From Mycobacterium colombiense CECT 3035 (lineage in GTDB: Bacteria; Actinomycetota; Actinomycetes; Mycobacteriales; Mycobacteriaceae), in contig NZ_CP020821.1 in NCBI RefSeq assembly GCF_002105755.1, positions 1,178,001 through 1,242,000 on the forward strand: DNA of 64,000 nt, given 5' to 3'. The notes under the pieces were generated by a model. The model ran no database searches. It was not told the origin of the DNA and saw only the letters and a program-made list of their open reading frames with translations. How positions within the stretch are numbered: position 1 is the stretch's first letter; every line of letters begins with the position of its first letter. Below, in pieces: positions 1-64,000 of this stretch. The position numbers and the translations under genes were made by a program.

Positions 1-102
1 GCACACCGCGAAGGCCAGCGCGGCTGCGGCGACCACGAGGAGCCCGGGTGTTGGCGCGGGTCGGTCGGTGGTCCGATCGTGGTCGGCAGGATCGTGCCTC
101 AT
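1..102 (-). CDS. N-terminal fragment of a membrane or exported protein
   Basis: Only the first 34 codons lie in the window; the gene continues beyond base 1. The start is ATG at 102-100 (minus strand) with a good GAGGAGA ribosome site just upstream. The peptide has a charged, His/Asp/Arg-rich first 16 residues followed by a hydrophobic alanine/valine/leucine stretch (LLVVAAAALAFAV). This fits a signal peptide or first membrane helix. It lies about 100 bp downstream of the molybdopterin oxidoreductase on the same strand and may be its operon partner. No family can be named from this fragment. Confidence 0.55.
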   Translation of the reverse strand, partial: MRHDPADHDRTTDRPAPTPGLLVVAAAALAFAVC

Positions 103-203
103 GGCGTCTCCTCTGCTGTCACTTCCGTTTCGGCCCGATGTCCTCTAGCTACCCAAAGGGCCGTCGGGACAAACGACTTGGCGGAGGTAACGCGCGGTTA
201 CGC

Positions 204-2021
204 CTAGAGCGTTTGGTGGCGCCCGAAGTACTTGTGGTCTTCGCTGTAGCCGCCGTACCCGCTACCGATGTCGTGGTAGTCGGCGACGAACTCGATGCCC
301 TTGATCCACTTCACCAGCTTGAAGCCGTGCTGCAATTCGTTGCGCAGCCGCAGCGGCCTGCCGTGCATGTAGGGCAGCTGCTGGTCGTTCATGTTGTACG
401 CCAGCATCGTCATGTGGTGGTCCATCTGGCCGATGTGGTGGGCGTTGTAGTAGATGCCGCCGGTGGCGCCCAGCCCCATCGAGTAGAAGACCGCCCATTT
501 CGCCTCGGGCAGCGGTTTGACGATGTCCATGATCGTTTTCATCTGCACGCCGCCCCATTTGGCGACGCCCGACCACGCCTGGATGCAGAAGTGCTGGCTG
601 ATCTGCTCGTGGTAGGGCAGCGCCATCAGGTCCTCGAGCGAGAATTCCATCGGGTGCTCGACGAGCCCGTAGACCTTGAGCCGCCAGTCCTTGAAGTCGT
701 CGCGCTCCAGCTCCTTGTACTCGACGGTCTCCGGCAGGCGGCCGTTGCGCCAGTGATGCGGCGAGATGTCTTTTTCGGTGAAGGCGCCGGGCTTGGGGTC
801 CAGCTGCTCGAGCATCCGCTGGAAGGGGCCCACCAGTGCATACCCGACCCGTTGCACCACCCGGGGATGCTTGATGGTGAACGGAGTGGCCCAGACCCAC
901 GCGATCGCCGTGATCACCATCGCCAGCGAGAAGATCCCGAAACCGATCCAGCTGTTGTCGTCACGGGAGGCGAACATGTGGTTGAGGTTCCGCAGCGCCT
1001 CGGTCGTCAGCACCATCGTGACGTGCACCAGGATGAAGAACAGGAAATAGACCAGCACCACGAAGTGCAGCGACCGGGCGTGCTGGATGCTCAGCCGCTT
1101 GCTGAGCCAGTGCACCCGCTGGGACAGCGCGGGCGACATGCCCAGGCCGGTGATCAGCGCGGCCGGGGCGGCGATGAAGACGGTGGTGAAATAGGCCAGC
1201 AGCTGCAGGCCGTTGTAGGCGACCCAGCCGTTGTCGGTCGGCCAGTCCAGCGACAGGTACTGAATGGCCACCGACGCCGCGTTCGGGAAGACGTCCCAGC
1301 TCATCGGCACGATGTGGCGCCACTGACCGGTGGCGAACAACAGCACGTAGAAGACGGCCCCGTTGACGAGCCACAGCACGTCGATGCCCAGGTGCCACCA
1401 ACGGGCCAGGCCGATCGAGTGCCGGAAGCCGGGCAGCCCCAACTGCGGCGGCAGGGCGACGGTGTCGGCGTTGGCGGTCCACAACTCGTCGTCCGGAACC
1501 GGCGGACCCACCCGCAGCCACTCGTCCTTGCCGGGGGTGGCGTTGCGGCTGAAGTAAAGGCGGGGATGGTCGCAGAGGATCTGGATGCCCGTCCTGATGA
1601 TGAACATCATCATGAAGAGGTTGAAGAAGTGCGTCCAGCCGATCCACGCGGGCAGGCCGGGGGGCACGCCGGTGCTGTCCGATCCGGGGTAGCGCTGGAT
1701 GAACGACTGCACCGCCGGCACGTTGTGCAGGCCTTTGCCGACCGCGATCCCGGCGATCAGCACGGCAAACCCGATGGGGATCAGCCAGAGCAGGTTGAAC
1801 CATCGGTCGCGGCCGATGCGCAGCTTCGGGGCGGTGGCCCGCCTGGTGAGATCGAAGCCGCCACCGTAGTGCTCCACATCGATGATGTCTTCGGCGGTGT
1901 GTATCTCGTTGCGGTAGTCCGGGTTCGACGTCAGCGGCGTGCCCACTGCCAGCGTCGATACCGAGCCGCTCTGCGCCGCTCGCCCTCCACCGGTCCCCGC
2001 GGAATCAACGGTGTTCGTCAC
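204..2021 (-). CDS. Cytochrome b561-type / molybdopterin-dependent oxidoreductase fusion protein
   Basis: A 605-residue fusion. Residues about 75-380 form a multi-helix membrane domain with histidines suited to haem ligation (for example H131, H210, H319, H333), like cytochrome b561/b6 subunits. Residues about 430-605 resemble the sulfite-oxidase/YedY molybdopterin-binding fold, and C479 in the segment HFCIQAWSG is the likely Mo-ligating cysteine. The family normally oxidises or reduces small oxo-compounds; having the haem domain on the same chain suggests direct exchange of electrons with the quinone pool. The GTG start at 2021 was chosen because the N-terminus is a short hydrophilic leader before the first helix. 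The substrate cannot be told from sequence. Confidence 0.8.
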   Translation of the reverse strand: MTNTVDSAGTGGGRAAQSGSVSTLAVGTPLTSNPDYRNEIHTAEDIIDVEHYGGGFDLTRRATAPKLRIGRDRWFNLLWLIPIGFAVLIAGIAVGKGLHNVPAVQSFIQRYPGSDSTGVPPGLPAWIGWTHFFNLFMMMFIIRTGIQILCDHPRLYFSRNATPGKDEWLRVGPPVPDDELWTANADTVALPPQLGLPGFRHSIGLARWWHLGIDVLWLVNGAVFYVLLFATGQWRHIVPMSWDVFPNAASVAIQYLSLDWPTDNGWVAYNGLQLLAYFTTVFIAAPAALITGLGMSPALSQRVHWLSKRLSIQHARSLHFVVLVYFLFFILVHVTMVLTTEALRNLNHMFASRDDNSWIGFGIFSLAMVITAIAWVWATPFTIKHPRVVQRVGYALVGPFQRMLEQLDPKPGAFTEKDISPHHWRNGRLPETVEYKELERDDFKDWRLKVYGLVEHPMEFSLEDLMALPYHEQISQHFCIQAWSGVAKWGGVQMKTIMDIVKPLPEAKWAVFYSMGLGATGGIYYNAHHIGQMDHHMTMLAYNMNDQQLPYMHGRPLRLRNELQHGFKLVKWIKGIEFVADYHDIGSGYGGYSEDHKYFGRHQTL

Positions 2022-2254
2022 GCGGCCGAAATTACACGAATGCCCCTGGATTAATTAGAGGCAATCAGGGAACGAAACCTCTGCTCGCGGCGCCCGCACG
2101 GCGAGGAACGCCCGCTGCGCGGGCGGATCGCGCAAAATCCGGCCGAGTGACGGCGGCGTTAGCCGCACCTGCCCAAAGAAACCGGTTATTTGCTCCGCAG
2201 ATACGAACCGATGAGTTTTGCTGTGAGTGTCCGCATAATCTGCTGCCAACACGC

Positions 2255-2725
2255 CTAAGCGGGGTCGTGTGGCAGCACCCGGCGCGCCGGGCGGGTCTCG
2301 ATGGCGAGGACCGTCAGCGCCCGGCGTCCGATCCGCCAGCCCGCGTCGGTCAACGCGTACTCGTCGTCGTAACGCAGGTGCCAGGCCACGTCCATCGGCT
2401 CGCCGTCGCGCTCGGTCCAGTGGTGCGCGACGCACGCGACCCGCCCGCGGGCGGTGCCGGGGTGGGGGGCCGCGTCGTACACCTCACCGACGATCGCGTG
2501 CTCGGTGCGGGTGACGGCGGCGACCACCGCGACGGCGTCGGTGATGGCGTCGTGGCCGCGATGCGAATGGATCGGCAACAGATCGGCCGGCGGTGCCGGC
2601 AGCACCAGTTCGGCGTCCGCTGTGAAAAGAGTTGCAACGGAAGTGAATTCGCGATCATCGACGTGGGCGGCGTACCGGTGCACCAGGTCGCTCAATGCCG
2701 CCCGTTGGTCGGCCGACAGCGTCAT
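2255..2725 (-). CDS. SnoaL-like / NTF2-fold protein
   Basis: About 156 residues with the SnoaL/NTF2-like pattern: an N-terminal helix (LSDLVHRYAAHVDDREF), then LFTADAELVLP and a C-terminal beta-rich part with AWHLRYDDEYALTDAGWRIGRR. Such small alpha+beta barrels act as isomerases, hydrolases or ligand-binding proteins in polyketide, steroid or aromatic metabolism. An upstream in-frame start exists, but ATG at 2725 overlaps the stop of the preceding LLM gene as ATGA, so the two are translationally coupled and probably act in one pathway. Family assignment is good; the substrate is unknown. Confidence 0.75.
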   Translation of the reverse strand: MTLSADQRAALSDLVHRYAAHVDDREFTSVATLFTADAELVLPAPPADLLPIHSHRGHDAITDAVAVVAAVTRTEHAIVGEVYDAAPHPGTARGRVACVAHHWTERDGEPMDVAWHLRYDDEYALTDAGWRIGRRALTVLAIETRPARRVLPHDPA

Positions 2726-3603
2726 GATTTGAGGGACAGCCGTTGCGCGCACGCCGACAACAGGTCTTTGGCCTGCTCGATGTCGGTGGTCGGCGGCATG
2801 GCCAGCACCAGGCGGTCGGCACCCTGATCCGCGAGGGCGGCCGCGCGCTCGGCGTCGATCTTGGCGACGGCGTGCCCCAGCGACACCTCCAGCGCCGCCG
2901 GATCGCGGCCGGCCGCCCTGGCCTCGTCGCGCATGAGCGCGATCAGCGACGCGAGGCGCGGCCCGGTCACCCCCAGCGGCTGGAAGCCGTCACCGAGGCG
3001 CCCGGCGCGGCGCGCGGCGGCCCGGCTGTGCCCGCCGATGTGAATCGGGAGACCTTCGGCCGCAACGGGTTTCGGATAACACATGACGTCGTCGAAGGTG
3101 AAGAATTCCCCCGCGAAGGACGCCCCGCCGGACCGCTGGGCCCACAACTCGCGCATCACGGCCAGCTGCTCGTCGGCCCGTCGGCCCCGGCTGTCGAAAT
3201 CCGCGCCGCAGGCGGCCAGCTCCTCCTTCAGCCAGCCCACGCCCACGCACAGGCGCAGCCTGCCGCCGGACAGCGCGTCGACCGTGGCGGCCCGCTTGGC
3301 CAGCACCACCGGGTGGTGGTTGGGCAGGACCAGCACCCCGGTGGCCAGCCCCAGGCGGCTGGTCTGGCCGGCCAGAAATGCAAGCAGGTCAAGCGGATCC
3401 GGGATCGGGCAGTCCGGCGCCAGCCCGACGCGTCCCGAATCGTCGTAGGGATACACGCTGTCGTAGCGGGTGAGCAGCACGGTGTGCTCGACGACGACGA
3501 TCGACTCGAACCCGCAGGCTTCGAGGTGGCGCGCGAAGGCCACCATCCAGGCGGGGTCCGCGGTGACACCGTCGGCGACCGGGGCCACCACTGAGACCTT
3601 CAT
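2722..3603 (-). CDS. LLM-class F420-dependent oxidoreductase
   Basis: A 293-residue luciferase-like monooxygenase-fold (TIM barrel) protein. The N-terminal MKVSVVAPVAD strand, the ESIVVVEHTVLL segment, the LATGVLVLPNHHPVVLAKRAATVDALSGGRLRLCVGVGW block split over the next strands, and the GLPIHIGGHS motif are typical of mycobacterial F420-dependent LLM enzymes. The start is ATG at 3603. Longer upstream frames run into the malQ 3' end and have no family similarity. The gene overlaps the SnoaL-like gene by ATGA, giving a two-gene operon. The F420 cofactor is inferred from the family; the reaction is not known. Confidence 0.8.
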   Translation of the reverse strand: MKVSVVAPVADGVTADPAWMVAFARHLEACGFESIVVVEHTVLLTRYDSVYPYDDSGRVGLAPDCPIPDPLDLLAFLAGQTSRLGLATGVLVLPNHHPVVLAKRAATVDALSGGRLRLCVGVGWLKEELAACGADFDSRGRRADEQLAVMRELWAQRSGGASFAGEFFTFDDVMCYPKPVAAEGLPIHIGGHSRAAARRAGRLGDGFQPLGVTGPRLASLIALMRDEARAAGRDPAALEVSLGHAVAKIDAERAAALADQGADRLVLAMPPTTDIEQAKDLLSACAQRLSLKS

Positions 3604-3638
3604 GGTTTTCGAAGCTAACAAGGCACCCGACAGGGCGA

Positions 3639-5795
3639 CTAGCGGGTCGCGGTTTCGGCGGCGACGGGCGCGATCGCGGCGCGTACGGCTTCGGCGAGCG
3701 TGGCGGTGCGCGGGTCGGTGAAGACGTCCTCGAGCATCACCGCGCTCCCGTCGGGGCCCGTCAACGGCACCCGCCAGTTGGGGTATTCGTCGGTGGTGCC
3801 GGGCTGATTCTGGGTCCGGCGGTCGCCCACGGCGTCGGTCAGCGCCACCCCTAGTAGCCGCGACGGGGTCCGGCCCAGGTAGCGGTACAGCGCGATGACC
3901 ACCCGCTCGGGGTCGTCGTCGCCGTCCTCGAGCAACCCGACCCGGCGCAGCTCTGCCATCCACGCCGCCAGCTCCGTCCGGTCGGACTCGAGTTCCTCTT
4001 CGACGGGACGGGTCAGCAGCCCCAGCGAATCCCGCAGGCGCACATGGTCGCCCGCCAGATAGCCGGCGGTCGGCGGCAGGTCGTGCGTGGTGACCGAGGA
4101 CAGGCAGTACTCACGCCAGCGCTCGGCCGGCAGGGGGCCGCCGTTTCCGTCGCGGTCCAGCTCGAACCAGAGGATCGAGGTGCCCAGCAGGCCGCGCAGC
4201 AAGAGGTAGTCGCGCACCCACGGCTCGACCGTGCCGAGGTCCTCCCCGACGACGACCGCGCCCGCCCGGTGCGCCTCGAGCGCGACGATGCCGATCATGG
4301 CCTCGTGGTCGTACCGCACGTACGTGCCTTCGGTGGGCGAGCTGCCGCGCGGGATCCACCAGAGCCGGAACAAGCCGATGATGTGGTCGATGCGCACGCC
4401 GCCGGCATGCCGGAGCACCGCGCGGATCAGCGCGCGAAACGGCCGATATTCGTGTTCGTCCAATCGGTCTGGCCGCCAGGGGGGTTGGGACCAGTCCTGG
4501 CCGAGCTGATTGAACTCGTCCGGTGGCGCGCCCGCGGTGACGCCCAGCGCCATCACGTCCTGCAGCGCCCACGCGTCCGCGCCGTTGGGGTGCACGCCGA
4601 CGGCCAGGTCATGCATGACGCCCAACGACATGCCGGCCCGGATCGCCTGTGACTGCGCGGCGGCCAGCTGCTCGTCGAGTTGCCACTGCAGCCAGCGGTG
4701 GAAATCGACTGTGTCCGAATGCTTTTTGGCGAAGTCCGCAACCCCCGAGGCGTCCGGGTGCTGTAGCTCCCCGGGCCAGGAGTGCCAGTCGGCGCCGTAC
4801 TTCTCGGCCAACGCGCACCAGGTGGCGAAGTCGTCGAGCGCGCGGCCCTCCCGGTCGCGGAACGCGGCGTAGGACAGCTCCCTGCCCGCCGATCGCGGTT
4901 CTTGGTGCAACAGCTTGAGTGCGACCCGCTTGGCCGCCCACGAGCCGTCGCGGTCGATGGCGTCGACGCGGGCGGCGCGCTGCTGCACCTCGGAGCGCAG
5001 CCGGCGGACCCGGCTGCGCTTGGTCAGATCGGCGAATTCGGGGATCGCCTCGACGTGAAGATAAATCGGGTTGACGAAGCGGCGCGACGTCGGCAGGTAG
5101 GGCGACGGCTCCATCGGTGTGGTCGGCGCCGCCGCGTGCAGCGGATTGACCAAGAGATAGTCGGCGCCGTGGCGCGAGGCCGACCACACCGCCAGGTCGG
5201 TCAGGTCGGTCAGGTCGCCGATGCCCCACGACTGCCGCGACCGCACGCTGTAGAGCTGGGCGGCCAGGCCCCACGCGCGCCGGGCGCCGAGCCGCTCCGG
5301 CAGCCCGAGCCAGTCCGGCGTGACGATCAGCGCGGTGCTGGCCTCGGAGTCGCCGGAACGCAGGTGCACCCGGTGGTAGCCCAGCGGCAGATCGGAGGGC
5401 AGCAGAAAGCTGGCCTCACCCACCCAGCGGCCGTCGAGGTCGAACGGTGGGGTGAAGTTGTCGACCTGTTCGACGCCGCCGCGCACCGTGCCGTCTTCGA
5501 GCTGCAACCACACCTCGGCCGGATCGCCATGGGTGACGTGCGCCCAGAACCGGATGGGCTCGCCGGTACGCCCGACGATGGTCGCCGGCAGCCGGCGCGC
5601 CCAGTGCGCGCGCAGCTTGGCGGTCAGCGCGACGTTGCGCTCCTGCTCGTTGTCGGCGGCGACGCCGAGGGCGCCCAGCACGGCCTTCAGCGTGGCCTCG
5701 GAAACCCGCACCCGCCGGCCGGTCCAGTCCTCGTACTCCGTCGCGATGCCGTACCTCCGGGCGAGTTCGATCAGCGACGGCGCGAGTTCAGTCAT
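3639..5795 (-). CDS. malQ: 4-alpha-glucanotransferase (amylomaltase)
   Basis: A 718-residue GH77 enzyme that transfers glucan chains between maltodextrins in glycogen/maltose metabolism; cytosolic. Visible family features are the QLYSVRSRQSWGIGDL entry motif, SPYLPTSRRFVNPIYL, the nucleophile region GGVRIDHIIGLFRLW (Asp of RIDH), the acid/base region VVGEDLGTVE (Glu of GEDLG) and the third carboxylate in TTHDLPPTAGYL. The start is ATG at 5795 (MTELAPSLIELARRYGI), matching the usual length of about 720 residues. It is the last conserved gene before ESX-5, as Rv1781c is in M. tuberculosis. Confidence 0.95.
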   Translation of the reverse strand: MTELAPSLIELARRYGIATEYEDWTGRRVRVSEATLKAVLGALGVAADNEQERNVALTAKLRAHWARRLPATIVGRTGEPIRFWAHVTHGDPAEVWLQLEDGTVRGGVEQVDNFTPPFDLDGRWVGEASFLLPSDLPLGYHRVHLRSGDSEASTALIVTPDWLGLPERLGARRAWGLAAQLYSVRSRQSWGIGDLTDLTDLAVWSASRHGADYLLVNPLHAAAPTTPMEPSPYLPTSRRFVNPIYLHVEAIPEFADLTKRSRVRRLRSEVQQRAARVDAIDRDGSWAAKRVALKLLHQEPRSAGRELSYAAFRDREGRALDDFATWCALAEKYGADWHSWPGELQHPDASGVADFAKKHSDTVDFHRWLQWQLDEQLAAAQSQAIRAGMSLGVMHDLAVGVHPNGADAWALQDVMALGVTAGAPPDEFNQLGQDWSQPPWRPDRLDEHEYRPFRALIRAVLRHAGGVRIDHIIGLFRLWWIPRGSSPTEGTYVRYDHEAMIGIVALEAHRAGAVVVGEDLGTVEPWVRDYLLLRGLLGTSILWFELDRDGNGGPLPAERWREYCLSSVTTHDLPPTAGYLAGDHVRLRDSLGLLTRPVEEELESDRTELAAWMAELRRVGLLEDGDDDPERVVIALYRYLGRTPSRLLGVALTDAVGDRRTQNQPGTTDEYPNWRVPLTGPDGSAVMLEDVFTDPRTATLAEAVRAAIAPVAAETATR

Positions 5796-6219
5796 AGGGC
5801 CATCTTGCTGCCAGGATTCGCGGCCGGGCGACTCGGACGCGGCCCGAGTTGGCCCATTCTTTGCTGTGGTGTGGCCTGCCATTCATTTACGGCGACTCCC
5901 GAGAACGGTTCGGTGCGCTCGACAGGACGAAAGGCCGCGCGGCCACTACGATGCTCCGAGGAGACGAAAAGTGTCCGGTCGGCTCATCCGCGGGGGAACG
6001 AAACTGCCAGCTCAGTGGCGCGCGCCGGCGCCGTCCTGGCGGGCGGCCCCGGGCGGGGAACGCGGTCGGCTTCGGGTGCATAAACAGATGTAGAAGTGAA
6101 TGGCTTTGGCGCCGCGTGGCGAGGTCCGCGCAGGTGCCTTACGGTTGTCATGTAATTCGCGCTGGATCACTTCAGCGGGACAATATCCAGGCGCATCAGT
6201 AGACCGGATGGTGAATTAA
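5796..6219. other. Divergent intergenic region malQ / eccB5
   Basis: 424 bp between the divergent starts of malQ and eccB5, so it should hold promoters for both. No convincing protein-coding frame is seen. A TACGAT hexamer near 5948 could be a -10 element reading towards eccB5, but no well-spaced -35 goes with it. An in-frame stop (TAA at 6217-6219) sits immediately before the eccB5 GTG, which fixes that start. Confidence 0.5.
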
Positions 6220-7737
6220 GTGGCGGAAGAGAGTCGCGGGCAGCGCGGGTCGGGGTACGGCCTCGGGTTGTCGACCCGGACCCAGGTGACCGGCTACCAG
6301 TTCCTTGCGCGCCGGACCGCGATGGCGCTGACCCGGTGGCGCGTCCGCATGGAGGTCGAACCCGGCCGGCGCCAGAACCTGGCCGTGGTGGCGTCGATCT
6401 CCGCCGCGCTGGTGATCTGCCTCGGCGCGCTGCTGTACTCCTTCATCAGCCCGGCCGGCCAGATCAACGAGTCGCCGATCATCGCCGACCGCGACTCGGG
6501 CGCCCTGTATGTCCGCGTCGGCGAGAAGTTGTACCCGGCGCTGAACCTGGCGTCGGCCCGCCTCATCACCGGCCGCCCCGACAATCCGCACCTGGTCAAG
6601 TCCAACCAGATCGCCAGCCTGCCGCGCGGCCCGATGGTGGGCATCCCAGGTGCGCCGTCCAGCTTCCACCCGACCAGCCCGGACGCGTCGTCCTGGCTGG
6701 TGTGCGACACCGTGGCGAACTCGACCGGCGCCGGGGCACCGTCCGGCGTGACGGTGACGGTGATCGACGGCAACCCCGATCTGAGCAACCACCGGCGGGT
6801 GCTGACCGGGTCGGACGCGGTGGTGCTGAACTACGGCGGGGACGCCTGGGTGATCCGGGACGGACGTCGCTCCCGCATCGACGGGTCGAACCGATCGGTG
6901 CTGCTGCCGCTGGGCCTCACCCCCGAGCAGGTCAGCATGGCCAAGCCGATGAGCCGCGCCCTGTATGACGCGTTGCCGGTGGGTCCGGAACTGACCGTGC
7001 CGCAGATCCAGAACGCCGGTGCCGGGGCGTCGTTCCCGAACGCGCCGGGTCCGATCGGCACGGTGATCGTCACCCCGCAAATCAGTGGGCCGCAACAGTA
7101 TTCGTTGGTGCTGGCCGACGGTGTGCAGACGCTGCCGCCGCTGGTGGCGCAGATCCTGCAGAACGCCGGGCCGGGCAACACCAAGCCGGTGACCGTGGAG
7201 CCGTCCGCCCTGGCGAAGATGCCGGTGGTCAACAAGCTGGATCTGTCGTCCTACCCGGACGCGCCGCTGAACGTGATGGACATTCGCGAGAACCCGGCGA
7301 CCTGCTGGTGGTGGCAGAAGACCTCCGGTGAGAACCGGGCCCGCGTCCAGGTCATCTCGGGCGCGACCATCCCGGTCGAGCAGAAGGACGTCAACAAGGT
7401 GGTGTCGCTGGTCAAGGCCGACACCACGGGCCGCGAAGCCGACCAGGTCTTCTTCGGGCCCGACTACGCGAACTTCGTGGCCGTCACCGGAAACGACCCC
7501 GGAGCCAAGACGACCGAATCGTTGTGGTGGCTCACGGACGCGGGCGCGCGGTTCGGAATCGACGACACCCGCGAGGTACGAGAAGCGTTGGGCCTGAAGA
7601 CGAAACCGGGCCTGGCACCGTGGGTCGCGCTGCGGCTGCTGCCGCAGGGCCCGACCTTGTCGCGGGCCGATGCGCTGGTGGAGCACGACACGCTACCGAT
7701 GGATATGTCCCCAGGAGAGTTGGCGGTACCGAAGTGA
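6220..7737 (+). CDS. eccB5: ESX-5 type VII secretion membrane component EccB5
   Basis: A 505-residue bitopic membrane protein of the ESX-5 core complex. A cytosolic N-terminus with the family signature QVTGYQFLARR is followed by one transmembrane helix at about residues 53-76 and a large periplasmic domain built of repeated beta-rich segments. The GTG start at 6220 is forced by an in-frame stop directly upstream. The 3' end overlaps eccC5 as GTGA, showing translational coupling. It anchors the hexameric EccB/C/D/E channel for PE/PPE and Esx export. Orthologue of Rv1782. Confidence 0.96.
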   Translation: MAEESRGQRGSGYGLGLSTRTQVTGYQFLARRTAMALTRWRVRMEVEPGRRQNLAVVASISAALVICLGALLYSFISPAGQINESPIIADRDSGALYVRVGEKLYPALNLASARLITGRPDNPHLVKSNQIASLPRGPMVGIPGAPSSFHPTSPDASSWLVCDTVANSTGAGAPSGVTVTVIDGNPDLSNHRRVLTGSDAVVLNYGGDAWVIRDGRRSRIDGSNRSVLLPLGLTPEQVSMAKPMSRALYDALPVGPELTVPQIQNAGAGASFPNAPGPIGTVIVTPQISGPQQYSLVLADGVQTLPPLVAQILQNAGPGNTKPVTVEPSALAKMPVVNKLDLSSYPDAPLNVMDIRENPATCWWWQKTSGENRARVQVISGATIPVEQKDVNKVVSLVKADTTGREADQVFFGPDYANFVAVTGNDPGAKTTESLWWLTDAGARFGIDDTREVREALGLKTKPGLAPWVALRLLPQGPTLSRADALVEHDTLPMDMSPGELAVPK

Positions 7738-10700
7738 AACGTGGATTTGCCCGGCCGACGCCGGAGAAGCCTCCGGTAATCAAGCCGGAGAACATCGTCC
7801 TTCCGACGCCGTTGAGCATCCCGCCGCCGGAAGGCAAGCCCTGGTGGCTGATCGTGGTCGGCGTCGTGGTGGTCGGCCTGCTGATCGGTATGGTCGCGAT
7901 GACCTTCGCCAGCGGTTCGCACGTGTTCGGCGGCGCCGGATCGATCTTCCCGATCTTCATGATCGGTGGCGTTGCGATGATGATGTTCGGCGGCCGGTTC
8001 GGCGGCCAGCAGCAGATGAGCCGCCCCAAGCTGGACTCGATGCGCGCCCAGTTCATGCTGATGCTGGACATGCTGCGCGAGACCGCCCACGAGTCGGCCG
8101 ACAGCATGGACGCCAACTACCGGTGGTTCCACCCGGCGCCCACCACGCTCGCCGCCGCGGTGGGGTCGTCGCGGATGTGGGAACGCAAGCCCGACGGCAA
8201 GGACCTGAACTTCGGCGTGGTCCGCGTCGGCGTCGGTATGACGCGTCCCGAGGTGACCTGGGGTGAGCCCCAGAACATGCCGACCGACATCGAACTCGAG
8301 CCGGTGACCGGTAAGGCGCTGCAGGAATTCGGCCGCTACCAAAGCGTCGTCTACAACCTGCCCAAGATGATCTCGGTGCTGGTCGAGCCCTGGTACTCGC
8401 TGGCCGGGGACCGCGAGCAGGTGGCGGGGCTGATGCGGGCGATCATCTGCCAGCTGGCGTTCTCGCACGGGCCCGACCACATGCGCATGATCGTGGTCAG
8501 TTCGAACCCGGAGGACTGGGACTGGGTGAAGTGGCTGCCGCACTTCGGCGACCCGCGCCGCCAGGACGCCGCCGGCAACGCCCGCATGGTCTACAGCTCG
8601 GTGCGCGAGTTCGCCGCCGAGCAGGCCGAATTGTTCGCCGGCCGTGGCTCTTTCACCCCCCGGCACGCCAGTTCGTCGGCCCAGACGCCGACCCCGCACA
8701 CCGTGATCATCGCCGACGTCGTCGACCCGCAATGGGAGTACGTGATCAGCGGCGAGGGTGTCGACGGGGTGACGTTCTTCGACCTGACCGGTTCCGCGAT
8801 GTGGAGCGCCGTCCCGGAGCGCACGCTGCGGTTCGACGAGAAGGGTGTGATCGAGGCGCTGCCCCGCGACCGCGACACCTGGATGGTCATCGACGAGAAG
8901 CCCTGGTTCTTCGCCCTCACCGACCACATCAGCGCCGCCGAAGCCGAGGAGTTCGCGCAGAAGCTGGCGCGCTGGCGACTCGCCGAGGCGTACGAGGAGA
9001 TCGGGCAGCGGGTGGCGCACATCGGCGCCCGAGACATCCTGTCCTACTACGGAATCGACGATCCGGGCCGCATCGACTTCGAGTCGCTGTGGGGTAGCCG
9101 CAACGACTCGATGGGCCGGTCCCGGTTGCGGGCGCCGTTCGGTGTCCGCTCCGACAACGGCGAGCTGCTGTTCCTGGACATGAAGTCGCTCGACGAGGGC
9201 GGTGACGGCCCGCACGGCGTCATGTCCGGTACGACCGGTTCGGGTAAATCGACCCTGGTGCGAACCGTGATCGAGTCGCTGATGCTCAGCCACCCGCCGG
9301 AGGAGCTGCAGTTCGTGCTGGCCGACCTCAAGGGTGGGTCGGCGGTCAAGCCGTTCGCCGGCGTGCCGCACGTCTCCCGGATCATCACCGACCTGGAAGA
9401 GGACCAGGCGTTGATGGAGCGGTTCCTGGACGCGCTGTGGGGTGAGATCGCCCGCCGCAAGGCGATCTGCGACAGCGCCGGTGTGGACGACGCCAAGGAG
9501 TACAACTCGGTGCGCGGCCGGATGCGGGCCCGCGGCCAGGACATGGCGCCGCTGCCGATGCTGGTGGTGGTCATCGACGAGTTCTACGAGTGGTTCCGCA
9601 TCATGCCGACCGCGGTCGACGTCCTCGACTCGATCGGCCGTCAGGGTCGCGCCTACTGGATCCACCTGATGATGGCCTCGCAGACGATCGAGAGCCGCGC
9701 CGAAAAGCTCATGGAGAACATGGGTTACCGGTTGGTGCTGAAGGCACGCACCGCCGGCGCGGCGCAGGCGGCCGGTGTGCCGAACGCGGTCAACCTGCCC
9801 GCGCAGGCGGGCCTGGGCTACTTCCGCCGCAGCCTGGAAGACATCACCCGGTTCCAGGCCGAATTCCTGTGGCGGGACTACTTCCCGCGCGGCCTCACCG
9901 ACGACGGAGACGAGGCGCCGACGCTGGTGCACAGCATCGACTACGTCCGCCCGCAGCTGTTCACCAACTCGTTCACGCCGCTGGAAGTCAGCGTCGGGGG
10001 ACCGGACGTCGCCACTCCCGCCATCCCGGCCGACGGCGAACCGCTGCCGATCGAGGCGGCCGAGGACGACGATGCCGAAGGGATCCGGACGCCCAAGGTG
10101 GGCACGGTCATCATCGACCAGCTGCGCAAGATCGACTTCCAGCCGTACCGGCTGTGGCAGCCGCCGCTGAACCAGCCGGTCGCGATCGACGAACTGGTCA
10201 ACCGGTTCCTCGGCCACCCCTGGCAGCAGGACTACGGCACCGCGCAGGATCTGGTCTTCCCGATCGGGATCATCGACCGTCCGTTCAAGCACGACCAGCC
10301 GCCGTGGACGGTCGACACGTCGGGGCCCGGTGCCAACGTCTTGATCCTGGGTGCCGGTGGTTCGGGTAAGACGACCGCGCTGCAGACCCTGATCTGTTCG
10401 GCGGCGCTGACCCACACGCCCGAGCAGATTCAGTTCTACTGCCTGGCCTACAGCAGCACCGCGCTGACCACCGTCGCCCGGCTGCCCCACGTCGGTGAGG
10501 TGGCCGGTCCGACCGACCCCTACGGCGTCCGCCGCACGGTCGCCGAACTGCTGGCGCTGGTGCGGGAGCGCAAGCGCAGCTTCCTGGAGTACGGGATCGC
10601 CTCGATGGAGGTGTTCCGGCGGCGCAAGTTCGGCGACGAGCCCGGCCCGGTCCCCAACGACGGCTTCGGCGACGTCTACCTGGTGGTGGACAACTACCGC

Positions 10701-11900
10701 GCGCTGGCCGAAGAGAGCGAGGTGCTGATCGAGCAGGTCAACGTGATCATCAACCAGGGCCCCTCGTTCGGGGTGCATGTGGTGGTCACCGCCGACCGCG
10801 AATCGGAGCTGCGGCCGCCGGTGCGCAGCGGTTTCGGTTCCCGCGTCGAGCTGCGGCTGGCCGCCGTGGAAGACGCCAAGCTGGTGCGTTCGCGGTTCGC
10901 CAAGGACGTTCCGGTCAAGCCGGGGCGCGGCATGGTCGCGGTCAACTACGTCCGCCTCGACGCCGACCCGCAGTCCGGTCTGCACACCTTGGTGGCGCGT
11001 CCCGCGCTGGCCAGCACGCCGGACAACCGATTCGAGTCCGACAGCATCGTCGAGGCCGTCAGCCGGATCACCAGCGCCCAGGCACCGCCGGTGCGCCGGC
11101 TGCCGGCGACCTTCGGGGTGGAACAGCTCCGCGAGCTGGCCGCGCAGGACACCCGTCAGGGCGTCGGCGCGGGCGGAATCGCTTGGGCCATCTCGGAATT
11201 GGACCTGTCCCCGGTGTATCTCAACTTCGCCGAGAACGCGCACCTGATGGTGACCGGCCGTCGCGAATGTGGGCGTACCACGACGCTGGCCACGATCATG
11301 TCCGAGATCGGCCGGTTGTACGCGCCGGGAGCGACCAGCGCACCGCCGCCGCCGGCCGGCCAGCCCTCGGCACAGGTGTGGCTGGTGGACCCGCGTCGCC
11401 AGTTGCTGACCACGCTCGGCTCCGACTACGTGGAGAAGTTCGCCTACAACCTCGACGGCGTGCAGGCGATGATGGGCGAACTGGCCGCGGTCCTGGCCGG
11501 CCGCGAGCCGCCGCCCGGCCTGTCCGCCGAAGAGTTGCTGTCGCGAAACTGGTGGAGCGGGCCGGAGATCTTCCTGATCGTCGACGACATCCAGCAGCTG
11601 CCGGCGGGCTTCGACTCGCCGTTGCACAAGGCCGCACCGTGGGTGACCCGGGCCGCCGACGTCGGGCTGCACGTGATCGTCACGCGGACGTTCGGTGGTT
11701 GGTCCTCGGCCGGCAGCGACCCGATGTTGCGGGCGCTGGCCCAGGCGAACGCGCCGCTGCTGGTGATGGACGCCGACCCCGACGAGGGCTTCATCCGCGG
11801 CAAGATGAAGGGCGGTCCGCTGCCCCGTGGCCGAGGCCTGCTGATGGCCGAGGACACCGGCGTGTTCGTTCAGGTCGCTGCGACCGAGTTCCGCAAGTAG
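7734..11900 (+). CDS. eccC5: ESX-5 FtsK/SpoIIIE-type motor ATPase EccC5
   Basis: A 1388-residue single-chain EccC. It has two N-terminal membrane helices (about residues 35-85), a membrane-proximal ATPase-like domain and three FtsK/SpoIIIE ATPase modules. Classical Walker A motifs are GTTGSGKST (499-507) and GAGGSGKTT (873-881). The third module has GRRECGRTT (1175-1183) with Arg in place of the catalytic Lys, so it probably binds nucleotide weakly or serves in substrate recognition, as is usual for this family. The GTG at 7734 overlaps the eccB5 stop. The gene is unbroken here, whereas H37Rv annotation splits it into Rv1783/Rv1784. It powers secretion. Confidence 0.96.
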   Translation: MKRGFARPTPEKPPVIKPENIVLPTPLSIPPPEGKPWWLIVVGVVVVGLLIGMVAMTFASGSHVFGGAGSIFPIFMIGGVAMMMFGGRFGGQQQMSRPKLDSMRAQFMLMLDMLRETAHESADSMDANYRWFHPAPTTLAAAVGSSRMWERKPDGKDLNFGVVRVGVGMTRPEVTWGEPQNMPTDIELEPVTGKALQEFGRYQSVVYNLPKMISVLVEPWYSLAGDREQVAGLMRAIICQLAFSHGPDHMRMIVVSSNPEDWDWVKWLPHFGDPRRQDAAGNARMVYSSVREFAAEQAELFAGRGSFTPRHASSSAQTPTPHTVIIADVVDPQWEYVISGEGVDGVTFFDLTGSAMWSAVPERTLRFDEKGVIEALPRDRDTWMVIDEKPWFFALTDHISAAEAEEFAQKLARWRLAEAYEEIGQRVAHIGARDILSYYGIDDPGRIDFESLWGSRNDSMGRSRLRAPFGVRSDNGELLFLDMKSLDEGGDGPHGVMSGTTGSGKSTLVRTVIESLMLSHPPEELQFVLADLKGGSAVKPFAGVPHVSRIITDLEEDQALMERFLDALWGEIARRKAICDSAGVDDAKEYNSVRGRMRARGQDMAPLPMLVVVIDEFYEWFRIMPTAVDVLDSIGRQGRAYWIHLMMASQTIESRAEKLMENMGYRLVLKARTAGAAQAAGVPNAVNLPAQAGLGYFRRSLEDITRFQAEFLWRDYFPRGLTDDGDEAPTLVHSIDYVRPQLFTNSFTPLEVSVGGPDVATPAIPADGEPLPIEAAEDDDAEGIRTPKVGTVIIDQLRKIDFQPYRLWQPPLNQPVAIDELVNRFLGHPWQQDYGTAQDLVFPIGIIDRPFKHDQPPWTVDTSGPGANVLILGAGGSGKTTALQTLICSAALTHTPEQIQFYCLAYSSTALTTVARLPHVGEVAGPTDPYGVRRTVAELLALVRERKRSFLEYGIASMEVFRRRKFGDEPGPVPNDGFGDVYLVVDNYRALAEESEVLIEQVNVIINQGPSFGVHVVVTADRESELRPPVRSGFGSRVELRLAAVEDAKLVRSRFAKDVPVKPGRGMVAVNYVRLDADPQSGLHTLVARPALASTPDNRFESDSIVEAVSRITSAQAPPVRRLPATFGVEQLRELAAQDTRQGVGAGGIAWAISELDLSPVYLNFAENAHLMVTGRRECGRTTTLATIMSEIGRLYAPGATSAPPPPAGQPSAQVWLVDPRRQLLTTLGSDYVEKFAYNLDGVQAMMGELAAVLAGREPPPGLSAEELLSRNWWSGPEIFLIVDDIQQLPAGFDSPLHKAAPWVTRAADVGLHVIVTRTFGGWSSAGSDPMLRALAQANAPLLVMDADPDEGFIRGKMKGGPLPRGRGLLMAEDTGVFVQVAATEFRK

Positions 11901-11910
11901 GACGGCGCGC

Positions 11911-13172
<1,262 letters not shown>

Positions 13173-13379
13173 TTACCAACATGCGGCGGCACATCAATAT
13201 TGCATGCGCGGCAAAGGAACACGGAGACGCCTACCCGGACCGATCCGGAGCTTGCGGCGCACGGAATCGGCTGGCGAACATCTTCGACACTTTACCGACC
13301 CACTAACCTGGGTACCGAACCGTGAAGTGCCAGCCCGGCCATTTCGTGGAGCCGTTACCGGCCGAACCGGGCCGCCTAG

Positions 13380-13586
<207 letters not shown>

Positions 13587-14071
13587 CGGCGCAGCTCCGT
13601 CCTGGCGCGGCGGGCGAAAAGCAAACGGATGATGAACAATCCGTTGCCTTTAGTGAACTCCCACCGACCGGGAATGAACAGTGGCTGGCCATTGATGAAC
13701 AGGTGGCTTCGGGGTGTCGGTGTTTGCCTCGTAACGAACTAATCTCAGTGCCGGGCGGCAGTTCGGGCACACGCGAGCTGTCGCTCGGTTGCTGATAGCG
13801 GGAGATTAGCCGAGGCAGAAGGTGCATGTCGTTTCTGGCCAGACGTCCGAGAAGTGCGGTGGCACACCAACTTTGCGGGCGCAGTCAACTGGTCGACATG
13901 CACGGGTCCGCCGGGCTGACGGGGTTGGGGGGCGAAGAGGCTCCTGCAGCGACTCTCGCGGGCGCAGCGACCGACCGGTGGCGTCGGTTACAAAGCCGTG
14001 ACCGCGACCACCACTGATTCCTATGTGACAGCCGAGATCGCATGCGTTCGCGGCCGACTGAGGAGGACACG
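13587..14071. other. Long leader region in front of PPE25
   Basis: 485 bp without a convincing gene. A 63-codon frame at 13826-14017 starts like a PE protein (MSF...) but lacks PE features and was not called. The upstream half carries a phased direct-repeat array (listed separately). A strong AGGAGG ribosome site at 14061-14066 serves the PPE25 GTG start at 14072. Confidence 0.6.
13632..13715. promoter_or_regulatory. Four TGAAC direct repeats at exact 21-bp spacing (PHO/RegX3-like array)
   Basis: TGAAC occurs at 13633, 13654, 13675 and 13696, each exactly 21 bp from the next, always preceded by A or G. On the minus strand each reads GTTCAY, which resembles the direct-repeat half-site of PHO-type response regulators such as RegX3. 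The two-helical-turn phasing puts all four on one face of the DNA. Sequences between the sites are not conserved, so this is not a simple minisatellite. Binding is inferred. Confidence 0.5.
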
Positions 14072-15316
14072 GTGTTTGACTTCGCGGCGTTACCGCCCGA
14101 AATCAATTCCGGTCGCATGTATGCGGGTCCGGGGTCGGGGCCAATGATGGCCGCCGCCGCCGCCTGGGACGAGATTGCGGCGGAATTGGGTGTAGCGGCC
14201 AGCGGCTACAGCTCGGTGATCACCGAGCTCACCAGCGGGCCGTGGGTGGGACCGGCATCGATGTCGATGCTGTCGGCGATCACCCCGTACGTGAGCTGGC
14301 TCACCACCATGGCCGCGCAGGCCGAGGAGACGGCCGGGCAGGGGCGGGCCGCCGCGGCGGCCTTCGAGGCGGCGTTCGCGATGACGGTGCCGCCGCCGGT
14401 GATCGCCGCCAACCGAGTGTTGTTGGCGACCCTGGTGGCCACGAATTTCTTCGGCCAGAACACGCCCGCGATCGCGGCCACCGAGGCGCAGTACATGGAG
14501 ATGTGGGCCCAAGACGCCGGAGCGATGGCCGGCTACACCGCATCGTCGATGGCGGCCTCCACGCTGAGCCCGTTCGCGACGCCGCCCAACACGACCACTC
14601 CGGAGGCCGGCTCCGACCAGGCCGCCGCGGTCGCTCAGGCGCTGGCCCAGCCGGCGGGTAACACCGCACAGACCACGTCGCAGCTGGCGACCCCACAAGC
14701 GTTGTCGGCCGGAACGACTCAGGTGGCGACACAAACGACCGCGGCCACCTCGAATCCGGGATTGCTCTCGAGCACACTTCAGGACTTGTTGAATTCGGGG
14801 CTGCCGACCCCGAGCAACAACTACCTGGGCCTCAATCCCACGCTGTACACGGTGATCCTCAAGCAAACCTCGGGTCTGGCCTATTTCTCGAACGGCATAC
14901 CGACCTTCTGGTCGCAGCTGGCCCAGCAGTTGGTCTTCGGCCCCGGTGGTACCACGGCCGGTGCCAATGGTGCCTGGTTCCCGACGCCGCAGTTCGCCAA
15001 CCTGGGGCTGGGCAACCTGGGCGGTGTGGGCCACGTGGGTGCGGTCTCCGCCGGCGTCGGCCAGGCCGGCCGGGTGGGAATGCTCTCGGTCCCGCAGCAC
15101 TGGGGAACGCTGACCTCGTCGGTGACGCCGGCGGCGCTGTCCGAGGAGGCCACTTCGATCGAGGCCGCGGCGACCGGTGGAGCCAATTCCCCGGTCAACG
15201 GTCTGCTGCGCGGCATGCCGGTCGGGTCGATCGGGCGACGCGGAGCCGCTGCCGGCTACGTCAACAAGTACGGCTTCCGCTACAGCGTGCTCACCCGCCC
15301 ACCATCGGCCGGATAA
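14072..15316 (+). CDS. PPE25: PPE family protein, PPE-SVP type (PPE25 position)
   Basis: A 414-residue PPE protein: the PPE domain (residues about 1-180) starts [25 protein letters not shown] split by the usual helices, and the C-terminal part contains the SVP motif GMLSVPQHW and the ending [15 protein letters not shown]. The GTG at 14072 was chosen over an upstream ATG at 14042 because it gives the canonical N-terminus and sits 5 nt after AGGAGG. It is probably exported by ESX-5 as a heterodimer with a PE protein recognised by EspG5. Highly similar to the PPE at 18994-20247, with identical stretches near the C-terminus, so the two are recent duplicates or undergo conversion. Confidence 0.93.
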
Positions 15317-15381
15317 GAGACCAGATGAACGCTCAACACAACGCAATGCTCGCCGGGCCCCACCGAAGGGAAGGAAACTAG

Positions 15382-15681
15382 ATGTCCTTTGTGACCACGC
15401 AGCCCGAGGCGCTTGCCGCCGCCGCGGGCAATCTGCAGACCATTGGCTCAACGCTGAGCGCTCAGAACGCCGCCGCAGCGGCCCCGACGACGGGGGTGGT
15501 GCCGGCGGCTGCCGACGAGGTCTCGGCGCTCACGGCGGCGCAGTTCGCCGCGCACGGGCAGATGTACCAGGCCGTCAGCGCACAGGCGGCGGCGATTCAC
15601 GAAATGTTTGTCAACACCCTGAGCACCAGCTCTGGGTCGTACGCGGTCACTGAGGCGGCCAACGCGGCCGCGACTGGTTAA
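15382..15681 (+). CDS. PE18: PE family protein (PE18 position)
   Basis: A 99-residue PE protein starting MSFVTTQPEALAAAAGNLQ, with PE at residues 8-9. It is a two-helix hairpin with no C-terminal extension and ends in the YxxxD/E-type export region SYAVTEAAN. The ATG at 15382 follows GAAGGAAAC. The stop TAA at 15679-15681 overlaps the ribosome site of the next PPE gene, so PE18-PPE26 are coupled as usual for PE/PPE pairs. Nearly identical to PE19 at 22160. Confidence 0.95.
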   Translation: MSFVTTQPEALAAAAGNLQTIGSTLSAQNAAAAAPTTGVVPAAADEVSALTAAQFAAHGQMYQAVSAQAAAIHEMFVNTLSTSSGSYAVTEAANAAATG

Positions 15682-15691
15682 GGAGTCAATG

Positions 15692-16909
15692 ATGTTGGAT
15701 TACGGAGCGTTTCCGCCGGAGTTCAATTCGGCGCGAATTTATTCTGGTCCGGGGTCGGGGTCCTTGATGGCCGCGGCGTCGGCGTGGAGCGCGCTGGCGG
15801 CCGAGCTGAATTCGGCGGCGCTGAGCTACGAGCAGGTGGTCACGGCGCTGAGCAGCGAGGAGTGGACCGGCACGGCCTCGGCGGCCATGGCCCAGGCGGC
15901 GGCTCCCTACGCCGCATGGATGACCGCGACGGCCGCTCAGGCCGAAGAGGCGGCCACCCAGGCGCGCGCGGCGGCGGCGGCGTATGAGACCGCGCTGGCC
16001 TCGTCGGTGCCGCCCCCGCTGATCGCGGCCAACCGGATGCAATCGCAACAGCTGCAGGTGACGAACGTGCTGGGCCAGAACACGCCGCTGATCGCGCAGC
16101 TGGAGGCCCAGTACGGCGAGATGTGGGCGCAGGATGCCGGCGCGATGTACAGCTACGCGGGCCAATCCGCAGTGGCGACCAAGCAGACGCCGTTCCAGAA
16201 GGCGCCCGAGGTCGCCAACCCGTCCGCTCAAACCACCCAGGCCGCGGCGGTCACCAACGCCACGGCCAACTCGACGGCGACCAACACGTCGAAGACGCTG
16301 CAGTCGCTGGCCACGCCCGCGACGAGCTCGACGGTCAAGGCCGCCGCCACCACGGCGTCGACGACCTCCACCGACCCCCTGTCGGAGCTCTGGTTCCTGC
16401 TGACCGGCCAGACCAGCCTGCCCACCAGCCTGGGGTCTGCCGTCAATGGCTACAGCCCGTTCGCCAGCCTGTTCTACAACACCGAGGGTCTGCCGTACTT
16501 CAGTACCGGTATGGCCAACACCTTCACGCAGATCTCCAAGACCGTCGGGTTGATCGGCGGCGCGCCTGCGGCCGCGGCCAAGGCGCTGCCGGGACTCGGT
16601 GGTTTGGGTGGCATGTTGGGTGGCGGCGCCGCCGCGGCTCACCCGGTGGCGGCGCTGGGCAGCGCGGCCTCCGTGGGTGGCAAGCTGTCGGTCCCGGTCG
16701 CCTGGTCGGGAGCGTCGGGGGCCGCGCCGGCCCTCGGGCATGCGATTCCGGTCAGCAGCATCTCCGCCGCGCCGGAGGCGGCCGGTGGACCCGGAAACCT
16801 GCTCGGCGGCATGCCGCTGGCCGGCGCCGGTGCCGCCGGGCACGGAGTCGTCGGTCCCAAGTACGGCTTCCGGCCCACCGTCATGGCTCGACCGCCCTTC
16901 GCGGGATAG
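15692..16909 (+). CDS. PPE26: PPE family protein, PPE-SVP type (PPE26)
   Basis: A 405-residue PPE protein with N-terminus MLDYGAFPPEFNSARIYSG, the SVP motif KLSVPVAW and the C-terminus [15 protein letters not shown]. Two adjacent ATGs exist (15689, 15692); the second has better spacing from AGGAG (15681-15685) and gives the family-standard MLDYGAF start. Pairs with PE18 just upstream. The middle carries low-complexity Ala/Thr/Ser sequence followed by a glycine-rich stretch ([16 protein letters not shown]). Confidence 0.94.
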   Translation: MLDYGAFPPEFNSARIYSGPGSGSLMAAASAWSALAAELNSAALSYEQVVTALSSEEWTGTASAAMAQAAAPYAAWMTATAAQAEEAATQARAAAAAYETALASSVPPPLIAANRMQSQQLQVTNVLGQNTPLIAQLEAQYGEMWAQDAGAMYSYAGQSAVATKQTPFQKAPEVANPSAQTTQAAAVTNATANSTATNTSKTLQSLATPATSSTVKAAATTASTTSTDPLSELWFLLTGQTSLPTSLGSAVNGYSPFASLFYNTEGLPYFSTGMANTFTQISKTVGLIGGAPAAAAKALPGLGGLGGMLGGGAAAAHPVAALGSAASVGGKLSVPVAWSGASGAAPALGHAIPVSSISAAPEAAGGPGNLLGGMPLAGAGAAGHGVVGPKYGFRPTVMARPPFAG

Positions 16910-16928
16910 CCTCAGCCCCAACCGATCT

Positions 16929-16970
16929 CGAACGCGCCCTGTCGAAGGCAGCTACGGCAGGGCGCGTTCG
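16929..16970 (+). terminator. Terminator-like hairpin after PPE26
   Basis: A perfect 13-bp inverted repeat, CGAACGCGCCCTG (16929-16941) against CAGGGCGCGTTCG (16958-16970), with a 16-nt loop, 19 bp after the PPE26 stop. It has no T-run. It would end or attenuate the PE18-PPE26 transcript. Confidence 0.6.
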
Positions 16971-17319
16971 CCTGTGCAGACCAACCTTGCCCGGTTGCCG
17001 CTCGCGTTTGAGTTCCTATGCCACGCCGAGGCCCGGGTTTCATTCCGGGCCCGGCCGACGTACGGTCATCTAGCGGGACAGTGCGCTGCGATGCGCGGCG
17101 TGGACGGACCCCTGGCTCTGCCTGTTTCCGCACCTCAGCATGTATGTCGGACCAATCTGGTGGCGGTGGCCGGTGCCGACTTCCTGTCCGCGGCGACGAT
17201 CCGAGCGGTGCATCAGAAAGCCCGTCCCGAGGCGACCGGCGTGGGCCAGCCATCGGCCCGCCGGCGTCTTCCTGCACCTCGATGCAGCGATTCGGACATG
17301 ACACGTAAGGGGGCTATGC
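16971..17319. other. Non-coding leader before the PPE27-like gene
   Basis: 349 bp with no supportable gene. The last 40 bp (GATTCGGACAT, then AAGGGGGC before the start) resemble the sequence just upstream of the PPE at 20580, showing that the duplicated PPE unit includes its leader. It may hold its own promoter, but none stands out. Confidence 0.45.
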
Positions 17320-18550
17320 ATGGTGGACTACGGGGCGTTTCCGCCGGAGTTCAATTCGGCACGGATTTATTCGGGGCCGGGCTCGAGTTCGTTGGCGACG
17401 GCGGCGTCGGCGTGGAGTTCGCTGGCGGCCGAGCTGAATTCGGCCGCGCTGAGCTACGAGAAGGTGGTCACCTCGCTGAGCAGCGAGGAGTGGACTGGCG
17501 CGGCGTCCGCAGAGATGGCGCAAGCGGCGGAACCGTTCGTGGAGTGGATGACCAGCACGGCGGCTCAGGCCGAGGAGGCGGCTACCCAGGCGCATTCGGC
17601 CGCGTCCGCCTATGAGACCGCGCTGAGCTCGTCGGTGCCGCCCCGCTGATCGCGTCCAACCGGACGCAGGCCACCGAGCTGCACGCGAAAAATGTGCTGG
17701 GGCAGAACACCCCGCTGATCGCGCAACTGGAGGCACAGTACGGCGAATACTGGGCCCAGGATGCCGCCGCCATGTATCGGTACGCGGGCCAGTCGTCGTC
17801 GGCCACCAAGGTGAGCCAGTTCCGCAAGGCGCCGCAGGTCACCAACCCGGCGGGAAAAGCCACCCAGAGCGCCGCGGTCACCAACGCGACGACCACCTCG
17901 CCCGCGAGCAACACGCCGAAAGCCCTGGCGGCGGCGTCCAGCGGTACGTCCGGCGGCTCGTCGGGATCCGCCGCGGCGGGCGGCGCGTCGAGCGCCGCCA
18001 CGAAGTCGAGCACGGACCCGATGTCCGAGGCCTGGTTCCTGTTGACCGGGCAATCGAGCTTCCCGTCCAACCTGGGATCGCTGGTCAACGGCTACAGCCC
18101 GTTCGCGGGTCTGTTCTATAACACCGAGGGTCTGCCGTACTTCAGTACGGGTATGGCCAACTCCTTCACGCAGATCGCCAAGTCGGTGGGTGCCATCGGT
18201 GGCGCGGCTCCGGCCGTGGCCAAGGCGCTTCCCGGCCTCGGCGGGCTGGGTGGCATGTTGGGTGGCGGCGCGGCCGCCGCCCATCCGGTCGCGGCCCTGG
18301 GCGGCGCGACGTCCGTCGGTGGCAAGCTGTCGGTGCCGATCACGTGGTCCGGAGCGTCGGGGCCGCGCCGGCAGTGGGGCACGCCGTCCCGGTCAGCAGC
18401 GTCAGCGCGGCACCGGAGGCGGCCGGCGAGCCGGGGAATCTCCTCGGTGGCATGCCGCTGTCCGGTGCCGGTGCCGGCGGGCATGGGGTCGCCGGTCCCA
18501 AGTACGGCTTCCGGCCCACCGTCATGGCCCGACCGCCTTTCGCGGGATAG
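17320..18550 (+). pseudogene. PPE27: PPE27-like PPE gene, frameshifted twice as written
   Basis: The gene starts normally (MVDYGAFPPEFNSARIYSG, ATG 17320 after AAGGGGGC) but stops at codon 110 (TGA 17647-17649). The PPE reading continues in another frame ([20 protein letters not shown]...) until about 18360, then shifts again and ends correctly ([18 protein letters not shown] 18548-18550). At both break points the intact paralogue PPE26 has one extra base: CCCCC versus CCCC near 17640 and GGGGG versus GGGG near 18360. Adding one base at each gives a 410-residue PPE-SVP protein. This is either a recent pseudogene or, more likely, two homopolymer base-calling errors. Confidence 0.9.
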
Positions 18551-18993
18551 ATTCAGCGCCAGCAGATCTCGAGCGGGTCCCGCGGCGCACCCCAGCGAAC
18601 CCTCGCGCGCGCCGCCCGGGGGCGCTGCACCGCATCTGGTGTGGCCTTTATCTGCGGCCGGATTTTTACCCCGCGCCCGGGTCTTCGTATCGGCGCGATC
18701 CCCCGGAAAGGGGCCGCGAGGTCGGGGCGCTGAGCGGGTCGCGGATGGCCGCACCCGGATGTTCCCGCAGGTAGTGACCGTGCCGGCGAGGCGCGACCGA
18801 TGTCGGCCCGATTCCGCCGCGGCGCCGGAACACCGCTTCCCAAAATGCCGCCGATGGGACGGCGGCCGAATCGCGGAGCGGCGATGCAGCGGTGAGTCGA
18901 CCTAGCCTTCCGAGCAAGCAATTTCTTCATGGCCATCGCCGAGAGACCAGCTGCGAGGGGATAGATGTCGTTCGAGCCCGGTGCTTCGTAACC
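18551..18993. other. Non-coding leader before the second PPE25-like gene
   Basis: 443 bp with no supportable gene. A 25-30-bp patch around 18648-18672 (TTTATCTGCGGCCGGATTTT) recurs with small changes at 20277-20298 after the next PPE, so intergenic DNA was copied along with the PPE genes. In-frame sequence runs open into the PPE at 18994 but lacks PPE features upstream of its ATG. Confidence 0.45.
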
Positions 18994-20247
18994 ATGGACT
19001 TCGGGGCATTACCGCCGGAGATCAACTCCGGCCGCATGTACGCGGGACCGGGGTCGGGTCCGATGATGGCCGCGGCCGCGGCCTGGGACGGACTCGGCGC
19101 CGAGCTGAGCTCGGCCGCCAGCGGCTACACGTCGGTGATCTCGGAGCTGACCCATGCACCCTGGGTAGGCCCGGCGTCGTCGTCGATGCTGTCGGCGGTC
19201 ACGCCGTACGTGAGCTGGCTGAGCGTGCTGGCCGCGCAGGCCGAGGAGACCGCGGGCCAGGCCAGGGCGGCCGCGGCGGCCTTTGAGGCGGCGTTCGCGA
19301 TGACGGTGCCGCCGCCGGTGATCGCCGCCAACCGAGTGTTGCTGGCCAACTTGGTGGCGACGAATTTCCTGGGGCAGAACACGCCAGCGATCGCGGCCAC
19401 CGAGGCGCAGTACATGGAGATGTGGGCCCAGGACGCGGCCGCCATGTACGGCTACGCCGGCTCGTCGGCCGTCGCCTCGGAGCTGCCGCCGTTGACGTCG
19501 CCGCCCAACACGACCACTCCGGAGGCGGACTCCGACCAGGCCGCCGCCGTCGCCAAGGCCGTCGCCGAGCCGGCCGGCAACACCGCGCAGACCACATCCC
19601 AGCTGGCGACCCCACAAGCGTTGTCGGCCGGCGCAACTCAAGCGGTGACCCAAGCGTCGACCACAACGACGGCGACCCAGCCGGGTCCGTTCACCTGGCT
19701 GCAGAACTTGATCAATGGATTCTTGACTTCCGGACTGCCCACCCCGACCAACAACTACGCCGGGCTGAACACCGGCATGTACGGCACCCTGCTCAAGCAG
19801 ACCACGGGCCTTGCCTATTTCTCGACCGGCATAACGAGCTTCTGGTCGTCGATCGCCCAGCAGTTGACGTTCGGTCCCGGTGGTACCACGGCGGGTGCCG
19901 GCGGTGCCTGGTTCCCGACGCCGCAGTTCGCGAGCCTGGGGCTGGGCAACCTGGGTGGTGTGGGCCACGTGGGTGCGGTCTCCGCCGGCGTCGGCCAGGC
20001 CGGCCGGGTGGGAATGCTCTCGGTGCCCCAGCATTGGGCGACGCTGACCTCGTCGGTGAGCCCGGCGGCGCTGAGCGAGGAGGCCACTCCGATCCAGGCC
20101 GCGGCGGGCGGAGCCAATTCCCCGGCCAACGGCCTGTTGCGCGGCATGCCGGTCGGGTCGATCGGGCGACGCGGCGCCGCCGCCGGCTACGTCAACAAGT
20201 ACGGCTTCCGCTACAGCGTGCTCACCCGCCCCCCGTCGGCCGGATAA
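18994..20247 (+). CDS. PPE family protein, PPE-SVP type (PPE25 duplicate)
   Basis: A 417-residue PPE protein: [20 protein letters not shown] at the N-terminus, SVP motif GMLSVPQHW, end [15 protein letters not shown]. The open frame extends upstream to 18892, but ATG 18994 gives the canonical start. It differs from the PPE25-position gene mainly in the Ala/Thr-rich middle (an added [12 protein letters not shown] segment), while the PPE core and C-terminus are almost the same. Predicted ESX-5 substrate. It has no PE gene immediately upstream; PE18 or PE19 could be its partner. Confidence 0.92.
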
Positions 20248-20579
20248 GCGGCGGAATCAGGCATGTATCACCTCACCTTTATCCGCGGCCGGATTTTATC
20301 GCCGACCAGGACACATGCGCGCCCGGCCACGCAGACATCGGGCCGCGGCGCGCGTGGCGCACGGGCATTGAGCTCGGGTCATTCCCGCAGTTCACACCCG
20401 CTATCGAGGCCCCTGTTGGGGGAGTCGGCCGGCAACGAGGGGCCGGCCCAGGCAACTGGCGCAACGAAGCGCCGAGCGGCTATCACTCCGCTGGCCGGCG
20501 TGGCAGTGGCCACCAGCGCATTAACGTCGTTCACTACTCGACGCATCGATTCGAACATCACAGGTTAAGGGGCAGATTC
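20248..20579. other. Non-coding leader between duplicated PPE genes
   Basis: 332 bp with no supportable gene. It contains the second copy of the TTTATC-GCGGCCGGATTTT patch (about 20277-20298) and, at its 3' end, a leader similar to that of the PPE27-like gene (GATTCGAACATCACAGG, then AAGGGGC). Confidence 0.45.
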
Positions 20580-21797
20580 GTGGTGGATTATGGGGCGTTC
20601 CCACCGGAGTTCAATTCGGCGCGGATCTACTCGGGTCCGGGGTCGGGTTCGTTCGTGGCTGCGGCATCGGCGTGGAGCGCGCTGGCGGCCGAACTCAACT
20701 CGGCCGCGCTCAGCTACGACAACGTGATCACCGCGCTGAGCAGCGAGGAGTGGACCGGCACCGCGTCCGCGGCGATGGCCCAAGCGGCCGAACCGTACGT
20801 CACCTGGCTGACCACGACGGCCGCTCAGGCCGAGGAGGCGGCCACGCAGGCGCGTGCGGCCGCCTCGGCGTATGAGACCGCGCTGGCCTCGTCGGTGCCG
20901 CCCCCGCTGATCGCAGCCAACCGCACGCAATCGCAGCAGCTGCAGGCGACGAACGTGCTGGGACAGAACACCCCGCTGATCGCGCAGCTGGAGGCCCAGT
21001 ACGGCGAGTACTGGGCCCAGGATGCGGGCGCGATGTACAGCTACGCGGGCCAGGCGGCGTCGGCGACGAAGGTGACGCAGTTCCAGAAGGCGCCCGAGGT
21101 CACCAACCAGTCGGGCCAGGCCAACCAGGCCGCGGCGGTCACCAACGCGACGGCGAACTCGACGGCGACCAACACGTCGAAGACCCTGCAGTCGCTGGCG
21201 ACGCCCGCGTCGACCACGACCACAAGCGCGACAACGGCGACAACGGCCGCCACCAGCACGACGGATCCGTTGTCGGAGGTCTGGTTCCTGCTGACCGGCC
21301 AGACCAGCCTGCCCACCAACCTGGGAACCCTGGTCAACGGCTACAGCCCGTTCGCGGGTCTGTTCTACAACACCGAGGGTCTGCCGTACTTCAGTACCGG
21401 TATGGCCAACACCTTCACGCAGATCGCCAAATCGGTGGGTGCCATCGGTGGCGCCGCTCCGGCCGTGGCCAAGGCGCTTCCCGGCCTCGGCGGCCTGGGT
21501 GGCATGTTGGGCGGCGGCGCGGCCGCCGCCCACCCGGTCGCGGCCCTGGGCAGCGCGGCCTCCGTCGGTGGCAAGCTGTCGGTCCCGGTCGCCTGGTCGG
21601 GGGCCCCGGCCGCGCCGGCCCTCGGACATGCGATTCCGGTCAGCAGCATCTCCGCCGCGCCGGAGGCGGCCGGTGGACCCGGAAACCTGCTCGGCGGCAT
21701 GCCGCTCGCCGGCGCCGGTGCCGCCGGACACGGAGTCGCCGGTCCCAAGTACGGATTCCGGCCCACCGTCATGGCCCGTCCACCGTTTGCCGGCTGA
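20580..21797 (+). CDS. PPE family protein, PPE-SVP type (PPE26/27 duplicate)
   Basis: A 405-residue PPE protein starting with GTG-GTG (MVDYGAFPPEFNSARIYSG). The first GTG at 20580 matches the MVDYGAF start of the PPE27-like gene. SVP motif KLSVPVAW; end [15 protein letters not shown]. It is the intact counterpart of the broken gene at 17320 and is also close to PPE26. A long upstream open frame overlapping the previous PPE is a shadow. Predicted ESX-5 substrate. Confidence 0.92.
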   Translation: MVDYGAFPPEFNSARIYSGPGSGSFVAAASAWSALAAELNSAALSYDNVITALSSEEWTGTASAAMAQAAEPYVTWLTTTAAQAEEAATQARAAASAYETALASSVPPPLIAANRTQSQQLQATNVLGQNTPLIAQLEAQYGEYWAQDAGAMYSYAGQAASATKVTQFQKAPEVTNQSGQANQAAAVTNATANSTATNTSKTLQSLATPASTTTTSATTATTAATSTTDPLSEVWFLLTGQTSLPTNLGTLVNGYSPFAGLFYNTEGLPYFSTGMANTFTQIAKSVGAIGGAAPAVAKALPGLGGLGGMLGGGAAAAHPVAALGSAASVGGKLSVPVAWSGAPAAPALGHAIPVSSISAAPEAAGGPGNLLGGMPLAGAGAAGHGVAGPKYGFRPTVMARPPFAG

Positions 21798-22159
21798 GAT
21801 CGGCACGGGCCGGAAATGGACGAAAGGAGGTCCCCGCGACACACCACCGGGAATGGTCGACGCATTGATTCTCTGGGACGGGTTAATCGACGATCAGCTT
21901 TTTATGCCGCTCGACGCGGCCGCAACGACCCGGGCGCCGATTACCAGCAACTTTTTCGCCTGGGGGCTGGTACCGTTTGCTATGACCGCCCCGCAAGGGG
22001 CAGCGGTCGAGGTCAGGCGCTGTTACTGTGTCGTTACCAAAAGTGAATTCGCAGTACCGCTAAGTGAACAATTGCAAACACCGGGCTTCCGCAGCGACTG
22101 GGGAGGCCCCAGTCATCTAGTCTCGCAGAGTCGGGGATTGAACTAGGAGGGAAAACAAT
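21798..22159. other. Promoter/leader region of PE19
   Basis: 362 bp with no gene seen. It is less GC-rich than its surroundings, especially 22020-22160, and contains the paired TGAAY sites listed separately. It ends in a strong AGGAGGG ribosome site (22146-22152) before PE19. In M. tuberculosis the pe19 upstream region is a known RegX3-controlled promoter for ESX-5 genes. Confidence 0.55.
22043..22069. promoter_or_regulatory. Paired GTGAAY sites, 21 bp apart, upstream of PE19
   Basis: GTGAAT (22043-22048) and GTGAAC (22064-22069) are spaced by exactly 21 bp, the same period as the four-site array before PPE25. Read on the minus strand they are ATTCAC and GTTCAC, PHO-box-like half-sites. The position, about 90-115 bp before PE19, suits a RegX3 site. 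Inferred from pattern and from the known regulation of pe19 in M. tuberculosis. Confidence 0.45.
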
Positions 22160-22459
22160 ATGTCGTTCGTGACCACACAGCCGGAGGCTTTGGCCGCGGC
22201 GGCCGGGAATCTGCAGGCTATCGGGTCGACCTTGAGCGCCCAGAACGCAGCCGCTGCAGCCCCAACGACGGGGGTGGTACCCGCCGCTGCCGACGAGGTG
22301 TCGGCTTTGACCGCGGCTCAGTTCGCCGCGCACGCGCAGATGTACCAAGCGGTGAGCGCCCAGGCCGCCGCGATCCACGAGATGTTCGTGAACACCCTGT
22401 CCACCAGCTCCGGTTCGTACGCCGCGACCGAAGCGGCCAACGCCGCCGCCGCCCTGTAG
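22160..22459 (+). CDS. PE19: PE family protein (PE19)
   Basis: A 99-residue PE protein starting MSFVTTQPEALAAAAGNLQ and ending in [14 protein letters not shown]. The ATG at 22160 follows AGGAGGGAAAAC. It lies directly upstream of the esxM-esxN pair, as Rv1791 does. The protein is a helical hairpin partner of PPE proteins and carries the YxxxD/E secretion signal. PE19 is tied to envelope permeability and phosphate uptake in M. tuberculosis. Confidence 0.95.
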   Translation: MSFVTTQPEALAAAAGNLQAIGSTLSAQNAAAAAPTTGVVPAAADEVSALTAAQFAAHAQMYQAVSAQAAAIHEMFVNTLSTSSGSYAATEAANAAAAL

Positions 22460-22733
22460 CTCGGACGGGCGGTTCGGGGGCTTGGGACAGGTCGTCGCCG
22501 AAGTGGGTTCCAACGTCATAGCGTCCCGCAACGCAACACGCACTCCGTCAACTCAAACGCCGCGGTTCGGGTTTGACGTCCGTCTCACCGTGACAGCACC
22601 CGGTGGCCGCCGGTTGACGGGAAGGGGGGGTCATTTCTATTCATTCGGCTCGGCGGTTGCGTAACGCGTAAACGATCCGGCCACCGTCTTCACCACATCA
22701 CCCAGTAACCACGTAGCAAGGAGAACAGCCGAC

Positions 22734-23030
22734 ATGGCAACACGTTTTATGACCGACCCGCACGAGATGCGGGCGATGGCGGGCCGCTTCGAGGTGCACG
22801 CCCAGACCGTTGAGGACGAGGCTCGCAAGATGTGGGCGTCGTCGATGAACATCGCCGGCTCGGGCTGGAGCGGTCAGGCCCAGGCCACCTCGTACGACAC
22901 CATGGGTCAGGTCAACCAGGCCTTCCGCAACATCGTCAACATGCTCCACGGGGTGCGCGACGGGCTGATCCGCGACGCGAACAACTACGAGCAGCAAGAG
23001 CAGGCCTCGCAGCAAATCCTCGGCAGCTAG
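22734..23030 (+). CDS. esxM: WXG100 protein EsxM (ESX-5 substrate)
   Basis: 98 residues, an Esx/CFP-10-like protein (QILSS subfamily) with the WSG turn (SGWSGQAQ) of the WxG motif and the C-terminal YEQQE secretion signal. The ATG at 22734 follows AAGGAGAAC. It forms a helical-hairpin heterodimer with EsxN encoded 51 bp downstream. It is complete, whereas some M. tuberculosis esxM alleles are truncated. Confidence 0.95.
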
Positions 23031-23081
23031 CGCTGAAAACCGCAGCTGCGTAACATTCCAAGACATTAGGAGAACACCGTT

Positions 23082-23366
23082 ATGAGCATTAACTACCAGT
23101 TCGGCGATGTAGACGCCCACGGTGCGTTGATCCGCGCCCAGGCCGCGTCCTTGGAGGCCGAGCACCAGGCCATCGTTCGCGATGTGCTTGCTGCCGGCGA
23201 CTTCTGGGGCGGTGCGGGTTCGGTGGCATGCCAGGAGTTCATCACCCAGTTGGGTCGCAACTTCCAGGTCATCTACGAGCAGGCCAACTCCCACGGACAG
23301 AAGGTCCAGTCCGCGGGCAGCAACATGGCCAGCACCGACAGCGCCGTTGGGTCCTCCTGGGCCTAA
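23082..23366 (+). CDS. esxN: WXG100 protein EsxN (ESX-5 substrate)
   Basis: 94 residues, the ESAT-6-like partner of EsxM (Mtb9.9 subfamily), with FWGG as the WxG turn. The ATG at 23082 follows TTAGGAGAAC. Secreted with EsxM through ESX-5. A degraded copy of this gene lies at 35034-35285. Confidence 0.95.
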   Translation: MSINYQFGDVDAHGALIRAQAASLEAEHQAIVRDVLAAGDFWGGAGSVACQEFITQLGRNFQVIYEQANSHGQKVQSAGSNMASTDSAVGSSWA

Positions 23367-23380
23367 CCCGCAACTTCAGG

Positions 23381-23415
23381 CGCGGCAGCACACCACCCGT
23401 CGGTGTGCTGCCGCG
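23381..23415 (+). terminator. Strong hairpin separating esxMN from espG5
   Basis: A perfect 14-bp stem, CGCGGCAGCACACC (23381-23394) against GGTGTGCTGCCGCG (23402-23415), with a 7-nt loop, 14 bp after the esxN stop. It should terminate or partly block transcription, or protect the 3' end of the esxMN message, so substrates can be made in excess over the machine. Confidence 0.7.
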
Positions 23416-23471
23416 TCCTGCGGTTACCGTGCAGTTTGGCTTGAGGTAACTAGGGACCAATTGGGGATTTG

Positions 23472-24374
23472 ATGGACCAACAGAGCACCCGCACCGACAT
23501 CACTGTCAACGTCGACGGCTTCTGGATGCTCCAGGCGTTGCTGGACATCCGGCACGTCGCGCCGGAGTTGCGGTGCCGGCCATATGTGTCGACCGACTCG
23601 AGCGACTGGCTCAACGAGCATCCCGGAATGGCGGTGATGCGCGAGCAGGGCATAGTCGAGAACGACCAGGTGAACGAGCATGTGGCCGCGCGTATGAAAG
23701 TGCTCGCCGCGCCCGACCTCGAAGTTGTCGCCCTGTTGTCCCGAGGCAAGCTCGCCTACGGCGTCCTCGATGACGAAAACCAGCCGCCCGGCTCCCGAGA
23801 CATCCCCGACAACGAGTTTCGGGTGGTCCTGGCCCGGCGCGGTCAGCACTGGGTGTCGGCGGTCCGGGTCGGTGGCGAGATCACCGTCGACGACGTCGCC
23901 GTCGCGGACAGCGCCTCGATCGCTTCCCTGGTGATCGACGCGCTGGAGTCCATCCACCACGCCGAGCCCGCGGCGATCAACGCCGTCAACGTGCCGCTGG
24001 AGGAGATGCTGGAAGCGACGAAGTCCTGGCAGGAGTCGGGCTTCAACGTGTTCTCCGGGGGCGACCTGCGCCGGATGGGCATCAGCGCCGCGACGGTGGC
24101 CGCGCTGGGTCAGGCGCTGTCCGACCCGGCCGCCGAGGTTGCGGTGTACGCCCGCCAGTACCAGGACGACGCGAAGGGCCCGAGCGCGTCGGTGCTGTCA
24201 CTCAAGGACGGCTCCGGCGGCCGCATCGCGCTCTACCAGCAGGCCCGCACCGCGGGCTCGGGGGAGGCGTGGCTGGCCATCTGCCCGGCCACCCCGCAAC
24301 TCGTGCAGGTGGGCGTCAAGACGGTGCTGGACACGCTTCCCTATGGCGAGTGGAAAACGCACAGCAGGGTCTGA
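23472..24374 (+). CDS. espG5: ESX-5 PE/PPE-specific chaperone EspG5
   Basis: A 300-residue cytosolic EspG-family protein that binds the tip of PE-PPE dimers and delivers them to the ESX-5 membrane complex. The start is ATG 23472 (MDQQSTRTDITVNVDGFWMLQ split after the start), preferred over an in-frame TTG three bases earlier; the resulting length equals the usual 300. Recognisable segments are FWMLQALLDIRHVAPELRCRP near the N-terminus and ALYQQARTAGSGEAW at the C-terminal end. Orthologue of Rv1794. Confidence 0.94.
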   Translation: MDQQSTRTDITVNVDGFWMLQALLDIRHVAPELRCRPYVSTDSSDWLNEHPGMAVMREQGIVENDQVNEHVAARMKVLAAPDLEVVALLSRGKLAYGVLDDENQPPGSRDIPDNEFRVVLARRGQHWVSAVRVGGEITVDDVAVADSASIASLVIDALESIHHAEPAAINAVNVPLEEMLEATKSWQESGFNVFSGGDLRRMGISAATVAALGQALSDPAAEVAVYARQYQDDAKGPSASVLSLKDGSGGRIALYQQARTAGSGEAWLAICPATPQLVQVGVKTVLDTLPYGEWKTHSRV

Positions 24375-24641
24375 CATTCGCGCGAAACACAGAGTTCACC
24401 AATGTCTTTGCACTCAACATGCGGTTGAGCTGCGAACACGGCATACTTCTCTCAAGGCATCAGCAAATCTCAAACCGGTGTCAACGACAACTCTTAATCG
24501 CAAGGCGAGGCAGATGGAATTCCAATTAGTCGGAATGCACTTTGCGGGGGGCCGCAGCACCTCGACGAGTACACCGGCGCACGCCCGCGCGCGACTGGCG
24601 GCACGGGCTCACACATTCATCACGATAGGGAGTGCAGGGCG

Positions 24642-26153
24642 ATGACTGCGGTAGTTGAAGTACCACAGCCTGACGTAGAGGGAATCTCGCAGCCTCAGGC
24701 AGTCGTCGTCGGCGTGATGGCCGGCGCGGGTGTCCAGATCGGTGTCCTGCTGGACTCCAACGCCCCCGTCTCGGTGATGACCGAACCGTTGCTGAAGGTG
24801 GTCAACAGCCGGCTGCGCGAGCTCGGCGAGACCCCGCTGGAGGCGTCCGGCCGGGGCCGCTGGGCGCTGTGCCTGGTGGACGGCTCGCCGCTGCGGGCCA
24901 CCCAGTCGCTGAGCGAGCAGGACGTCTACGACGGCGACCGGTTGTGGATCCGGTTCATCCCGGACACCGAGCACCGCTCGCAGGTCATCGAGCACATCTC
25001 CACCGCCGTCGCGGCGGACCTCAGCAAGCGCTTCGCCGCCATCGATCCCGTCATCGCGGTGCAGGTCGGTGCGACGATGGTCGCCGTCGGCGTGACGACC
25101 GCGGCCGGCCTGCTCGGCTGGTGGCGGTGGCACCACAACTCGTGGCTCCCGACGGTCTACGCGGGCGTGATCGGCGCCGTGGCGCTGGGCGTCGCGCTGC
25201 TGCTGTTGATGCGGGCTCACACCCAGCAGGAACGGCGTGTCGCCGACACCATGCTGCTGAGCAGCCTCGTACCGATCGCGATCGCGGCGGCGTCGGCACC
25301 GCCCGGCGGCGTCGGATCACCGCACGCGGTGCTGGGTTTCGGAGTCCTCACCATCGCGGCGATCCTGGCCCTGCGGTTCACCGGTCGCCGACTGGCGATC
25401 TACACCGCCATGGTCACCGTCAGCCTGATCGCGGCGGTGGCCGCGCTCGCGCGCATGGTCGCCATGACGAGCGCCGTCACGCTGTTCACCTGCGTCGTGC
25501 TGGTGTCGGTCATGGTGTATCAGAGCGCGCCGGCGATCTCGCGGCGGCTGGCCGGCATCCGGCTTCCCGTCTTCCCGTCGGCGACCAGCCGGTGGGTGTT
25601 CGAGGCCCGGCCGGACCTGCCGACCACGGTGGTGCGTTCCGACGGTGGCCCGCCGGTCCTGGAGGGGCCCGCCTCGGTCCGCGACGTGCTGACCCAGGCC
25701 GAGCGCGCCCGCTCGTTCCTGTCGGGTTTGCTGATCGGGCTCGGCGTGCTGATGATCGTCTCCCTGACGGCGCTGTCGGATCCGCACACCGGGCAGCGCT
25801 GGCTGCCGCTGCTGCTGGCCGGCTTCAGCGCGGGATTCCTGATGCTGCGCGGCCGCTCCTACGTCGACCGCTGGCAGGCCATCACCCTGGCCGGGACCGC
25901 GGTGCTGATCGTCGGTGCGGTGGTGCTGCGCTACGCGCTGGTGCTGCAGTCGCCGCTCGCCGTCTCGATCAGCGCGGCGATCCTGGTTCTGCTGCCCGCG
26001 GCGGGACTGACATCGGCGGCCGTGGTGCCGAACACGGTCTACAGCCCGCTATTCCGCAAATTCGTGGAATGGATTGAATACCTCTGCCTGATGCCAATTT
26101 TCCCGCTGGCATTGTGGTTGATGAATGTCTATGCAGCAATCCGTTACCGCTAA
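24642..26153 (+). CDS. eccD5: ESX-5 membrane channel component EccD5
   Basis: 503 residues. A ubiquitin-like N-terminal domain (about residues 20-105, VVVGVMAGAGVQIGVLLDSN region) is followed by eleven predicted transmembrane helices up to the C-terminus, the standard EccD plan. EccD dimers line the ESX-5 channel. The ATG at 24642 follows ATAGGGAGTGCAGGGC. The last 29 bp overlap mycP5, so the two are coupled. The 267 bp upstream show no gene. Confidence 0.95.
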   Translation: MTAVVEVPQPDVEGISQPQAVVVGVMAGAGVQIGVLLDSNAPVSVMTEPLLKVVNSRLRELGETPLEASGRGRWALCLVDGSPLRATQSLSEQDVYDGDRLWIRFIPDTEHRSQVIEHISTAVAADLSKRFAAIDPVIAVQVGATMVAVGVTTAAGLLGWWRWHHNSWLPTVYAGVIGAVALGVALLLLMRAHTQQERRVADTMLLSSLVPIAIAAASAPPGGVGSPHAVLGFGVLTIAAILALRFTGRRLAIYTAMVTVSLIAAVAALARMVAMTSAVTLFTCVVLVSVMVYQSAPAISRRLAGIRLPVFPSATSRWVFEARPDLPTTVVRSDGGPPVLEGPASVRDVLTQAERARSFLSGLLIGLGVLMIVSLTALSDPHTGQRWLPLLLAGFSAGFLMLRGRSYVDRWQAITLAGTAVLIVGAVVLRYALVLQSPLAVSISAAILVLLPAAGLTSAAVVPNTVYSPLFRKFVEWIEYLCLMPIFPLALWLMNVYAAIRYR

Positions 26154-27980
26154 CGGCAAGGTGTGGCGTGGTCGCGCGGCCGCCGCGACCCTCGCCGCCA
26201 CCCTGCTTACGTCGGGCGCCCTAGCCGGCTTGCCGCCCGCGTACGCGATCTCACCCCCGACAATCGACGCCGGCGCGGTCCCGCCGGACGGTCCGCCGGG
26301 ACCGGGGGCGCCGATGAAGCAGAACTCGTACTGCACCGAGGTCGGTGTGCTGCCCGGGACGGACTTCCGGCTGCAACCCAAATACATGGACATGCTGAAC
26401 CTGCAGGAGGCGTGGCAGTTCGGTCGGGGAGCCGGCGTGAAGGTGGCCGTCATCGACACCGGCGTGACGCCGCACCCCAGGTTTCCGCACCTGATTCCCG
26501 GCGGTGACTACATCATGTCGGGCGACGGCCTGTCCGACTGCGACGCGCACGGCACTATCGTCGCGTCGATGATCGGTGCGGCGTCGGCCAACGGCGCCGG
26601 CGTGCCGCCGGCCGCACCCCGCAAGCCGGTCACCATCCCCACCACCGAGCCACCGCCGAAAGCGCCACCGCCGCAGACGGTGACGCTGTCACCGCTGCCT
26701 CAAACCGTGACGATGGTCCCGCCGCCACCGCAGTCTCAGGAACAGGCGCCGCCTGGACCTTTTGGCGCGCCGCCACCGCAACCGGCGGCTCCGCAGCCCG
26801 CGGGCCCGCCCCCGGGACCGCCGCAGGCGGGCCAGGGCCCCAATGGGCAAGCACCGGCGTCCAGTCAGGGCGGCGGCACGGTGACCATCCCCGGCTACGC
26901 CGGTGGCGGGCACGTCGCGAAGGTCGACAACCTGCGCGGCCCGCGCCCGCTCGACCCGCCGCCACCACCCCGCCGCCCCCGCCGCCGAAGGCCGGTCCGG
27001 ACGCGTTCAGCGGCGTGGCCCCGGACGTGGACATCATCGCGATCCGGCAGTCCAGCCAGGCCTTCGGCCTCAAGGACGCCTATACCGGTGACGAGGATCC
27101 GCAGACGTCGGCGAAGATCGACAGCGTCCAGACGATGGCGCGGGCGATCGTGCACGCCGCCAACATGGGCGCCCAGGTCATCAACATCTCCGATGTGACC
27201 TGTATGAGCGCGCGCAACATCATCGACCAGCGGTCGCTGGGCGCGGCGGTGCGCTACGCGGCGGTGGACAAGAACGCCGTCATCGTGGCCGCCGCCGGCG
27301 ACACCAGCAAGAAGGACTGCAAGCAGAACCCGCCCCATGATCCGTTGCAGCCCAACGATCCTCGCAACTGGAACGCTGTCACCACCGTCGTGACGCCGTC
27401 CTGGTTCAGCGACTACGTCCTGACGGTCGGCGCGGTCGACACCGAAGGCCGCCCGCTGAGCCAGGGCAACCAAGGCCAGGCGTCGACGAGCGTGGCCGGG
27501 CCGTGGGTCGGGATCGCCGCCCCCGGAACCGACGTCATCGGGCTGTCGCCCCGCGACGACGGCCTGATCAACGCGATCGACGGACCCGACAACACGCTGC
27601 TGGTTCCGTCCGGCACCAGCTTCTCGGCGGCGATCGTGTCCGGCGTCGCGGCGCTCGTGCGGGCCAAGTTCCCGCAACTGTCGGCGTACCAGGTGATCAA
27701 CCGGTTGACCCGGACCGCCCGGGCGCCGGCGCGCGGCGTGGACAACCAGGTCGGCCACGGCGTCGTCGACCCCGTTGCGGCCCTGACCTGGGATGTACCC
27801 GACGGTCCGGTGAAGCCGCCGCAGCAACTGTCGGCACCGCTGAACATTCCGAAACCCGTCCCGCACCGCGATATGGTGCCAGTGTGGGTGGCCGCCGGCG
27901 GCTTGCTCGGGGCGCTGCTCATCGGCGGCGGAGTGTTCGGTACGGCGATGCTGATGAAGCGATCGCGGAAACAGCAATAG
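26125..27980 (+). pseudogene. mycP5: ESX-5 mycosin protease MycP5, frameshifted as written
   Basis: A subtilisin-like, membrane-anchored protease needed for ESX-5 stability. The N-terminal frame has a signal peptide (to about residue 41), catalytic Asp111 (VAVIDTG) and His142 (DAHGT), then a Pro-rich loop. Near 26969 the frame is lost. The rest (DAFSGVAPDVDIIAIRQSS..., catalytic Ser in GTSFSAAI, a C-terminal membrane helix and the RSRKQQ tail) continues in another frame to the TAG at 27978. One added C in the CCCC of the proline-codon run rejoins both parts into about 618 residues with a continuous poly-proline tract. A base-calling error is likelier than real loss, because the catalytic triad is intact on both sides. 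Confidence 0.93.
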
Positions 27981-27996
27981 GGGCGGAGCACCTTTC

Positions 27997-29204
27997 ATGA
28001 AGCGTCAGCGCAGGTTTGGGTTGTCATTGTCGTGGCCGCGACTGACCACCGTGTTCGTGGTCGATGTCGTGATCATGGTGGTGGCCAGCCACTGCCCCGA
28101 GTCCTGGCAGGGCACGTATCGCATCGCGTTCTGGGTGGGTGTCGGCCTGGCCGTGCTGGTGACGCTGCTGTCGCTGGTCACCTACCACGGCCTCACCGTG
28201 ACGTCGGGGCTGGCCACCTGGCTGTGGGATTGGTCCGCCGATCCGGGCTCCGCGCTTTCCGCGGGCTGCACCCCGGCCCTGGACTACCAGCGCAAGTACG
28301 GGCGCGACAAAGTCGGCGTGCGCCAGCACGAGGGCCAGCTGGTCACCGTGATCGCCATCAACGGCGGCGACGACGACTCCGCCTCGCGCCTCCGTCACCG
28401 CAATTCGCCTCCCACCCTGCTGGTTTCGGCGGTCGCGTCGGGCCTGCGCCAGTTCGACGTCCACCTCGATGACGTCGACATCGTGGCGGTGAAGGTCCGC
28501 CGCGGCGGACCCGAAGCCAAGGCCGCCGAGTTGTCCAAGCTGGACGACTTCGGCCCGGAAGAGTGGGAGGTGGCCAACGGCGAGCCGACCTCCTACATTC
28601 GCCGCACCTGGCTGGTGTTGCGGATGAACCCGCAGCGCAACGTCGCCGCCGTCGCGGCCCGCGATTCGCTGGCGTCGACGCTGGTGGCCGCCACCGAGCG
28701 GCTGGCTCAGGATCTCGACGGGCTGACCTGCGCGGCCCGGCCGCTGACCGCCGAGGAGCTGGCCGAAGTCGATCGTGCGGTCCTGGCCGATCTGGAACCG
28801 ACCTGGAGCCGTCCCGGCTGGCGTCGCCTCAAGCACTTCAACGGGTTCGTCACCAGCCTGTGGTTGTCCCCGTCCGACATCACCACCGACAAGCTGGATG
28901 AGCTGTGGGAGGACGAGACCGTCGCAACGGTGCTGACCATCCGCCTCACCTCGCGCGGCGGCCGGCCGCAGGTCTCGGCCTGGGTGCGGTATCACACGGA
29001 AAAGCGGTTGCGCAGAAACGTCTCGTCGGGCCTCAACCGTCTCACCGGACGCCAGCTGGCCGCGGTGCGAGCCAGCCTGCCCGCCCCGACGGCGCGCCCC
29101 TGCTGGTCGTGCCGAGCCGGCCGTTGCGCGCCGACGATGACGACCTGGCGTTATCCGTCGACCAACCGCGAGGGAGCTCGGCGGGCGTAGCTGTAGCGCA
29201 ATGA
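27997..29204 (+). CDS. eccE5: ESX-5 membrane component EccE5 (C-terminus frameshifted as written)
   Basis: The peripheral ESX-5 membrane subunit, with two N-terminal transmembrane helices (about residues 12-60) and a soluble domain. As written the frame ends at 29190 (397 residues) with an aberrant Cys/Arg-rich tail after LPAPTARP. Adding one C to the CCCC near 29097-29100 restores a tail [19 protein letters not shown]... that ends at TGA 29202-29204 and overlaps the eccA5 ATG as ATGA (402 residues). That coupling strongly suggests the restored frame is the true one. Coordinates given are for the restored gene. Confidence 0.9.
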
Positions 29205-31033
29205 CGAGGCCGCAATCTACTGCTGAAGGCGCCCGGAACGCGATGGTCGCCGGCCTGCTGGCCTCGGGCGTCTCGGTCAACGGGCTGCAGCCCAGCCACA
29301 ATCCGCAGGTTGCGGCGCAGATGTTCGCCACCGCCACCAACCTGGATCCGGGGATGTGCGACGCCTGGCTGGCGCGGATCCTGGCGGGGGAGCAGAGCAT
29401 CGACGTGCTGGCCGGTGCGTGGTCCTCGATCCGGACGTTCGGCTGGGAGACTCGCCGCCTCGGGGTGACCGAATTGCAGTTCCGCCCAGAGGTTTCCGAC
29501 GGGTTGTTCCTGCGGCTGGCCGTCACCAGCGTGGAGACGTTGGCGTGCGCGTACGCCGCCGTCCTCGCCGAAGCGAAACGCTACGAGGAAGCCGCGAAAC
29601 TGATCGACGGTGTCGAACCCCGTCAACCGGTCGACGAGGAACTCGTCAGCTACGTCCGCGGCGTGCTGTACTTCCGCACGGCTCGGTGGCCGGATGTGCT
29701 GAATCAATTCGCCGAGGGAAAGAGCTGGCGGCAGCCCGAACTGAAGGCCGCGGGCGCGGCGATGGCCACCACGGCGCTGGCTTCGCTGGGTGTGTTCGAG
29801 GAGGCCTTGCGTCGCGGTCAGGATGCGATCGAGGGCGACCGGGTGCCGGGCGCCGCCAACATCGCGCTGTACACCCAGGGCATGTGCTTGCGGCACCTGG
29901 GCCGCGAGGACGAGGCCGTCGAGCTGCTGCGCCGGGTGTATTCGCGGGACCCGAAGTTCACCCCGGCCCGTGAAGCGCTGGACAACCCGAACTTCCGCCT
30001 GGTCCTGACCGACCCGGAGACGATCGAGGCCCGGACCGACCCGTGGGATCCGGACAGCGCGCCGACCCGCGCCGAGACGGAGGCCGCCCGCCACGCCGAA
30101 GAGGCGGCGAAGTACCTGGCCGAAGGCGACGCCGAACTCAACGCCATGCTTGGCATGGAACGCGCCAAGCGCGAGATCAAGCTGATCAAGTCGACCACCA
30201 AGGTGAACCTGGCGCGCGCCAAGATGGGTCTGCCCGTGCCGGTCACCTCGCGCCACACGTTGTTGCTCGGCCCGCCCGGTACCGGAAAGACCTCGGTGGC
30301 AAGGGCTTTCAGTAAGCAGTTGTGCGGGTTGACCGTGCTGCGCAAGCCCGTGGTGGTGGAAACCAGCCGCACCAAGCTACTGGGCCGCTACATGGCGGAC
30401 GCGGAGAAGAACACCGAGGAACTCCTCGAGGGCGCCTTGGGCGGCGCGGTGTTCTTCGACGAGATGCACACGCTGCACGAGAAGGGTTACCAGCAGGGCG
30501 ACCCGTACGGCAACGCGATCATCAATACGTTGCTGTTGTACATGGAGAATCATCGCGACGAGCTGGTGGTGTTCGGCGCCGGCTACGCCAAGGCCATGGA
30601 CAAGATGCTCGAAGTGAATCAGGGTCTGCGGCGGCGCTTTTCGACCGTCATCGAGTTCTTCAGCTACACCCCGGACGAGCTGGTGGCGCTGACCCGGCTG
30701 ATGGGCCAGGAGAACGAAGACGTGATCACCGACGAATCGGCGCAGGCGCTGTTGCCGTCGTACACGAAGTTCTACCTCGACGAAAGTTATTCGGAGGACG
30801 GCGATCTCATCCGCGGCATCGATACGCTCGGCAACGCCGGTTTCGTGCGCAACGTGGTGGAGAAGGCCCGCGATCACCGGAGCTTCCGGCTGGACGACGA
30901 GGACCTGGATGCGGTGCTGTCCAGCGACGTGACCGAGTTCAGCGAGCGGCAGCTGCTGCGGTTCAAGGAACTGACCCAGGAGGATCTGGCCGAAGGCCTC
31001 AGCGCGGCGGTCGCCGAAAAGAAGTCGGACTAG
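29201..31033 (+). CDS. eccA5: ESX-5 AAA+ ATPase EccA5
   Basis: 610 residues. The N-terminal TPR-like helical domain (about 1-290) recognises substrates or chaperones; the C-terminal CbxX/CfxQ-type AAA+ domain has Walker A GPPGTGKT (357-364) and Walker B VFFDEMHTL. Cytosolic; thought to release PE/PPE proteins from EspG5. Its ATG overlaps the restored eccE5 stop. It is the last gene of the ESX-5 core. M. tuberculosis has lppT and PPE28-30 after it; these are absent here. Confidence 0.95.
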   Translation: MTRPQSTAEGARNAMVAGLLASGVSVNGLQPSHNPQVAAQMFATATNLDPGMCDAWLARILAGEQSIDVLAGAWSSIRTFGWETRRLGVTELQFRPEVSDGLFLRLAVTSVETLACAYAAVLAEAKRYEEAAKLIDGVEPRQPVDEELVSYVRGVLYFRTARWPDVLNQFAEGKSWRQPELKAAGAAMATTALASLGVFEEALRRGQDAIEGDRVPGAANIALYTQGMCLRHLGREDEAVELLRRVYSRDPKFTPAREALDNPNFRLVLTDPETIEARTDPWDPDSAPTRAETEAARHAEEAAKYLAEGDAELNAMLGMERAKREIKLIKSTTKVNLARAKMGLPVPVTSRHTLLLGPPGTGKTSVARAFSKQLCGLTVLRKPVVVETSRTKLLGRYMADAEKNTEELLEGALGGAVFFDEMHTLHEKGYQQGDPYGNAIINTLLLYMENHRDELVVFGAGYAKAMDKMLEVNQGLRRRFSTVIEFFSYTPDELVALTRLMGQENEDVITDESAQALLPSYTKFYLDESYSEDGDLIRGIDTLGNAGFVRNVVEKARDHRSFRLDDEDLDAVLSSDVTEFSERQLLRFKELTQEDLAEGLSAAVAEKKSD

Positions 31034-31099
31034 CCGCGGACCCGCGGGCGAACTGGCCCGCGCGTGGCGGTAAGGTGAATTGTTGCGATCGAGTGGTAG

Positions 31100-31137
31100 T
31101 TAGGGTTGACTTACCTTCGCTTCTTTGCAACGATAAC
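31100..31137 (+). promoter_or_regulatory. Candidate promoter with iron-box-like palindrome ahead of the M-box
   Basis: TTGACT at 31106-31111 could be a -35 element, with a weak -10 around 31129-31137. Overlapping it, 31100-31118 (TTAGGGTTGACTTACCTTC) matches 13 of 19 positions of the mycobacterial IdeR iron box as I recall it. Just downstream, TTGCAA occurs twice (31125-31130, 31139-31144). All inferred; no transcription start can be read from sequence alone. Confidence 0.35.
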
Positions 31138-31149
31138 CATTGCAAGCAC

Positions 31150-31307
31150 CTCGTTAGGTGAGGCGTCTGCACGGACACAGGCCACTGACCTCGAACGTCG
31201 AAAGACGCCCAGGGTCAGGACAGCTCTTCCCGGCTTAAGGGTTGAGCCCAAGTGGCTTCCGGACTTCGTTGGCCGGATACGCCGTGTGGTGCCAAAGCTC
31301 TGACGAG
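31150..31307 (+). ncRNA. M-box (ykoK) magnesium riboswitch aptamer
   Basis: The conserved M-box segments appear in order: GTTAGGTGAGGC at the 5' end, the AACGTCGAAAGACGCC hairpin followed by CAGGGTCAG, and GCCAAAGCTC near the 3' end. The closing P1 stem pairs CTCGT (31150-31154) with ACGAG (31303-31307). M-boxes fold when Mg2+ is bound and switch off downstream Mg2+ uptake genes. In M. tuberculosis an M-box precedes PE20 (Rv1806); the same placement here puts PE20 and the following genes under Mg2+ control. Confidence 0.92.
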
Positions 31308-31308
31308 A

Positions 31309-31349
31309 GGGGTGCCGCAACCGGCTGTATCGCCCGGTTGTTCCTCCCC
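31309..31349 (+). promoter_or_regulatory. Expression-platform hairpin of the M-box
   Basis: A perfect 7-bp stem, CAACCGG (31318-31324) against CCGGTTG (31334-31340), can be extended by GGGG (31309-31312) against CCCC (31346-31349). It starts right after the 3' strand of P1, where a terminator or a rho-access structure would be expected. No long T-run follows. The remaining leader to the PE20 start (about 250 nt) holds no gene. Confidence 0.5.
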
Positions 31350-31596
31350 GTGTGCGCTGTGCGGCGCCCCCGCGTGCCCTGGCTTAGAGGAGGTGAGAGC
31401 GAATTAGTCCCGATGACAGTCCGTATGCCAGATCGTTGACCATTTCGCGTCGATCCGATCTCGGCATCGCATTTTCCTGAATTGGCTTGTAGCTAGCCAA
31501 TTTTCGTAACACGCGCGCTCTGACATGTGGTGTAGGCGCGCGCCCGCGGCTGGCCAGAATCTCTGGCACGCCGACTTCTTCGTGGGGAGATTTGTG

Positions 31597-31896
31597 ATGA
31601 ATTTTGTTACCGCACAGCCGGAATCGCTGGACATTGCCGCCAGCCGGTTACACGAGATCGGTTCGGCCCTGACCGCCCAGAACTCAGCCACCGCCGCCCC
31701 GATGACGGGAGTGGCGCCCGCCGCCGCCGACGAGGTATCGCTGCTGACCGCCGCGCAATTCGCACGGCACGGCCAGACTTTTCAGGCGCTCAGCGCCCAA
31801 GCCGCGGCGATACATGAAAACTTCGTGACCACCTTGCAGGTCAGCGCCGGATCGTATGCGGCCACCGAGGCGGCCAACGCCGTCGCGGCCCGCTGA
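31597..31896 (+). CDS. PE20: PE family protein (PE20 position)
   Basis: A 99-residue PE protein starting [22 protein letters not shown] at 8-9. The open frame extends upstream, but ATG 31597 gives the canonical PE start. First gene behind the M-box, 18 bp before PPE31, so a PE/PPE pair. In M. tuberculosis PE20/PPE31 is linked to Mg2+ acquisition across the outer membrane. Export is expected through ESX-5. Confidence 0.93.
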
Positions 31897-31913
31897 ACCC
31901 TAAAGGGGGGACC

Positions 31914-33101
31914 ATGTTGGATTTTGCGGCGCTGCCGCCGGAAATCAACTCGGCCAGAATGTATTCCGGCCCGGGATCGGGACCGATGCTGGCCGCCGCT
32001 GCCGCCTGGAACACAATGGCCGCCGAGATGCGTGCCGCGGCAGCCTCTTACGGCTCGGTAGTAACCGAGCTCAGCAGTGAAGGCTGGCTGGGTCCTTCAT
32101 CGATGTCGATGTTGGCCGCGGCAGCGCCCTATCTGGCGTGGCTGGACGGCACCGCCACCCAGGCCGAGGAGGTCGGCAGCCAAGCCTTCGCCGCCGCCAC
32201 CGCTTACGAGTCGGCGTTTGCGATGACGGTGCCCCCGGCGGTGGTCGCGGCCAATCGGGCCCAACTGGCGATGCTGGTGGCGACCAACATCTTTGGTCAA
32301 AACACCCCGGCGATCGCCGCCACCGAAGCGCAATACGCCGAAATGTGGGCCCAGGACGCGGGCGCGATGAACGGCTATGCCACCGCATCGAGCGCGGCGG
32401 CACAATTCACGCCATTGGCCACACCGCAGTCGAACACCAACGCCGACGGCGTGGCTGGCCAAACCAACGCGGTGGCTCAGGTGGCTCAAACGCCGGCCGG
32501 TGCCGTCCAGTCGAACCTGTCGTCGGCGGCCAGCGGTTCCAGCTCCTCGTCTCCCGGGTCGGTGTCGTCGTATCTGGCGGGCCTGCTGAGCGGATCGGAC
32601 AATTCGGCCTTCGGCACCTTCACGAATGGCAACTTCTTCAGTACCGCGGTGGTCAACGGTGCTCTTGCCGGTGGCCCGTTCAACCCGCAATTCATCATTT
32701 CGTCGCTCCAGGGCGTCCTGGCGGCGCAGCACGCCACGGCGCTGGGGGGCCTCGGGGACTTCGCCGCGGATGCCGACGGCGTCGCGGCTGCCGACCTGGC
32801 ATCGAACACGGTGGGGTCTGCCGGCCTCGGCGGCGCATCCGCCGGGGTGGGTAACGCGCATCTGGTGGGGTCGATGTCGGTGCCGCAAAGCTGGGCGTCG
32901 GCGGCCAATATCAACCCGGGTCAAACCGCCGTGCAGGCCACCGGCGTCACCGGTCTCACTGACGCCGGCGCAGCGCCGGCGGCGGGCGGACCCGGGGGCG
33001 TCGCGGGTCCGATGGGCGGCACCGGTAGGCGACTGCGCCGCGCCATTCCCAAATACGGGTTCCGACCCGTCGTCATGCCACGTCCGCCGGCCGCCGGCTG
33101 A
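31914..33101 (+). CDS. PPE31: PPE family protein, PPE-SVP type (PPE31 position)
   Basis: A 395-residue PPE protein with [19 protein letters not shown] at the start, a Ser/Asn-rich middle, SVP motif GSMSVPQSW and end [15 protein letters not shown]. The ATG at 31914 follows AAAGGGGGGACC. It pairs with PE20 immediately upstream and lies under the Mg2+ riboswitch. The gene-name match rests on position and partner, not on a sequence search. Confidence 0.9.
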
Positions 33102-33120
33102 GAACTCTGGAGAAGATGTC

Positions 33121-34332
33121 ATGTCGCTTTATGTTGGATTGCCGCCGGAAATCAACTCGGCCAGAATGTATTCCGGCCCAGGCTCGGAATCCATGCTGGC
33201 CGCCGCCGCCGCGTGGAACGCCGTTTCTGCTGAAATGCGCTCCGCTGCAACCAATTACGAATCGGTGATCGCCGCGCTGACCAGCGAAGGCTGGTTCGGG
33301 CCGTCCTCGGCGAAAATGTCGGCTGCGGTGGCACCTTTCGTCGAGTGGCTCAACGCCACCGCCTCGCAGGCCGAGCAGGCCGGCACGCAAGCCAACGCGG
33401 CCGCGGCAGCCTATGAGGCCGCGTTCGCCGCGACCGTGCCGCCGGCGGCGGTCGCGGCCAATCGCACCCAGCTGACGAACTTGGTGGCGAGCAACATTTT
33501 CGGCCAGAACGCCGGATTGATCGCGGCCAACGAGGTCCAATACGGCGAGATGTGGGCTCAAGACGCGGCCGCGATGACGAACTACAGCGCGGCCTCGCGC
33601 GCGGCAACCGAAATGACGCCGTTCCAACAGCCGCAAGCCGCCACGACCAGCGACGGCGTCGCGCAGCAAGCCGTCACGGTTGCTCAAGCCAGCGGCGCGA
33701 CCAGCGCCAGCGACCCGTCGGGTGGACTGCTTGCGTGGCTGGGACTGGCGCCCAATACCAACGGCGCCGGCCAGTCCGGTCTCGCGGGACTCATGAACTT
33801 CTTGGATGGATCCGACGGGAACGTGTTCGGAAGCTTCCTCAACAATGCCTCGGTCGCCAACTTCTCCAACGCGTTCACCACCAGCGGGCTGCTGAACCCG
33901 ACGTCGTTCATCGACGCGGCGGTCAACATGAACTCCATCTCCTCCCTGAACGCCGTCGACTCAACCACGTCGGGACTGGGGGTCCTTGCCGCCGGACTCG
34001 GGGGGACCGCGAATCTGGCGTCGGTGACCGCGCCCGGCGCGGCAGCGGTGGCGGGCGTGGGCCAGGCGAGCCTGGTTGGGGCCCTGTCTGTTCCGCCGGC
34101 CTGGGGCGCCACCGGGGCGGCGATCACGCCACTGGCGGCGACGACTCAGGTCGGCCTGGGCGCCTACCACGGCTTCGGTTCCGCCACCCCGATGGTGATG
34201 GAAGAGGCTGGGGCGGTGGGCATGCCGGGTGTGCCCCTGGCTGGCATCCCCGGTGGGCATGAGGAGGAGTTCTCTGAACCTATGTACGGGTTCCGCCTCC
34301 GCATCATGGGTCGCCCGCCGGCGGCCGGCTAG
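33121..34332 (+). CDS. PPE32: PPE family protein, PPE-SVP type (PPE32 position)
   Basis: A 403-residue PPE protein starting [19 protein letters not shown], with SVP motif GALSVPPAW and an end YGFRLRIMGRPPAAG preceded by an acidic GGHEEEFSEP stretch. 19 bp after PPE31, in the same operon; ATG 33121 follows TGGAGAAG. The PPE core is closely related to PPE31, showing a tandem duplication. Predicted ESX-5 substrate. Confidence 0.9.
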   Translation: MSLYVGLPPEINSARMYSGPGSESMLAAAAAWNAVSAEMRSAATNYESVIAALTSEGWFGPSSAKMSAAVAPFVEWLNATASQAEQAGTQANAAAAAYEAAFAATVPPAAVAANRTQLTNLVASNIFGQNAGLIAANEVQYGEMWAQDAAAMTNYSAASRAATEMTPFQQPQAATTSDGVAQQAVTVAQASGATSASDPSGGLLAWLGLAPNTNGAGQSGLAGLMNFLDGSDGNVFGSFLNNASVANFSNAFTTSGLLNPTSFIDAAVNMNSISSLNAVDSTTSGLGVLAAGLGGTANLASVTAPGAAAVAGVGQASLVGALSVPPAWGATGAAITPLAATTQVGLGAYHGFGSATPMVMEEAGAVGMPGVPLAGIPGGHEEEFSEPMYGFRLRIMGRPPAAG

Positions 34333-34349
34333 GGAAGGGAACTTTCGAC

Positions 34350-34685
34350 ATGCGATTCCTACCGTTTCTGGCCGGCGCCGTTGCCTTCGCCGGCCTGGCG
34401 CTACCAGCGCACGCCGATTCCGATGACGACGCGTTCCTGGCCGCCCTCAATAAGGCTGGAATCACCTATCAGAACCCCGACCGCGCAATAAAAGCCGGCC
34501 AAAAGGTGTGCGACTTGGCCAATTCAGGCACCACGGAACTCGACATCATCAGGGACGTCCACGACCTCAACCCGGCCTTCACCACCGCAAAGGCTGCCCT
34601 GTTCGTCCAGGCCGCCGCCAGCGTCTACTGCCCTGACCGTCTATCCGCCGGCGATGGCGGGACAAACCCCCGCACCCCTGGCTGA
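34350..34685 (+). CDS. DUF732 small secreted protein
   Basis: 111 residues with a Sec signal peptide (MRFLPFLAGAVAFAGLALPAHA, the last residues forming an AHA cleavage site when split) and a DUF732 domain. Visible features are AFLAALNKAGITYQNPDRAI, VCDLANSG and YCPDRL, with two cysteines likely forming a disulfide. Starts 17 bp after PPE32, so it is part of the Mg2+-controlled operon. It resembles Rv1810-type proteins; two paralogues lie at 38608 and 39034. The function of the family is unknown. Confidence 0.85.
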   Translation: MRFLPFLAGAVAFAGLALPAHADSDDDAFLAALNKAGITYQNPDRAIKAGQKVCDLANSGTTELDIIRDVHDLNPAFTTAKAALFVQAAASVYCPDRLSAGDGGTNPRTPG

Positions 34686-35843
34686 CGCATCGGAGGCGGG
34701 AACCGCGTCCGCACGGGGCCCCGGAGCCGCCGTGCCCGTGTGTGGCGGGTCCCCCTGGCCGGGCGCAATCGCCGGACGTAGCTTGCGCGTCGGGGCCTCT
34801 TCACGCGACGCAACCGGTTGTGGAGTTGGCCGGGCGGCCCGTTGCATTTCCACCACACAAACCCAGAGATCCGGCCCGTTAGCAACTTCTCACACCGCGG
34901 TTATCAACCCTGTGAGGGCATCGAAAACCCCAGCGATCAGCGAATAACGCCTCCCAGGAAATTGTCAGTAGCTAATCAGTGCTAGAGCAGACTGACCGCG
35001 TCTACTCGTATGAGGAAACCTGAGGAGAACGGTATGACGATCAATTGCCGGTCCGGCGATAGAGGGACCCGCGGTGCCCTGATTCGCGGCCGGGGCGCGC
35101 TCTCGCACGCTGAACATCTGGCGGTCGTTCGTGCTGCCGTGGCCGTTGCCGGCGACCCTCGGAGCGCTACCTCCGCGGTCGTCCGCGCGAGGTCATCACC
35201 GGTGGTTGGACTACGACGGCCGGGCGATTTACCGGCGGGGCAATTCCTATGGACAGAAGGCTCGCCAAGGCCCGGGATGCGATAACAACAAACCGATAAA
35301 CGAACAACTTAGCGATTTACTGAAACCGATAGGGGAGGTTGTCAAGATTCGCGATCGGACACAATAGCGGTAGAATCGGGTCAATTATCAGGTCGGCATG
35401 GCGCCGATTTTCGCACAGAATCAGCCGAATTAACAGACCAACGGACTAATGACATTTAGCCGCGGCTCAACGCTGCTCACAATTGCCCTTACCGGTGATT
35501 CATGCCACTAATTCACCCGGCGCCATGTGCGGTTCTCACACAGCTCACGACGGCGCGAACATGTTTGTTTAACAAGCGTTTACCTCACGGCTACGCTGGA
35601 CGAAATAACTGATCGGCACCATCGTCGGTGCAAAAGCAACGTGGCTTGACTAGTCGTTCGGGCGCCATTCAGGCGCCGATTCAGAGCTAGGAGCAGGATG
35701 GCTTTGTTGTCTGCAGTACATGGAATCTGCACATGTATCTCGTAGCAGATTTGATGAATTCCCTTAGAGCTGCGACTTTGTCGATGCCCGGGCCGCAACT
35801 GCGTGCCTACCATGGCCGCCAGATGAGGGACCGGAGGTTTTAG
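34686..35843. other. 1.16-kb AT-richer intergenic region with an Esx remnant
   Basis: The longest gene-poor stretch in the window. The first 250 bp are ordinary GC-rich DNA without a gene. From about 34880 the GC content drops visibly, and 35290-35600 is the most AT-rich DNA of the window. It contains the decayed esxN copy (listed separately) and small hairpins (GCACC/GGTGC near 35613-35628, GGCGCC/GGCGCC at 35661-35677). No intact gene is supported. Such AT-rich islands are typical targets of Lsr2 silencing. Confidence 0.55.
35034..35285 (+). pseudogene. Decayed esxN-type gene
   Basis: The DNA aligns by eye with esxN over most of its length. The start ATGACGATCAATTGC (against ATGAGCATTAACTACCAG) gives MTIN, followed by GALIRG and EHLAVVRA, matching EsxN GALIRA and EHQAIVRD. 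After a frame change the 3' part reads IYRRGNSYGQK against EsxN IYEQANSHGQK. The WxG turn is lost, the frame breaks and the gene ends early. A TGAGGAGAACGGT ribosome site like that of esxN is still present. It is a fossil of an extra ESX-5 substrate gene, probably left from an esx-PE-PPE duplication. Confidence 0.75.
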
Positions 35844-37109
35844 ATGTTGGATTTCGGGGCTTATCCGCCGGAATACAACTCGGGGCGGATGTACGTCGGA
35901 GCGGGGTCGGGGCCGCTGCTGGCCGCGGCGGCTGCCTGGGACGAATTGGCCGCGGAGCTGCAAAGCACGGGGGCGTCGTACAGCTCCACAATCGAAACTC
36001 TTGCGACGGGTCCGTGGACCGGCCCCTCCTCCATCGCGATGGCGGCCGCGGCGGCGCCGTACGTGGCGTGGATTCACGCCACCGGTGCGCAGGCCGAGCA
36101 GGCGGGCGCCCAGGCCAAGCTCGCGGCCGGGGCCTACGAGGCCGCGTTCGCGGCGACGGTTCCGCCGCCGGTGATCGCCGCCAACCGCTCGTTGCTCGCG
36201 ACCTTGGTCGCCACCAACATCCTCGGCCAGAACACCCCGGCGATCGCCGCCACCGAAGCCCACTACATGGAGATGTGGGCGCAGGATGCCGCCGCCATGT
36301 ACGCGTACACAGCGGCTTCGGCGAGCGCCTCTCAGTTGACCCCGTTCGCCGAGCCGCCCCGGACCACCAACGACTCGGCCGGTCCGACGCAAGCCGCCGC
36401 GGTCGCCCAGAGCACCGGGCAGTCCAGCGGGGCTACCGTCAGCCACCTGTCCCAGCTGAGCACCACGACGGCGCCGGCGGCACAGGCCGCGAGCAACGCC
36501 AGCACCACGCCGACGGCGGCGTCCGGTTCGTCACTCACCCTGCCGAGTGCGATAACCAACTGGAACGAGTTCTGGTCGGTCGCCACCGGGCCGTTCTCCC
36601 CGCAGTCCTGGAGCAGCATCCCGGGTGGCCCGTTCCTGTCATTCGGCCAGGCCTACGCCTGGGGCCAGAACGGGCAAGGCGCCGCCGCCTATCTGGCCGG
36701 GCCGAAAGCCATCTCCGGGGCGTTGGCGCCGCTGACCAGTGGCGCCAACGCCGTCAAGCCCATGCTGAGCTCCGCGGTCGGGGCGGGGCAGGCGTCGGGG
36801 TCGATGGGCAAAGCCGCCCTGGTCGGCAGCATGTCGGTGCCGCAGGGCTGGACCGAAGCCGCCCCGGCGATCAGAACACTCGCCCAGGGGCTGCCGACCA
36901 ACTTGGCGGCGGCGCCGGCCGCGATGGCCGCCGAGGAGGGCGTCTTCAACCAGATGGCCCTGTCCAGCCTGGCCGGCCGCGCCGTCGCGGCCGCCGCAAC
37001 CCGGCCGGCCGGGGGAGCCGGGACGGTAGTGGGCTCGCTGGGCGGCGTTGCCGCCGAGGCCGATCCGGCCGCGGCCACCATCATCGTGATCCCGTGTGTC
37101 GAGGAGTGA
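35844..37109 (+). CDS. PPE family protein, PPE-SVP type, with hydrophobic-acidic tail
   Basis: A 421-residue PPE protein: [19 protein letters not shown] start (ATG 35844 after CCGGAGGT), SVP motif GSMSVPQGW, then an Ala-rich region and an unusual end [11 protein letters not shown] in place of the normal YGFRP...RPP ending. The C-terminal Cys is rare for PPE proteins. It is separated by 1.1 kb from the PE20 operon, so it may have its own promoter. It is followed 68 bp later by another PPE gene. No PE partner is adjacent. Predicted ESX-5 substrate. Confidence 0.88.
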
Positions 37110-37177
37110 TCGCGATGACCAAACCGGTTGGCACCCAAGCGCTGTCGATCCAGGCAGCCAGGTAGGGGGTACGCGAG

Positions 37178-38581
37178 ATGTTTTACGGAGCCTTTCCGCC
37201 GGAATTCAATTCGGGCCGGATGTACAGCGGGCCGGGCGCGGGGTCGTTGGTGGCCGCGGCGACGGCGTGGCAGAACCTGGCCACCGAATTGCAGTCCACC
37301 GCGACGTCGTATTCGTCGGTGCTCTCGAGCCTGACCGCCGGGCCCTGGGTGGGTCCGTCGTCGGTCGCCATGGCGAGCGCGGCCACCCCGTATGTGGCCT
37401 GGATGCAGCAGACCGCCGCGCAGGCCGCGCAAGCCGCGGCGCAGGCCACCGAGGCGGCCGCCGCCTACGAGACGGCATTCGCGGCCCACGTGCCGCCTGC
37501 CGTGATCGCGGAAAACCGGGCCCTGCTCGCGCAGCTGGTAGCCACCAACCTGTTCGGGCAGAACACGTCGGCGATCGCCGCGAACGAGGCCCAATACAGC
37601 GAGTTTTGGGCGCAGGACGCCACCGCGATGGACACCTACTTCGCCTCGTCGGCGACCGCGTCCAACAAACTGACGGCGTTCAGCCCGGCACCCAAGACCA
37701 CCAATGAGGCTGCGGCGCCGATGCAAGCCGCGGCGGTGAGTTCGGCGGCCAGCACGCCGGCCGCCAATGTGGCGAACACCGCGGCGAGCGCAGCCACGAC
37801 CACTCTGCCCTACAGCGGATTGTTCTCCGGCCCGGCGAACCTGGCCTATCTCTACAACCAATTCGTCACGGGCCTCCTGAACGGGCTCCCGGGCGGGTCG
37901 AGCTTCTACACGGGCTTGTACAACGCGGTGAAGGTGCCGCTTGGCCTGACGACGCAGTTCAACGACGTCGGGTTGCTGATCAACTTCCCGTTGTCGCAGT
38001 GGCTCAAGTTCGCCCCACCCGTCGGGTATGGGGCGCTGCCCAAAGACGCGCTGGGCGCCGGGCTGGGGGCGCTGGGTTTCGGTCGCGGCACCCTGTACAG
38101 CTCGATCAGTCCGATCGCAGGGATGGGAAATGCCGGCACGCTGGTCGGGAAGTTGTCGATCCCGCCGAGCTGGGCCACGGCCACCCCATCCATCCGGACC
38201 GTCGCCGCCGCCCTGTCGGCCGCCGGAACCGAGGCCGTGCCCGCTTCCGCGCTGGGCCAGGGGAGTCTGTTCAGCTCGATGGGGCTGGCCGGAATGCTGG
38301 GCAGCGCCGTGGGCGCCGGTGGTCCCACCGTGGCGCGGGCGGGCGTGCGCAACCGGATGACCCCGATCAAGGACCTCAAAGACAAGCAATCGCCGGAACA
38401 ACTGAAACGCCTTGTCGCACAGATCTCGGAGAAGCCGGAAACCGTCCAGCACCACAACGTCGATCAGGAGAACCTCGACGCGCTCCTCGAACAGCTGGCC
38501 AAGAAACCCGGCATCCACGCGGTGCATCTGAAAAAGGGTGGCAAGTCGAAGGTTCTGCCAGCCGATGCCCAATCCGGTTGA
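37178..38581 (+). CDS. PPE family protein with a charged C-terminal extension
   Basis: A 467-residue PPE protein: MFYGAFPPEFNSGRMYSG start (ATG 37178, AGGGGGTACGCGAG upstream) and the SVP-like motif GKLSIPPSW (Ile for Val). The last ~75 residues are a hydrophilic Lys/Glu/Gln-rich extension (from about RMTPIKDLKDK to the end), containing PEQLKRLVAQISEKPE and ENLDALLEQLAKKPG as two similar helical segments. This tail is predicted helical and unlike the low-complexity ends of other PPEs here. Followed 26 bp later by a DUF732 gene. Confidence 0.88.
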   Translation: MFYGAFPPEFNSGRMYSGPGAGSLVAAATAWQNLATELQSTATSYSSVLSSLTAGPWVGPSSVAMASAATPYVAWMQQTAAQAAQAAAQATEAAAAYETAFAAHVPPAVIAENRALLAQLVATNLFGQNTSAIAANEAQYSEFWAQDATAMDTYFASSATASNKLTAFSPAPKTTNEAAAPMQAAAVSSAASTPAANVANTAASAATTTLPYSGLFSGPANLAYLYNQFVTGLLNGLPGGSSFYTGLYNAVKVPLGLTTQFNDVGLLINFPLSQWLKFAPPVGYGALPKDALGAGLGALGFGRGTLYSSISPIAGMGNAGTLVGKLSIPPSWATATPSIRTVAAALSAAGTEAVPASALGQGSLFSSMGLAGMLGSAVGAGGPTVARAGVRNRMTPIKDLKDKQSPEQLKRLVAQISEKPETVQHHNVDQENLDALLEQLAKKPGIHAVHLKKGGKSKVLPADAQSG

Positions 38582-38607
38582 CGGACAACGCAGAAGGGTG
38601 ACCAGGG

Positions 38608-38931
38608 ATGAAACGACTATTAGCACTGCTCGGTGTGTTCGCGATGATCGGCCTTGCTGCGCCTGCGTACGCCGAACCCCCGCCCGTGCCGGATGGCGAC
38701 GACGGAGGCTTCGTCGCGGCGCTGCAGCAAGCCGGTTTCAGCTTCTCCAATCCCGGTTCGGCCGTCGCCGCCGGACGGGCGGTGTGCTCGTGTTTGAATA
38801 ACGGCGAGTCGGGCCTGGAGCTGGTTCACGACGTGAAGACCCACAATCCGGGCATGGACATGGAGATGGCGTCCAACTTCGCGTTGATATCCGCGAAGTT
38901 TTATTGCCCCCACCAACTCTCAAAGGCGTGA
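38608..38931 (+). CDS. DUF732 small secreted protein (Rv1810-like)
   Basis: 107 residues with a clear signal peptide (MKRLLALLGVFAMIGLAAP, cleavage after AYA) and DUF732 features: FVAALQQAGFSFSN, VCSCLNNGESG and FYCPHQL. Three cysteines. The ATG at 38608 follows AAGGGTGACCAGGG. Corresponds in position to Rv1810, the gene between the PE20-PPE33 group and mgtC, which is induced by Mg2+ limitation in M. tuberculosis. Secreted; function unknown. Confidence 0.87.
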   Translation: MKRLLALLGVFAMIGLAAPAYAEPPPVPDGDDGGFVAALQQAGFSFSNPGSAVAAGRAVCSCLNNGESGLELVHDVKTHNPGMDMEMASNFALISAKFYCPHQLSKA

Positions 38932-39033
38932 GCCGGGAGCGGCTGCCGGTCGCGAAGGCATTGCTGTTCAAGCGATCTGAGTAACGTCTCCCGCCGCTGC
39001 GAACATCGCCGCAACATGGGACAATCATGGGCC

Positions 39034-39360
39034 ATGAGACTGCTGCTGCTGGTGCTGAGCGTCGGTGTTTCGGCCGCGATCGGAATGGCCCCTCTCGCGC
39101 ATGGCGACCCGGTGACACCCGGCGGCGACGAGGCCGGTTTCCTTGCGTCGCTGCGGAGCGCGGGCATCACCTACGCGACCCCCGAGGCGGCGATCACGTT
39201 CGCCAAATCGGTGTGCGTGTCGATGGGCGACGGCGAAGTCGGCCCTCAAATGGTTGACGAACTGAAGAGTCAAAACCCCGAGCTCACCAACGAACGCGCG
39301 ACATCGTTCTTGGCGATCGCGGCGAAATACTATTGCCCGCAGCAACTTAACCGACAGTAG
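39034..39360 (+). CDS. DUF732 small secreted protein
   Basis: 108 residues from ATG 39034 (MRLLLLVLSVGVSAAIG signal peptide, cleavage near AHG), or 114 from an in-frame ATG at 39016; the later start places the hydrophobic core correctly. DUF732 features are FLASLRSAGITYATPEAAI, VCVSMGDGE and YYCPQQL with paired cysteines. Third paralogue in this region, 102 bp after the second. Possibly transcribed with it towards mgtC. Confidence 0.83.
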   Translation: MRLLLLVLSVGVSAAIGMAPLAHGDPVTPGGDEAGFLASLRSAGITYATPEAAITFAKSVCVSMGDGEVGPQMVDELKSQNPELTNERATSFLAIAAKYYCPQQLNRQ

Positions 39361-39584
39361 CCGCGCGTCCGGCACCGCCGCACGTCGGGTGACCGCGGCG
39401 CAACCAATTGTCGGCGCGCAGGTTTCGCCGATGTGGCCGCCCCGCGCCCGATTTGGCCCGGGTCCATCTGCCGTTCACCTCCACGTGTTTAGCTGCGCCA
39501 ACCGGCACCACGCCGGGGCCGCAACCGGAATCGCCCGGTGTGGCCGGGGATACTCGACGGCGAGTCAGGGGAAGGAGTGTGTCG

Positions 39585-40301
39585 TTGGAGACGCTGAGCG
39601 CTCTCGATTTCGTGCTCCGGCTGGGCGTCGGCGTGGGCTGTGGCGCCCTCATCGGCCTGGAACGGCAATGGCGGGCGCGGCGCGCGGGCCTACGCACCAA
39701 CGCGCTCGTGGCCGGAGGCGCGACGCTGTTCGTGCTCTACGCGGCGGCGACCTCCGACACCAGTCCTACTCGGGTCGCCTCCTATGTCGTGTCCGGCATC
39801 GGCTTTCTCGGCGGTGGCGTGATCCTGCGGGAGGGCGTCAACGTCCGGGGCCTCAACACCGCCGCCACCCTGTGGTGCTCGGCGGCGATCGGTGTGCTGG
39901 CCGCGTCCGGGCACCTGGTGTTCGCGCTGATCGGCACCGGGACCGTCATCGGCATCCACCTGCTGGGGCGCCCGCTGGGCCGGCTGATCGACCGCGACAA
40001 CAGTGCGGAAGAGGACGAGAGCCTGGTGCCCTACCTCGTGCAGGTGGTCTGCCGTCCAAAGCAGGAGAAGTACGCGCGGGCCCAGATCGTTCAGCACGCG
40101 AACAGCAATGACATCACGCTTCGCGGCATCCATACCGGCAACCCGGACGGCGATGAAGTCACGCTCAGCGCCCACCTGCTGATGAACGGCGACGCCCCGG
40201 CCCGGCTGGAGCGGCTGGTGGCCGAACTGTCACTGCTGCCCGGGGTCCGCGCGGTGCAGTGGTACGCCGGGGACGAAGCGCAGTCCGACGATCGTCGCTG
40301 A
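39585..40301 (+). CDS. mgtC: MgtC family virulence/Mg2+-adaptation protein
   Basis: 238 residues. Four to five N-terminal transmembrane helices with the MgtC signature (GCGALIGLERQWR, GLRTNALV, FLGGGVILREG, VRGLNTAATLWCSAAIGVLAA) and a soluble ACT-like C-terminal domain. A TTG start at 39585 is proposed: it gives METLSALDF and lies 7 nt after GGAG, whereas the GTG at 39579 is only 1 nt from the ribosome site. MgtC helps survival in low Mg2+ and in macrophages. It lies downstream of the M-box PE/PPE group, as Rv1811 does. Confidence 0.92.
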   Translation: METLSALDFVLRLGVGVGCGALIGLERQWRARRAGLRTNALVAGGATLFVLYAAATSDTSPTRVASYVVSGIGFLGGGVILREGVNVRGLNTAATLWCSAAIGVLAASGHLVFALIGTGTVIGIHLLGRPLGRLIDRDNSAEEDESLVPYLVQVVCRPKQEKYARAQIVQHANSNDITLRGIHTGNPDGDEVTLSAHLLMNGDAPARLERLVAELSLLPGVRAVQWYAGDEAQSDDRR

Positions 40302-40343
40302 GGGCCGGACGGCCATCGCCGCGCTCGTCGTAGTCTTACCTGT

Positions 40344-41288
40344 GTGAGTGCCCTGTCCGGCTTCCTGTCCGCCCTGCCGCCGCAGATGCGGGATCCGGTG
40401 CTGTTCGCCATCCCGTTCTTCCTGCTGCTGTTGACTCTCGAATGGACCGCGGCCCGGAAGCTGGAACACCTCACGGCCGAGGCCGCCGACACGGCGCGGC
40501 CGGCGTCAGGGGCGCACCGGACCCGCGATTCGGTGGCGAGCATCTCGATGGGGCTGGTGTCGGTGGCCACCACGGCCGGCTGGAAGACCCTGGCCCTGCT
40601 CGGCTACGCCGCGATCTATGCTTACGTGGCGCCCTGGCACCTGTCGGCGAGGCATTGGTACACCTGGGTCGTCGCGATTCTCGGGGTGGACCTGCTCTAT
40701 TACGCGTATCACCGGATCGCGCACCGCGTGCGCCTGATCTGGGCGACCCACCAGGCGCATCACTCCAGCGAGTACTACAACTTCGCCACGGCGCTGCGCC
40801 AGAAATGGAACAACAGCGGCGAGATCTTGATGTGGATTCCGTTGCCTCTGTTGGGCATTCCGCCGTGGATGGTGTTCTTCAGCTTCTCGCTGAACCTGAT
40901 CTACCAATTCTGGATTCACACCGAGCGGATCGACAAGCTGCCGCGGCCGTTCGAGTTCTTGTTCAACACTCCGTCGCATCACCGGGTGCACCACGGGATG
41001 GACAAGGTGTACCTCGACAAGAACTACGGCGGCATCTTCATCGTCTGGGACCGGCTCTTCGGGACGTTCCAGGCCGAGCTGTTCCGGCCGCATTACGGCC
41101 TCACCAAGCGCGTGGACACATTCAACATCTGGACGCTGCAGACCCGGGAATACGTCGCGATGGCCCGCGACTGGCGTTCGGCGACGCGCCTGCGCGATCG
41201 GTTGGGCTACGTGTTCGGCCCGCCCGGCTGGCTGCCCCGGGCGGCCCGTCACGCCGAGGCCGGCGCCCCGGTCGTGACCTCCCTGTAA
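40344..41288 (+). CDS. erg3: Sterol desaturase / fatty-acid hydroxylase family protein (Erg3-like)
   Basis: A 314-residue integral membrane di-iron enzyme with hydrophobic helices and the three histidine boxes HRIAH, HQAHHSS and HRVHH, plus the spacing typical of the ERG3/C-5 desaturase superfamily. GTG start at 40344 (MSALSGFLSALPPQMRDP). Acts on a membrane lipid or sterol-like substrate; the true substrate in mycobacteria is not known. Orthologue of Rv1814. The M. tuberculosis genes Rv1812c and Rv1813c, which separate it from mgtC, are missing here. Confidence 0.88.
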   Translation: MSALSGFLSALPPQMRDPVLFAIPFFLLLLTLEWTAARKLEHLTAEAADTARPASGAHRTRDSVASISMGLVSVATTAGWKTLALLGYAAIYAYVAPWHLSARHWYTWVVAILGVDLLYYAYHRIAHRVRLIWATHQAHHSSEYYNFATALRQKWNNSGEILMWIPLPLLGIPPWMVFFSFSLNLIYQFWIHTERIDKLPRPFEFLFNTPSHHRVHHGMDKVYLDKNYGGIFIVWDRLFGTFQAELFRPHYGLTKRVDTFNIWTLQTREYVAMARDWRSATRLRDRLGYVFGPPGWLPRAARHAEAGAPVVTSL

Positions 41289-41383
41289 CATTTGCGCAGG
41301 CCGGCGCGAAAAGCTGAACGTGGAGGAACGGTTACGCCGTAACCTCACCCTCCCGTCGGTATCGGCCCGATGGATCGGAGTTC

Positions 41384-42064
41384 ATGGTGCATCGTCTGGC
41401 AACGCGCACGTTCGCCGCGTCGGCTGCGGTCGTGGCGCTCAGCTCCTTTGTGCCGGCGGCGCCGGCCAAAGCCGACGTCGTGGTGTATCCGGGCATGGAA
41501 ATACGCCAGGACAACCGCGTCTGCACGCTGGGATACGTCGACCCCGGCCTGAAGATCGCGTTCACCGCGGGGCACTGCCGGGGCGGGGGCAGCGGTGTGG
41601 TGACGGATCGGGGCGGCGCCGTCATCGGCCGGATGGCGGCTTTCCGGGACAACACCCCCAGCGGAACGACGGTGTCCACCAGCCAGGTGATCAACGACTA
41701 CGAAGCGATCGTGCTGGACAACAGCGTCACGGCGAACAACATCCTGCCGGGTGGCCGGCCGCTGGTCTCGGATCCCGGCCTGACGCTGGCGCCCGGGCAG
41801 CCGGTCTGCCATTTCGGTGTGATCACCGGTGAAACCTGCGGGACGGTGGAGAGCGTGAACAACGGCTGGTTCACCATGTCGCACGGCGTGCAGAGCCATA
41901 ACGGCGATTCCGGCGGACCGGTCTATCTGGCGCCCAGCGGCGGTCCGGGACAGATCGTCGGGATCTTCAACAGCGTGTGGGGGGACTTCCCGGCCGCGGT
42001 GTCGTGGGGGGCCACGTCGGAGGAGGTCCGCGAGGACCTCGGGGTGCGCGACAACGCGCGTTAG
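41384..42064 (+). CDS. Secreted chymotrypsin-like serine protease homologue (Rv1815-like)
   Basis: 226 residues with a signal peptide (about residues 1-31, cleavage near AKA-DVV) and an S1-type protease fold: the His motif FTAGHC, the Ser motif [11 protein letters not shown] and Cys pairs (C in RVCTLGY with C in GHC; C in VCHFG with C in TCGTV). An Asp of the triad is probably in [14 protein letters not shown] 41384, with GGAG upstream. Exported. Orthologue of Rv1815; a role in envelope or host interaction is only a guess. Confidence 0.85.
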
Positions 42065-42070
42065 TGGCGG

Positions 42071-42517
42071 TCAGCCCACCGGGGTCAACGCGAACACCGG
42101 GATCGAGGGCGCGGCGGCGCGGAACTGCTCGTCGGTGCTGTCCGGGGTCAGCCCGGCGACATAGTCCTTGACCTGCCAATACCATCTGGCCAGGTAGCCG
42201 CGCAGCAGCTCGGGCTTGGCCGCGTCGTCGACCTCGTCGGCCCGCAGCCGACGCCGCCGCCAGCGGGGACCCACCTCGACGACGGAGGAGGCCCGGACGT
42301 TGCGTGCCCACTGCGTATTGCCGCGCGGCGACACCAGGTACTCGACGCCGCCGACGGTCAGCAGGTTTATCACCACCGCGCGCTGTCTGCCGGTTTTGCG
42401 GCCGCGGACGTGCAGCGCACGGGTGCCCGCGATGCTGATTCCCGCCTCGGCGAGCCAGCGGATGACCCCGTTGGCGACGCGGGCGGCCCGATTCGGTTCT
42501 TCATAGCGGGTGGACAT
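42071..42517 (-). CDS. Deazaflavin (F420)-dependent nitroreductase family protein
   Basis: 148 residues of the Ddn-type split-barrel family, with RGRKTGRQRAVVINLLTVGGVEYLV in two strands and the NTQWARNVRA helix, typical of F420-dependent nitroreductases. ATG at 42517; an upstream in-frame extension lacks the family pattern. It ends 6 bp from the protease gene (convergent) and is divergent from the TetR gene, with a palindrome between them, so it is probably TetR-controlled. Not present at this place in M. tuberculosis H37Rv as I recall it. Confidence 0.85.
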   Translation of the reverse strand: MSTRYEEPNRAARVANGVIRWLAEAGISIAGTRALHVRGRKTGRQRAVVINLLTVGGVEYLVSPRGNTQWARNVRASSVVEVGPRWRRRRLRADEVDDAAKPELLRGYLARWYWQVKDYVAGLTPDSTDEQFRAAAPSIPVFALTPVG

Positions 42518-42552
42518 GGTGCGGCCTCTCAGCGAATCCTGGTCAAATTTAC

Positions 42553-42567
42553 GAGAGCGGTGCTCTC
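42553..42567. promoter_or_regulatory. Palindromic operator candidate for the TetR regulator
   Basis: GAGAGC-GGT-GCTCTC is a perfect 6-bp inverted repeat in the 104-bp divergent region between the F420 reductase and the TetR gene. An overlapping palindrome (ACGAGAG at 42551-42557 with CTCTCGT at 42566-42572) extends it. Placement suits autoregulation plus control of the reductase. Confidence 0.5.
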
Positions 42568-42621
42568 TCTCGTGAAGACGCTGCCACAACGCACCGCGGA
42601 AAGCAAGAGCAGTGTTCTCGG

Positions 42622-43323
42622 TTGTGTCAGACTGACCGCGTGGGCAAACGCCAGGAATCGCGGGAGCAGATCGAGGCACGCATCATCGAGCTGGGCCACC
42701 GCCAGCTGTCGGAACGCGGCGCGGCCGGATTGTCGGTGCGGGCGATAGCCCGCGACCTGGGCATGGTGTCTTCGGCGGTGTACCGCTATGTGTCCAGCCG
42801 CGACGAATTGTTGACCCTGCTGCTGGTCGACGCCTATTCCGACCTGGCCGACGCCGTCGATCGCGCCCGCGCGACCGTCGGAGACCTCTGGAGCGACGAC
42901 GTCGTCGCCATCGCGCGGGCGACCCGCGGCTGGGCCGTCGCGCACCCGGCATGCTGGGCCCTGCTGTACGGCAGTCCCGTGCCCGGGTATCACGCTCCGC
43001 CGGAGCGCACCGTCGCGGTGGGGACCCGGGTGGTCGCGGCGCTGTTCGACGCGGTGGCGGCCGGGATCGCCACCGGCGATATCCGGCTGACGAATGATCT
43101 TGCGCCGCAACCGACGTCATCCGACTTCGAGCGGATACGTCACGAGTTCGGGTTCCCCGGTGATGACCGGGTGCTCGCCAAATGCTTTTTGCTGTGGGCG
43201 GGGGTGCTGGGTGCGATCAGCCTCGAGGTGTTCGGGCAGTACGGCGCCGATACGCTGACCGACCCGGAAGCCGTCTTCGACGCCCAGCTGCGGCTGCTGG
43301 TGGATGTCCTGACCCAGCACTGA
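42622..43323 (+). CDS. TetR family transcriptional regulator (Rv1816-like)
   Basis: 233 residues from TTG 42622, or 227 from GTG 42640 (VGKRQESREQ); the longer form is kept because the same MCQT-RVGKR start is used for Rv1816. The N-terminal helix-turn-helix is clear (GLSVRAIARDLGMVSSAVYRYVSSRDELL in pieces), followed by a TetR ligand-binding domain with WALLYGSPVPGYHAP. Divergent from the F420 reductase. Rv1816 is a repressor linked to drug tolerance and lipid genes; the ligand here is unknown. Confidence 0.9.
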   Translation: MCQTDRVGKRQESREQIEARIIELGHRQLSERGAAGLSVRAIARDLGMVSSAVYRYVSSRDELLTLLLVDAYSDLADAVDRARATVGDLWSDDVVAIARATRGWAVAHPACWALLYGSPVPGYHAPPERTVAVGTRVVAALFDAVAAGIATGDIRLTNDLAPQPTSSDFERIRHEFGFPGDDRVLAKCFLLWAGVLGAISLEVFGQYGADTLTDPEAVFDAQLRLLVDVLTQH

Positions 43324-43457
43324 GCCTTGCGTCCGCCGCGGGCACAGCCAGAATTAGAACGTGTTCACTCGGGCATTCGCCGGCCGGAGCGGCCCGTCTT
43401 GGCAAAGTTGATCGGGCCCTTTCAGGCGGCCCGGCGACTGGACTATTGTGCGAGGCG

Positions 43458-43958
43458 ATGACGCTTCCCGTTCAGTCGCCGACGCAGATCGCCTGGGTCA
43501 CCGCCGACCTTGATGCCACCGAAACGGCCCTTACCGGCCTGTTAGGTGTGCGCAAGTGGGTGCGCATACCCGATGTGCATTTTGCTCCGGACGCGTGCAG
43601 CTACCATGGCCGGCCCGCCGACTTCTTTGCCAGCATCTCGCTGAGCTACCTCGGCGACATGCAATTGGAACTGATCCAACCGGTCCGCGGCGAGAACATC
43701 TATAGTGACTTTTTGTCCGATTGCGGGCCGGGTCTGCACCACATCTGCACGGAGGTCGAAAGCCCCGAGCGGCTGGAGGCGGCCGTGACCGAGGCCGCCG
43801 ACAAGGGTGCCGCGGTCGTGCAGCGGGGCGTGATGCCCGGAGGCATCCAATTCGTCTACCTGGCGGCGCCGCAGGCGGGGGTGCCGTATCTGGAGCTGGC
43901 ATACATTTCGCCCGAAATGCGGGCGTTTTACGACTACATCAAACAAGAGCAGCAGTGA
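43458..43958 (+). CDS. VOC (glyoxalase/dioxygenase) superfamily protein
   Basis: 166 residues from ATG 43458. Vicinal-oxygen-chelate fold: the paired beta-alpha-beta-beta-beta modules show QIAWVTADLDATETALTGLLG at the start (split), LELIQPVRGENIYSDFL and GLHHICTEV (metal-ligand His), and a final YLELAYISPEMRAFYDYIK. The LELIQP...GPGLHHIC pattern is close to methylmalonyl-CoA epimerase/glyoxalase types. A longer upstream frame overlaps the TetR gene and lacks family features. 49 bp before the flavoprotein, so the two probably form an operon. Substrate unknown. Confidence 0.82.
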   Translation: MTLPVQSPTQIAWVTADLDATETALTGLLGVRKWVRIPDVHFAPDACSYHGRPADFFASISLSYLGDMQLELIQPVRGENIYSDFLSDCGPGLHHICTEVESPERLEAAVTEAADKGAAVVQRGVMPGGIQFVYLAAPQAGVPYLELAYISPEMRAFYDYIKQEQQ

Positions 43959-44007
43959 GCCGCGTCGGCGACGACGCGGAACTCAGCGACGAGGAGGAGT
44001 GGCGCCA

Positions 44008-45471
44008 ATGAGCACGGAGATACCGGCAACAGTCAGCGCGGACGGCGTGACCACCTGGTCGGACGACGTCGACGTCGTGGTGATCGGGTTCGGCATCGCC
44101 GGCGGCTGCGCCGCGGTGAGCGCGGCGGCGGCCGGCGCGCGGGTGCTGGTGCTCGAACGCGCGGCCGCGGCGGGTGGCACCACTTCGCTTGCCGGAGGCC
44201 ACTTTTACCTCGGCGGCGGGACCGCGGTGCAGCAGGCAACCGGTCAAGAGGATTCCCCCGAGGAGATGTACAAGTACCTGGTCGCGGTGTCGAGGCAGCC
44301 CGACCTCGACAAGATCCGCGCCTACTGCGACGGCAGCGTCGAGCATTTCAATTGGCTGGAGGACCTGGGTTTCCAGTTCGAACGCAGCTACTACCCGGGC
44401 AAGGCGGTGATCCAGCCCAACACCGAGGGGTTGATGTTCACCGGCAACGAGAAGGTGTGGCCGTTTTTGGAGAAGGCCGTGCCGGCCCCACGCGGCCACA
44501 AGGTACCGGTGCCCGGTGATACCGGTGGCGCCAGCATGGTGATCGATCTATTGCTCAAGCGTGCCGCCGACTTGGGCGTGCAAATCCGCTACGAGACGGG
44601 CGCTACCGAATTGATCGTGGACGGCTCCGGCGCGGTGACCGGCGTGATGTGGAAGCAGTTCTCCGAAAGCGGTGCGATCAAAGCGAAGTCGGTCATCATC
44701 GCCGCGGGCGGTTTCGTGATGAATCCCGACATGGTGGCCGAGTACACCCCGAAGCTGGCCGAGAAGCCGTTTGTGCTCGGCAACACCTACGACGACGGTC
44801 TGGGCATCCGGATGGGTGTATCGGCCGGCGGTGCCACCCAACACATGGATCAGATCTTCATCACGGCGCCGCCGTACCCGCCGTCGATCCTGCTGACCGG
44901 GATCATCGTGAACAAGCTCGGACAGCGTTTCGTTGCCGAGGATTCCTACCATTCCAGGACTTCCGGATTCATCATGGACCAGCCGGACAGCGCCGCGTTT
45001 CTCATCGTCGACGAGGCGCATCTGGAACATCCCAAAATGCCGCTGGTACCGCTGATCGATGGATGGGAAACAGTTCCGGAAATGGAAGCCGCGCTTGGCA
45101 TTCCGGAAGGCAACCTGGTAGCGACGCTGGACAGGTACAACGCCAACGCCGCCCGCGGTGAGGATCCAGATTTTCACAAGCAGCCGGAGTTCCTTGCGCC
45201 GCAAGACAAGGGGCCGTGGGGCGCGTTCGACATGTCATTGGGCAAGGCGATGTATGCCGGTTTCACCATCGGCGGCCTCGCGGTGACGGTCGACGGCGAG
45301 GTGCAGCGCGCCGACGGCAGCGTGGTGCCCGGCCTGTACGCCGCGGGCGCGTGCGCGTCCAACCTCGCCCAAGACGGCAAGGGGTACGCGAGCGGGACCC
45401 AGTTGGGCGAGGGATCGTTCTTCGGCCGCCGCGCCGGAGCGCACGCGGCCCGGCGGGCCGGGGCAGCGTAG
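44008..45471 (+). CDS. FAD-dependent oxidoreductase (Rv1817-like flavoprotein)
   Basis: 487 residues of the fumarate reductase/3-ketosteroid dehydrogenase flavoprotein superfamily. N-terminal Rossmann motif VVVIGFGIAGGCAAVSAAAAG followed by LVLERAAAAGGTT, the mid-domain SVIIAAGGFVMNPDMV, and C-terminal VVPGLYAAGACASNLAQDGKGYASGTQLGEG, which closes on FAD. ATG 44008 follows GAGGAGGAG. Its last 13 codons and stop lie in the first copy of a 56-bp tandem repeat. The preceding VOC protein suggests a small catabolic unit. Steroid or cyclic-ketone substrates are possible but unproven. Confidence 0.88.
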   Translation: MSTEIPATVSADGVTTWSDDVDVVVIGFGIAGGCAAVSAAAAGARVLVLERAAAAGGTTSLAGGHFYLGGGTAVQQATGQEDSPEEMYKYLVAVSRQPDLDKIRAYCDGSVEHFNWLEDLGFQFERSYYPGKAVIQPNTEGLMFTGNEKVWPFLEKAVPAPRGHKVPVPGDTGGASMVIDLLLKRAADLGVQIRYETGATELIVDGSGAVTGVMWKQFSESGAIKAKSVIIAAGGFVMNPDMVAEYTPKLAEKPFVLGNTYDDGLGIRMGVSAGGATQHMDQIFITAPPYPPSILLTGIIVNKLGQRFVAEDSYHSRTSGFIMDQPDSAAFLIVDEAHLEHPKMPLVPLIDGWETVPEMEAALGIPEGNLVATLDRYNANAARGEDPDFHKQPEFLAPQDKGPWGAFDMSLGKAMYAGFTIGGLAVTVDGEVQRADGSVVPGLYAAGACASNLAQDGKGYASGTQLGEGSFFGRRAGAHAARRAGAA

Positions 45472-45600
45472 GCGCGCAACGACACAGCGCCGGAGCGCAC
45501 GCGGCCCGGCGGGCCGGGGGAGCGTAGCCGCGCAAAGACACCGCGCGGGAGCGCACGCGGCCCGGCGGGCCGGGGCAGCGTAGCCGCGCTACGGCGCCGC
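45433..45600. repeat. 56-bp tandem repeat, three copies (VNTR-like)
   Basis: Copies begin at 45433, 45489 and 45545 with a period of exactly 56 bp. The core GAGCGCACGCGGCCCGGCGG is the same in all three; the last ~10 bp diverge. Copy 1 encodes the end and stop of the flavoprotein; copy 3 runs into the stop of the convergent PhnZ-like gene. The period is not a multiple of three, so copies 2 and 3 are non-coding. It marks the junction between conserved synteny and the inserted phosphorus cassette. Confidence 0.93.
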
Positions 45601-46191
45601 CGCGAACTCCACCATGGCCTCCACGGTGGGACGATAGTGCTCGATCGGTGGGACGCGCCGGCCGGAAACCTTTGCCGCGTCATCCCAGCGGCGCAGCCGG
45701 CAAGCTTGGCCGGCGTGGCGCAGACGGCCGAAGTGGACGATTTCCTCGGCATTCATCGGTCCGCCCTGTACCCGCAGACTTTGCACCGAGGCGGGCGAAA
45801 GGCCGCAAGCGTAGGACGGATCGGTCGCGACCAGGTAGCGCTTCGCGGCGACGTGCAGCGCGATCGGTGCGGTCACGGCGGGCGGGAACCAACGACCGAG
45901 GATGCTCGCGGCGACAACTTGGTGTTTCTCGTCGCCGTTCAGGAAGTCGCGGTTGCCACTGTGTTCGTCGACCACGAGATGACCGAGGTCATGTAGTAGC
46001 GCCGCGATTACCATTGCGGCGCCGGCATTTTCGGCGTCGGCGAGGGCGGCGCACTGGGCTGCGTGTTGAGTTTGGGTAACCGCGTCGTCGTAATGGCTGT
46101 CACCACGCTCGGCGAACAGCGCGAAGATCTCGTCGGTCACAGCTCTCGCCGTGGTGAGACGTGTGTGCGGCCAATGTGGTCTGGTTGTCAT
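45589..46191 (-). CDS. PhnZ-like HD-domain mixed-valent di-iron oxygenase
   Basis: 200 residues of the phosphonate-associated HD family (PhnZ/TmpB type), which cleaves a C-P bond of an alpha-hydroxylated phosphonate with O2 to give phosphate and, from 2-aminoethylphosphonate, glycine. All six metal ligands of the MIOX/PhnZ type are visible: His43 (TQTQHAAQCAALA), His67-Asp68 (LLHDLGH), His90 (EKHQ), His113 (ALHVAAKRYL) and Asp170 (LRRWDDAAK). Lys117 and the LSPASVQSLR...QGGPM segment also match the family. The Tyr-x-x-Glu capture motif appears as HYDDA, so the Glu is replaced by Asp. Its ATG follows the dioxygenase stop with no gap (TAGATG). Confidence 0.85.
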   Translation of the reverse strand: MTTRPHWPHTRLTTARAVTDEIFALFAERGDSHYDDAVTQTQHAAQCAALADAENAGAAMVIAALLHDLGHLVVDEHSGNRDFLNGDEKHQVVAASILGRWFPPAVTAPIALHVAAKRYLVATDPSYACGLSPASVQSLRVQGGPMNAEEIVHFGRLRHAGQACRLRRWDDAAKVSGRRVPPIEHYRPTVEAMVEFAAAP

Positions 46192-47022
46192 CTACTGGTT
46201 CTTCTCGGTGGGGGCGACGCCGCGGAAGTGGCCGATGAGGCTGAGTCGTTGCGCCCCGCGGTCGCCGGCGAGGGTCGCAGCGGACAGCGCGGCGCGCTTG
46301 TCGCGGTAATAGGTTTCGTGCAAGTCGCCCAGGGAGGCCGCGTTATAGGTGAGATACAGCGCCCGTCTCGAGGCGGGCGACGTGTTGGGCGCGCTGCGGT
46401 GTGGCGTGTGGCTGTGAAACCACACCAACGAACCGGCGGCCACGGAACAGGGTTGCCATGTCAGCTCATCGGCGATGCCGGGGTGGATGCAACCGTCTCC
46501 GTCGGTGCTCAGTAGTTGGTGGTGCATACCGGGCACGAACTCGAGGCATCCGTTCTCGACGGTCGAATCGTCAACCGCGAGAAGGCAACTGACGCTGACG
46601 GTGATGTGGGGATACGCGCGGGCGTCCTGGTGGGCCGCGAATCCGGCCCCACCGGGGTGCTTGTAGTTGATCTTCTCCTTATAGAGGACGGCGGGCTCGC
46701 CGAGCAGCTGGCCGGCCATCGCCGGAATGGCGGCGGTGGTCAACAGCGCGCGCAGATGATCGTGACACGGCGAAAAGTTCTCCGTGCGGGCACGCCGAAC
46801 CAGCCCGCCGATCTGCTCGTCGTGCTGTAGCCAGGGCACGCCGGGCTCGTCGGGCCATCGCTCGACCTCTTCGACCCAGCTCTGCAGGCGGGTCACGCCT
46901 TCGCCGGACAAGAACCCGGGTAGCACCAGGTAGCCGTCTCGGCCGAACGCGTCGAGTTCGGCCGGGGAAAGGCGCTCCGCGGGCTGGAGAACGTCGGTGG
47001 CGAGGTGGCGGTGCGTCGGCAT
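46192..47022 (-). CDS. PhnY*-like Fe(II)/2-oxoglutarate dioxygenase (PhyH family)
   Basis: 276 residues of the phytanoyl-CoA dioxygenase family. The double-stranded beta-helix has the iron triad His131-Gln-Asp133 (FAAHQDARAY) and His208 (HTPHRSAPN); Arg219/220 would bind 2-oxoglutarate. The LYKEKINYKHPGGAGF segment before the HxD motif is characteristic of PhnY*/TmpA-like enzymes that hydroxylate the alpha carbon of aminoethylphosphonates. It is co-transcribed with the PhnZ-like gene, the product of which would take the hydroxylated intermediate. Start ATG 47022. Family and pairing are strong; the exact phosphonate is unknown. Confidence 0.83.
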   Translation of the reverse strand: MPTHRHLATDVLQPAERLSPAELDAFGRDGYLVLPGFLSGEGVTRLQSWVEEVERWPDEPGVPWLQHDEQIGGLVRRARTENFSPCHDHLRALLTTAAIPAMAGQLLGEPAVLYKEKINYKHPGGAGFAAHQDARAYPHITVSVSCLLAVDDSTVENGCLEFVPGMHHQLLSTDGDGCIHPGIADELTWQPCSVAAGSLVWFHSHTPHRSAPNTSPASRRALYLTYNAASLGDLHETYYRDKRAALSAATLAGDRGAQRLSLIGHFRGVAPTEKNQ

Positions 47023-47079
47023 GCTGTCCCTTCGGTGCTCAGAGCTTCCGTGACGGACCGTAGCAAGCCATGGAATTTA

Positions 47080-47151
47080 GTTTCAAGCTACGATGTAGGC
47101 AGGAATGAAACTTCCATCCTTTGTTCACCCGCAATTCGGTAGATCGTTTCA
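47080..47151. promoter_or_regulatory. Divergent promoter of the phosphorus cassette with GTTTCA and PHO-like sites
   Basis: The 150-bp gap between the dioxygenase and the transporter contains GTTTCA (47080-47085), TGAAAC (47106-47111) and GTTTCA (47146-47151): an inverted pair plus a third half-site, suitable for the RpiR regulator encoded downstream. GTTCACCC (47123-47130) resembles a PHO-box unit, and 47123-47155 can be read as three 11-mers. No clear -10/-35 pair was found. Confidence 0.4.
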
Positions 47152-47172
47152 TCGCCTCGTTACCGTCGCCGC

Positions 47173-48606
47173 ATGACACAGACCCGGAGTCACCCGGCCG
47201 AGGCACCAAGCGTGATCGACGTTCTGGACAAATCTCGATTTCAGCGCTTCCACTACAAGGCGATCGTGGTCTCAGGTGCGGGATTTTTCACCGACGCCTA
47301 CGACCTGACCGTCATCGGTACCGCCCTGCTGCTGATCAAACCGGAATGGGGGTTGAGCACCGGCCAGGTGGCGATGTTGGGCAGCAGCGCCCTGATCGCC
47401 TCGGCGATCGGGGCCATCCTGTGCGGCAGGCTGTCCGACGTCTTGGGGCGCAAGCGCATGTACGGGCTGGCCGCCCTGGTCATGACCCTCGCGGCCATCG
47501 CCTCGGGCTTGTCACCGAACTTCATGTGGCTGCTGGTATTTCGCTTCATCCTCGGTATCGCCATCGGTGGCGACTATCCGGTGTCGGGCGTGATGATGAC
47601 CGAGTTCGCCAACGTCGTCGACCGCGGCCGGATGGTCGCGTTGATGTTCTTCAGCTACGTGCTGGGCTCCATCGCCGGGCCTGCCGTCGGCCTGCTCTTG
47701 CTGGGATCCGGGCTGGACCACTCGTTGACCTGGCGGTTGCTGCTCGGCCTAGGGGCCGTGCCGTCTCTGCTGGTTGTCTATGCCCGCTCGAAAACGCCGG
47801 AGTCGCCGAGGTTCCTGGCCGAAATCGACGAGGAGCGGGCGGCCTCGGACCTGACCACGTTCAGCGGGACCACGGCGGTCGCCACCGGCACGCCGCCGGC
47901 CCGCCGCACAATGCGGCAATGCCTCACGGCACCCGGCGTCTGGCGGGCCGTGCTCATGACGGCCGGGGTGTGGTTCCTGTTCGACATCGCCTATTACGGC
48001 AACACCATCAGCGCGCCCCTGCTGGTGAAAAACGTTGCGCCGCACGCCTCCGCGATGGAAACGGTCGCCGTCAACCTGGTGTTGTACGCGGCGTTCACGG
48101 TGCCGGCATTCGGCGTCACGATCTGGGCGATCGACAAGATCGGCCACATCAGGCTGCAGGTCATCGGGTTGATCGGGATGGCAGCGGGGCTCGCCGCCAT
48201 TGCGCTGGTGCCGGCGGTCAGAAACAACGTCGGGCTCTTCATCGCCGCATATGGGCTCAGCAGCTTCTTCGTGTGGTTCGGGCCCGGCGTGGCGACCATG
48301 CTGCTCTCCGCCGAGCTGTTCGCCACGTCGATTCGCGCGACCGCGCACGGCTTCGCCGCGGGCACCGCCAAGATCGGGGCGTTCGTGGGCGCGATCACCT
48401 TTCCGCCCATGCTCGCGGCGTGGGGATTGCAGGGCACCGAACTCGTCGCGGCGGCGTGCTGCCTGGGGGCCGCAGGCTTGTCCTTCCTGGTGCCCGAACC
48501 GCGCGGGCGATCGCTCGACGACATCGCCTCGACCGGACGCGACGATCGCACGCCGGCGACCGCCGGTCTGGCTCTACCCCAACCCGCGGCGTCCGCCGTG
48601 CCATGA
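47173..48606 (+). CDS. MFS transporter, phosphate:H+ symporter (PHS)-like
   Basis: 477 residues with twelve predicted transmembrane helices and a central loop around residues 205-245. ILGIAIGGDYPVSGVMMTEFA and the later WFGPGVATMLLSAELFATSIRATAHG are close to signatures of the Pho84/PHS family, and GRLSDVLGRKRMYG is the general MFS motif A. It likely imports phosphate, an organophosphonate or a related anion. ATG 47173 has no obvious Shine-Dalgarno, so the mRNA may be leaderless or the start weak. Divergent from the PhnY*/PhnZ-like pair and followed by the RpiR gene. Confidence 0.83.
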   Translation: MTQTRSHPAEAPSVIDVLDKSRFQRFHYKAIVVSGAGFFTDAYDLTVIGTALLLIKPEWGLSTGQVAMLGSSALIASAIGAILCGRLSDVLGRKRMYGLAALVMTLAAIASGLSPNFMWLLVFRFILGIAIGGDYPVSGVMMTEFANVVDRGRMVALMFFSYVLGSIAGPAVGLLLLGSGLDHSLTWRLLLGLGAVPSLLVVYARSKTPESPRFLAEIDEERAASDLTTFSGTTAVATGTPPARRTMRQCLTAPGVWRAVLMTAGVWFLFDIAYYGNTISAPLLVKNVAPHASAMETVAVNLVLYAAFTVPAFGVTIWAIDKIGHIRLQVIGLIGMAAGLAAIALVPAVRNNVGLFIAAYGLSSFFVWFGPGVATMLLSAELFATSIRATAHGFAAGTAKIGAFVGAITFPPMLAAWGLQGTELVAAACCLGAAGLSFLVPEPRGRSLDDIASTGRDDRTPATAGLALPQPAASAVP

Positions 48607-48613
48607 TTCACCC

Positions 48614-49483
48614 ATGACGACCACCGATCCCCGGCCTCCGACGGGATCGGTGGTCGCGCATATCCGCGCGGCGTTGCCTAACCTGACCCCTCGGGCGCGG
48701 ACGATCGGTCAAGCGGTCCTGGACGATCCCCGGGCGATCATCCACATGACGGTCAGCGACCTCGCGGAGCACACCGCCACCTCGGTGGCCTCGGTGGTGC
48801 GGTTCTGTCAGGACGTGGGCCTGCGTGGTTACGCAGACCTGAAGATCCGGCTGGCCGCCGACACCATTCCCGCCGAAGAGGCCCTGCCCGAGGGCCTCAG
48901 CCCGACCGACGACGCGTTCACGGTCTTGAAGAAGGTGCTCGCCGATTCGCAGGCGGCGGTTGCGGGAGCCGCCGACACGATCGACAGCGCAATGTTCGAA
49001 TCGGCGGTCGTCGCCCTGGCCGGCGCGTCTCACGTGCTCTGTGTCGGAGTGGGGACATCCGCGCCACCCGCCCAGGACGCCGGATATCGGTTGCGCACAA
49101 TAGGTTTGAGCGCGGAAGCGCCCGCGGACGGGCACGTTCAACACGTCGCGGCCCGACTGCTCAAGCCCGGCGCGGTGTGCCTGTGCTTCAGCCACACGGG
49201 TCAGACCAGCGAGTCGCTGATGGCGGTGGAAGCGGCCCGCGATGCCGGCGCCACCACCATTGCCATCACCAGTTTCTACCGCTCGCCACTGAGCGCACTG
49301 TGCGACATCGTGCTGGTGGCGGGGGCCAAAGAGACCGACTTCCGCGTGGAAGCCGTCACCAGCCGCATCGCGCACATCGCGGTGTTCGATGCCTTGCACG
49401 CCGCGGTCTTCCTCAAGACGTCGCGGCGGGCGGGCGAGGCGCAGCGGGTCACCGCGGAAGCCCTTACCCGGCACCGCATTTAG
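48614..49483 (+). CDS. RpiR family transcriptional regulator (HTH + SIS domain)
   Basis: 289 residues. The N-terminal RpiR helix-turn-helix (MTVSDLAEHTATSVASVVRFCQ in two helices, GLRGYADLKIRLA) is followed by a SIS phosphosugar-binding domain (HVLCVGVGTS, CLCFSHTGQTSESLMAVEAA, TTIAITSF). These regulators sense phosphorylated metabolites. ATG 48614 is 7 bp after the transporter stop, so it is in the same operon. It probably controls the divergent phosphonate genes. Ends 3 bp from the convergent bacA stop. Confidence 0.88.
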   Translation: MTTTDPRPPTGSVVAHIRAALPNLTPRARTIGQAVLDDPRAIIHMTVSDLAEHTATSVASVVRFCQDVGLRGYADLKIRLAADTIPAEEALPEGLSPTDDAFTVLKKVLADSQAAVAGAADTIDSAMFESAVVALAGASHVLCVGVGTSAPPAQDAGYRLRTIGLSAEAPADGHVQHVAARLLKPGAVCLCFSHTGQTSESLMAVEAARDAGATTIAITSFYRSPLSALCDIVLVAGAKETDFRVEAVTSRIAHIAVFDALHAAVFLKTSRRAGEAQRVTAEALTRHRI

Positions 49484-49486
49484 GCG

Positions 49487-51406
49487 CTACACCTGCGCGG
49501 GTTCCTTGTCGACCGGGCCCAGCTGCCACGGGCCGCCGCCGAGCAGGTGCAGCTGCTGCTCGTGGTGCTGCTCGACGGTGGGCCGGTGACTCACGCTGAC
49601 CATGACGCACTCCGGCAGCTCGGCCCGAATCAATTGATACAGCGCGAATTCCAGGCCCTCGTCCAGCGCGGAGGTGGCCTCGTCGAGGAAGACCGCCTTC
49701 GGCTCGGTGAGCAAAATGCGCGCGAAGGCGACCCGCTGCTGCTCGCCGGGGGAGAGCACCTTGGCCCAATCGTGGTCTTCGTCCAGCCGGTTGATCAGCG
49801 GCGCCAGCGCCACCTTGGTGAGCACGTCGCGCAGCTGCTCGTCGGAAACATCGTCCGGCGAATTCGGATAGGCCACCACGGTGCGCAAGTTGCCGAGCGG
49901 CACATACGGCAGCTGCGACAGGAACATCGTCGCGTTGTCGCCGTCCGGACGGCACAGGGTCCCCGAGGCGTACGGCCACAGTTCGGCCAGGCTGCGCAGC
50001 AGCGTCGTCTTGCCGGCCCCCGAGCGGCCGGTGATCACCAGGGTGTCGCCGTGGTCGAGCTGGATGTCCAGCGAGTCGACCAGCTGGTCGCCCTCCGGCG
50101 TGCGCACCTCGATGCCGCGAAGCTCGACCGCCGTCTCTTCACTGGGTTTGACGAGAATGGCGGGCAGCGCCCGGCCCTTGCTGTTGGCGTCCACCAGCCC
50201 GTGCAGTCGGATGATCGCGGCCCGGAAAGAGGCGAACGCGTCGTAGTTGTTGCGGAAGAACGACAGCGACTCCTCGATCTGCCCGAAGGCCACCGCGGTC
50301 TGGGTGACATCGCCGAAGTGAATCCGGCCGGCGAACAACCGCGGCGCCTGAATCACCCAGGGCAGCGGAACGATCGCCTGCGTCATCGACCAGTTCCATC
50401 CGTTGAAGATGATGGTCCGGCGAACGAACCTGCGGTAGTTGTCGATGATCGGCGTGAAGCGGCGCCACAGCTGTCGGCGCTCGACCCGTTCACCGCGGTA
50501 GAAGCCCACCGCCTCGGCCGCATCGCGCAGGCGGACCAGCGCGTAACGGAAGGCCGCATTGAGCTTTTCGTTGTTGAAGCTCAGCCAGATCAACGGGCGT
50601 CCCAGCCAGAACGCCACCACCGTGGCCACCAGCACGTAGACCAGCACCACCCAGAACATGGCGCGCGGCAGGTTGACACCGGCAACGGTCAGGTCGCCGG
50701 ACAGGTTCCACAGGATCGCGGCGAACGAGATCACCGAGGCCATCGCGTTGACGGCTCCGAACAGCAACGTGTTGGTCGTACCGTTGGTCGGTGCGTTCGG
50801 AGTGCCACCGGCGTTGGCGGTGAAGATGTCGATGTCCTGCTGGATGCGCTGGTCGGGGTTGTCGATGGTGTTGTCGATGAACAGGTCCCGGTAGTACGCC
50901 CTGCCCTCGAGCCAGTCGTCGGTGAGGTTGGCGGTCAGCCAGACCCGCCAGGCGATGACGAAGCGCTGGGTCAGGTAGATGTCCGCCATGACGCGCATAA
51001 CGAACAGCGTCGCGAGCAGGATGAAGATCGCGATCGACATCCAAAAGCCATGTACCCCAGACTGTTTGATCTTGTCATTGTCCGCCGCCATGCCCTGCAC
51101 CGCGATCTGCACCGCCGTGCTCAGGTCGTTGGACTGATAGCTGAGTAGCACGTTGAGGCGTACGGACAGGACCACCGACAGCAGCAGCACGCCGAGCATC
51201 AGCCAGACCTTGATGCTGGCCGAGCCGACGAAGTATCCCCGGGTGATCCGCCAGAACTGCTGGCCCCAGGGGGTCAGGTAGCGCAGGGCAACCAGCACGA
51301 CCAGCAGGCAAACCGCGCCGATCACCCACGCCATGGCGAGCCACCGCAACGAATCCATGGTTGCCGTCGACCAGTCGATCGATGGCGTGAACGGCTTGGG
51401 GCCCAC
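49487..51406 (-). CDS. bacA: SbmA/BacA-type ABC transporter, vitamin B12 and peptide importer
   Basis: A 639-residue fused transporter: about six membrane helices (SbmA_BacA-like domain) in residues 1-400 and a C-terminal ABC ATPase with Walker [10 protein letters not shown], the signature [15 protein letters not shown] and Walker [19 protein letters not shown] start at 51406 with AGGAGGG about 8 nt upstream. Orthologue of Rv1819c, which takes up cobalamin, bleomycin and antimicrobial peptides and matters in chronic infection. In M. tuberculosis its neighbour is PE_PGRS33, replaced here by the phosphorus cassette. Confidence 0.94.
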
Positions 51407-51497
51407 GGTCGGTCCCTCCTTAACGGGCGTGGTCGGACTGTCCTCGACTTCAAATCCTTCGGCGAAGGTACCCGACGGATCTGGTTAGGCTGCGGTC

Positions 51498-53141
51498 ATG
51501 ACTACCGACGCCGTCCCCGCACAAACATTGCACGCCGGCCGGCTTGTCGCGCGGCGTCTGCGGGCCAGCGGCGTCGACACCGTCTTCACGCTGTCGGGCG
51601 GCCACCTGTTCTCCATCTACGACGGCTGCCGCGACGAGGGCATTCGGCTGATCGACACCCGCCACGAGCAGACGGCGACCTTCGCCGCCGAGGGGTGGTC
51701 GAAGGTGACGCGGTCGCCGGGCGTGGCCGCGCTGACGGCGGGGCCCGGCATCACCAACGGGATGAGCGCGATGGCGGCCGCGCAGCAGAACCAGTCGCCG
51801 CTGGTGGTGCTCGGCGGACGGGCGCCGGCGCAGCGCTGGGGCATGGGCTCGCTGCAGGAGATCGACCACGTGCCGTTCGTCGCGCCGCTGGCCCGCTTCG
51901 CGGCCACCGCACAGTCGGCGGACGACGCCGGCCGGCTCGTCGACGACGCGCTGCGCGCGGCGGTCGGTGCGCCGTCGGGCGTGGGGTTCGTCGACTTCCC
52001 GATGGACCATGCGTTCTCCATGTCCGACGATGACGGCCGGCCGGGCGCCCTCGTCGACCTGCCGCCGGGCCCGGCACCCGACGGCCAGGCGCTGAGCCGC
52101 GCCGCCGCGCTGCTGTCCGCTGCGCAGCGTCCGGTGATCATGGCGGGCACCAACGTCTGGTGGGGGCGCGGGGAAGCGGCCCTGCTGCGCCTCGCCGAGG
52201 AACTCCAGATCCCGGTGCTGATGAACGGGATGGCCCGCGGCGCGGTGCCCGCCGACCACCCGTTGGCGTTCTCCCGGGTTCGCGGAAAAGCGTTGGGGGA
52301 GGCCGACGTTGCGCTGATCGTCGGCGTGCCGATGGATTTCCGGCTGGGTTTCGGCGCGGTGTTCGGGGCGCAGACCCAGCTCATCGTGGTGGACCGGGCC
52401 GAACCCGAACGCGGCCACCCGCGGCCGGTGCAGGCCGAACTCTACGGCGACCTGCTGACCATCCTCGCGGCCCTGGCGCCCGCCACCGGGACCGACCACC
52501 GGGACTGGATCGGCGAACTGCGAACCGCCGAGACCGCGTCGCGGGCCACGGAGCAGGCCGAGCTGGCCGACGACCGCAGCCCGCTGCACCCCATGCGGGT
52601 GTACGCGGAGCTGGCACCCATGCTGGATCGCGACGCGATCGTCGTGATCGACGCGGGCGATTTCGGGTCGTACGCCGGGCGGGTGATCGACAGCTATCAA
52701 CCGGGGTGCTGGCTGGACAGCGGCCCCTTCGGCTGCCTGGGATCGGGCCCCGGCTACGCGCTGGCCGCCAAGCTCGCCCACCCGGACCGTCAGGTGGTGC
52801 TGCTGCAGGGCGACGGCGCGTTCGGCTTCAGCGGCATGGAGTGGGACACCCTGGTGCGGCACAACGTGCCGGTGGTGTCCGTCATCGGCAACAACGGCAT
52901 CTGGGGGCTCGAACACCACCCGATGAAGGCGCTCTACGGCTATTCGGTGGTGGCCGAGCTGCGTCCGGGGACCCGCTACGACGAGGTCGCGCGGGCGCTG
53001 GGTGGCCACGGCGAACTGGTTGCCACGCCCGGCGAACTGCGGCCCGCGCTGGAACGCGCCTTCGCCAGCGGGCTGCCCGCCGTCGTCAACGTGCTCACCG
53101 ACCCCGAGGTCGCGTATCCACGCCGCTCGAACCTCGCCTGA
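51498..53141 (+). CDS. ilvG: Thiamine-diphosphate enzyme, acetolactate synthase-like
   Basis: 547 residues with the three-domain ThDP fold: an N-terminal PYR domain with the catalytic Glu in [15 protein letters not shown], a central domain, and a C-terminal PP domain with [15 protein letters not shown]...NN binding Mg2+-ThDP. Annotated ilvG (Rv1820) in M. tuberculosis, but residues needed for acetolactate synthase are only partly conserved; an oxalyl-CoA-decarboxylase-like or 2-hydroxyacyl-CoA lyase role is possible. ATG 51498. Divergent from bacA. Confidence 0.88.
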
Positions 53142-53212
53142 GGTGCGTGCGCTCCGCGCTGCCGCCGACTGGGCTTGGGCCCGCGCGACAAGCCACCGCG
53201 TACCGTTGACCT

Positions 53213-55543
53213 GTGCCTAAGACGACCCGCGCTCAACCCGGCAGGCTGAGCAGCCGCTTTTGGAAGCTGCTCGGCGCCAGCACCGAAAAGGACCGCAACC
53301 GCTCGCTCACCCTGGTCACCGACTCGTCGGAGTACGACGACGAAGCGGCCGGGCTGACCGACGAACAGCTCCGCAAGGCGGCCGGGCTGCTCAACCTCGA
53401 GGACCTCGCGGATTCCGAGGACATCCCGCAGTTCCTGGCCATCGCGCGCGAGGCGGGCGAGCGGGCCAGCGGGCTGCGGCCGTTCGACGTGCAGCTGCTG
53501 GGCGCGCTGCGCATGCTGGCCGGCGATGTCATCGAGATGGCCACCGGTGAGGGCAAGACGCTCGCGGGCGCGATCGCCGCGGCCGGATACGCGCTGGCCG
53601 GGCGGCACGTGCACGTCGTCACCATCAACGACTACCTGGCCCGCCGCGACGCGGAATGGATGGGCCCCCTCATCGAGGCCATGGGCCTGACGGTCGGCTG
53701 GATCACCGCCGAGTCGACCAGCGAGGAACGCCGTGCCGCGTACGGCTGCGACGTCACCTACGCCTCGGTCAACGAGATCGGCTTCGACGTACTGCGCGAT
53801 CAACTGGTGACCGACGTCGCCGACCTGGTGTCGCCCAACCCCGACGTGGCGCTCATCGACGAGGCCGACTCGGTGCTGGTCGACGAGGCGCTGGTGCCGC
53901 TGGTGCTGGCCGGGACCACGCACCGCGAGACGCCGCGGCTGGAGATCATCAAGCTGGCCGGCCAGCTGGAAGCCGGCACCGATTACGACACCGACGCCGA
54001 CAGCCGCAACGTGCACCTGACCGAGGTCGGCGCCCGCAAGGTCGAAAAGGCGCTCGGCGGCATCGACCTGTACTCCGAGGAACACGTCGTCACCACGCTG
54101 ACCGAGATCAACGTGGCGCTGCACGCGCACGTGCTGCTGCAGCGCGACGTGCACTACATCGTCCGCGACGACGCGGTGCACCTGATCAACGCCGCGCGCG
54201 GGCGCATCGCGCAGCTGCAGCGCTGGCCGGACGGCCTGCAGGCCGCGGTCGAGGCCAAGGAGGGCATCGAGACCACCGAGACCGGCGAGGTGCTCGACAC
54301 CATCACGGTGCAGGCGCTGATCAACCGGTACGCGACGGTGTGCGGCATGACCGGCACGGCGCTGGCCGCCGGCGAGCAGCTGCGCCAGTTCTACAAGCTC
54401 GGCGTGTCACCAATTCCGCCGAACGAGCCCAACATTCGCGAAGACGAGTCCGACCGGGTCTACATCACCGCCGCGGCCAAGAACGACGCGATCGTCGCGC
54501 ACATCGCCGAGGTGAACGAGACCGGGCAGCCGGTGCTGGTCGGCACCCGCGACGTGGCCGAATCCGAGGAGCTGCACGAGCGGCTGCTGCGCCGCGGTGT
54601 GCCCGCGGTGGTGCTGAACGCCAAAAACGACGCCGAGGAAGCCCAGGTGATCGCGGAGGCGGGCAAGTTCGGCGTGGTCACCGTCTCGACGCAGATGGCC
54701 GGGCGCGGCACCGACATCCGCCTCGGTGGCTCCGACGAAGCCGACCACGACGGGGTCGCCGAGCTGGGCGGGCTGCACGTCGTCGGGACCGGGCGGCACC
54801 ACACCCAGCGCCTGGACAATCAGCTGCGCGGCCGCGCCGGCCGTCAGGGCGACCCGGGCTCGTCCGTCTTCTTCTCCAGCTGGGAGGACGACGTCGTCGC
54901 CGCCAACCTCGACCACAACAAGCTGCCGACCCAGACCGACGAGGACGGCAGGATCGTCAGCCCGAAGGCCGCGGGCCTGCTCGACCACGCCCAGCGCGTC
55001 GCCGAGGGCCGCATGCTGGACGTGCACGCCAACACCTGGCGCTACAACCAGCTGATCGCCCAGCAGCGGGCCATCATCGTCGGTCGACGGGATACGTTGC
55101 TGCGCACGCCGACCGCGCGTGAGGAGCTCGCCGAGCTGGCGCCCAAGCGGTACGAGGAGCTGGCCGACACCGAAGGAATCTCCGAAGAGCGCCTGGAGAC
55201 GATCTGCCGGCAGATCATGCTGTATCACCTCGACCGCGGCTGGGCCGACCACCTGGCGTACCTGGCCGACATCCGCGAGAGCATCCACCTGCGCGCGCTG
55301 GGCCGGCAGAACCCGCTGGACGAGTTTCACCGGATGGCCGTCGACGCGTTCGCGTCCCTGGCCGCCGACGCGATCGAGGCGGCCCAGCAGACGTTCGAAA
55401 CCGCGAACGTGCTCGAGGAGGAGCCCGGCCTGGACCTGTCCAAGCTGGCGCGGCCGACGTCGACGTGGACCTACATGGTCAACGACAACCCGCTGTCGGA
55501 CGACACCCTGTCCACCCTGAGCCTGCCCGGGGTGTTCCGCTAG
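53213..55543 (+). CDS. secA2: Accessory Sec translocase ATPase SecA2
   Basis: 776 residues, a SecA motor protein of the accessory export pathway used for SodA, SapM and other virulence factors. Walker [13 protein letters not shown], Walker [16 protein letters not shown] and the helicase motif [14 protein letters not shown] are intact. It is shorter than housekeeping SecA1 because part of the helical wing domain and the C-terminal zinc tail are missing, which is normal for SecA2. The GTG at 53213 ([17 protein letters not shown]) matches the conserved start; longer M. tuberculosis annotation is probably over-extended. Confidence 0.95.
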
Positions 55544-55558
55544 CGCCCGCCTCCCGCT

Positions 55559-55577
55559 CGGTCCGCGCTGCGGACCG
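55559..55577 (+). terminator. Short hairpin between secA2 and pgsA2
   Basis: A perfect 8-bp stem, CGGTCCGC (55559-55566) against GCGGACCG (55570-55577), with a 3-nt loop, 15 bp after the secA2 stop and 28 bp before the pgsA2 start. No T-run. It may attenuate or process the transcript and not fully terminate it. Confidence 0.45.
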
Positions 55578-55605
55578 CATCGTCGGCGGGCTAATGTCAC
55601 GGCTC

Positions 55606-56235
55606 ATGGAGCCGGTGCTTCCACCCAACCGGGTGCTGACGGTCCCCAACGTGCTCAGCGCTGTGCGCCTGGCGCTGATCCCGGTGTTCGTCTACGCGCT
55701 GCTGGTCGCGCATGCCAACGGGTGGGCCGTCGCGATTCTGATGTTCAGCGGGGCCTCGGACTGGGCCGACGGCAAGATCGCCCGGCTGCTCAATCAGTCC
55801 TCCAAGCTCGGGGTGCTGCTCGACCCCGCGGTCGACCGCCTCTACATGGTGGCCGTGCCCATCGTCCTGGCGTTCAGCGGGATCGTGCCGTGGTGGTTCG
55901 TCATCGTCCTGATCGCGCGCGACGGCCTGTTGGCCGCGACGCTGCCGCTGCTCTGGAGCCGGGGGCTGACGGCGCTGCCGGTGACCTACATCGGCAAGGC
56001 CGCGACGTTCGCGCTGATGTCCGGATTCCCGCTGGTGCTGCTGGGCACCTTTGACGCGCTGTGGAGCCGCGTCATCGGCGCCTGCGGATGGGCCTTCCTG
56101 GCCTGGGGCATGTACGCCTACCTGTGGGCGTTCGTGCAGTATGCGGTGCAGATGACTCTCGTGCTGCGACGCATGCCCAAGGTCGACCGTGGCTCCCGTC
56201 CCTCGGCCGCGGCGAAGGTGGCTGACCATGGCTGA
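55606..56235 (+). CDS. pgsA2: CDP-alcohol phosphatidyltransferase PgsA2
   Basis: 209 residues, an integral membrane phospholipid synthase with about five to six helices. The catalytic motif D-x2-DG-x2-AR-x8/9-G-x3-D-x3-D is visible as [12 protein letters not shown]...[13 protein letters not shown] 55606 ([15 protein letters not shown]) chosen over ATG 55594 because it gives the 209 residues known for Rv1822. Overlaps the next gene by 8 bp. Likely a phosphatidylglycerophosphate or cardiolipin synthase; the precise lipid product is uncertain. Confidence 0.92.
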
Positions 56236-57154
56236 CGCCGACCGCCTGCTCGGCGGCTACGACCCCAACGCCGGTCACGGCGCGCATGTGGCTTCGCGGC
56301 CCAAGACGATCCCGGTGCCGTCGCTGTTGCGCGCGCTGCTGTCCGAGCACCTCGACCCCGGCTACGCGGCGGCGGCGGCCAAGCGCGGCGCCGCCGCCGC
56401 GCCCCGCGGCGGGCGGCAGCGCGTGGCCGGTTGGCTCTGGCAGGCGTTGGCGGCGCTGCTGATCGCGACGGTCTTCGCCGCCGCGGTCGCGCAGGCCCGC
56501 TCGGTGGCCCCCGGGGTGCGGTCCGAGCAGGAGCTCCTGTTGGGCAATGTGCGGTCGACGGAGGGCTCCGCCGCCAAGCTGAACCAGCGCCGCAGCCAAC
56601 TGGCTACTCGGGTCGACGACGTGCAGCGCCACGCTCTGGCCGAAGACGCCGAGGGGCGGAGCCTGTTGAAACGCCTCGACGCGCTCAGCCTGGCGGCGGC
56701 CAGCACGGCGATCATCGGGCCCGGGCTGAAGGTGACCGTGACCGATCCCGGTGCCAGCCCGAACCTTTCGGACGTGTCCAAGCAGCGGGTGAGCGGCAGC
56801 CGCCAGATCATCCTGGACCGCGATCTGCAGCTGCTGGTCAATTCGCTGTGGGCGAGCGGCGCCGAGGCGATCTCCGTCGGCGGTGTGCGGATCGGGCCGA
56901 ACGTCACCATCCGGCAGGCCGGAGGGGCGATCCTGGTCGACAACACCCCGACCAGCAGCCCGTACACCGTCCTGGCTATCGGGCCGCCGCGCGCGATGCG
57001 CGATGTCTTCGACAACAGCCCGGGCATGCAGCGGCTGAGGCTGCTGCAGATCTCCTACGGCGTCGTGGTTACCGTGGACGCCGGCGACGGACTAACGCTT
57101 CCCGCCGGATCGACCCGGGATGTCAAGTTCGCCAAGCAGATTGGGCCACAGTGA
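56228..57154 (+). CDS. DUF881 membrane-anchored protein (Rv1823-like)
   Basis: 308 residues. A cytosolic Ala-rich N-terminus, one membrane helix (about residues 69-90, [20 protein letters not shown]), a coiled-coil-like linker and a DUF881 extracytoplasmic domain ([33 protein letters not shown]). Overlaps pgsA2 by 8 bp and is followed by an Sbp-type protein and a second DUF881 protein, the standard actinobacterial trio thought to act in division or envelope functions. Orthologue of Rv1823. Confidence 0.9.
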
Positions 57155-57209
57155 GAAAAGTCCTGGACAGACAGGTTCCCCCGGGTGAGACGCGGACGGG
57201 AAACCAAGC

Positions 57210-57542
57210 ATGATCGGTATCGCGGCACTGGCGATCGGCATCGTGCTCGGCCTGGTTTTCCACCCCGCGGTGCCCGAAGTCGTCCAGCCCTATCTGCCGA
57301 TCGCGGTGGTCGCGGCGCTGGACGCGGTGTTCGGCGGGTTACGGGCATACCTGGAGCGGATTTTCGATCCGAAGGTGTTCGTCATCTCGTTCGTGTTCAA
57401 CGTCTTCGTGGCCGCGCTGATCGTCTACGTGGGCGATCAACTGGGCGTCGGCACGCAGTTGTCCACGGCCATCATCGTCGTGCTGGGCATCCGCATCTTC
57501 GGCAATGCCGCCGCCCTGCGCCGCAGGCTGTTCGGGGCGTGA
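57210..57542 (+). CDS. Small basic protein, DUF1290 (Rv1824-like)
   Basis: 110 residues, nearly all membrane-embedded: three to four helices (IGIAALAIGIVLGLVF, YLPIAVVAALDAVFGGLRAYL, VISFVFNVFVAALIVYVGDQL, STAIIVVLGIRIFGNAAALRRR). Matches the Sbp/DUF1290 family often found next to division genes in Gram-positives. ATG 57210. Lies between two DUF881 genes in one operon. Exact role unknown. Confidence 0.9.
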   Translation: MIGIAALAIGIVLGLVFHPAVPEVVQPYLPIAVVAALDAVFGGLRAYLERIFDPKVFVISFVFNVFVAALIVYVGDQLGVGTQLSTAIIVVLGIRIFGNAAALRRRLFGA

Positions 57543-57567
57543 CCGCCATGACCCACGCGAGGCCGAC

Positions 57568-58467
57568 GTGAGCCAGGATCCGGAAGATCGCAACGCCGGA
57601 CGGCGCGCCGCCGGTGGCCAAAGTGCCGACGGGCCAACCGGGCCCGATCGCCCCGGGGCCGGCGCGGCGCGGGACCAGGGCGCGCCGCGCGGCCGCCACG
57701 AACTGGACGCGAAAAGCCCCCGTCCGGAAATCGGCCCGCTGCACCGCAACGGGCTCTCCGGCATGGTGCGCGGCGGCCGGTCCCGGATGGCGTTCGGGAC
57801 GCTGGCCGCCATGCTGTGCCTGCTGCTGGGGCTGGCGATCGTCACCCAGGTCCGCCAGACCGAATCGGGTGACTCGCTGGAGACGGCCCGCCCCGCAGAC
57901 CTTTTGGTGCTGCTGGATTCGTTGCGGCAGCGCGAAGGCACGCTCAACACCGAGGTGAACGAGCTACAGAACACGCTGAATTCGCTGCAGGCGTCCGGAA
58001 ACAACGACCAGGCCGCCATCCAATCAGCACAGTCCAGGCTGGCGGCGCTGTCCATTCTGGTCGGGGCGGTCGGCGCCACCGGCCCCGGCGTCACCGTCAC
58101 GATCGATGACCCCGGACCCGGGGTCGCGCCCGAGACGATGCTCGACGTGATCAACGAGTTGCGCGCCGCAGGCGCCGAGGCGATCGAGGTCAACGACGCA
58201 CACCAATCGGTGCGGGTGGGTGTCGACACCTGGGTGGTGGGTACTCCTGGGTCGCTGATCATCGACTCCAAGACCCTGTCGCCGTCGTATTCGATTCTGG
58301 CGATTGGCGATCCACCCACCCTGGCCGCCGCGATGAACATTCCCGGTGGCGCGCAGGACGCCGTCAAGCGCGTCGGTGCGCGAATGTCCGTTCAGCAGGC
58401 CGACCGAGTGGACGTCACCACCTTGCGGCAACCAAAACCACACCAATACGCTCAGCCCGTCAAGTGA
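57568..58467 (+). CDS. DUF881 membrane-anchored protein (Rv1825-like)
   Basis: 299 residues from GTG 57568 ([11 protein letters not shown]). A disordered, charged N-terminus of about 80 residues, one membrane helix ([19 protein letters not shown]), a coiled coil ([23 protein letters not shown] in pieces) and a DUF881 domain ending [11 protein letters not shown]. Paralogue of the gene at 56228. Same operon, 28 bp before gcvH. Confidence 0.9.
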
Positions 58468-58495
58468 GCACCACCCGAACAGAACAGGACCACCC

Positions 58496-58894
58496 GTGAG
58501 CGATATCCCGCCCGATCTGCGCTACACCGCCGAACACGAATGGGTTCGCCGAAGTGGGGATGACACCCTGCGGGTGGGCATCACCGATTTCGCGCAGTCG
58601 GCATTGGGTGATGTCGTTTTCGTTCAGCTGCCCGACGTGGGCACCGAACTGACCGCGGGCGAATCGTTCGGTGAGGTCGAATCGACGAAATCGGTGTCGG
58701 ACCTCTACGCGCCGGTGTCGGGCAAGGTGACCGCGGTCAACGGCGATCTGGACGGCAGTCCGCAATTGGTGAACTCCGACCCGTACGGGGGCGGGTGGTT
58801 GCTGGATGTGCAGGTATCCGACGTCGGCGAATTGGAGTCGGCGATTTCTTCGCTGCTCGACGCGGAGGCCTACCGCGGAACGCTCACCGAATGA
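58496..58894 (+). CDS. gcvH: Glycine cleavage system H protein
   Basis: 132 residues, the lipoyl carrier of the glycine cleavage system, moving the aminomethyl group between GcvP, GcvT and GcvL. The lipoylated lysine is in [19 protein letters not shown]. The GTG at 58496 gives [17 protein letters not shown]. Close to the glycine riboswitch and gcvP further downstream but separated from them by garA and regulators, as in M. tuberculosis. Confidence 0.96.
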
Positions 58895-59179
58895 CGATTG
58901 CTAATGTCCCTGCAGCCCGGCGCGGCCAGCGCGCGGTGCAGCCAGGGTGCGGGGAAATCGAAGTTTCGGATCGTCAGGTGGTGGGCGCATTGCAAGCCGG
59001 TGCGCGGTACCGTCGACACATCGACCTTTGATCTCTCTCGAAGATCGCTGAAAGACACGTGAAAGACTCTTGAACGTACGAAACGGCAGTAATCGGCACA
59101 TCGGGCAAGCAAACCTGGTGCACAAGCCGGCCGAGCGGCCCGGACAGACAACGCCACAGCAGCCAGTGAGGAGCAGCGC

Positions 59180-59650
59180 GTGACGGACATGGACAACGAC
59201 CAGAATTCGGACGAAGTCACGGTGGAGACGACTTCGGTCTTCCGTGCCGACTTCCTCAACGAGCTGGACGCTCCCGCCCAGGCGGGAACCGAGAGCGCGG
59301 TGTCCGGGGTCGAAGGACTCCCCGCGGGCTCGGCGTTGCTGGTCGTCAAGCGTGGACCGAACGCGGGCTCGCGGTTTTTGCTGGACCAGCCCACCACGTC
59401 CGCCGGCCGGCATCCCGACAGCGACATTTTCCTCGACGACGTGACGGTCAGCCGCCGGCACGCCGAATTCAGGTTGGAAAACAACGAATTCAGCGTGGTC
59501 GACGTTGGTAGTCTCAACGGCACCTACGTCAACCGTGAGCCCGTGGACTCCGCGGTGCTTGCCAACGGTGACGAGGTGCAGATCGGCAAGTTCCGCTTGG
59601 TGTTTCTCACCGGACCCAAGCAGGGTGAGGATGGAGGATCTTCAGGCTAG
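59180..59650 (+). CDS. garA: FHA-domain metabolic regulator GarA
   Basis: 156 residues. The N-terminal phospho-acceptor motif [10 protein letters not shown] (Thr17/Thr18, targets of PknG and PknB) is followed by an FHA domain with [16 protein letters not shown] and SLNGTYVN. When unphosphorylated it inhibits 2-oxoglutarate dehydrogenase and NAD-glutamate dehydrogenase and activates glutamate synthase. GTG start at 59180 after GAGGAGCAGC; an in-frame ATG lies at 59189. A few residues shorter at the N-terminus than the M. tuberculosis protein. Overlaps the MerR gene by one base. The 285 bp upstream contain no gene. Confidence 0.96.
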
Positions 59651-60396
59651 TGAGCGCACCCGATAGCTCGGCACTGGCCGGGATGTCGATTGGGGCGGTC
59701 CTGGAACTGCTGAGGCCGGACTTCCCCGATGTCACCATCTCCAAGATCCGCTTCCTGGAGGCCGAGGGGCTGGTGACGCCGCAACGGGCCGCGTCGGGTT
59801 ATCGAAGGTTCACCGCTTATGACTGCGCGCGGTTGCGGTTCATCCTTACCGCGCAACGTGATCACTACCTGCCGCTGAAGGTCATCAGGGCGCAGTTGGA
59901 CGCCCAGCCCGACGGCGAGCTGCCGCCCGTCAAGGGGCCGTATTCCGTTCCGCGCCTGGTGTCCGTGGCGGGCACCGGGGAAGCCGCCGACGCGGGCCCC
60001 GACGCCTCCGCGGTGGCCCCCACCCACGTCCGGCTGAGCCGCGAAGAACTGCTCGACCGCGCGGGCGTGGGGGACGACCTGCTGATCGCCCTCCTCAAAG
60101 CCGGGGTCATCACCACCGGGCCCGCCGGTTTCTTCGACGAGCACGCCGTCGTCATCCTGCAGTGCGCGCGGGCGCTGTCGGATTACGGTGTCGAGCCGCG
60201 GCATCTGCGCGCTTTCCGCTCCGCCGCCGATCGCCAGTCGGACCTGATCGCCCAAATCGCCGGGCCGGTAGTCAAAGCCGGCAAGGCCGGTGCGCGCGAT
60301 CGCGCAGACGATTTGGCGCGCGAAGTCGCGGCGCTCGCGATCACGTTGCACACGTCGCTGATCAAATCCGCCGTTCGCGACGTTCTCGATCGCTGA
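59650..60396 (+). CDS. MerR family transcriptional regulator (Rv1828/FtsR-like)
   Basis: 248 residues. The N-terminal winged helix ([32 protein letters not shown] in pieces, [18 protein letters not shown]) is MerR-like; the C-terminal domain is all-helical and lacks metal-binding cysteines. GTG start at 59650 overlaps the garA TAG by one base. The corynebacterial orthologue FtsR activates ftsZ, so a division role is likely. Orthologue of Rv1828. Confidence 0.9.
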
Positions 60397-60510
60397 GGAC
60401 TAGACTTCGGTCGACAGCTTGGTTTTCGGCAGCAGGGCGGAATTTTCACCTCGCCGTCCACTGGCGAATACCAATCCAACCGGCGCCACTAATGCGGAGG
60501 GCAGACACAA

Positions 60511-61005
60511 ATGGGTGAAGTTCGTGTTGTCGGCATTCGCGTAGAGCAGCCGCAGAACCAGCCGGTGCTGTTACTGCGCGAAACCAACGGTGACCGATAC
60601 CTTCCGATCTGGATCGGTCAGTCCGAGGCCGCCGCCATCGCCCTCGAGCAGCAAGGTGTCGAGCCCCCGCGCCCGTTGACGCACGATCTGATCAGGGATG
60701 TCATTGCCGCGCTTGGGCATTCGCTGAAAGAGGTGCGCATCGTCGATCTGCAGGAGGGCACTTTCTACGCTGACCTGGTGTTCGACCGCAACATCACCGT
60801 GTCGGCCCGGCCCTCGGACTCGGTGGCGATCGCGCTGCGGGTCGGCGTCCCGATCTACGTGGAGGAGGGCGTGCTCGCCCAGGCCGGCCTGCTGATCCCC
60901 GACGAGAGCGACGAGGAAGGCGGCACCGCCGTCCGGGAGGACGAGGTGGAGAAGTTCAAGGAATTTCTCGACAGCGTGTCCCCGGACGATTTCAAGGCGA
61001 CCTAG
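60511..61005 (+). CDS. Bifunctional nuclease (DUF151) family protein
   Basis: 164 residues of the BFN/DUF151 family: MGEVRVVGIRVEQPQNQPVLLL at the start (split), RYLPIWIGQSEAAAIALEQQG, RPLTHDLIRDVI and a conserved FYADLVF...SARPSDSVAIALR core. Members may have RNase/DNase activity, but many are uncharacterised. An acidic C-terminal tail (DEVEKFKEFLDSVSPDDF). ATG 60511 after GGAGGGC. Orthologue of Rv1829, lying between two MerR regulators. Confidence 0.9.
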   Translation: MGEVRVVGIRVEQPQNQPVLLLRETNGDRYLPIWIGQSEAAAIALEQQGVEPPRPLTHDLIRDVIAALGHSLKEVRIVDLQEGTFYADLVFDRNITVSARPSDSVAIALRVGVPIYVEEGVLAQAGLLIPDESDEEGGTAVREDEVEKFKEFLDSVSPDDFKAT

Positions 61006-61306
61006 CGCGCCGACGATGCGCACGCCACGGGGGCAAACCCGCCGCGACCAGCGATTGGGAACGGCGGGGGTGGCTGGTTTAGCCTGGACGGTGACATCAC
61101 GGATCCGTCTCAAAGCACACCGTGATGTCGACACGCTGTCGGATAGCCCGCGCACTTGGCCCCGCGGCAGCCATACTTTGATCGCGACTACAGGCGCGGC
61201 GGCTATCAGCGTAAGCTCTACTAGCACTCGGGCCTGAGCACACGTGGCTGCGATGCAGCCATAGACGCAGCTAACGACGAGAGCGCGATCGCGGAGAGGA
61301 ACCACC
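61006..61306. other. Upstream region of the second MerR regulator
   Basis: 301 bp without a gene. It probably carries the promoter for the MerR gene at 61307 and a GAGAGGAACCACC leader with a ribosome site close to its GTG. No repeat or strong hairpin was seen. Confidence 0.45.
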
Positions 61307-61936
61307 GTGAGCGAGCAGCCACGCCAAGAGCAGCTCAACCTAGCTGACAGCGGTAGCCCGGCGGCCAGTGACCGCAGCGTCACCGTAGCCAGCGCACCCG
61401 TGCAGCCCGGACTTTTCCCGGACGACTCCGTGCCCGACGAGCTGGTCGGCTACCGCGGTCCGAGCGCCTGCCAGATCGCCGGCATCACGTACCGGCAGCT
61501 GGACTACTGGGCCCGCACCTCGCTGGTGGTGCCGTCGATCCGCAGTGCGGCCGGCTCCGGCAGCCAGCGGCTGTACTCGTTCAAGGACATCCTGGTCCTC
61601 AAGATCGTCAAGCGGTTGCTGGACACCGGGATTTCGTTGCACAACATCCGCGTCGCGGTCGACCACCTGCGTCAGCGCGGTGTGCAGGATCTCGCCAACA
61701 TCACCCTGTTCTCCGACGGCACCACCGTGTACGAGTGCACGTCGGCCGAAGAGGTCGTCGACCTGCTGCAGGGCGGGCAGGGCGTGTTCGGCATCGCCGT
61801 GTCGGGCGCCATGCGCGAGCTGACCGGCGTCATCGCGGACTTCCCCGGCGAGCGGGCCGACGGCGGCGAGTCGATCGCCGAGCCCGAGGACGAGCTGGCG
61901 TCCCGGCGCAAGCACCGCGACCGCAAAATCGGCTGA
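61307..61936 (+). CDS. MerR family transcriptional regulator (Rv1830/McdR-like)
   Basis: 209 residues. A disordered N-terminus of ~50 residues, then a MerR winged helix ([29 protein letters not shown] in pieces, [24 protein letters not shown]) and a C-terminal helical part with an acidic/basic tail. GTG 61307. Orthologue of Rv1830 (called McdR in M. smegmatis, a regulator linked to cell division). It precedes the glycine riboswitch but reads through a 60-bp gap, so gcvP is probably a separate unit. Confidence 0.9.
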
Positions 61937-61995
61937 GCGGCGCGCCCGCGCCCTCGCCCCGGGCGGCCGAGTAAACTGGGCCGCGCATCGCATTC

Positions 61996-62213
61996 GAGCG
62001 GGAGAGTTCCGTGGCTGCCAGCCACGGACGCCGAAGGAGCAACACCTCTCCGTCAACCTCTCAGGCACCCGGACCGCGCGAAATCATGATGCCTCTGGAA
62101 AGCGGCGAGGGCCCCCGTGGCCCACGCCCGCCGATGGGGAAAGGCGCTCGGGCAGCATCGGGCACCGAATCTCTCAGGCGCCCGGCGAACGGGTGAAGAC
62201 AGAGGGAGAGGGC
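61996..62213 (+). ncRNA. Tandem glycine riboswitch upstream of gcvP
   Basis: Two glycine aptamers lie in series. The first has GCGGGAGAGTTCC, GCCGAAGGAGCAA and CCTCTCAGGCACCCGGACCG; the second has CCGATGGGGAAAGGC, AATCTCTCAGGCGCCCGG and GGGTGAAGACAGAGGG. These are the conserved aptamer cores in the right order, ending about 50 nt before the gcvP GTG. Glycine binding normally turns on the glycine cleavage gene. H37Rv annotation places a short gene (Rv1831) here; a comparable 61-codon frame exists but is not convincing. Confidence 0.93.
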
Positions 62214-62263
62214 CGTTAGTCCTCTGCCTTGATACGTCTTCGTCCGCCTACTCAGGAGTTCCA

Positions 62264-64000
<1,737 letters not shown>

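What the first reader, a model, noticed from the sequence alone, without database searches (positions are those of the whole stretch)
45589..49483. Phosphonate-scavenging cassette at the ESX-5-to-bacA junction
Four adjacent genes share a phosphorus theme: a PhnZ-like HD oxygenase with all six di-iron ligands, a PhnY*-like Fe/2-oxoglutarate dioxygenase joined to it with no gap (TAGATG), a PHS (Pho84)-type transporter and an RpiR regulator with a phosphometabolite-sensing SIS domain. PhnY*/PhnZ is an established two-step route that turns 2-aminoethylphosphonate into glycine and phosphate. The block sits where M. tuberculosis has PE_PGRS33, between Rv1817 and bacA homologues. Inference: a mycobacterial operon for using host or environmental phosphonates as a phosphorus source. 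The pairing with a PHS transporter and an RpiR regulator, in place of PhnCDE/PhnWX-type genes, is unusual as far as I know.
Basis: partly seen in the sequence, partly recalled or inferred. Interest (0 to 1): 0.85.

Follow-up and report, generated by a model that had tools for sequence, protein, structure and literature searches.

The report
Phosphonate-eating gene cassette in mycobacteria
A few mycobacteria carry a movable four-gene cassette that very probably imports a carbon-phosphorus compound and burns it in two oxygen-using steps to free phosphate; it belongs to a little-known side branch of a known pathway, so its real food molecule is still to be found.

Summary
In detail: four genes at the stated coordinates, as two divergent pairs. 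The HD protein is a PhnZ/TmpB-type oxygenase by sequence, ligands and fold. The phosphonate reading is supported, but not PhnY*/PhnZ turning 2-aminoethylphosphonate into glycine. The HD loop that holds the amine-contacting Glu in PhnZ/TmpB is one residue shorter here. That short loop is found in all 32 examined HD genes beside this class of dioxygenase; none of 58 loci with other loops has that dioxygenase. It is shared with planctomycete pairs whose dioxygenases pass NCBI's methylphosphonate-hydroxylase cut-off. Four relatives sit beside PhnDCE-type genes. The window's dioxygenase nevertheless lies in a supported actinobacterial clade where two otherwise common residues near the iron site (Phe, His) are replaced. 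All eight loci of that clade whose surroundings were read carry an RpiR regulator; 24 other loci do not. A 17-bp promoter site is identical between a mycobacterial and a Dietzia-plasmid cassette and 16/17 in the window. The transporter keeps six of eight phosphate-pocket residues. The unit occurs in 5 of 396 mycobacterial genomes, once at another locus. Best reading: an RpiR-controlled oxidative phosphonate-scavenging module of a new sub-branch, substrate unresolved.

The parts
45589..46191 (-). HD-domain mixed-valent di-iron oxygenase of the PhnZ/TmpB family, short-loop (Y34-D35-D36) PhnZ1-like type
   Evidence: TIGR03276 210.7 bits (cut-off 214.6), NF052439 181.8 (300), TmpB 147.7 (300); the four PDB sequences matched are TmpB and PhnZ; model pLDDT 89.5, ten best folds all TmpB/PhnZ
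46192..47022 (-). PhyH-fold Fe(II)/2-oxoglutarate phosphonate hydroxylase, 'clade B' pocket (H139, S143)
   Evidence: NF052437 methylphosphonate hydroxylase 276.4 bits (cut-off 500); H131, D133, H208, S210, R219 invariant in 124 of 124 rows; model pLDDT 91.9, nearest folds include proline hydroxylase H11, EctD, PHYHD1
47173..48606 (+). PHS-type MFS importer with altered phosphate pocket (Gln to Tyr162, Asn to Gly372)
   Evidence: six best PDB sequences are named phosphate transporters; 6 of 8 pocket residues named in PMC6761603 kept; orthologue of at least 78% identity only in the same 5 of 392 genomes
48614..49483 (+). RpiR regulator (HTH_6 + SIS)
   Evidence: Pfam HTH_6 and SIS; homologues beside the relatives in Rhodococcus (51%), Dietzia (48%), Nocardia (45%), Rhodospirillaceae (32%)
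47103..47119 (.). Candidate RpiR operator GAATGAAACTTCCATCC
   Evidence: 16 of 17 to a site identical in Mycobacterium G268 and Dietzia plasmid promoters; one hit in 64 kb at up to 3 mismatches, 0.03 expected; motif chosen after comparing the promoters
47071..47085 (.). Second conserved inverted repeat TGGAATTTAGTTTCA in the divergent promoter
   Evidence: only hit in the window; recognisable in the alignment of 5 orthologous promoters
47123..47138 (+). Weak PHO-box-like GTTCACC-N4-ATTCG
   Evidence: GTTCAC conserved in 5 of 5 promoters, but GTTCACC occurs 21 times in the window

Best explanation
A mobile, self-contained phosphonate-scavenging module. The PHS-type MFS protein imports a phosphonate (inferred). 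The Fe/2OG enzyme hydroxylates the carbon next to phosphorus. The di-iron HD enzyme then cleaves the C-P bond with O2, releasing phosphate and a carboxylic acid (inferred from homologues). RpiR binds a palindrome in the shared promoter and derepresses both arms when it senses the phosphonate or a product (inferred). The enzyme pair belongs to the methylphosphonate-type PhnY2/PhnZ1 lineage rather than to PhnZ or TmpA/TmpB. Within it, it lies in an RpiR-linked actinobacterial sub-branch with a changed pocket, so the substrate is probably a small phosphonate other than 2-AEP; methylphosphonate is possible but not shown.
For: HD family and fold. Catalytic residues complete in both enzymes. Short loop: 32 of 32 HD genes with the neighbouring dioxygenase; 0 of 58 loci with other loops have that dioxygenase. 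Planctomycete references: dioxygenases 505-565 bits against 500 in 6 of 6 hits, the one HD protein scored 409 against 300, same YDE loop in all six. HD tree: window in a starred 98/90 clade with them, PhnZ and TmpB outside. Relatives beside phosphonate genes, 4 of 26 loci outside Mycobacterium: L051 with PhnL (below its cut-off), PhnM, PhnD, PhnC, PhnE; L160 with PhnM and PhnDCE, L162 with PhnDCE, L041 with PhnDCE and RpiR (by tblastn; PhnD and PhnC of L041). Four-gene unit kept in all 5 carriers, in G017 at another locus. RpiR in 8 of 8 clade-B loci with known context and in L050, 0 of 24 other loci. Shared 17-bp site across genera. Transporter pocket.
Against: No biochemistry. HD misses the TIGR03276 cut-off by 4 bits, and both enzymes are far below the methylphosphonate equivalog cut-offs. 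HD rows with the dioxygenase do not form one clade (2 changes), and HD and dioxygenase trees are not fully congruent. Clade-B genera have different putative importers (MFS, PhnDCE, YaaH), so the MFS role is inferred. G621 (L143/L169) has non-Phe, non-His pocket residues without an RpiR nearby. L044 is short-loop, inside the planctomycete branch, without the dioxygenase. The operator motif was chosen after looking; two of five mycobacterial promoters (G017, G059) do not reach 14 of 17. PhnY* itself was not available for comparison.
Confidence: 0.8

Rival explanations
1. Methylphosphonate pathway proper: methylphosphonate to hydroxymethylphosphonate to phosphate and formate, as reported for Gimesia maris PhnY2/PhnZ1.
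For: Best NCBIfam match of the dioxygenase and second-best of the HD protein are the Gimesia-type models; 48-50% identity to references over the cut-off; shared short loop and HD clade.
Against: 276 and 182 bits against cut-offs of 500 and 300. Pocket differences F139 to H and H143 to S. The dioxygenase sits in a separate starred clade of 19 rows. RpiR was not found at the three reference-type loci scanned with wide flanks (L170-L172).
Confidence: 0.3
2. One reading: PhnY*/PhnZ, 2-AEP to glycine and phosphate.
For: Same HD family and fold. G. maris-type PhnZ is reported to cleave both hydroxy-AEP and HMP (PMC10574752, passages).
Against: YxxE loop, whose Glu contacts the amine in PhnZ/TmpB (PMC8177086, passages), is replaced by a shorter Y-D-D; tree placement (where PhnZ is a long branch).
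Confidence: 0.12
3. The pair does not act on phosphonates; the HD enzyme cleaves another alpha-hydroxylated compound and the phosphorus theme of the neighbours is incidental.
For: No assay; RpiR regulators usually serve sugar metabolism (general knowledge).
Against: Fold matches only PhnZ and TmpB at E under 1e-9, next match E 0.5; PhnDCE-type genes beside four relatives.
Confidence: 0.07

Closest known systems
PhnY2/PhnZ1 of Gimesia maris (methylphosphonate hydroxylase NF052437 / HMP dioxygenase NF052439; that these models stand for the G. maris pair is my reading of their names)
   Same: Same two enzyme families, adjacent genes, short YDE-type loop, same HD clade
   Different: Below the equivalog cut-offs; two pocket residues replaced; RpiR and PHS-type MFS neighbours not found at the reference-type loci scanned
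PhnY*/PhnZ (2-aminoethylphosphonate)
   Same: HD fold, six ligands, two-step chemistry
   Different: Long YIGE loop in PhnZ; separate HD branch; PhnY* itself not compared
TmpA/TmpB (trimethyl-AEP)
   Same: HD fold, two-step chemistry
   Different: TmpA model matches a TauD/GBBH-type protein, not PhyH-type; TmpB has the long YLGE loop; another mycobacterium carries a TmpA/TmpB-like pair
PHS/Pho84-type phosphate:H+ symporters
   Same: Four of the five named proton-relay residues (the four tested) and 6 of 8 phosphate-pocket residues
   Different: Gln177 to Tyr and Asn431 to Gly (PiPT numbering); 213 bits against a cut-off of 610

Membership tests
PhnZ/TmpB-type HD mixed-valent di-iron oxygenases | H...HD...H...H...D ligands | tested here: met
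PhnZ/TmpB-type HD mixed-valent di-iron oxygenases | Gating Tyr before the first ligand helix | tested here: met
   Y34 invariant in 30 of 30 rows
PhnZ/TmpB-type HD mixed-valent di-iron oxygenases | Fold | tested here: met
   ten best PDB matches are all TmpB/PhnZ, next match E 0.5
PhnZ (2-AEP) / TmpB | YxxE loop with the amine-contacting Glu | tested here: not met
   YDDA, one residue shorter
NF052437/NF052439 (methylphosphonate hydroxylase / HMP dioxygenase) | Equivalog score cut-offs (500 / 300 bits) | tested here: not met
   276.4 and 181.8 bits
NF052437/NF052439 (methylphosphonate hydroxylase / HMP dioxygenase) | Activity on methylphosphonate / HMP | not testable with these tools
   needs enzyme assay
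TIGR03276 phosphonate degradation HD-domain oxygenase | Score 214.6 bits | tested here: inconclusive
   210.7 bits for the window; five relatives scored: L041 214.6, L051 214.4, L032 214.0, L042 213.5, L145 198.4, so the cut-off grazes this branch
Fe/2OG PhyH dioxygenases | HxD...H facial triad, 2OG Arg and Ser | tested here: met
   H131, D133, H208, S210, R219 in 124 of 124 rows; PhyH 104.3 bits. The assignment of Ser and Arg to 2OG binding is recalled
PHS phosphate:H+ symporter TIGR00887 | Equivalog cut-off 610 bits | tested here: not met
   213 bits
RpiR/MurR regulators | HTH_6 plus SIS | tested here: met

The most novel reading that the evidence does not exclude
Clade B (Mycobacterium, Pseudonocardia, Corynebacterium, Nocardia, Rhodococcus, Dietzia and relatives) is a further oxidative phosphonate pathway with its own substrate, neither 2-AEP, trimethyl-AEP nor methylphosphonate, sensed by a dedicated RpiR/SIS regulator through a conserved operator and carried between actinobacteria partly on plasmids.
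Probability: 0.45. Interest if true: 0.75.

Novelty: new variant of a known kind. Interest (0 to 1): 0.56.

Why it matters
It would mean that a few mycobacteria can live on organic phosphorus that others cannot, and that a regulator family best known for sugar phosphates has been recruited to phosphonates. The two pocket residues and the operator make substrate and regulation directly testable. A further point is that genes of apparently three oxidative phosphonate lineages (PhnZ1-like, TmpA/TmpB-like and PhnZ-like) occur within the one genus.

Tried and rejected
Rejected: PhnY*/PhnZ identity (loop and tree). Rejected: HD phosphohydrolase reading. Rejected: a single operon. A PHO-box reading of GTTCACC was kept only as a weak lead, since the 7-mer occurs 21 times in the window. 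Consensus sigma-70 promoters: none found. Transporter or regulator genes typical of the planctomycete references were looked for but not resolved. PhnY* could not be compared because no sequence of it was at hand. Recent transfer is not indicated by base composition: cassette genes 0.657-0.685 GC against 0.679 for the window. The plasmid search found 39 records; of the 30 listed only Rhodococcus NJ-530 and Dietzia DQ12-45-1b exceed 50% identity. The order-wide search (387 genomes) found the dioxygenase at E up to 1e-50 only in G000 and G017; the phylum search found the class in 15 of 396 genomes, these two among them. Whether residues 139 and 143 line the pocket was not measured, as no coordinates were returned; they lie 6 and 10 residues after the iron ligand D133.
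Full report
Anatomy. The HD gene (45589-46191) directly follows the Fe/2OG gene (46192-47022) on the minus strand as TAGATG. The MFS gene (47173-48606) and the RpiR gene (48614-49483) run the other way. So this is two divergent pairs around a 150-bp promoter region.

HD enzyme. NCBIfam gives TIGR03276 'phosphonate degradation HD-domain oxygenase' 210.7 bits (cut-off 214.6), HMP dioxygenase 181.8 (300) and TmpB 147.7 (300). The only PDB sequences matched at E up to 1 are TmpB and PhnZ, and the ten best folds of the predicted model are TmpB and PhnZ, the next match having E 0.5. H43, H67, D68, H90, H113 and D170 are invariant in 30 rows. In PhnZ and TmpB a YxxE loop swings so that its Glu contacts the substrate amine (PMC8177086, passages read). 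Here the loop is Y-D-D-A, one residue shorter.

Which lineage. I compared 109 HD rows: 106 loci (120 profile hits less repeat fetches and identical sequences), the window, and the PDB stretches of PhnZ and TmpB, which have no locus here. All 32 rows with a neighbouring dioxygenase of this class have the short loop. None of the 56 long-loop or 2 odd-loop loci has that dioxygenase in the stretch fetched. 17 short-loop rows lack it; in one of these, L076, it is cut by the contig end. Some loci end close to the HD gene, so single absences can be due to contig ends. Part of the set was fetched by its dioxygenase, so the frequency of the neighbour is biased, but loop length was not selected for. Six of 392 genomes of a planctomycete phylum carry a dioxygenase at E up to 1e-50, all over the NF052437 cut-off (505-565 bits). 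Their HD neighbours have the YDE loop, and the one scored passes the HMP dioxygenase cut-off (409 against 300). In the HD tree the window falls in a 17-row starred clade (98/90) with these, Poribacteria, Nocardia, G525, a planctomycete MAG and a Rhodospirillaceae; L044 in it lacks the dioxygenase. PhnZ and TmpB lie elsewhere. HD rows with the dioxygenase need two changes, so they are not one clade; a second clade of 14 holds most other actinobacteria. The bootstrap had not settled, and PhnZ is a long branch.

Phosphonate context of relatives. L051: PhnL (213 bits, below its cut-off) and PhnM before the dioxygenase-HD pair; PhnD-type, PhnC and PhnE after, over cut-offs. By tblastn with those proteins: L160 has PhnM, dioxygenase, HD, GntR, PhnD, PhnC, PhnE; L162 PhnDCE; L041 (Nocardia higoensis) PhnDCE and RpiR. 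These are 4 of the 26 dioxygenase-HD loci outside Mycobacterium scanned. In the window's own genome PhnJ was not found, and the best PhnD-type hit has 31.7 bits against a cut-off of 112; among the other carriers G268 has both over cut-off and G233 a PhnD-type protein.

Pocket types. Iron and 2OG residues H131, D133, H208, S210 and R219 are identical in 124 of 124 dioxygenase rows (window, 120 database proteins, L145, L041, L050). Positions 139 and 143 split them: F/H 57, F/T 3, H/H 2, and 62 with neither. The reference type is F/H; the window is H/S. In a 51-row tree the window lies in a starred 100/95 clade of 19 rows (17 non-F/non-H, 2 mixed) with Mycobacterium, Pseudonocardia, Corynebacterium, Nocardia, Rhodococcus, Dietzia and unnamed or MAG relatives; L050 and L143 are non-F/non-H outside it. 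That these positions touch the substrate is an inference from their closeness to the HxD motif; no coordinates were available.

RpiR. Clade-B loci whose surroundings were read are 5 mycobacteria, Nocardia, Rhodococcus and Dietzia: all 8 carry RpiR. L050, outside the clade, also does. None of 24 other dioxygenase loci does at E up to 1e-12 within the flanks fetched, which vary in length. The Rhodococcus and Dietzia plasmid clusters and L050 also have a cobalamin-independent methionine-synthase-like protein and a calcineurin-like phosphoesterase. Neither lies in the window.

Operator. GGATGAAACTTCCATCC is identical in the divergent promoters of Mycobacterium G268 (the same contig as L040, Mycobacterium sp. 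1465703.0) and the Dietzia plasmid, 16 of 17 in the window (47103-47119) and 15 of 17 in Rhodococcus. In 1.98 Mb of loci, repeat fetches included, only one unrelated site (L106) reaches 15. In the window there is one hit at up to 3 mismatches, with 0.03 expected. The motif was picked by comparing these promoters, so the numbers flatter it. G233 keeps 14 of 17; G017, G059 and Nocardia do not reach 14. TGGAATTTAGTTTCA (47071-47085) is a second conserved repeat.

Transporter. The six best solved relatives are named phosphate transporters. Of eight pocket residues listed for PiPT (PMC6761603, passages read), six are kept and two are replaced (Q177 to Tyr162, N431 to Gly372) in all five orthologues. 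The two changes are also found in the 45% relative beside a different PhnZ-like HD gene in G260, which in addition has Asn for D324. The numbering was mapped by me through the 7sp5 alignment, assuming a two-residue offset. This fits a transporter for a phosphate-like group other than phosphate; it is an inference.

Distribution and site. An HD orthologue of at least 72% identity is found in 5 of 396 genus genomes; 92 others have only distant HD relatives. An MFS orthologue of at least 78% is in the same five, of 392; the other hits at E up to 1e-90 are at most 49%. G059 is a draft with 7% contamination. The unit sits between the FAD gene and bacA in G000, G268 and G233, beside the FAD gene in G059 (contig ends in RpiR), and elsewhere in G017, where no FAD or bacA was found in the 43 kb read. 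Six of six cassette-less genomes examined have the FAD gene and bacA as neighbours. The cassette therefore behaves as a movable unit. Its GC does not stand out.

Literature. Four oxidative variants are reviewed in PMC10574752 (passages): 2-AEP, methylphosphonate, trimethyl-AEP and the fungal PhoF fusion. Searches listed no paper whose title or abstract start describes a mycobacterial or RpiR-linked PhnY/PhnZ-type cassette; two searches listed only 20 of 29 and 25 of 75 papers. I read passages of PMC6581173, PMC8177086, PMC10574752, PMC8316502, PMC4415409, PMC6754071, PMC10132767 and PMC6761603 only. The primary papers on PhnZ, TmpA/TmpB and G. maris PhnY2/PhnZ1 were not read.

Verdict. The named pathway is wrong in lineage and probably in substrate. 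It is a new variant of a known kind.

Noticed in passing
L036, L038, L039 (G295, G290, G070): Three other mycobacteria have an HD gene that branches with TmpB (94/81, just under the tree's strong mark). In G295 a TmpA-type dioxygenase over its NCBIfam cut-off (441.7 against 400) lies beside it, suggesting trimethyl-AEP use in the genus. The G290 match (L007) carries a stop.
   Followed up: partly
L035 (G260), L037 (G009): Other mycobacteria carry an HD gene with a YEDE loop that branches with PhnZ (94/88) and has no dioxygenase of this class nearby: in L037 beside a GntR/UTRA regulator, a phosphate-acyltransferase-like protein and a PgtP/GlpT-like MFS; in L035 beside a PHS-like MFS.
   Followed up: partly
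L173 (G268 C168): One carrier genome also has PhnJ and PhnD over their cut-offs, with PhnC, PhnE, PhnL and PhnM matches around them.
   Followed up: no
window 45429-45600: Three copies of a GC-rich repeat at 56-bp spacing run from the 3' end of the FAD gene to the 3' end of the HD gene.
   Followed up: no
L177, L178: Rhodococcus NJ-530 and Dietzia DQ12-45-1b plasmids share a seven-gene cluster: RpiR, phosphoesterase/PQQ-propeller, methionine-synthase-like, a second Fe/2OG dioxygenase, YaaH transporter, PhyH dioxygenase, HD. Transposase genes (Rhodococcus) or recombinase and Abi/Shedu genes (Dietzia) are annotated nearby.
   Followed up: partly
L162 (G525): Two dioxygenases of this class lie back to back next to the HD gene and PhnDCE matches.
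   Followed up: no
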